From a virus: a DNA stretch of 23,086 nucleotides. Each line of letters starts with the position of its first letter. Within the stretch, counting starts at the first letter, position 1. Where the stretch lies: positions 1 to 23,086 of the IMG/VR virus record IMGVR_UViG_3300048102_000437; one strand, written 5' to 3'. Both the position numbers and the translations under genes were made by a program. The notes beneath the pieces are model-generated. The model did no database searches and was not told the origin of the DNA. It worked only from the letters and a program-made list of their open reading frames with translations. Below, in pieces: positions 1 through 23,086 of this stretch.

Positions 1-1
1 A

Positions 2-1249
2 AGTAGACTTGTAGGACAGAGTACAACTGCAAAGGCAGGTATTGGTTTTACAATTCACCTCTTGTTCTTGGATGAGTTTGCCCACATTCACCCTTCAATA
101 GTTGATACCTTTTACGAAAACGTTTATCCAACACTTTCAGCATCTAATGTTTCAAGGATTATTATTACAAGTACGCCAAATGGCTTTAACAAATTTTATA
201 AGATTTATAGCGCAGCTGAGAGAGGTGATAATGAATATCACCCAATGCGAATAGATTGGTGGCAACATCCAGATAGAGATGATGATTGGTATAAGAGAGA
301 ACTTGGAAACTTAGGAAGTATAGAAGCATTTAATAGACAATATGGAAATGAGTTTGTCAGCTCATCTAATTTGTTATTAGACCCAGGCTCTATGAAAAAA
401 CTAAGAAGTAAAATGAAAGAATATGTCTATCATGAAATGGATGAATTCACAGATGCACAAATAGACACTAAAGGTTTTTTAAGTTGGCATCCTGGATTTG
501 ACATTGAAACATTAGGAGATAGAGACAAATATTGGTTGCTATCAGTTGACATTGCTGAGGGTAATGGAGGCGACTACTCAATTATTAATATATTTAGGGT
601 TGATCCAATGACAAATAAGGAGATAGACAATCTGGCAACACCTGGTGCAATGTATGACTTCTTTAAACTTAATCAAGTAGGCACGTTTAGATCTAATGAA
701 CATGTAATAGAAGATTTTGCAAAATGTCTCTATATTATTAGTGTAGATCTTTTATATAGTGAAAACGTTAAGATGGTAATTGAATTTAATACTTATGGTT
801 CTGTACTGCTTAAATATCTACAAACAGTATTTCCAAGAAGAAATGATTTTGATGAGGAGATGGTGCTTAGATTTAAACATAGACATGATGCAAAAGGAGT
901 TAAACATGGTATTAAAATAAAAAATGATAATAAGCCAATCTTTTGCCAAAACTTTAAATCATTATATGAGATTAACAGAATAAATATAACTGAATTTGAA
1001 ACTGCAAATGAAATAAGTCTTTTTGGTACATTGCCAAGTGGTAAATACGGTGCACAAATGGGACATGATGATCTTGCAATGTCAAGTATAATTGCAACAG
1101 AATATTTTAACACTACAGCATATGCAGATTCGGTAGAAGAGCTGCTAGATATTATTGATCCGGAAGTTCATGACTATATGGAAATGACTCTCTATAAAGA
1201 TAGTCAAGAACAAGGAGACCTCAACTTTGACATTTACGACTTATTATAG
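2..1249 (+). CDS. Terminase large subunit, C-terminal part (5' truncated by window edge)
   Basis: This is the DNA-packaging motor ATPase/nuclease of a tailed phage, which acts at the procapsid portal. The frame is open from base 2, so the true start and the Walker A loop lie upstream of the window. Visible motifs match T4 gp17. Walker B is LLFLDEF at about bases 56-76, with the catalytic Asp-Glu pair. The coupling motif is TSTPNG, followed by a FNKFYKIY segment. The RNase H-like nuclease domain shows SVDIAEGNGGDYS (first acidic residue), MVIEFNTYG (second) and GHDDLAMS (third). The gene ends at TAA-free TAG 1247-1249 and is followed by a 61-base gap and the tail sheath gene, as expected for a T4-like 17-18-19 order. 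The family call is firm. The length cannot be judged because the N-terminus is missing. Confidence 0.95.
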   Translation, partial: SRLVGQSTTAKAGIGFTIHLLFLDEFAHIHPSIVDTFYENVYPTLSASNVSRIIITSTPNGFNKFYKIYSAAERGDNEYHPMRIDWWQHPDRDDDWYKRELGNLGSIEAFNRQYGNEFVSSSNLLLDPGSMKKLRSKMKEYVYHEMDEFTDAQIDTKGFLSWHPGFDIETLGDRDKYWLLSVDIAEGNGGDYSIINIFRVDPMTNKEIDNLATPGAMYDFFKLNQVGTFRSNEHVIEDFAKCLYIISVDLLYSENVKMVIEFNTYGSVLLKYLQTVFPRRNDFDEEMVLRFKHRHDAKGVKHGIKIKNDNKPIFCQNFKSLYEINRINITEFETANEISLFGTLPSGKYGAQMGHDDLAMSSIIATEYFNTTAYADSVEELLDIIDPEVHDYMEMTLYKDSQEQGDLNFDIYDLL

Positions 1250-1268
1250 AATACTCTAGATTTAGGTA

Positions 1269-1283
1269 GATATATAGATTATA
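1269..1283 (+). promoter_or_regulatory. Candidate late promoter (GATATATA box) before sheath
   Basis: GATATATAG lies in the terminase-sheath gap, 34 bases before the sheath ATG, followed by another AT box (ATTATAAAAA). The same GATATATA(A/G) core recurs before tube, tape measure and two other genes. It resembles the T4 late -10 box TATAAATA, but function is inferred only from recurrence and position. Confidence 0.4.
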
Positions 1284-1310
1284 AAAACTAAAAAAAAATA
1301 GATAAAAATT

Positions 1311-3575
1311 ATGGCACTTAGTCCTCAATTATTACAATTCAAATCTAGTGGTGTATACCGTTTAGAATTTGATAAGTCCCAGGTATCAAGTATATCTGCT
1401 GAGACAATAAGATTAGTTGCAGGTCACTCAAGAAAGGGACCTTACAACACGCCGGTTTTCGTTGAAGATACAGAAACTTTTGTTTTAATCTTTGGTGGAA
1501 TCGACAAAAAATTAGAGAAGAAAGGAATGTTCTTCCACAGATCATGTTTAGAAGCATTAAAAAGAGGTCCAATTTTAGCTATGAACTTAGCTGATTTTGA
1601 TTCTTCTGATTTGGCTTCTTATGCTAGATTAGCTACGGATGGTTCTGATGATTCAGCTGCAAATGTTACTGGAACTGATGAATTTGAAAAATTTCATAAC
1701 ACTGATAAATTCATGTATCCTTCTGATCAAGATGCATTAGAGACATTAGGTTATTTAGGAGCTGCTCAATCAACTGCGCTAAATTTAGTTAACATTGGTC
1801 AAAGCAACCTTTCAGTTGTTGTTAGACAAGCACAAGATTTAGACAAATCTTTTAACGTTACTGCAAGAGAATGGTATGGTGAAGGAAATATTCCTGATGG
1901 AATTGGAGAGTTTGATTATATTTCAGACTACATGATAGATGTTTTAGTATTTCAAGGAAAATTTGATTCTGCACAAATGGATTTAGATCCAGTTTACGGA
2001 GACTACTTTACATCAACAGGTTTATTAAAAGATAAATTAGTAGAGTTTGCTAATGAAAGACAAGTTAGTTTATTAGCACAATACACTGGTTCAATTATCC
2101 CAGCTTTCACAGATTTAGAAGGAAATGGATTATATGTTGAACAACAAATTAACGCTGAAACAAGAAGAACAGGTTTATTCTGCGCTGTTAATGAAGAAGC
2201 TGTTGAAGAAGGAAAAGTTGATTTAGTAGGTGAGGCTTACAGTCCAGCATCTGCTTACAATATGCTTTCTTATGTTGCAACTGCAGGTGAAAGAGATATT
2301 TCTTTTGCAAATACAGATTTTGTATATACTGCATCAGGTTCATCATTTGAATTTTCTTCTGCGGCTGACGATGCATTAATATTATCAGTTGGAGATTATT
2401 TCCCAGCTGCTGCTTCTAATAAACTTGCAAAAGTAACTAGAATTTCTCAAACTGATACTGCACCAACTGTTTACACTGTGACTTGTTCACAACCAGTTGA
2501 CGCTGCATTCGATCCAGCAACTGATATCGCTGTTCAATCTTTTGAAAAAACAGCAACTGAATATAAAATGTTTAACTTTGACAAAGTATCAATTTCTGAT
2601 CAATCTATTCAAGATTGTTTAACTGCATTCTCAAGTGGAGGTGTTAAAGCTGCATTAGTTGATAGAGATGTTATTGACTTAAGATATATTGTAGATACAT
2701 TCGGTTCTTATGAAGGTGGTATTTTAAATAAAGGTGAATTTACAAGAATAGCAAAAGAGAGACAAAATGTTTCTTGTATTTTAAATGCTCCAACCGTTGA
2801 AGATTTTAAAAAGTCTACTGATCCATCTTTTAAAGATGCATTTACTGGAAGTTTTGAAACAAGATTTGTTGCTGACGGAGGTGATTTATCACAAAACCCA
2901 ACAGCTACATATCAATTACCTTCAATCGCTGACGGTGCAAACTACGGATTCTATTATGGTCCTGGTTTAAATGTTAGAGAAAATGGAAAGGTAACTGTTG
3001 TTCCACCAGCTGCTTACGTATCAAATAACTATATTGATAAATTTACAGATTCATTACCATGGTCAATTGTTGCAGGTCCAAGAAGAGGAGTTGTTGCAGG
3101 TACTAACGTAATTGGAGCTGAATATCCATTTGACAAATCAGATAGAGATAATTTAGAACCATTTGGTTATAATCCAATAGTATTCGAAAGAGGAGTTGGT
3201 CTTGTAATTAAAGGTAATAAAACTGCACAGCAAACTATTAAGTCTGCTTTAAGTTCTGCTCACGTAAGAGAAGTATTAATTTATATTGAAAACGGAATTG
3301 CAGATATTCTTAAAGATTATGTTTTTGAATTTAACAACGCACAAACAAGATTAGAGATTAAAACTCTTGCAGATTCATTTATGGAATCAGTTCTTGCAGA
3401 TCAAGGTGTTTACGCTTACAAAAACGTAATGGATCAGACAAACAACACTAACGAAATTATCGATAACAACATGGGTATCTTAGATACATTTGTTGAACCA
3501 GTTAAAGGATTAGAAATTGTTGTTCATAGAACAACAATCTTAAATACTGGAGAAATTGCATCAGGTAACTTCTAA
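1311..3575 (+). CDS. Contractile tail sheath protein (gp18-like)
   Basis: This protein forms the outer contractile tube of the tail, polymerised around the tail tube. It is 754 aa, somewhat longer than T4 gp18 (about 660). The N-terminus (MALSPQLLQFKSSGVYRLEF) has the usual sheath opening that links subunits. A VAGHSRKGP segment near residue 38 matches the 'G.a.kGP...P' turn common in sheath proteins, with a loop mentioning a named 'F G G' near residue 62. The C-terminal segment (EPVKGLEIVVHRTTILNTGE, near residue 727) is the typical conserved sheath C-domain end. The middle holds variable, Ser/Ala/Asp-rich surface domains. It lies between terminase and tube, the T4 order. The ATG has an A-rich leader and no Shine-Dalgarno site. 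The call rests on context, length and recognised N- and C-terminal patterns. Confidence 0.9.
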   Translation: MALSPQLLQFKSSGVYRLEFDKSQVSSISAETIRLVAGHSRKGPYNTPVFVEDTETFVLIFGGIDKKLEKKGMFFHRSCLEALKRGPILAMNLADFDSSDLASYARLATDGSDDSAANVTGTDEFEKFHNTDKFMYPSDQDALETLGYLGAAQSTALNLVNIGQSNLSVVVRQAQDLDKSFNVTAREWYGEGNIPDGIGEFDYISDYMIDVLVFQGKFDSAQMDLDPVYGDYFTSTGLLKDKLVEFANERQVSLLAQYTGSIIPAFTDLEGNGLYVEQQINAETRRTGLFCAVNEEAVEEGKVDLVGEAYSPASAYNMLSYVATAGERDISFANTDFVYTASGSSFEFSSAADDALILSVGDYFPAAASNKLAKVTRISQTDTAPTVYTVTCSQPVDAAFDPATDIAVQSFEKTATEYKMFNFDKVSISDQSIQDCLTAFSSGGVKAALVDRDVIDLRYIVDTFGSYEGGILNKGEFTRIAKERQNVSCILNAPTVEDFKKSTDPSFKDAFTGSFETRFVADGGDLSQNPTATYQLPSIADGANYGFYYGPGLNVRENGKVTVVPPAAYVSNNYIDKFTDSLPWSIVAGPRRGVVAGTNVIGAEYPFDKSDRDNLEPFGYNPIVFERGVGLVIKGNKTAQQTIKSALSSAHVREVLIYIENGIADILKDYVFEFNNAQTRLEIKTLADSFMESVLADQGVYAYKNVMDQTNNTNEIIDNNMGILDTFVEPVKGLEIVVHRTTILNTGEIASGNF

Positions 3576-3586
3576 AAAGAATATTA

Positions 3587-3620
3587 ATTAAGAGGGTTGA
3601 AACATACCCTCTTAATTTTA
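3587..3620 (+). terminator. Hairpin terminator after tail sheath
   Basis: A perfect 11-bp stem (ATTAAGAGGGT, 3587-3597, with ACCCTCTTAAT, 3606-3616) closes an 8-base loop and is followed by TTTTA. It sits 11 bases after the sheath stop codon. It would act as an intrinsic terminator or as a 3' stabilising hairpin on an abundant late mRNA. Confidence 0.75.
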
Positions 3621-3633
3621 AAGAAATTTTAAA

Positions 3634-3645
3634 GATATATAATTA
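3634..3645 (+). promoter_or_regulatory. Candidate late promoter (GATATATAA box) before tail tube
   Basis: GATATATAATTA lies just after the sheath terminator and ends about 20 bases before the tube ATG. This gives the tube gene its own likely transcription start. It has the same core as the boxes before the sheath, tape measure, 19195 and 22196 genes. Confidence 0.45.
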
Positions 3646-3663
3646 AAAATAAAAGAAAACAAA

Positions 3664-4218
3664 ATGGCATTACCACATTATTCAAACGATCAAACTAGTA
3701 AGAAGGGTAAGAATTTCGAACCAGTATTAGCTAACATGTTTGAGGTAACTATTCTTCCTCCAGCAGGCGTTGGTGGCCAAGAATTATTAATTCAACATGT
3801 AAATTCAATTAGTGGTTTAGAACTTCATAAAGAACTAGGAGTTGTAGATCAAAAATTTAAATGGTCAACTAGATCTTATACAGGTTTACCAGCTGATTCA
3901 TTCCTAGATGTTACTGTTAACTTCTCATTAAACTTAAACGAGGCAAATCAAATGTACTTATATAAAACAATGAGAGATTGGTACAGATTAGCATATAATC
4001 CAGAAACTGGTGAAACTGGTCTTAAAAAAGACTATGTAGGAACATTAGTTATTGTACAATTTAACAGAGCAGGTGATATTTATAGAAAAATCACATGTGA
4101 AGATTGTTTTATTACTTCAGCTCTTAACCCAACTGCTGAATTAAATTATGAAACTGCAGAAGCTCAAGCATTAGATGTTACATGGAGAGTTAACACATGG
4201 GCTGAGGAATTAGTTTAA
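3664..4218 (+). CDS. Tail tube protein (gp19-like)
   Basis: This is the subunit of the inner tail tube through which DNA passes. It is 184 aa, against about 163 for T4 gp19. The N-terminal part has the expected pattern: a short arm, then LANMFEVTILPP (residues 22-33), then a strand with HVNSISGLEL. A long central loop is followed by FSLNLNEANQMYLYKTMRDW (near residue 80) and the C-terminal strands (GDIYRKITCEDCFITS, then ALDVTWRVNTW). These are the alternating beta-strand and single-helix features of the tube/Hcp fold. It directly follows the sheath, is flanked by hairpin terminators on both sides, and has a candidate late box upstream, which fits very high independent expression. Confidence is high from position and pattern. 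Confidence 0.9.
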   Translation: MALPHYSNDQTSKKGKNFEPVLANMFEVTILPPAGVGGQELLIQHVNSISGLELHKELGVVDQKFKWSTRSYTGLPADSFLDVTVNFSLNLNEANQMYLYKTMRDWYRLAYNPETGETGLKKDYVGTLVIVQFNRAGDIYRKITCEDCFITSALNPTAELNYETAEAQALDVTWRVNTWAEELV

Positions 4219-4239
4219 AAAAATTAGAGTTTAAAATTT

Positions 4240-4269
4240 TAGAGAAGATGTAAGTCTTCTCTATTTTTT
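4240..4269 (+). terminator. Hairpin terminator after tail tube
   Basis: A 9-bp perfect stem (TAGAGAAGA, 4240-4248, with TCTTCTCTA, 4255-4263) closes a 6-base loop and is followed by a T run (TTTTTTG to 4269). This is a typical intrinsic terminator shape, 22 bases after the tube stop. Confidence 0.8.
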
Positions 4270-4303
4270 GCTCGGTAAAAATATTATAATACTATAATAA
4301 TAT

Positions 4304-4498
4304 ATGTCAAAGGAAGACTACATAGTAAACAAATTAATAAAGAAAATACAAGTTCTTTTAACAGAACCAGAATTTGAAGAACTTAATCATATTATATTAA
4401 GTCGTGCTATTAATGAAAAACAAAGGCCTAAGTCTGTTAGCGCGTTTGTAAGAGAATTAATACAAAATGAAATTAAAAAAAATTCTGAAACAAAATAA
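4304..4498 (+). CDS. Small protein, possible ribbon-helix-helix-like
   Basis: This 64-aa protein has a charged N-terminus, a central amphipathic helix (EFEELNHIILSRAINEKQR) and a C-terminal segment SVSAFVRELIQNEIKK. The last segment resembles the second helix pair of small ribbon-helix-helix DNA-binding proteins ('s.saFVReliq.ei'). It lies between tube and gp26-like genes, after a terminator, with its own AT-rich leader (ACTATAATAATATATG). In T4-like phages this slot has no fixed gene, so the role is open: a regulator or a small virion-assembly protein are both possible. No homologue is recognised with certainty. Confidence 0.6.
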   Translation: MSKEDYIVNKLIKKIQVLLTEPEFEELNHIILSRAINEKQRPKSVSAFVRELIQNEIKKNSETK

Positions 4499-4506
4499 AA
4501 AACAAT

Positions 4507-4513
4507 TATATAA
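4507..4513 (+). promoter_or_regulatory. TATATAA box before the gp26-like gene
   Basis: TATATAA lies 18 bases before the ATG at 4532, in the same relation as the boxes before the tube and tape measure genes. It is a weak, AT-rich signal supported only by recurrence. Confidence 0.3.
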
Positions 4514-4531
4514 TCTAACAAACACATCAAT

Positions 4532-5533
4532 ATGAGTGAAGACAATAAAGATTTAAACGAGTTCTTAAATAAAAAAGAACAAGAAGGAGGAGCATTTAAC
4601 GATGATTCTCAAGAATCTACAAAAGAAAACGTAGAAACGGTTGATCCTATTGAAGATACTATTAACAAGGAAGGATTAGGCAAAGTCAACATGACTAAAT
4701 TCAACCCTGAAAAAGCAGACAATGCTGATTTTCATTTAGGCTATCACGACATGGACATGAATACTCTTTTTTCAAAAGGACGTTTTTATCCAGCAGATAC
4801 TAAAATAACTATTAGATCAGCAAGAGTTGCTGAAATTAGACATTTTTCAACAATGGATGAAGGTAATATTTTTGACATTGAAGATAAATTAAATGGAATA
4901 GTAAAAGCATGTGCTAGAATTGAATCACCCGGTAAAAAACTATCTTACAAAGATCTTTTAGAAGAAGATAGAATCGCGGTTATTTTAGCAATTAGAGATC
5001 TTACTTTTCCAGAAGCTGAAAATAAATTAATGTTAAAGGCTGAAAATAGTTATGGTGTAACTGAAGATGTTGAATTAGCTACAAGGAATCTTACTGGAAC
5101 TGAAGTACCTGAAGAAATTGAAAAATATTATGATGCCGTTGCGAGGTGTTTTAGAATTCAAACTAAGAGTTCTGGTGAAATATTAATGAGACCTCCATCT
5201 GTTGGTGTTATGGAAACTGTTACTAAATATATTAAGGAACAGCAAGAACAAAAGAAAAGATGGGATCAATCATTTATCCAAATCTTACCATATATTCAAT
5301 TAGACTGGAGAGGATTTAATACAAAAGAAGTATTTAACCAAGAAGTTGCATTTCAAGGATGGAATGAAAAGAAATACATGGTTATGTACAGGCTAGCTGA
5401 AAAAATGAAAATTGGTGCACAACCTGAAATGGAAGTAGACGTCGACGGAGAGATGGTAACGCTCCCTCTCGACTTCCCAGGTGGAATCAAAAGTCTTTTC
5501 ATTATTTCGGATCTCGCTGGAGAACTTCTTTAA
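4532..5533 (+). CDS. gp26-like baseplate hub / tail assembly chaperone protein
   Basis: This 333-aa protein likely acts in assembling the tail around the tape measure protein. Residues 1-60 are acidic and disordered-looking. From about residue 78 the segment LFSKGRFYPADTKITIRSA matches the start of the T4 gp26 (T4_baseplate) family, which opens with 'lpS.Gk.Yp....i..r'. A helical middle follows (DKLNGIVKACARI, then LLEEDRIAVILAIRDLTF), and the end carries a beta hairpin with VDVDGEMVTLPL, like the conserved gp26 C-terminus. It sits between tube and tape measure, the slot of tail assembly chaperones in other phages. Its 3' end is overlapped by a +1 frame that carries a second, gp51-like segment, and the last sense codon plus stop reads CTT TAA. 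A frameshifted 416-aa form is therefore possible. The family call is moderate; the general role is more certain. Confidence 0.6.
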   Translation: MSEDNKDLNEFLNKKEQEGGAFNDDSQESTKENVETVDPIEDTINKEGLGKVNMTKFNPEKADNADFHLGYHDMDMNTLFSKGRFYPADTKITIRSARVAEIRHFSTMDEGNIFDIEDKLNGIVKACARIESPGKKLSYKDLLEEDRIAVILAIRDLTFPEAENKLMLKAENSYGVTEDVELATRNLTGTEVPEEIEKYYDAVARCFRIQTKSSGEILMRPPSVGVMETVTKYIKEQQEQKKRWDQSFIQILPYIQLDWRGFNTKEVFNQEVAFQGWNEKKYMVMYRLAEKMKIGAQPEMEVDVDGEMVTLPLDFPGGIKSLFIISDLAGELL

Positions 5534-5783
5534 GACTAAATTTTATCTGGGCATTCACTTACGACTCCAGCCCTCTGAAATAGATAATCTCGATTATTAT
5601 GAGTATTATTATTATGTTCAAAATTTAAAGGAACATTTAGATAAGAAAAATAAATCTGAGAAAGAACAACAAGAAGGGGCAGAAGAAAAGATGAGTAAAT
5701 ATAAGAAGGGAATGAACCCTAGCTCAATGGCCAACAATTTTAAAGGCCCAAGCATGCCTAATATATCTATGCCTAAAATATAG
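5481..5783 (+). CDS. Overlapping +1-frame segment, likely frameshift extension of the gp26-like protein (gp51-like)
   Basis: This frame is open from base 5460 to the stop at 5781-5783 and overlaps the previous gene by at least 53 bases. The only starts are poor: GTG at 5481, or ATG at 5691, which would remove most of the domain. The conserved-looking core is downstream of the previous stop: FKTKFYLGIHLRL, then PSEIDNLDYYEYYYYVQNLK, then a Lys/Glu-rich linker and a Met/Pro/Asn tail ending GPSMPNISMPKI. A helix with EIDNLxYYEY is the pattern of the second part of tail assembly chaperones and gp51-like proteins. A ribosome slipping +1 at CTT (5528-5530) would fuse 83 residues to the upstream protein. 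Independent initiation cannot be excluded. The coordinates given are for the GTG start. Confidence 0.6.
   Translation: MESKVFSLFRISLENFFKTKFYLGIHLRLQPSEIDNLDYYEYYYYVQNLKEHLDKKNKSEKEQQEGAEEKMSKYKKGMNPSSMANNFKGPSMPNISMPKI
5522..5536 (+). other. Candidate programmed +1 frameshift site (CTT TAA)
   Basis: The upstream frame ends CTT CTT TAA GAC. A P-site tRNA on CTT (5528-5530) can slip to TTT (5529-5531) and continue with AAG. This is the arrangement of the bacterial prfB site (CTT followed by a slowly decoded stop). A purine-rich GGAG lies at 5519-5522, five bases upstream of the slippery codon. The candidate product joins 4532..5530 to 5532..5783. Confidence 0.5.
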
Positions 5784-5793
5784 ATATATAAAA
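5783..5793 (+). promoter_or_regulatory. Candidate late promoter (GATATATAA box) before tape measure
   Basis: GATATATAAAA begins on the last base of the preceding TAG stop and ends about 17 bases before the tape measure start. It has the same core as the other late boxes. Confidence 0.4.
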
Positions 5794-5809
5794 AAAACAA
5801 TTTAATGTA

Positions 5810-8800
5810 TTGGCAGCTTTTAAGTCACCTTTTGAAAAATTAAGTTATGAAGCACAGGATTCAATGGCTAAATCAGTCAATCCAGGAGGTGCCCTATATA
5901 ATTTAATTGATAAATTAGTAGCAGCTACTGAGGCTACCGTAACAGGTGGTGCAGTAGCGGGAGGTAAGATGAGTAAAGAGGCTCTGGCTGCAATTGAAGG
6001 TCTTGCTCTTGCAAGTAAAAGAATGGCAGGAGCCATTGCAATAATAGCGGCTGCTAAACCAAAAGATGTCGAAAAGTTTTTTGGAGTTTTTATACAATTA
6101 AAGAAAACATTCATAGAAGAGCTTACTGAAGAAGATTCACAAGAGATGTTAACAAGATCCTTAGTTCTAGGAAAGCTTGCTGATGTTATTGTTGGGTTTG
6201 GCCATAGTATGTCTGCATTTGCAGCAATGTCTCCAATTATATTATTTGGTGCATTAGCGTTCTTTGTTACTATGCGAATAATTAAACTAGCAATGGCAGG
6301 TGATTTTTTATCAAATGTATTTGGAGTATTTATTGAAGATCAAATTCATGTTATAGCAGAGGGAATTATGAAATTAGGATTAGCATTAGTCGCATTTGCT
6401 GCACTGTCACCAGTGATTCTTATAGGTGCTATGTCATTTTGGTTATCAATGGTAATAATTAAACAAGGTCTTAATGTTTTAGGAGCAAGTAGTGGAGCAG
6501 CACCGCTAAGTTGGTTCTCTAGAGAAGTACTTGGTAAAAAATCAAATTTAGTTCTTGCAATAGATAATGTTAGAAGAGTATCATACTCCATATTAACATT
6601 CGGTATTTTAATGTCAATTGCTACTCCATTCCTAGTAGTTGCTCTTGTAGGTGCATTAATATTTTACCCAACTATTGTAATATTAACAAGAGCATTTAAA
6701 ATATTAGGAGACAAGAGAAGAAGAAGAACATGGGTAGGTGCGATAATAACAGCAGGTTTAATACTTGCAACTATGTTAATATTATTACCAGCGATGGTAA
6801 TACTAGGTGCAATAGGCGCAATATCTCCACTAATAATACTTGGATCACTTGCATTAGGACTCTCGGTAATAGTGTTATCATTTGCATTTAAAATGGCTGG
6901 AAAAGGAGCAAAGGATATTGCATTAGGAGCATTGGCATTTCTTGTAGTAGGATTTGCATTAATTGCAATTTCAATTGGTGTTTATACATTTTCTCAAGCA
7001 ATAAAAGGACTTGATAGTCCATGGGAATTCTTAGCACAGCTTGGAGTCACAATAGTTGGTTTAGGCTTAGCAATGGCAGCTGCAGGTGCAGGTCCAGTTC
7101 CTCTTATGATAGCAGCTGGTGCAGCGGCGATGTTATTAGCAGGTGCTGCAATAGTTGTAATAGCAGACGGTTTACTTACAATGTCAGAGGTATTTGAAGG
7201 TAATGCATGGAAAAAAATGATAGCACCTAGTGGTGAAACTGGCTTTTTTGGAGGAGAAATTTCTAATTTAGAAAAATTAATGACAGCAGTTGGTTACTCA
7301 TTTATGTGGGACCCAATTAGAGCTGCTTCAATAGGCATAGGAGCAGCTGCAATGTTAGTTGCAGGTAATGCACTTGTTACGATAGGAAAGGGAATTCAAA
7401 AATTCCAAGGGTTAGATATTAATTATGATGTTTTTCCAGTACAAATGGATAAATTACTTAATACACTTGCTGATTCATTTGCTAAAATTGGAAAAGAACA
7501 TGGAGGTGCTGGTTTATTTGGACTTGGAGGAGGTAACGTTTATCAAGGAATTCAAAGTGTAATGGGAATGGGTAATGCATTAAGTAGCATCGCGTATGGA
7601 ATGTCAAAAATGGCAAAACTACAATTTCCAACATATAATTCTGATGGTAGTATTAAAGAAATTATAACATTAGACGGCGCAGCCATGACTGCAATTACTA
7701 CAAATGTTGCAATGATGGTAGAAACATTGAGTGGAGCATTTGCAAATATAGGTAAAAAATATGGTAAAGGTGAACAATCTCTATGGGAAGCTATTAAAAG
7801 CATGGGTACTAAAGATCCAGTAGCTGCAGGTATCTCAATGGTACAAGGATTAGGAGGAGCTCTTGGAGGAATTGCAAGTGCTATGAAAGATATGTCAACT
7901 TTAAAATTCAACGTGTATGGAGATCCTAACAATCCAACTAAAGTAACTAAAGTAATAGACTTAACTAAAGGAAATGCCCTTAAAAAGGTTGGAGAAAACA
8001 TAATGAACTTAGTTAAAGTTTTAGTAGATGGGTTTGCAAATGTAGGTAAATCATATAAAGATTGGAGATCTCAAGGAGATGCAGCTAGAGGATTAGATAT
8101 TGCACAAGATATGGGTCCAGTCCTTGGAACTATAGTTGAAGGTATGAAAACCTTTAATGAAAATGCAAAAGACGCACCTAAACAAATTAACAATTTCTTA
8201 AGAGAGTTTGCAGTTAGTTTAAGTGATTTAGCAAAGGTAGACGGTAATAGAGTAGAAAATGTTGCAGATGGAATTGAAGAATTATTTGAAGCATTTGAAG
8301 ATGAAGAAGATGGAATAGATGTAATGATAAGATTTGGAAAAGAACAAGCTGCAATTTCTAATTTAACAAGCTTTTTTAAATGTATAGGAGCTATTCCTAC
8401 ACATATTAATAAAACTGCAAAGGCAATAAAACTTATTGCTGATTCTACTAAAATAATGGATAAGTATGATGACTTAGGTGACATTGAAGATCTTATAGAA
8501 GAAGCAAGTGATTTTGAAGCAAATGGAGTAGGAGACGCTATGAAAAAAATAGCAGCTGCCGTTGAACAAATGGGACAAGCAAATTATACAGGTTTCCCAT
8601 ATATGGGAACTTTCCTTGAAAAAATATCTGAATTAGATTTAAGTAATGCTAAAACAGATTTAGAAAGTATAGCAGAGTCTTATGTAAAAATAGCAGAAGC
8701 AAGTCAAAACTTTAATATTGAAGCAATTGAAGCATCTACTGATATGTTTAAGGCACTTGCATATCTTTCTGAACAAGGAGGAGAAGAAGCAATTGAAGCA

Positions 8801-9094
8801 CTTGGTGGAGATTTAATAGAAGCAGTTGAAAAATTGGCATTAATGATAGCAGACTTTGGAGGTACAGTAGATACGGCAAGGGCTAATCAACAAGGCTTTA
8901 TATCTAGAGCAGCAGATGCGGTTGGAAATGCAGTAGATTCAGTATTAGGAACCGGTTCTCCATCACCTACTGCTTCTTCTGGTGGTTCTGTAGCTACAGT
9001 AGATAATAAAGCTCTTATTGCTGAAATTAAAAGACTACAGGCTATTCTTGTATCTGGGGATGCTGTTGTACAGGTAGAATCTAATATACTTTAA
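5810..9094 (+). CDS. Tail tape measure protein
   Basis: This 1094-aa protein sets tail length inside the tube and is probably ejected into the host membrane. The start is taken as TTG 5810 (MAAFKSPFEKLSYE) because no in-frame ATG occurs before residue 19 and the leader is A-rich like its neighbours. Residues about 60-460 hold many hydrophobic segments arranged in degenerate repeats with an AFAAxSPxIL core (near residues 136 and 195, weaker near 264 and 336). Residues about 545-780 hold three further degenerate repeats around FAxIGK (near 556, 643 and 741), each with a GLGxALxxIAxxM helix in the first two intervals. The rest is helical and acidic. The C-terminus (NKALIAEIKRLQAIL, then a short VVQVES strand) is a common tape measure ending. 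It is Gly/Ala rich, with frequent GCA codons. Confidence 0.88.
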   Translation: MAAFKSPFEKLSYEAQDSMAKSVNPGGALYNLIDKLVAATEATVTGGAVAGGKMSKEALAAIEGLALASKRMAGAIAIIAAAKPKDVEKFFGVFIQLKKTFIEELTEEDSQEMLTRSLVLGKLADVIVGFGHSMSAFAAMSPIILFGALAFFVTMRIIKLAMAGDFLSNVFGVFIEDQIHVIAEGIMKLGLALVAFAALSPVILIGAMSFWLSMVIIKQGLNVLGASSGAAPLSWFSREVLGKKSNLVLAIDNVRRVSYSILTFGILMSIATPFLVVALVGALIFYPTIVILTRAFKILGDKRRRRTWVGAIITAGLILATMLILLPAMVILGAIGAISPLIILGSLALGLSVIVLSFAFKMAGKGAKDIALGALAFLVVGFALIAISIGVYTFSQAIKGLDSPWEFLAQLGVTIVGLGLAMAAAGAGPVPLMIAAGAAAMLLAGAAIVVIADGLLTMSEVFEGNAWKKMIAPSGETGFFGGEISNLEKLMTAVGYSFMWDPIRAASIGIGAAAMLVAGNALVTIGKGIQKFQGLDINYDVFPVQMDKLLNTLADSFAKIGKEHGGAGLFGLGGGNVYQGIQSVMGMGNALSSIAYGMSKMAKLQFPTYNSDGSIKEIITLDGAAMTAITTNVAMMVETLSGAFANIGKKYGKGEQSLWEAIKSMGTKDPVAAGISMVQGLGGALGGIASAMKDMSTLKFNVYGDPNNPTKVTKVIDLTKGNALKKVGENIMNLVKVLVDGFANVGKSYKDWRSQGDAARGLDIAQDMGPVLGTIVEGMKTFNENAKDAPKQINNFLREFAVSLSDLAKVDGNRVENVADGIEELFEAFEDEEDGIDVMIRFGKEQAAISNLTSFFKCIGAIPTHINKTAKAIKLIADSTKIMDKYDDLGDIEDLIEEASDFEANGVGDAMKKIAAAVEQMGQANYTGFPYMGTFLEKISELDLSNAKTDLESIAESYVKIAEASQNFNIEAIEASTDMFKALAYLSEQGGEEAIEALGGDLIEAVEKLALMIADFGGTVDTARANQQGFISRAADAVGNAVDSVLGTGSPSPTASSGGSVATVDNKALIAEIKRLQAILVSGDAVVQVESNIL

Positions 9095-9111
9095 ACAATT
9101 CCACGTTTTAC

Positions 9112-9118
9112 TATATAA
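9112..9118 (+). promoter_or_regulatory. TATATAA box before KTSC gene
   Basis: TATATAA lies only 5 bases before the ATG at 9124. If used as a -10 element it would give a very short or absent leader, so function is doubtful. The gene at 18512 has the same spacing. Confidence 0.25.
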
Positions 9119-9123
9119 AATGT

Positions 9124-9348
9124 ATGAAAACAACAGAAACTACATTTTACGAATCGAGTACAATTAAATGTTCACAATATAATTTTAAAGATAAGATATT
9201 ATTAGTAACATTTAATTCAGGAACAACGTATCAATATGATAATGTCGATGTTAAAATTTACGAAAAGTTCTCTATGGCTGAGTCACAGGGTAAGGCCTTA
9301 AATGAAAATATTAAAAATACAGAAATTAAAGCAACTAAAATAAATTAA
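9124..9348 (+). CDS. KTSC domain protein
   Basis: This 74-aa protein matches the short KTSC domain family found in many phages and bacteria. The pattern is a serine-rich opening (ESSTIKCSQYNF), a strand with LLVTFNSGTTYQYDNV (residues 30-45) and a terminal helix with FSMAESQGKALNENIK (residues 51-66), where the family has 'f..a.S.G...n..Ik'. The biochemical role of the family is unknown; in other proteins it occurs fused to lysyl-tRNA synthetase-like or nuclease domains. It follows the tape measure gene after 29 bases and precedes the small basic and AlaRS-like genes, so it may be transcribed with either group. The ATG at 9124 is the only sensible start. Confidence 0.8.
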   Translation: MKTTETTFYESSTIKCSQYNFKDKILLVTFNSGTTYQYDNVDVKIYEKFSMAESQGKALNENIKNTEIKATKIN

Positions 9349-9359
9349 ATACATAAATT

Positions 9360-9497
9360 ATGTCAAGAGTAAAAGCACTAGGAAATGGTAATTTAGATGG
9401 AATGAAAAAAAGAAGAAAGGGTCAACACTCTAAAAAAACTTCTAATAACAAAGGTTCTAAAAATTATAAAAAACCATACAATAGACAGGGTAGATAA
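9360..9497 (+). CDS. Very basic 45-aa protein
   Basis: This short gene starts at ATG 9360, 11 bases after the KTSC stop, and ends at TAA 9495-9497, directly abutting the ATG of the AlaRS-like gene at 9498. The product is extremely basic and Asn/Gly/Lys rich: GMKKRRKGQHSKK in the middle and a YKKPYNRQGR end, with almost no hydrophobic residues. That composition suggests an RNA-binding or ribosome-associated peptide, or a DNA-condensing one. Direct abutment implies translational coupling to the synthetase-like gene. I do not recognise a family. It is accepted as real because it fills the gap exactly in frame and its codons resemble the neighbours. Confidence 0.6.
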   Translation: MSRVKALGNGNLDGMKKRRKGQHSKKTSNNKGSKNYKKPYNRQGR

Positions 9498-10349
9498 ATG
9501 AATGTTTTAGAAAAGTATATCACACATTGTAAAAAACACAATATCCAATTTCAAATGGATAACCATGTAAGGCCTTATGATGATACAACGCTTTTCTGTC
9601 CTGCTGGCATGCAGCAATTTAAAGATCGTTTTAAAAATCCAGATGGTACAACAGTAGCAAATGTTCAATCTTGCTTAAGACTACAAGATATTGATGAGAT
9701 AGGAGATGGAAGCCATCTTTTATATTTTAATATGTTAGGTCTTTTTAGTTTTGGAGAAATGACAGTTAACCAAGCTGTTGAATTTTGGATGGAATTTGTA
9801 CAAGAAGAACTTAAAATCCAAGTAGATTGTGCAACTATTCATTCTGATAAGTTTGACAATTGGAAATGGATGTATGATATTTATAAAACTCCATTAAAAT
9901 TAGACGACGAATGTATTTGGACCGATGGAGAAATGGGAGGCTATTGTACAGAGTTTTACCATAAAGGAATAGAAATAGGTAACATTGTAAACACCTCAGG
10001 AGACTTTATTGATGTCGGGTTTGGACTTGAGCGACTTGATGCTATAATCAATGGTACAAAAATAAAGAGTGCAAATGAGACACTTGAAGACACTATATTA
10101 AAAATTATAGATTCAGGTTATAAGCCAGGTCCACAAAAACAAGGTTATGTATTGCGTAAACTTCTTAGAATTTTATATAGCAATAATGGTTATATGGATC
10201 ATGATTTTTTTAGAAAAGAAGTTGAAAGACAAGAAAAAACGAAACTTAGGTATCTTAGACTTAAGGAAAAATATCAAGATAGAACTAAAAATTGGTGGTT
10301 TGATACACATGGTATCGATATAGATGAAATGAACGAATTAGGCTTATGA
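9498..10349 (+). CDS. Miniature alanyl-tRNA synthetase-like protein (class II catalytic core only)
   Basis: This 283-aa protein carries the diagnostic motifs of the AlaRS aminoacylation core, which makes alanyl-adenylate and charges tRNA-Ala. Residues 28-44 (DDTTLFCPAGMQQFKDR) match 'DPTLLFTNAGM.QFK'. Residues 58-61 (SCLR) and 64-87 match motif 2, with DIDEIG and FNMLGLFSFGE in place of 'DLDNVG...FFEMLGNFSFGDY'. Residues 147-160 (GGYCTEFYHKGIEI) match the 'GPCSEI' region, and residues 171-180 (IDVGFGLERL) are motif 3 with Arg179. GYVLRKLLRIL (217-227) matches 'GYVLRRIIRR'. The editing and C-Ala domains are absent; bacterial AlaRS is about 870 aa, and this is shorter than known active E. coli fragments. 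It overlaps the next ATG by 4 bases (ATGA). The same window encodes tRNA-Ala(UGC). Tail alanylation of another acceptor is an alternative role. Confidence 0.8.
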   Translation: MNVLEKYITHCKKHNIQFQMDNHVRPYDDTTLFCPAGMQQFKDRFKNPDGTTVANVQSCLRLQDIDEIGDGSHLLYFNMLGLFSFGEMTVNQAVEFWMEFVQEELKIQVDCATIHSDKFDNWKWMYDIYKTPLKLDDECIWTDGEMGGYCTEFYHKGIEIGNIVNTSGDFIDVGFGLERLDAIINGTKIKSANETLEDTILKIIDSGYKPGPQKQGYVLRKLLRILYSNNGYMDHDFFRKEVERQEKTKLRYLRLKEKYQDRTKNWWFDTHGIDIDEMNELGL

Positions 10350-10894
10350 CAATAAAAGAATCTTACATACAAGGACTATTTGAAATAGTTCCTCGAACAT
10401 TCAAGGATAGTAGAGGAGAATTTGTAGAAACTTATAATGAGGAAAAATTAAAAGACATTATTCCATATAAATTCGTACAAGACAATCAAAGTATTTCTAA
10501 AAAAGGAGTCTTTAGAGGCATTCATATGCAAATGGGAGATTGGGCTCAAGGTAAACTTGTAAGAGTTTCAAGCGGTGCAGCCATTGATTATGCTGTAGAT
10601 CTTAGACCAGATTCTGCGACTTTTGGTCAATGGGATAGCGTAATGTTAACGCCTGAAGCAAATAATCAATATTGGGTTCCACCTGGATTTGGACATGCAT
10701 TTTTAGCATTAGAAGATAATACAACCTTTTGTTATAAGTGTACTAATTTATATAATAAGGAAAGTGAAGAATGTATAAAGTGGAACGATAGTGATATTTA
10801 TTTAGAATTTTTACATTATACTGGAGATATATTAGTTTCTAAAAAAGATGAACGAGGAATTACACTAAAAGAATTTAAAAATAAACATTGTTAA
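10346..10894 (+). CDS. dTDP-4-dehydrorhamnose 3,5-epimerase-like protein (RmlC family)
   Basis: This 182-aa cupin is close to the usual RmlC length. It shows the family signature in order: FKDSRGEFVETY (residues 19-30), VQDNQSISKKGVFRGIHMQ (44-62, with catalytic base His60), QGKLVRV (68-74, with Lys70), YAVDLRPDSATFGQW (82-96), WVPPGFGHAFL (110-120) and FCYKCTNLY (128-136, with the likely catalytic acid Tyr130). The family epimerises C3 and C5 of dTDP-4-keto-6-deoxyglucose for rhamnose, or related C3-only sugars. No other rml gene is in view, so it probably acts on host nucleotide sugars or modifies a surface or virion glycan. It is coupled to the AlaRS-like gene (ATGA), and its TAA stop lies inside the first promoter repeat. 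Confidence 0.88.
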   Translation: MTIKESYIQGLFEIVPRTFKDSRGEFVETYNEEKLKDIIPYKFVQDNQSISKKGVFRGIHMQMGDWAQGKLVRVSSGAAIDYAVDLRPDSATFGQWDSVMLTPEANNQYWVPPGFGHAFLALEDNTTFCYKCTNLYNKESEECIKWNDSDIYLEFLHYTGDILVSKKDERGITLKEFKNKHC

Positions 10895-10977
10895 TAACTT
10901 TTTGAAAAAAGTGCTCTAAAATTTTCACGGGTCAAAGATTATAGTTATATTAGTATTATAATTAAAACTTAAAACAA
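10887..10977 (+). promoter_or_regulatory. Conserved promoter repeat, copy 1
   Basis: This is the first of seven near-identical + strand copies. In order it has GTTAATAAC, an ACTTTTT/AAAAAGT dyad, and an invariant 40-bp core (10922-10961) beginning TTTTCACGGGTCAAAG and containing TATATTAG then TATTATAA. The ATG follows 16 bases after the core. TATATTAG differs by one base from the Bacteroidota -7 box TAnnTTTG and lies about 19-20 bases after the TTTTC block. Confidence 0.8.
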
Positions 10978-11436
10978 ATGGAAATAGTAGAAAAATCAAA
11001 ACAACAATTAGAAGGAAGCAACTCTGTTTTTTTTGGTAGTGTTACTCAAAAAGACAATAAAGGTAAATATCTAAAATTCACAGTTTCAAATCATTTAGAA
11101 GAAGGAGTTGAATATCAGTTTAGATATACATGTAAATGTAAAGCTGGATTTTTAAATATCAATAACCAAACGGCTACGCCTGAACAGTTTATCTCATCAA
11201 CTTATGCTTTTTTAGATAATGTACAAGTTTTGAAAAAATTCGATGACGGTACTGAACATTGGTTTAATGTATTAACTACTAAAGGTGGTAAATTTCACTC
11301 AATTGATAAAGCATTCTTAAACCACTTAAAGGTAACTCACATGCACAATGCTTGGAAAAAAATGGTTGACTATGATCTTTGGAAAAATATGAACACAAAA
11401 ACCCATGCTAGTTACGCATATAAAATAAACAAATAA
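10978..11436 (+). CDS. Protein of unknown function (152 aa)
   Basis: I do not recognise a family. The protein is mixed alpha/beta. A strand-rich first half (SVFFGSVTQKD, then KYLKFTVSNHL, then YQFRYTCKCKAGFLNI) suggests a small beta-barrel. A second half has aromatic-rich helices (HLKVTHMHNAWKKMVDYDLW, residues 117-136). Two Cys in CKCK (residues 50-54) are too few for a zinc site on their own. It has no signal peptide or membrane segment and is the first gene behind promoter copy 1. The ATG at 10978 has an A-rich leader. The position in a promoter-repeat unit suggests an accessory, host-interaction role. Confidence 0.85.
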   Translation: MEIVEKSKQQLEGSNSVFFGSVTQKDNKGKYLKFTVSNHLEEGVEYQFRYTCKCKAGFLNINNQTATPEQFISSTYAFLDNVQVLKKFDDGTEHWFNVLTTKGGKFHSIDKAFLNHLKVTHMHNAWKKMVDYDLWKNMNTKTHASYAYKINK

Positions 11437-11437
11437 T

Positions 11438-11593
11438 ATGTCGGATTTAATTGCAATAATCGGAGTAATCGTAGCAACTTATGTAATGGGTTGGCTACGA
11501 GGCTCTGAAACTGAAAGAACAAGAATTAGAAGAATGTTAAACTATACCATGGATGAATGGGAAGAATTATTTAAAAAACACGAAGATGAGTAA
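11438..11593 (+). CDS. Small single-pass membrane protein (51 aa)
   Basis: Starts at ATG 11438, one base after the previous stop, and ends at TAA 11591-11593. Residues 4-20 (LIAIIGVIVATYVMGWL) form one transmembrane helix. A basic cytoplasmic stretch (ETERTRIRRM) follows, then an acidic tail (MDEWEELFKKHEDE). The positive-inside pattern places the C-terminus in the cytoplasm. The stop overlaps the next gene by 8 bases. The function is unknown; small phage membrane proteins of this shape may act in superinfection exclusion or host membrane modulation, but nothing specific is visible. Confidence 0.65.
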   Translation: MSDLIAIIGVIVATYVMGWLRGSETERTRIRRMLNYTMDEWEELFKKHEDE

Positions 11594-11711
11594 TATAATA
11601 AATGATGATCTTTTGGAAAAGTTTTTTCAAAAGTATTTAGACCTAGGTTACACTGATAAAGAAGCAGAAGTAAAAGCAAATAACGACTTTTGGGAAACTT
11701 TAAACGTCTAA
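11586..11711 (+). CDS. Small acidic protein (41 aa)
   Basis: Starts at ATG 11586 inside the end of the previous gene (ATGAGTAA overlap) and stops at TAA 11709-11711. The product is acidic and helical (LLEKFFQKYLDLGYTDKEAE), resembling the tiny phage 'YxxxGxtdkEA' helix proteins. The function is unknown. The tight overlap and the fact that its stop abuts promoter copy 2 support a real gene that closes the first repeat unit. Confidence 0.6.
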   Translation: MSNIINDDLLEKFFQKYLDLGYTDKEAEVKANNDFWETLNV

Positions 11712-11808
11712 TTGTTAATAACTTTGTAAAAAAAGTTGCCTAAAAATTTTCACGGGTCAAAGATTATAGTTATATTAGTACTATAATTAAAACTTAAAAA
11801 TAAACAAT
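11711..11808 (+). promoter_or_regulatory. Conserved promoter repeat, copy 2
   Basis: It begins on the last base of the previous stop. GTTAATAAC is at 11714-11722 and the core is 11747-11786, identical to copy 1 except TACTATAA near its end. The ATG follows 22 bases after the core. Confidence 0.8.
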
Positions 11809-11964
11809 ATGAACTGGAATAAAATAATAGATCAATTAGATGACAAGATGGATTATATGGGAGAATCCAAAATGATGCACAATAGATATTGGGTACACAG
11901 AGCTGCCATAACAATGAAAAAATTAATTAATCACAAATTAACACTTGAAAATAATGGAAAGTAA
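11809..11964 (+). CDS. Small protein of unknown function (51 aa)
   Basis: Starts at ATG 11809, directly behind promoter copy 2, and ends at TAA 11962-11964. The product is a mainly helical, Met-rich peptide (KIIDQLDDKMDYMGES, then MMHNRYWVHRAAITMKKLIN). No domain is recognised. Its end overlaps the next gene's ATG (11954) by 11 bases, so the two are translationally coupled. It is accepted as real because it is the only frame that uses the promoter's natural start position. Confidence 0.65.
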   Translation: MNWNKIIDQLDDKMDYMGESKMMHNRYWVHRAAITMKKLINHKLTLENNGK

Positions 11965-12325
11965 AGAAAAAATCTACGAAGAAGTTTTAGAAACAATGGG
12001 TGCAAAAAATATCTCATCTAAAACTCAAAAGAAAAATGGTACTTCAATGTGGAGACTAAAGACTGGAGAAACTGTAGCAGAATATTCTACTGGTTATGTT
12101 AGAAAAATAAGATATTATATTAGAATGTCAGATAGTAGACTGTTACAAGATACTTGTTGGCAATTAAATCCAACTAGAACTTATCCAGCTTCTTGGAAAA
12201 GTCCAGAAACAGGCAATACTTATAATTGGATAGGTAGAGAAAGAATTATGCTAAACACAAGAGAAGAAAGACTTAAAAAAATTCTAAACTATGCAACTAA
12301 AAAAATGTTGAAAAAAGTTGCCTAA
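11954..12325 (+). CDS. Protein of unknown function (123 aa) whose end is encoded in the next promoter repeat
   Basis: The start is chosen at ATG 11954 (MESKEKIYEEVLE) rather than an in-frame TTG nine bases upstream, because ATG is the norm here. The protein has an N-terminal helix, a central beta-rich part with many aromatic residues (VRKIRYYIRMSDSRLL, then CWQLNPTRTYPASW, then NTYNWIGRERIML) and a C-terminal basic helix (REERLKKILNYATKKMLKKV). No family is recognised. The last codons (TTG AAA AAA GTT GCC TAA) are part of the upstream half of promoter copy 3, so the repeat doubles as the gene's 3' end. Confidence 0.8.
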   Translation: MESKEKIYEEVLETMGAKNISSKTQKKNGTSMWRLKTGETVAEYSTGYVRKIRYYIRMSDSRLLQDTCWQLNPTRTYPASWKSPETGNTYNWIGRERIMLNTREERLKKILNYATKKMLKKVA

Positions 12326-12383
12326 AAATTTTCACGGGTCAAAGATTATAGTTATATTAGTATTATAATTAAAAATAAAGGTT
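12307..12383 (+). promoter_or_regulatory. Conserved promoter repeat, copy 3 (overlaps the previous gene's end)
   Basis: Core 12329-12368 is identical to copy 1. The upstream dyad half is replaced by coding sequence, leaving GTTGAAAAAAGTTGCC. The ATG is 15 bases after the core. It drives the 62-aa and 44-aa genes. Confidence 0.8.
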
Positions 12384-12572
12384 ATGGCAAATAAAGAAAA
12401 TATAGAAAAGTTAAGTTTAAGTTGGAGTAGTAAATCTCAATATGATTGGGAGTTATGTTCTAATTTTCATTCAGATAATCCAGTTATTACTTTGGACGAA
12501 TATGTTGAAATAAATAAAATTCACGTTGAGTTTGAAGAAGGTTGTGAGAAATTAGGAATAAAATTTATATAA
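12384..12572 (+). CDS. Small acidic protein (62 aa)
   Basis: A short acidic protein with two helices (ENIEKLSLSWSSKSQYDWEL, then TLDEYVEINKIHVEFEEGCEKLG). Three tryptophan/tyrosine residues cluster near residues 14-22. No family is recognised and no membrane segment is seen. It is the first gene of the unit behind promoter copy 3; its leader ends AAATAAAGGTT, and the next gene has an almost identical leader, which hints at duplicated start regions. Confidence 0.7.
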   Translation: MANKENIEKLSLSWSSKSQYDWELCSNFHSDNPVITLDEYVEINKIHVEFEEGCEKLGIKFI

Positions 12573-12582
12573 AATAAAGGTT

Positions 12583-12717
12583 ATGAAAAAGAATTTATAT
12601 ATAGTAGCATTATATGAGTATAGAGATATTTATCAAGTCATTGATAATATAGATGATTCTGTTGTATTCCAAGGCAGTAAAGCTGATTGTAAAAAGTATA
12701 AACGTAAAAATAATTAA
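12583..12717 (+). CDS. Small protein of unknown function (44 aa)
   Basis: Starts at ATG 12583, preceded by AAATAAAGGTT just like the gene before it, and ends at TAA 12715-12717. The product begins with a strand (NLYIVALYEYRDIYQVIDN) and ends in a basic tail (KADCKKYKRKNN). The pattern of a short beta hairpin followed by a helix with 'GSKADCKKY' is seen in many tiny phage proteins, but the role is unknown. Confidence 0.6.
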   Translation: MKKNLYIVALYEYRDIYQVIDNIDDSVVFQGSKADCKKYKRKNN

Positions 12718-12720
12718 AAA

Positions 12721-12792
12721 ATAAATGCCTAAAAATTTTCACGGGTCAAAGAAAATAGTTATATTAGTATTATAAATTTAAAACGTAAAAAA
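12721..12792 (+). promoter_or_regulatory. Conserved promoter repeat, copy 4 (shortened)
   Basis: Core 12736-12775, with GAAAATAG replacing GATTATAG. The upstream GTTAATAAC/ACTTTT dyad part is missing, so the minimum conserved unit is the core. The ATG follows 17 bases after the core. Confidence 0.78.
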
Positions 12793-13260
12793 ATGACAGA
12801 TCAAAAATGGGTAATATTCGACTTAGATGGAACCTTAGCGAATATAGATGCAAGAAGAAAACTTGCAACAAAGCCAAATGGTAAAATAGATTGGGATATA
12901 TTTTTCGATCCTGCAAATATAAAGTTAGATCAGCCAAACCATGCTGTGATAAAAATGGCTCAAATTCTTGCAGAGTCTGGTCACATGATCGCTATATTTA
13001 GTGGTAGAAGTAAAGGTACTCAATTAACTACTAAGAGTTGGTTGGTTAAACACAAAGTACCTTTTCATGTAATTAAGATGAGACCAACTGGCAAAGATTG
13101 GATGTTTAAGCCAGACGATCAACTTAAACAAAATTGGTTAGACGATTTATTTCCAGATAAAAGCAATATTGTTTGTGTCTTTGATGACAGAGATAAAGTT
13201 GTAAACATGTGGAGAAAAAATGATATAACATGTATGCAAGTTGCACCAGGAGATTTTTAA
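12793..13260 (+). CDS. PNKP-type polynucleotide 3'-phosphatase (HAD family), stand-alone
   Basis: This 155-aa protein matches the C-terminal phosphatase half of T4 polynucleotide kinase. That enzyme removes 3'-phosphates or 2',3'-cyclic phosphates at broken DNA or RNA ends. Motif 1 is FDLDGT (residues 9-14, nucleophile Asp10 and acid Asp12). Motif 2 is FSGRSKG (69-75). The end VFDDRDKVVNMWRKNDITCMQVAPGDF is closely like T4 Pnkp's '..DDR.qVV.MWR..gv.C.QVa.GDF', with DDRD at 131-134. The kinase half with its P-loop is absent. A DNA ligase lies about 600 bases downstream in another unit. HAD phosphatase family is certain; a nucleic-acid substrate is likely. Confidence 0.88.
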   Translation: MTDQKWVIFDLDGTLANIDARRKLATKPNGKIDWDIFFDPANIKLDQPNHAVIKMAQILAESGHMIAIFSGRSKGTQLTTKSWLVKHKVPFHVIKMRPTGKDWMFKPDDQLKQNWLDDLFPDKSNIVCVFDDRDKVVNMWRKNDITCMQVAPGDF

Positions 13261-13264
13261 GATT

Positions 13265-13399
13265 ATGAAATGTTCAATATGTGACAATAAAATAACAGGC
13301 TTCGGTAACAATGCGGAGCCTGTTAATAATGGAAGATGTTGTGATACATGCAACTTTGCAACTGTTATACCAGCAAGATTAAAGGAATTAAAAAAATGA
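13265..13399 (+). CDS. Small zinc-ribbon protein (44 aa)
   Basis: Starts at ATG 13265, four bases after the previous stop, and ends at TGA 13397-13399, overlapping the next ATG. It has two Cys pairs, CSIC (residues 3-6) and CCDTC (25-29), which would bind one zinc. The segment NNAEPVNNGRCCDTCN followed by VIPARL is a widespread phage small-protein pattern. The function is unknown; such ribbons often bind nucleic acid or other proteins. The coding sequence contains a strong 12-bp inverted repeat (13293-13325). Confidence 0.75.
   Translation: MKCSICDNKITGFGNNAEPVNNGRCCDTCNFATVIPARLKELKK
13293..13325 (+). repeat. 12-bp inverted repeat inside the zinc-ribbon gene
   Basis: TAACAGGCTTCG (13293-13304) pairs with CGGAGCCTGTTA (13314-13325) through one G-U pair, with a 9-base loop. 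It is far more GC-rich and stable than its surroundings. It is not followed by a T run, so it is not a standard terminator. Confidence 0.6.
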
Positions 13400-13605
13400 T
13401 AGAGATCTTAGGATATGTCGCAACAGCAATAGTAATATTTTCATTTACTATAAGAAATTTAAAATGGTTAAGAATAGCCAATACTATAGGTTGTTTTTTA
13501 TTTACAGTCTACGGTTTACTTCTCTTAAACATGCCTATTATAATTACAAATACGGCAATTATGATTATAAATTTGTATCAAATATCAGAAACTTTAAAAA
13601 AGTGA
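13396..13605 (+). CDS. YgjV-like inner membrane protein (69 aa)
   Basis: The start is set at ATG 13396, coupled to the zinc-ribbon stop by an ATGA overlap; the frame is open further upstream, but that would overlap the zinc-ribbon gene. The protein has three likely membrane segments: EILGYVATAIVIFSFTI (residues 3-19), ANTIGCFLFTVYGLLLL (28-44) and IIITNTAIMIINLYQI (48-63), with a basic turn (RNLKWLR) between the first two. 'LRiaN.iG...F..YGlll' is the signature of the small YgjV-like family. Its role is unknown. The end of the coding sequence runs into promoter copy 5. Confidence 0.7.
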   Translation: MIEILGYVATAIVIFSFTIRNLKWLRIANTIGCFLFTVYGLLLLNMPIIITNTAIMIINLYQISETLKK

Positions 13606-13690
13606 AAAAAAAGTGAAAAAAGTTGCCTTAAAATTTTCACGGGTCAAAGATTATAGTTATATTAGTATTATAATTAAAACTTAAAACAAT
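13591..13690 (+). promoter_or_regulatory. Conserved promoter repeat, copy 5
   Basis: Core 13634-13673 is identical to copy 1, followed by the ATG 17 bases later. The upstream part shows a repeated AAAAGTG element (13598-13622) in place of one dyad. It appears to drive the longest unit in the window (13691 to at least 18482). Confidence 0.8.
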
Positions 13691-13888
13691 ATGTCAAAAA
13701 CAACATTTATTCTATTACTTATTTTAACGTTTTGTATAAGCTCAAGCGTTATTTATTTAGCTATAAATATATTTTTTAAAGTACTACTATTTATAATTAC
13801 AAGTCCATTACAAGCTTTAATAGCTTTAGTTGCTATCTGGATAGCAAGTTTTATTATTAAAAAAATTATTAAAACAATCTTATGTTAG
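13691..13888 (+). CDS. Small two-helix membrane protein (65 aa)
   Basis: Two hydrophobic segments are clear: residues 4-33 (FILLLILTFCISSSVIYLAI and the following residues) and about 36-58 (ITSPLQALIALVAIWIASFI). They end in a basic tail (KKIIKTILC). No family is recognised. It is the first gene behind promoter copy 5 and overlaps the ligase ATG by 7 bases. A holin is possible on topology alone, since a transglycosylase-like gene lies further down the same unit, but the distance makes that speculative. Confidence 0.65.
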   Translation: MSKTTFILLLILTFCISSSVIYLAINIFFKVLLFIITSPLQALIALVAIWIASFIIKKIIKTILC

Positions 13889-15180
13889 AAAAAATAAAAG
13901 ACTTTGTAGAGCAAAGCAATGCTTCAAATTCAAACTTAGACAAGTTAAAAGTATTAGAGCAGTTTAAGAACGACCTAGAGGTCACTAGAATGCTCAAGTA
14001 TGTATATTCACCATTTAAACAATATCATGTTACTTCAAAAAATCTTAAAAAGAGAAGTGACCTGGTTAGTCCTATTGGGAATCAATACGGTAGCATCTTT
14101 ACCCTATTAGATACGTTAAATGATAGAATAATCACAGGACACGATGCTATTGCAGCCGTAAACAGATTTATTCTCGAGAACAGACAATATGAAGAACTCA
14201 TCTATAACATCATAGACAGAAATCTTAAGACAAGATCTACTGCTTCAATGATTAATAAAATTATCCCAGGTTGCGTTCCAACATTTGATGTCGCATTAGC
14301 ATCAACGTATGATGATAAAACTAAAAAGAAAGTAGATTTTATAAAAGATGATTGGTATCTTAGTAGGAAGCTTGATGGAGTTAGATGTCTTGCATTTTTT
14401 AACGAATGGGGAGAAGTAAGTCTCTACTCAAGAAGCGGAAAGCCATTTCTTACATTAGATAAAGTTAAAGAAGAATTACAAGGGCTAGACCTACAAAACG
14501 TTGTAATGGATGGCGAGATTTGTATTGTAGATGAAAATGGAAATGAAGACTTTCAATCAATTATTAAAGAAATTAAAAGAAAAAATCACACTATTGAGAA
14601 TCCATTATTTCAAGCATTTGATATAATTACCGCAGAAGATTTTGCAAGTAAAGTTTCAAAAGAAAAACTTTTTCTTAGACTACAATCTCTTGAAATGATT
14701 CTTGCTGACACAAAGCTAAAACATCTTAAATATCTAAAACAATATCTTACAACAAGTGAGGACATGGTAAAAGAACAAATGGCAATCGCAGCTAAAGAAG
14801 GTTGGGAAGGTTTGATGCTAAGAAAAGACGATGTTTATAAAGGTAAGAGAAGCCAAGATATTTTAAAGGTTAAAAAAATGTTTGATGCTGAATATACAGT
14901 AGTCGGTCTTGAAAATGCAATTAACAGAGTAATTGTAGATGGTAAAGAAGTAGATGAGATGATGCTTAAAAATGTAGTTATAGAACATAAAGGCAATAGG
15001 GTACAAGTTGGTAGTGGCTTTAGTCTTGAACAAAAAAGAAACTTTTTTGAAAATCCTAATAAAATATTAAACAAAACCATAACTGTGCAATACTTCGAAG
15101 AAACTACAAATCAAGAAGGAGAACATTCACTAAGGTTCCCAGTAATTAAAGCAGTCTACGAAGAAGCCAGGGATTTTTAA
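13882..15180 (+). CDS. ATP-dependent DNA ligase
   Basis: This 432-aa enzyme seals nicks in DNA by adenylating itself, then the 5' phosphate. Residues 1-150 form an alpha-helical N-terminal domain. The nucleotidyltransferase motifs follow in order: motif I SRKLDGVR (161-168, adenylated Lys163), a YSRSGKP segment (182-188), motif III-like VVMDGEI (207-213, Glu212), motif IV EGLMLR (309-314) and motif V LKVKK (328-332). An OB-fold then runs to the end. The length is near T4 gp30 (about 490) and typical of phage replicative ligases. It overlaps the upstream membrane gene (ATGTTAG), so it is translated from the same message. Identity is certain; the exact role (Okazaki joining or repair) is inferred. 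Confidence 0.95.
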   Translation: MLEKIKDFVEQSNASNSNLDKLKVLEQFKNDLEVTRMLKYVYSPFKQYHVTSKNLKKRSDLVSPIGNQYGSIFTLLDTLNDRIITGHDAIAAVNRFILENRQYEELIYNIIDRNLKTRSTASMINKIIPGCVPTFDVALASTYDDKTKKKVDFIKDDWYLSRKLDGVRCLAFFNEWGEVSLYSRSGKPFLTLDKVKEELQGLDLQNVVMDGEICIVDENGNEDFQSIIKEIKRKNHTIENPLFQAFDIITAEDFASKVSKEKLFLRLQSLEMILADTKLKHLKYLKQYLTTSEDMVKEQMAIAAKEGWEGLMLRKDDVYKGKRSQDILKVKKMFDAEYTVVGLENAINRVIVDGKEVDEMMLKNVVIEHKGNRVQVGSGFSLEQKRNFFENPNKILNKTITVQYFEETTNQEGEHSLRFPVIKAVYEEARDF

Positions 15181-15190
15181 AGAAAACAAA

Positions 15191-15454
15191 ATGAAAAAAG
15201 CACTAAAACTAGTACAATTTTTTATAATTTTAATTCTTTTATCTTGTATTATAATTTTAAGAAAAAATATAAAAAATTCAGAAAATAAACATAAGCAAAA
15301 GGAAGCTTTATTAGTAGATCAATATTTAGACTTACAGATAGACAACAGTAAATTATTAGACCATATTAATACATTAGGCGATGAAATAAAAATATTAGGA
15401 TCATGTTGTGCAAATGAGGGTTTAACTACTAAAGACGTAGAATATGGCGATTAG
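15191..15454 (+). CDS. Membrane-anchored coiled-coil protein, possible spanin-like
   Basis: This 87-aa protein has an N-terminal basic-hydrophobic anchor (KKALKLVQFFIILILLSCII, residues 2-21). A charged heptad-like stretch follows (residues 28-70, KHKQKEALLVDQYLDLQIDN and beyond) and then a CC pair near residue 74. This is the shape of an inner-membrane spanin or other N-in anchored coiled coil. It is followed by a small basic gene and a transglycosylase-like gene, which together could form a lysis module. No outer-membrane lipoprotein partner is evident. The function is inferred from shape and neighbours only. Confidence 0.6.
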   Translation: MKKALKLVQFFIILILLSCIIILRKNIKNSENKHKQKEALLVDQYLDLQIDNSKLLDHINTLGDEIKILGSCCANEGLTTKDVEYGD

Positions 15455-15614
15455 GCTTCGAAGCAGAAGAATGAGACATAGACTTTATGTAGAAGCAAGA
15501 ATCCACGAACTACATCAAAAACTGTTTAAAGAAGTAATAGACGAAGGAACAGTAGATCAACTATCAAGAAAATTATTATTAAAATATCATAGTAAACTAA
15601 AAAAAATAGAATGA
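15444..15614 (+). CDS. Small basic helical protein (56 aa)
   Basis: Starts at ATG 15444, inside the end of the previous gene (11-base overlap), and ends at TGA 15612-15614, which overlaps the next ATG. The N-terminus is strongly basic (AIRLRSRRMRHRLY), then a helix (EARIHELHQKLFKEVIDEGT), then a basic end. There is no hydrophobic segment. No family is recognised. The overlap with both neighbours supports a real, coupled gene. Confidence 0.6.
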   Translation: MAIRLRSRRMRHRLYVEARIHELHQKLFKEVIDEGTVDQLSRKLLLKYHSKLKKIE

Positions 15615-16126
15615 TTTTACACTCAATATCGGTACCTAGAATTAGCGCACTTTTAGTGCCATTTGCATTTTGGGCAGGTTCAACTACAAATAAACCTACA
15701 GAAGAAGAATTTTGTTTAGAAGAAAATGAAAAAATTATACAAATAATAGACACTGTTGAGGTTGCAGACTCTTCGTTAATACATGCATTAATTAATGTTG
15801 AAAGTAGAGGTAAATCAAATCTTTTAGGAGATAGACACTTAGGAGAACCATCAGTTGGCGTCCTACAAATACGTCCAATTATGGTTAGAGAAGTAAATAG
15901 AATCTTGAAAATCCAAGGTTCTGAAATTCGTTATAAAAGAAAAGATCGTTTTAGTAGACAAAAATCTATTGAAATGTTTGTTATTTGGAGAGACTTTCAT
16001 CACAAAGGAGATAGTGATGAGGTAATTGCAAAATGCTGGAATGGAGGTCCTCGAGGCCCTAAGAAAATTAAGACTCAGTATTATTGGAATAAAGTACAGA
16101 AAGAACTTAAAGAAATAAGAGGATGA
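15611..16126 (+). CDS. Lytic transglycosylase-like (SLT/lysozyme fold) protein with N-terminal signal
   Basis: This 171-aa protein should cut peptidoglycan. Residues 1-24 form a hydrophobic signal or signal-anchor (VPRISALLVPFAFWAGS). Residues 56-67 (LIHALINVESRG) contain the catalytic Glu64 in the SLT 'ALI..ES.G' motif. Residues 81-87 (SVGVLQI) match 'S.GLmQi', and CWNGGPRG (142-149) matches the 'AYNGG' region. The core is compact and ends with a helical tail. The signal places it in the periplasm. It may be a tail-unrelated endolysin or an entry/exit muralytic enzyme. It is coupled to both neighbours by ATGA overlaps and follows an anchored coiled-coil gene, supporting a lysis role. Confidence 0.78.
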   Translation: MILHSISVPRISALLVPFAFWAGSTTNKPTEEEFCLEENEKIIQIIDTVEVADSSLIHALINVESRGKSNLLGDRHLGEPSVGVLQIRPIMVREVNRILKIQGSEIRYKRKDRFSRQKSIEMFVIWRDFHHKGDSDEVIAKCWNGGPRGPKKIKTQYYWNKVQKELKEIRG

Positions 16127-16356
16127 AAAAATTAGAAAATAGACTTAGACTTTTTATAAATTGGCTTGAAGACGCAGAGTTCTATAGAGATCACTATAGA
16201 GATGGACAACTTGAGACAATGATTAAGAATGCACAAGAAGAAACTTGTAGAAAAGTGGCAGATTATTTAAGAGAAGTTTTAGATATGTCAGATGCTGCAG
16301 TTAATGAGTGTTTAGATAAGCCAGAAATTTTAGACGTAGACGAACAAGAAAAATGA
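16123..16356 (+). CDS. Small acidic helical protein (77 aa)
   Basis: A helical protein with a basic-hydrophobic start (KKLENRLRLFINWLEDAEFY) and a strongly acidic C-terminus (DKPEILDVDEQEK). No motif is recognised. It is coupled on both sides by ATGA overlaps with the transglycosylase-like gene and the next acidic gene, which suggests matched expression. Function unknown. Confidence 0.75.
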   Translation: MKKLENRLRLFINWLEDAEFYRDHYRDGQLETMIKNAQEETCRKVADYLREVLDMSDAAVNECLDKPEILDVDEQEK

Positions 16357-16535
16357 ATATAGATCAATCATATGATAATGCTTATAGATTATACATGGGT
16401 GAAATAGACTATGATGATTTAGGCGAAGAGTTTTGGTTACCGGTTGACCATACAGATAGAGATGTAATATTAAAACATTATGAAAATGAAGAAGAATATG
16501 AACGTTGCCAAAAAATAGTAAATGCAGTTAGTTAG
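16353..16535 (+). CDS. Small acidic protein (60 aa)
   Basis: The product is very acidic and Tyr-rich (SYDNAYRLYMGEIDYDDLGE, then a DHTDRD turn and an ENEEEYERCQKIV helix). Such compact acidic phage proteins can mimic DNA or bind basic host proteins, but nothing specific supports that here. It starts in the previous gene's stop (ATGA), and its last 14 bases overlap the thioesterase gene. Confidence 0.7.
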   Translation: MNIDQSYDNAYRLYMGEIDYDDLGEEFWLPVDHTDRDVILKHYENEEEYERCQKIVNAVS

Positions 16536-16905
16536 TACACATCCAATAAAAAAATCAGATTTAGGCTTTCATGGAAACTTGTTTGGAGGGAAACTTCTGG
16601 CTTGGTTAGATGCAGCCGCAGCAAGCTATGCAGCAGAAATGTGCGATACTCCAAGAATGGTAACAAAATGTATCGATAAATGTGTTTTCACAAAGCCAGC
16701 AAAGGAAGGTCAACTACTAAAAATGTATGCAAAGATAGATAGTATTGGAACAACTTCTATAGATTTATATTTAGAAGCCAGAAGCCATAATGTTTATAAT
16801 GGCAAACAAAATATTATTTTACAAACAAATATAAAGTTTGTAAGAATTGATGAGATGGGAGATGCAATTCCAATTTCAGAAAGAGTAAAGGATAAATTTA
16901 AATAA
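16522..16905 (+). CDS. Acyl-CoA thioesterase, hotdog fold (YciA/BFIT-like)
   Basis: This 127-aa protein hydrolyses acyl-CoA thioesters. It shows the family signature: GFHGNLFGGKLLAWLDAAAA (residues 15-34, the hotdog helix with the 'N.fGG.ll.w.D' motif), MVTKCIDKCVFTKPAKEGQL (46-65, 'mvTk.iD.v.F..P...Gd'), SIGTTSIDLYLEA (74-86) and IKFVRIDEMGDAIPI (104-118). The length matches single-domain YciA-type enzymes. The start at ATG 16522 overlaps the previous gene by 14 bases; an alternative start further in would break the first strand. It lies immediately before the GH16 and PurU genes. Thioesterases are rare in phages; the role may be to alter host lipid or CoA pools. Confidence 0.88.
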   Translation: MQLVSTHPIKKSDLGFHGNLFGGKLLAWLDAAAASYAAEMCDTPRMVTKCIDKCVFTKPAKEGQLLKMYAKIDSIGTTSIDLYLEARSHNVYNGKQNIILQTNIKFVRIDEMGDAIPISERVKDKFK

Positions 16906-16911
16906 AATAAA

Positions 16912-17652
16912 ATGGCACACATACAATGGGGCGGATATAAATGGCGTCCAAGAGAAAAATGGGGAACATATCACCCTGACAAAACATATTGCTATTATGA
17001 TAGAAGCGCAATAGAAATAAATGAAAAGGACGAAATGATCTTAAAGACTCAAATGAATCCAAAAACATTTAAAGGCAAGTCACTTCATTATAATTCAGAA
17101 TTAACAGAGCTTGAAATTCCAATAGGAGTAGGTTTAGTATCAAGTGTTGATGGCTTTGGCTATGGATATTTTGAAATAGAAGCTAAGTTACCAACAGGTA
17201 AGAATCTATGGCCTGCATTTTGGATGAGTCCATTTGAAAGCTGGCCACCTGAAATTGATGTTTTTGAAGCTTATTCAAAAAACAAAGAACACTTTTTTCA
17301 TTTTGATCTTTTTAATCCATTTGGCTTTTGGAGAGTTGAAACTAATTTTCACTGTGGAAAGCAACCCGATAATTATAATTTAGGAGCAAAGACACATTGG
17401 CTAGGTTGGAAAAATCCAGCAAAACACTTTAATAAATTTGGATGTTTATGGACTGAAGATGTGATTAAAATATTTTATAATGATAGACTAGTTAGAGAGC
17501 TTAAAGATCCAGAGTTATTAGATGAATATCGTGGTAAATCAATGAATGTAAAAATAAATGCACATGTCGATGCAGGTGTAGATGTAAACAATCACCCTAC
17601 TTCAGAATATGTTGTAAGAAATTTTAAATACGAACCGCTATCTACTAAGTGA
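16912..17652 (+). CDS. Glycoside hydrolase family 16 (laminarinase/carrageenase-like)
   Basis: This 246-aa jelly-roll protein should hydrolyse beta-glucans or galactans. The catalytic signature EIDVFE sits at residues 114-119 (nucleophile Glu114, Asp116, acid/base Glu119). Before it comes FGYGYFEIEAKLPTGKNLWP (82-101), the classic GH16 'YG.fE.r.k.p.g.G.WPAfWm' strand. After it come HFHFD-like strands and a WTEDVIKIFYNDRLVREL segment (154-172 region), matching 'w....i.fYvDg..v'. There is no signal peptide, so it acts in the cytoplasm or leaves at lysis, or is carried on the virion. It has an ATG with an A-rich leader 6 bases after the thioesterase stop, and its stop overlaps the GTG of the PurU gene. 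Substrate is unknown. Confidence 0.9.
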   Translation: MAHIQWGGYKWRPREKWGTYHPDKTYCYYDRSAIEINEKDEMILKTQMNPKTFKGKSLHYNSELTELEIPIGVGLVSSVDGFGYGYFEIEAKLPTGKNLWPAFWMSPFESWPPEIDVFEAYSKNKEHFFHFDLFNPFGFWRVETNFHCGKQPDNYNLGAKTHWLGWKNPAKHFNKFGCLWTEDVIKIFYNDRLVRELKDPELLDEYRGKSMNVKINAHVDAGVDVNNHPTSEYVVRNFKYEPLSTK

Positions 17653-18482
17653 AAGAATACATTTTAAAAATAAGGTGTAAAGATGGCTTTGGAATAGTTT
17701 CTAGAATTTCAGAAATTGTTACGAAACTTGGTTTTTTCTTTAGAGAATTAAAAGAGTATGGAGACAAAGATACTAATACTTTTTTTATGCTGGCAAAAAT
17801 AGCATCTCTAAATGAGTTTAATCATGTTGAATTTCAAAAAGTAGCAGATGACATTGGTGCAACATGGTCTTTAAAGGAAGTAGAAAGTAAACCAAAGACA
17901 GCAATATTTGTTTCTAAATATGGACATTGTTTACATGATATTTTATATAAGTGGAGTGCAGGTGAACTAAACATAGATATTCAATGTGTAATTTCAAATC
18001 ACGAAGATATGAGAAAACTTGTTGAAGGCATAGGCATAGAGTATCGATACATTCCAATTACGAAAAAAACTAAAGAAGAACAAGAGGAAATTACATTTGA
18101 AATTTTAGAAGAAAGAAACATAGAATTAGTTGTACTCGCAAGATATATGCAAATTCTATCGCCTACATTTTGTAAACTATATTCAGGTAAGATTATAAAT
18201 ATCCACCATTCATTTTTACCAGGATTTAAAGGAGCAAGACCATACCATCAAGCACATGATAAAGGAGTTAAGATTCTTGGAGCTACGGCACATTATGTTA
18301 CTGCAGATCTTGATGAAGGTCCAATCATTGAACAAATGGTAGAGAGAATAGATCATTCAAAAAGCCCAAAGGATATGGAGTTAATAGGCAGAGACCTTGA
18401 AAAAGCCACACTATCAAAGGCAATAAAATACCATAGTGAACAGAGAATATTTTTAAACGGAAATAAAACTGTAATTTTTTAA
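17649..18482 (+). CDS. Formyltetrahydrofolate deformylase (PurU family)
   Basis: This 277-aa enzyme hydrolyses 10-formyl-THF to formate and THF, linking one-carbon and purine pools. Residues 1-80 form an ACT-like regulatory domain (ILKIRCKDGFGIVSRISEIV at 5-24). The catalytic domain follows: KTAIFVSKYGHCLHDILYKW (83-102), CVISNHEDM, VVLARYMQILSP (161-172), INIHHSFLPGFKGARPYHQA (183-202, catalytic Asn184 and His186), GVKILGATAHYV (206-217) and LDEGPIIEQ (221-229, Asp222). The length (about 280) and domain order equal bacterial PurU. The start is GTG 17649, overlapping the GH16 stop by 4 bases (GTGA). Phage-borne PurU is unusual. It is the last gene of the long unit. Confidence 0.92.
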   Translation: MKEYILKIRCKDGFGIVSRISEIVTKLGFFFRELKEYGDKDTNTFFMLAKIASLNEFNHVEFQKVADDIGATWSLKEVESKPKTAIFVSKYGHCLHDILYKWSAGELNIDIQCVISNHEDMRKLVEGIGIEYRYIPITKKTKEEQEEITFEILEERNIELVVLARYMQILSPTFCKLYSGKIINIHHSFLPGFKGARPYHQAHDKGVKILGATAHYVTADLDEGPIIEQMVERIDHSKSPKDMELIGRDLEKATLSKAIKYHSEQRIFLNGNKTVIF

Positions 18483-18499
18483 ACTAACTAACTTTTTAG

Positions 18500-18506
18500 T
18501 ATATAA
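18500..18506 (+). promoter_or_regulatory. TATATAA box before 18512 gene
   Basis: TATATAA lies 5 bases before the ATG, the same spacing as at 9112. It may mark a new transcript after the PurU gene, but the near-zero leader makes it uncertain. Confidence 0.3.
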
Positions 18507-18511
18507 TAAAC

Positions 18512-18679
18512 ATGGAAGAATCTGAATACAACAAGATAGAAATAGAAATTTTAAAGGAAATGGAAAGCCTATTAGCGAGTGAAACTAATACTTCCAATTT
18601 AAAAGAAATACAAGGACTAAGAGAAAAACTTAGGAAATTAAGATTAGAGAACTTAGATAAGTCAAACATTCGTAATTAA
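18512..18679 (+). CDS. Small coiled-coil protein (55 aa)
   Basis: Starts at ATG 18512 and ends at TAA 18677-18679, seven bases before the kinase ATG. The product is a highly charged helix (EYNKIEIEILKEMESLLASE, then KEIQGLREKLRKLRLENLDK), likely a short coiled coil. No family is recognised. It sits alone between the PurU gene and the NMP kinase gene and has its own AT-rich upstream box. Confidence 0.65.
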   Translation: MEESEYNKIEIEILKEMESLLASETNTSNLKEIQGLREKLRKLRLENLDKSNIRN

Positions 18680-18686
18680 ATAATAC

Positions 18687-19160
18687 ATGAAAATAATATT
18701 AGTAGGCAAGGCAGCAGCAGGTAAAGATTATTTTAGAGCAAGGCTGGCAGATAAAGGATTTAAAGGAGCTGTAAGCCACACAACAAGAGCTCCAAGAGAA
18801 ACAGAAACAGAAGGTGTAGATTATTATTACACAGATGATGAGACCTTTATGGAAATTGTAGAATCAGGTGATATGCTTGAGTATATGGATTTTAAAGGTT
18901 GGAAATATGGAATGACAAGAGAAGAATATGCAAAGAGTGATGTATTAATTATGTCACCAGATGGCCTTAAGTTATTACCAGAAGAAATTAAAAAGGAATG
19001 TTTAATAATTTATTTAGACATTAACCCTACTACAAGGTTAACTAGATTAATCTTGAGAGATGATAAAGCTTACCATCCAATGTCAAGAGAGATTGAGGAT
19101 ATGAAGCAATTTAACGAATTCGAAGAGTATGATCTACGAGTGACTAATCCAGAATTTTAG
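18687..19160 (+). CDS. Guanylate kinase-like nucleoside monophosphate kinase
   Basis: This 157-aa P-loop enzyme likely phosphorylates (d)GMP or another (d)NMP for phage DNA synthesis. The P-loop is GKAAAGKD (residues 7-14); the residue after Lys is Asp rather than the usual Ser/Thr, as in some phage dNMP kinases (T4 gp1 has GKD). The GMP-binding signature follows: SHTTRAPRETETEGVDYYY (30-48), with EYMDFKGWKYGM (64-75) containing the 'y.g..YGt' substrate loop. The lid and C-terminal helices are short, so the protein is smaller than bacterial Gmk (about 190-205). It is followed by a late-type GATATATAAA box. Confidence 0.82.
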   Translation: MKIILVGKAAAGKDYFRARLADKGFKGAVSHTTRAPRETETEGVDYYYTDDETFMEIVESGDMLEYMDFKGWKYGMTREEYAKSDVLIMSPDGLKLLPEEIKKECLIIYLDINPTTRLTRLILRDDKAYHPMSREIEDMKQFNEFEEYDLRVTNPEF

Positions 19161-19170
19161 GATATATAAA
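19161..19170 (+). promoter_or_regulatory. Candidate late promoter (GATATATAAA box)
   Basis: GATATATAAA starts on the base after the kinase stop TAG and continues into TAG. It is the closest copy to the T4 late box (TATAAATA is contained at 19165-19172). The next ATG is 24 bases later. Confidence 0.5.
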
Positions 19171-19194
19171 TAGTAATTTTAAAACAAACAAACA

Positions 19195-19731
19195 ATGACA
19201 AATTTAGAAGATTTAAAAGCAGAAAGAGCAGAACTTGAAGGTAAAGTTACTGAGCTTGCTAAAGAAAATGCGGCTAAGATTTTTAATGTAGAAGTTGAAG
19301 ACGTATCAATGATTAAAACAATTCAAGACCACCTAAATAAAGGATATACTTGGGAAACTAAGAACGCAGCTATTGTTGTAACTTTATTTGATAGGTTAAA
19401 AGCAGAAAGAAGTAGAATTAAAAAAGAAATGGAAACTGCAGGAGATGACTATACTGTAACTTTAGAACTTAAGGCTTATGAGTTAAATGGTCTCTACCAG
19501 GCACTCTTAAATGTACAAGGAACTGGCGTTGAAAACGCAAGAAAATTTGTAAAGATGCTTACATTAGTAGGTGAGTCAGTAACTAATGCAATGAATGAAC
19601 TTACTGAGTCTAATAAAGAAATTTCAGACATGCATGTTAGATTAAGAGATCTTGACACTAACATTACTGCAATTGAAAATACGGAAGAAGTTGAACCTAC
19701 TTTAGAAACTGCAGATGAGACAAAAGGTTAA
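19195..19731 (+). CDS. Coiled-coil protein of unknown function (178 aa)
   Basis: The protein is almost entirely helical: an N-terminal coiled coil (LEDLKAERAELEGKVTELAK, residues 4-23), a middle domain (KTIQDHLNKGYTWETKNAAI, 42-61, then DRLKAERSRIKKEMETAG) and a C-terminal coiled coil (ESNKEISDMHVRLRDLDTNI) with an acidic tail. There is no membrane segment or signal. It follows the best late-type promoter box, so a virion or assembly role is possible, such as an internal or scaffold-like protein. It overlaps the next gene by 17 bases. Confidence 0.8.
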   Translation: MTNLEDLKAERAELEGKVTELAKENAAKIFNVEVEDVSMIKTIQDHLNKGYTWETKNAAIVVTLFDRLKAERSRIKKEMETAGDDYTVTLELKAYELNGLYQALLNVQGTGVENARKFVKMLTLVGESVTNAMNELTESNKEISDMHVRLRDLDTNITAIENTEEVEPTLETADETKG

Positions 19732-20251
19732 GAGTCAAAAGAGATTAGACTTCATGGAATTAATTTCTGAGGCTATTACACAAGACGACATATTTAATAC
19801 AATTGATTATAAAAATAAGACTGAAGATCAAATTAAACAATTTGTTTATCCTCATCTTGTACAATCACTAACTCAATATTTAGTTGAAAATACTGACATT
19901 ACTGCTGAGAAGGCAAAGGTAAAGGTAAAGAAAAACTTAAAATGGGAAGGTGATGTTAACACTACTGTACACCATACTTTATTTATGGGAACATTAAATA
20001 GACCAGATATGGTACTAGAAATGAACGGTATGAATATAGCGATTGAGTTTAGAAGAGGAGATAGTGGAAATAGTTTAAGAAGCGGAATCGGACAAAGTCT
20101 TGTTTATTCAACAAGTTATGATTTTGTAATGTATCTTTTTATTGATACATCAAAGGACCAAAGAATCAAGAATGCTCAAACAGGCACGAAAGAAGCTCAG
20201 TTAATGACGGATCTTTGGAATAGATACAACATTAAATTCACAGTAGCCTAA
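19715..20251 (+). CDS. PD-(D/E)XK nuclease-like protein
   Basis: This 178-aa protein has the core of restriction-endonuclease-like folds. It contains an N-terminal helix pair (FVYPHLVQSLTQYL, residues 43-56), NRPDMVLEMNGMNIAIEFRR (95-114) with Asp98 as the first acidic residue and Glu111 as the second, and a C-terminal helix GIGQSLVYSTSYDFVMYLFI (124-143) with conserved Gln127. In the family the second motif is E-x-K; here it is E-F-R, so the usual catalytic Lys is replaced by Arg. The start is ATG 19715 (overlapping the previous gene); ATG 19754 is an alternative that would still keep the core. The last base overlaps the next ATG. It may be a nuclease or an inactive DNA-binding relative. Confidence 0.6.
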   Translation: MRQKVKSQKRLDFMELISEAITQDDIFNTIDYKNKTEDQIKQFVYPHLVQSLTQYLVENTDITAEKAKVKVKKNLKWEGDVNTTVHHTLFMGTLNRPDMVLEMNGMNIAIEFRRGDSGNSLRSGIGQSLVYSTSYDFVMYLFIDTSKDQRIKNAQTGTKEAQLMTDLWNRYNIKFTVA

Positions 20252-20775
20252 TGGGTAAAACATTTATAACAGGTAATATGCAATTAGGGCGCCAATCAGC
20301 TATTGGAAAATGGAGGCGCCCTTATATTAGTGTTGATTCTATGACTTCCGATTTAATTAAAAATTGGAATGATGCTGTAACCAATGAAGATGTTGTATAT
20401 CACCTTGGTAATTTTGCATGGGATCCTAAAACTGCATATGATTCATTGTTATTATTAAAAGGTAAAGTCATATTCTTTATTTTAGGTGAAAACGATCAGC
20501 CATTAATAGATCTTCATAACAAAGGTAATTTGCCTAAAAATGTAAAATTAATAGATCCTTACTTTACAATTGATACTTTAAAAATATGTTTAAATTATTG
20601 GCCTATGCAAGAATGGCCTAAAAAAGGTAAGAAATATTATGGAGTTATAGGCTATCCAACTCGTAAATACAAAACAGTACCTAAAAAGAGAATGATAAAT
20701 TGTAGCACTGATCAATGTAACTTTAAGCCACAGGACATTAATTCTCTTATAAATTTATTAGAAGAAATAACATGA
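20251..20775 (+). CDS. Metallophosphoesterase-fold protein with lost metal ligands
   Basis: This 174-aa protein follows the layout of small phage calcineurin-like phosphoesterases ('iTSDtHfGH', 'YhLGDfa', 'v.GNHD', 'lsHyP...w', 'GH.H'). Residues 6-16 read ITGNMQLGRQS, where Asp and His are replaced by Asn and Gln. Residues 49-55 read VYHLGNFA (Asp to Asn). Residues 77-82 read ILGEND (the GNHD His lost). Residues 115-118 read NYWP (SHxP His to Tyr). The final GHxH region reads GVIGYPT. The surrounding conserved residues (RRPY, IKNWNDAV, LLLLKG) are kept. The fold call is moderate to strong. The protein is probably catalytically dead and may act as a binding protein. A GC-rich inverted repeat lies in its 5' end. 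Confidence 0.7.
   Translation: MGKTFITGNMQLGRQSAIGKWRRPYISVDSMTSDLIKNWNDAVTNEDVVYHLGNFAWDPKTAYDSLLLLKGKVIFFILGENDQPLIDLHNKGNLPKNVKLIDPYFTIDTLKICLNYWPMQEWPKKGKKYYGVIGYPTRKYKTVPKKRMINCSTDQCNFKPQDINSLINLLEEIT
20286..20322 (+). repeat. GC-rich inverted repeat inside the metallophosphoesterase-like gene
   Basis: AGGGCGCC (20286-20293) and GGCGCCCT (20315-20322) form an 8-bp perfect stem with a 21-base loop. An alternative stem, CCAAT (20292-20296) with ATTGG (20302-20306), competes for part of it. The GC content stands out against the AT-rich background. Confidence 0.5.
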
Positions 20776-20888
20776 TGACATTTTTCGAATTCACATTTCA
20801 ATCAATATGGCACTTTCTAGGAATGGTGCTACTAATTTCTATCGTGGGCAATACCGTCCTTGAGTTAATAAGAATTTTTAAAAAATAA
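20772..20888 (+). CDS. Tiny single-pass membrane protein (38 aa)
   Basis: Starts at ATG 20772 (a second ATG follows at 20775), overlapping the previous stop, and ends at TAA 20886-20888. The product is mostly one hydrophobic helix (SIWHFLGMVLLISIVGNTVL, residues 11-30) with a short basic tail (RIFKK). The tight overlap with the upstream stop and the promoter repeat starting at its stop both support a real gene. Function unknown. Confidence 0.55.
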   Translation: MMTFFEFTFQSIWHFLGMVLLISIVGNTVLELIRIFKK

Positions 20889-20977
20889 TTGTTCATAACT
20901 TTTAGGAAAAAAAGTGCCTAAAAGTTTTCACGGGTCAAAGATTATAGTTATATTAGTATTATAATTAAAACTTAAAC
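20888..20977 (+). promoter_or_regulatory. Conserved promoter repeat, copy 6
   Basis: It begins on the last base of the previous stop. GTTCATAAC is at 20891-20899, an ACTTTT/AAAAGT dyad follows, and the core at 20925-20964 is identical to copy 1. The ATG is 13 bases after the core. Confidence 0.8.
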
Positions 20978-21172
20978 ATGACAGACGACATAATTGACAC
21001 TTGGACTAAAAAAGAATTTTTACAGGTAATGAGCGACGCCTATAAAGACGCACATGGAATTAGACCTAGAGGAATTAAATATTCCGAATGGTCTTTAGTA
21101 GAACTTAAAGATGAGTTCTTAATGTTGTGTTCAATCACAGCCGAAAATGAACAATGGGATAGAGAACATTAA
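20978..21172 (+). CDS. Small acidic phage protein (64 aa)
   Basis: The product has an N-terminal helix (TWTKKEFLQVMSDAYKDAHG, residues 9-28), a central HGIRPRGIKYSEWSL segment (27-41) and a C-terminal helix (VELKDEFLMLCSITAENEQW). The 'ayKdahGiRPR' pattern is a recurrent small phage protein type of unknown role. It is a one-gene unit between promoter copies 6 and 7. Confidence 0.75.
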   Translation: MTDDIIDTWTKKEFLQVMSDAYKDAHGIRPRGIKYSEWSLVELKDEFLMLCSITAENEQWDREH

Positions 21173-21272
21173 ATTGTTCATAACTTTTGAAAAAAAGTGC
21201 CCAAAAATTTTCACGGGTCAAAAATTATAGTTATATTAGTATCATAAATAAAAAACGTAAAAAACAATAAAT
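21173..21272 (+). promoter_or_regulatory. Conserved promoter repeat, copy 7 (before the sigma factor gene)
   Basis: GTTCATAAC is at 21176-21184 and the dyad at 21184-21199. The core 21208-21247 is the most divergent copy (CAAAAATTATAG, and TATCATAA at the end). The ATG is 25 bases after the core, the longest leader of the seven. Confidence 0.75.
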
Positions 21273-21881
21273 ATGCCAAAAACAAAAATCACTTACAGAG
21301 AATTAGCAGAAAACTTCGTAGCAACAAGATCAGAAAAAGACTACAACGCAATTTACAGTAGAGTAAAGCCAGGTCTTAAAACTTATATCTACAAAATAGT
21401 AAAAGACAATCAAATTGCAAATGACTTAACTTCAAACGTGCTAATTAAACTTTGGACTAAGATCGATCAATACAAACCAGAATGGCAAATCACAACATGG
21501 TTATACAAGATAGCATTTAATGAAGCCTTAGGTTATATTAAAGAAAGAAATAAAAAATCATCACTTGACCAATTAAGAGAATTCGGTGTACAAGTAGGTG
21601 ATGATGGTATTATTAATGGTTCTGCAAATGGACTCTTAATGGAATACGAACAAAAAACTGAAAATGACTACATTGAAGAAGACGAAGAGCTTATGCAAAA
21701 ATACGAAAGTGCACTTAAAGCAATTGTAGATCTTAAGCCAATGTACAAAGAAATCATGGAAGATAGACTTTTAAAAGGTATGAAATACGAAGACATTTCA
21801 GCAAAACATAAAGTCAATTTACAAACAGTTAAAAACAGAATCCGTAGAGGTAAAACATTAATCGCAGAAAAAATATCATAA
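21273..21881 (+). CDS. ECF-like sigma-70 family RNA polymerase sigma factor
   Basis: This 202-aa protein has the two-domain sigma architecture. Region 2 spans about residues 25-95: YIYKIVKDNQIANDLTSNVL (38-57, core polymerase-binding helix) and KPEWQITTWLYKIAFNEALG (68-87, the '-10' helix with the W..I..N pattern). A longer acidic linker (100-142) follows. Region 4 spans about 143-200, with a helix-turn-helix MKYEDISAKHKVNLQTVKNR (170-189) for -35 contact. It replaces or joins the host sigma to direct phage transcription. It is itself behind promoter copy 7, which suggests autoregulation. An ECF class with no anti-sigma neighbour is visible. Confidence 0.9.
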   Translation: MPKTKITYRELAENFVATRSEKDYNAIYSRVKPGLKTYIYKIVKDNQIANDLTSNVLIKLWTKIDQYKPEWQITTWLYKIAFNEALGYIKERNKKSSLDQLREFGVQVGDDGIINGSANGLLMEYEQKTENDYIEEDEELMQKYESALKAIVDLKPMYKEIMEDRLLKGMKYEDISAKHKVNLQTVKNRIRRGKTLIAEKIS

Positions 21882-21905
21882 TCTTAAATCTTAAAAAAAA
21901 ATAAA

Positions 21906-22154
21906 ATGAATAATCAAACAAACGATAGAAAGACGAGCCAATTATTAACAGACTTGAATAAAAGAGCATTAATGCTTGTAGAAATTTACGACTATTATGA
22001 GCATATTGGAGAAGACATCGATAAGGCTAAAATTGACATGTTAACTGATCAAAAACTAGAAGATCTACACGGCCACTGTATGTGGGAAATGGATCAATTT
22101 GAAACTCAAGAAGAAAAAGATATTAAGAATGGTCTTTACGGTGAGGAATATTAA
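21906..22154 (+). CDS. Small acidic protein (82 aa)
   Basis: A helical, acidic protein: residues 10-40 (TSQLLTDLNKRALMLVEIYD and beyond) then MLTDQKLEDLHGHCMWEMDQ (45-64) and an acidic end. No motif is recognised. It follows the sigma gene by 24 bases with no promoter repeat between, so it is probably co-transcribed. It might bind the sigma factor, but there is no evidence for that beyond adjacency. Confidence 0.75.
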   Translation: MNNQTNDRKTSQLLTDLNKRALMLVEIYDYYEHIGEDIDKAKIDMLTDQKLEDLHGHCMWEMDQFETQEEKDIKNGLYGEEY

Positions 22155-22157
22155 TAA

Positions 22158-22168
22158 GATATATAAAC
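22158..22168 (+). promoter_or_regulatory. Candidate late promoter (GATATATAAA box)
   Basis: GATATATAAAC lies just after the stop of the 82-aa gene and 27 bases before the next ATG. A second box (TATATAATT) lies closer to the start at about 22184. Confidence 0.4.
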
Positions 22169-22195
22169 AAATCTAAAACATAATATATAATTAAT

Positions 22196-22483
22196 ATGGA
22201 AGAACAAATACATATCTTAGATATTTTAATAGAAAAAATATCTGAAAAAATAGATAAAGAGGTTAATGTTTATTTAGCAATGGATGATAATGATAATGAA
22301 CTCCTTGCTATTAAAACTAAAGACCAAGAAAGAGGATTAGACCTTGCACAGATTGTGAATTCATATGGATTTTATAGAATTTATCAAGCTGATTCTGAAG
22401 AAGAAGCTTTAGAAAAACTTTCTGAAAATTTAGTCAAGTCCATTGGCGAACTGTTAGAGGACAAGGTTTCTAAAGAAAATTAA
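22196..22483 (+). CDS. Acidic protein of unknown function (95 aa)
   Basis: A mixed alpha/beta acidic protein: helix (HILDILIEKISEKIDKEVNV), strand (YLAMDDNDNELLAIKTK), a longer helix (RGLDLAQIVNSYGFYRIYQA) and a C-terminal acidic helix. No family is recognised. It is six bases before the tRNA gene and has its own late-type box, so the tRNA may be processed from its transcript. Confidence 0.75.
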   Translation: MEEQIHILDILIEKISEKIDKEVNVYLAMDDNDNELLAIKTKDQERGLDLAQIVNSYGFYRIYQADSEEEALEKLSENLVKSIGELLEDKVSKEN

Positions 22484-22489
22484 AATCTT

Positions 22490-22563
22490 GGGGGTATAGC
22501 TCAGTTGGCTAGAGCGCCTGCCTTGCACGCAGGAGGCCGTGGGTTCGAATCCCTCTACCTCCA
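22490..22563 (+). tRNA. tRNA-Ala (anticodon TGC)
   Basis: A full cloverleaf can be drawn. The acceptor GGGGGTA (22490-22496) pairs with TACCTCC (22556-22562), giving G3:U70, the main alanine identity element. The D stem is GCTC/GAGC, the anticodon stem is CCTGC/GCAGG (22517-22521 and 22529-22533) and the anticodon is TGC (22524-22526). The T arm is GTGGG/CCCTC around TTCGAAT, with one T-T mismatch in the stem. The discriminator is A (22563). Only AC is present, so CCA must be added enzymatically. It would read GCA, GCG and GCU codons, which are common in the tape measure gene. Confidence 0.95.
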
Positions 22564-22576
22564 CTTATTATATTTA

Positions 22577-23086
22577 ATGAATCTTAAAAAGGAAATACAA
22601 AACGCATTATCATCTTCTAGTGAAATTGTAGAATGTAATAGTTCTAGAATTAGAATAACTGAAAATCCTAAAAGACCCTATGCATATCCTCAAATACATA
22701 AAAGCCCATATACTGATAGTAAAATTATTTTTGGCAAATATATTTCAATAGCAGAAGGTGTAAATTTTATGCTAGGCTCTAATCATAATGTAAATAGGGT
22801 AACAACCTATTTAAACTTTAAAATAGCAGAAGGTGTAATGGATCACAATGGAATGCTGTCTAATGGAAATATAGTAATAGGAAATGACGTATGGATAGGT
22901 TTAAATGCAGTTATAATGGATGGTATTACAATAGGTGATGGTGCAGTTATTGCAGCAGGATCTATTGTTACGAAAAATGTAGAACCATACTCAATCGTAG
23001 GAGGCACACCAGCAAAGATAATTAAAAAAAGATTTGATAAAAAAACAATAGATAGACTTTTAAAAACAAAGTGGTGGGATTTAAGC
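22577..23086 (+). CDS. Left-handed beta-helix O-acetyltransferase (CatB/XAT-like), 3' truncated by window
   Basis: This gene starts at ATG 22577, 13 bases after the tRNA, and is open to the window end (170 codons seen). It shows the hexapeptide repeats of xenobiotic or sugar O-acetyltransferases: [20 protein letters not shown] (residues 48-67), [20 protein letters not shown] (105-124), then [20 protein letters not shown] (125-144) and [12 protein letters not shown], followed by a terminal helix with a WWD motif. His residues near SNHN (67-70) and DHNG sit where the catalytic His lies in CatB/Vat enzymes. A chloramphenicol-type or a surface-glycan acetylating role are both possible; in a phage the second, with RmlC in the same window, is more likely. 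Confidence 0.88.

Follow-up and report, generated by a model that had tools for sequence, protein, structure and literature searches.

A very probable ribosomal frameshift joining gp26-like and gp51-like coding sequences upstream of the probable tape measure gene of a T4-related phage

How does a T4-related phage express a gp51-like coding sequence that overlaps the end of its gp26-like gene in another frame? The question is raised by the DNA analysed here, a stretch of 23,086 nucleotides (positions 1 to 23,086 of IMG/VR record IMGVR_UViG_3300048102_000437) that we call the window, which is a structural region of a T4-related myovirus with terminase, sheath, tube, the gp26-like gene, the +1 frame and the probable tape measure gene. 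The two overlapping frames lie directly upstream of the probable tape measure gene and downstream of the tube gene (Table 1). As the initial annotation had proposed, sequence comparison supports a programmed shift, of net +1, that would join the gp26-like and gp51-like parts before the probable tape measure gene; very probably, ribosomes change frame near the end of the gp26-like gene, about 33 bases 5' of its stop codon, and so add the gp51-like domain.

The locus and its protein families

Table 1. Features of the overlapping frames and the gene that follows them
Feature	Position	Strand	Evidence or remark
gp26-like gene (333 aa, frame 0), putative 'G' tail assembly chaperone	4532..5533	+	phrog_36717, E 1e-26
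Zone with fixed codons (nnC CCT, then TTC CCA GGT, ATC, AAA)	5462..5494	+	possible stimulator or alternative slip zone
GTG in +1 frame, possible but unconserved separate start	5481..5483	+	start-codon comparison with relatives
CTT TTC, best candidate slip site	5495..5500	+	nTTTTC in window clade, second clade and most distant lineages
gp51-like extension, +1 frame (SLFRISLENFFKTKFY...), including dual-coded 5499-5533	5499..5783	+	phrog_634 (baseplate hub assembly catalyst)
Dual-coded stretch, ending CTT CTT TAA	5501..5533	+	synonymous constraint; +1-frame conservation
Probable tape measure gene, 1094 aa	5810..9094	+	position and length only

The gp26-like frame runs from an ATG at 4532 to a TAA at 5531-5533 (333 aa) and ends, as originally described, in CTT CTT TAA GAC; the +1 frame is indeed open from 5460 to 5783, with PSEIDNLDYYEY beyond the stop. 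A contig scan recovered 62 viral contigs carrying the gp26-like gene (47-100% protein identity), and all 61 that reach its end keep both CTT TAA G and the open +1 frame, which argues that the overlap is not due to chance. Additional scans with the gp26 proteins of PAU, MaF61, MA9V-1 and L076 yielded 1, 1, 0 and 1 loci, respectively.

By their profile matches, both parts are homologous to T4 gp26/gp51. The window gp26-like protein matched phrog_36717, the family of PAU gp93 (profile search, E 1e-26), PAU gp93 matched PF12322 (T4_baseplate; E 3e-8), and the gp26-like part is linked through phrog_36717, L064 and PAU to the T4 gp26/gp51 family (PF12322, phrog_150, phrog_634). The extension matched phrog_634 (profile search, E 1e-5); neither it nor the gp26-like protein had a direct Pfam match, and the 1094-aa probable tape measure ORF matched no family in the profile search. 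The predicted structure of the gp26-like protein, of moderate quality (pLDDT 78; weak, 68, for the extension), matches T4-like baseplate hub proteins in BFVD; a PDB fold search gave no significant match, the HK97 tail chaperone 2ob9 appearing only at E 7.3.

Elsewhere in the window, a tRNA-Ala gene (anticodon TGC) occupies 22490-22564, and the same phage carries at 9498-10349 a stand-alone alanyl-tRNA synthetase fragment (PF01411, N-terminal part only); since the listed ORF start at 22505 falls inside the tRNA gene, the acetyltransferase-like gene must start further downstream. At 16912-18482 a glycosyl hydrolase family 16 gene adjoins a formyl transferase gene, both preceded by a thioesterase gene, and 21273-21881 encodes a sigma-70 family factor with regions 2 and 4.

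Coding and constraint before the stop codon

The initial annotation had located the shift at the stop itself, at CTT TAA; however, judged by its conservation, the +1 frame is protein-coding already upstream of it: (i) The phrog_634 (gp51) profile scored 13.1 bits against the part that follows the stop (from 5535) and 26.6 bits against the +1 frame from 5496, that is, once the 13 codons 5' of TAA are added. By type of fusion, the scores were 14.9 bits for CTT TAA, 27.2 for -2 at CTT TTC and 29.4 for +1 at CTT T, the difference between the last two being too small for a choice. (ii) The same overlap occurs with other stop contexts in distant phages (LR756500, PTm1, LR745206, MA9V-1, MaF61, PAU, pT24 and others), with +1-frame sequences that align there (FSLFRISLENFF, FSLFQIQLTNFF, FSLIRVPMTNYY, FSLFMMPLKHIL, FSLFQVDLQYYF, FSLIQLPSLRNF), and the +1 motif FSLFxI is kept across lineages whose stop contexts differ. 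(iii) When frame-0 codons were swapped for synonyms in eight lineages to give a null, the z value of +1-frame conservation against it rose from 0.0 in codons -12 to -6, through 4.9 in codons -6 to 0, to 8.3 in codons 0 to 10, codon 0 being the first of nTT TTC.

The end of the gp26-like frame is also under synonymous constraint. Among nine disjoint sequence pairs, synonymous differences amounted to 6/98 over the final 12 codons and 668/1648 over the gene body (p 6e-14), and across the window clade the synonymous observed/expected ratio, taken in 9-codon windows, falls to about 0.1 near the gene end, the lowest value elsewhere being 0.61. In the subclade of the window the onset is ragged and lies a few codons 5' of CTT TTC: TTC CCA GGT, ATC and AAA are fixed, GGA/GGC is free, and CTT TTC is again invariant, as are most codons after it; at the fixed codons of 5462-5494 the ratio is 0.00 (24 unique subclade sequences). 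In clade B the constraint begins at TTT CCC AAC, where CCC is present in 53/53 sequences, yet makes up 1/638 of the Pro codons elsewhere in the gene. In cyanophage-type loci the onset lies at a -1 heptamer near the stop, which shows that the beginning of constraint can indicate where ribosomes slip. On these data the slip site would lie within 5474-5500, and relatives may use different codons there. On these comparisons the overlap is real and strongly selected.

The candidate slip site and its alternatives

In many other T4-type phages the corresponding junction carries a classical -1 heptamer. In S-RSM4-type gp26 a T TTT TTC stands in phase shortly before the stop, the -1 frame continuing into gp51, and T TTT TTY is present in 81/81 cyanophage-type loci (S-RSM4 and 80 related contigs). 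In seven of the nine other T4-superfamily phages checked (Mosig, phiN3, LPCS28, Yut2, CC2, Vibrio D480 and Rhizobium IC12) the heptamer is likewise in phase, with C or T as its last letter, whereas in LIMEstone1 and Vibrio K393 overlapping ATG starts take its place. The motif G-[LI]-x-x-F-F ends on the heptamer, and G-I-K-S-L-F ends on the CTT TTC of the window, which lies within about two codons of the heptamer position. The gp51-profile positions of the window, T4 gp51 and the -1-extension junctions all fall at 57-60: matches start at position 58 in the -1 extensions and at 60 in the T4 gp51 C-terminus and the window extension (six of the nine further T4-type records entered this comparison, four as -1 extensions and two with overlapping starts). 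Cyanophage gp51, annotated as a separate short g51 gene, has been described as being without its first ~200 residues (Sullivan 2010, PMC3037559), and in Cronobacter phage LPCS28 and Aeromonas phage CC2 no gp51 is annotated after gp26, yet the -1 frame matches phrog_634. In the Lak phages L067 and L070 a longer linker sets the gp51-like domain, again in the +1 frame, well apart from the gp26 stop that precedes it; their gp26 ends in GAT TTT TAA, possibly another shift site.

The gp26-gp51 fusion is well supported by the sequence data, and we consider it likely that it arises, from one start codon, by a slip at CTT TTC with a net shift of +1. Re-pairing at +1 is impossible at the TTC CCA of the window, so that CTT TTC ranks first among the candidates and AAA A second; the nine slip-site analyses behind this choice are not independent, as several used the same alignments and the candidate was picked after they had been viewed. 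The sequence nTTTTC is present in 27/28 unique window-clade sequences, in 51/51 of a second clade and in most distant lineages, while nTTTTY, found in nearly all lineages, is absent from L061, pT24 and Lak.

At CTT TTC we found neither a slow A-site codon nor a well-supported shared RNA structure, and RNAalifold gave no convincing shared fold downstream: in clade A the z values are large, but the folds behind them are weak (-4 to -6.5 kcal/mol) and show little covariation. Upstream of its TTT CCC, clade B may form a hairpin whose loop holds GAGGAGGU. As a separate observation, L160-L239 carry an invariant, Shine-Dalgarno-like GAG GAG GTC about 12 codons 5' of ATTTTC, in the loop of a possible hairpin, and GAGGAGGT, akin to that stretch, occurs in L025, L053, L061, L075 and L240.

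We infer the joining of the two frames by slippage, and with it the slip codon, direction, efficiency and function of the shift. Starting from a single start codon, most ribosomes would make the 333-aa gp26-like protein, and a fraction would slip at CTT TTC, either by tRNA-Phe re-pairing from UUC to UUU (-2) or by tRNA-Leu re-pairing from CUU to UUU (+1). Slipped ribosomes would then cross the overlap and produce a gp26-gp51 fusion of 417 aa (-2) or 416 aa (+1), so that the sizes first calculated, 333 and 416 aa, stand for a +1 slip. By analogy with lambda G/GT, binding of the tape measure protein would fall to the short form, and the extension would bring in the next tail component.

The same fusion would result if ribosomes slipped 1-7 codons further 5', by +1 at AAA A (5489-5492) in the window subclade and by +1 at TTT C in relatives, where a slow CCC or CGN codon would occupy the A site while UUU re-pairs to UUC. 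We regard this as rather unlikely, although AAA is followed by A or G in the whole window subclade and TTT C is present in clade B, PAU, pT24, L061, Lak, L064, L071 and L240, the lineages without nTTTTY included; the CCC of clade B, rare elsewhere in the gene, and the constraint onset there point the same way. The inability of TTC CCA to re-pair argues against it for the window, where a CCC-based slip is ruled out by the CCA itself, and AAA A/G is not conserved in the remainder of the clade. Moreover, variable codons 5' of CTT TTC alter the +1 residue freely (GGA/GGC/GGG, GCG/GCC), whereas those downstream do not.

It is improbable that no frameshift takes place and that the gp51-like protein has its own start, at GTG 5481 or at another non-standard codon within the gp26-like gene. 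Most window-clade sequences do have a GTG in the +1 frame, and an overlapping ATG expresses the homologue in the Ackermannviridae phage LIMEstone1 and Vibrio phage K393. However, the initial annotation was right to see no convincing start here: GTG 5481, the sole ATG, GTG or TTG before the conserved part, has no Shine-Dalgarno sequence at normal spacing, and it was rejected as an independent start for being unconserved, with no start codon preceding the conserved motif in the L044 group, L064, L071, L240, L161 and L177. The cyanophage-type loci, with their -1 heptamer and no upstream ATG, GTG or TTG in 60/60 unique loci, argue that the family uses frameshift fusion.

Least probable is a prfB-like +1 shift at CTT TAA, with the junction peptide SLFIISDLAGELLK, which we rejected on +1-frame conservation and phrog_634 scores: CTT TAA G does not vary among the 61 contigs of the window clade that reach the gene end, and it recurs in L064, but such a shift costs about 12-15 bits of the gp51 match and leaves the +1-frame protein conservation before the stop unexplained, and elsewhere the relatives have other stop contexts (TTA TGA T, GAA TAA, TCT TAA G, GAG TAA T, GAC TAG T) behind a conserved upstream +1 sequence. 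The CTT before TAA is explained by dual coding, for Leu in frame 0 and for the Phe of an N-F/Y-F-K motif in the +1 frame. The purine-rich GGAG noted directly 5' of CTT CTT is present in the window and lost in L052, L057 and L061, so no Shine-Dalgarno-like element is kept close upstream of the P-site codon; nor does the junction lie at a stop codon in the A site, as the +1 frame is coding 13 codons before it.

T4 gp26/gp51 and known frameshift systems

Full-length PF12322 matches were obtained for both T4 gp26 (1-206, E 9e-64) and T4 gp51 (1-201, E 4e-52), and the latter has about 48 additional C-terminal residues that match the extension family. Thus, T4 would make both chaperone forms from duplicated genes, its gp26 and gp51 looking like G and GT tail chaperones with a gene each. 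Both have been listed as hub assembly chaperones of undetermined oligomeric state (PMC3004832), and a review listing tail chaperone shifts of -1, -2 and +1 described such frameshifting as widespread among long-tailed phages, with T4 as the exception (Atkins 2016, PMC5009743). Our comparisons suggest that T4 relatives have the tail chaperone frameshift and that T4 swapped it for two genes; the varied expression modes of the gene pair may explain why T4 appeared to be the lone exception. In the literature searched, with subscription journals mostly outside the search, we found no earlier report of a gp26/gp51 frameshift, and no paper uniting the T4 exception, the short cyanophage gp51 and the listing of gp26/gp51 as chaperones.

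On balance, we favour the view that the T4 superfamily has a G/GT system of its own in the gp26/gp51 pair. Its mode of expression would depend on the lineage: cyanophages and many others would use a -1 shift, Bacteroidota and huge phages, the window phage included, a -2 or +1 shift, one Ackermannviridae phage at least (LIMEstone1) and one Vibrio phage overlapping starts, and T4 duplicated genes. If this is true, T4 is no exception and cyanophage gp51 is a frameshift extension of gp26; T4 gp26 and gp51 would gain a testable joint role with the tape measure protein gp29, many annotations with a too-short or missing gp51 would be corrected, and a single gene pair would allow -1, net +1, overlapping starts and duplication to be compared.

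The window locus shares features with several known systems and differs from each of them: (i) In T4, gp26 and gp51 are two complete genes on opposite strands, whereas the frames of the window overlap. (ii) As in prfB, a P-site slip from CUU to UUU is possible at CTT TTC; however, this favoured site has no A-site stop codon and apparently no close Shine-Dalgarno element. (iii) The cyanophage g26/g51 pair likewise has a short gp51 extension, out of frame with the gp26 that precedes it, and a homologous junction, but the site is the classical -1 heptamer T TTT TTC. (iv) The slip sequence and proteins of phage Mu differ from those of the window locus. The Mu tail frameshift nonetheless belongs to a contractile tail, and its shift of -2 (PMC5009743) gives the same frame as +1, -2 being putative here. 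(v) Lambda G/GT (Xu, Hendrix and Duda 2004; PMC5009743) involves proteins other than the T4 gp26/gp51 family and a shift of -1 rather than net +1, and yet it has the same arrangement, with overlapping frames between the tube and probable tape measure genes and a second frame that has no conserved start and is, in the window putatively, joined near the end of the first.
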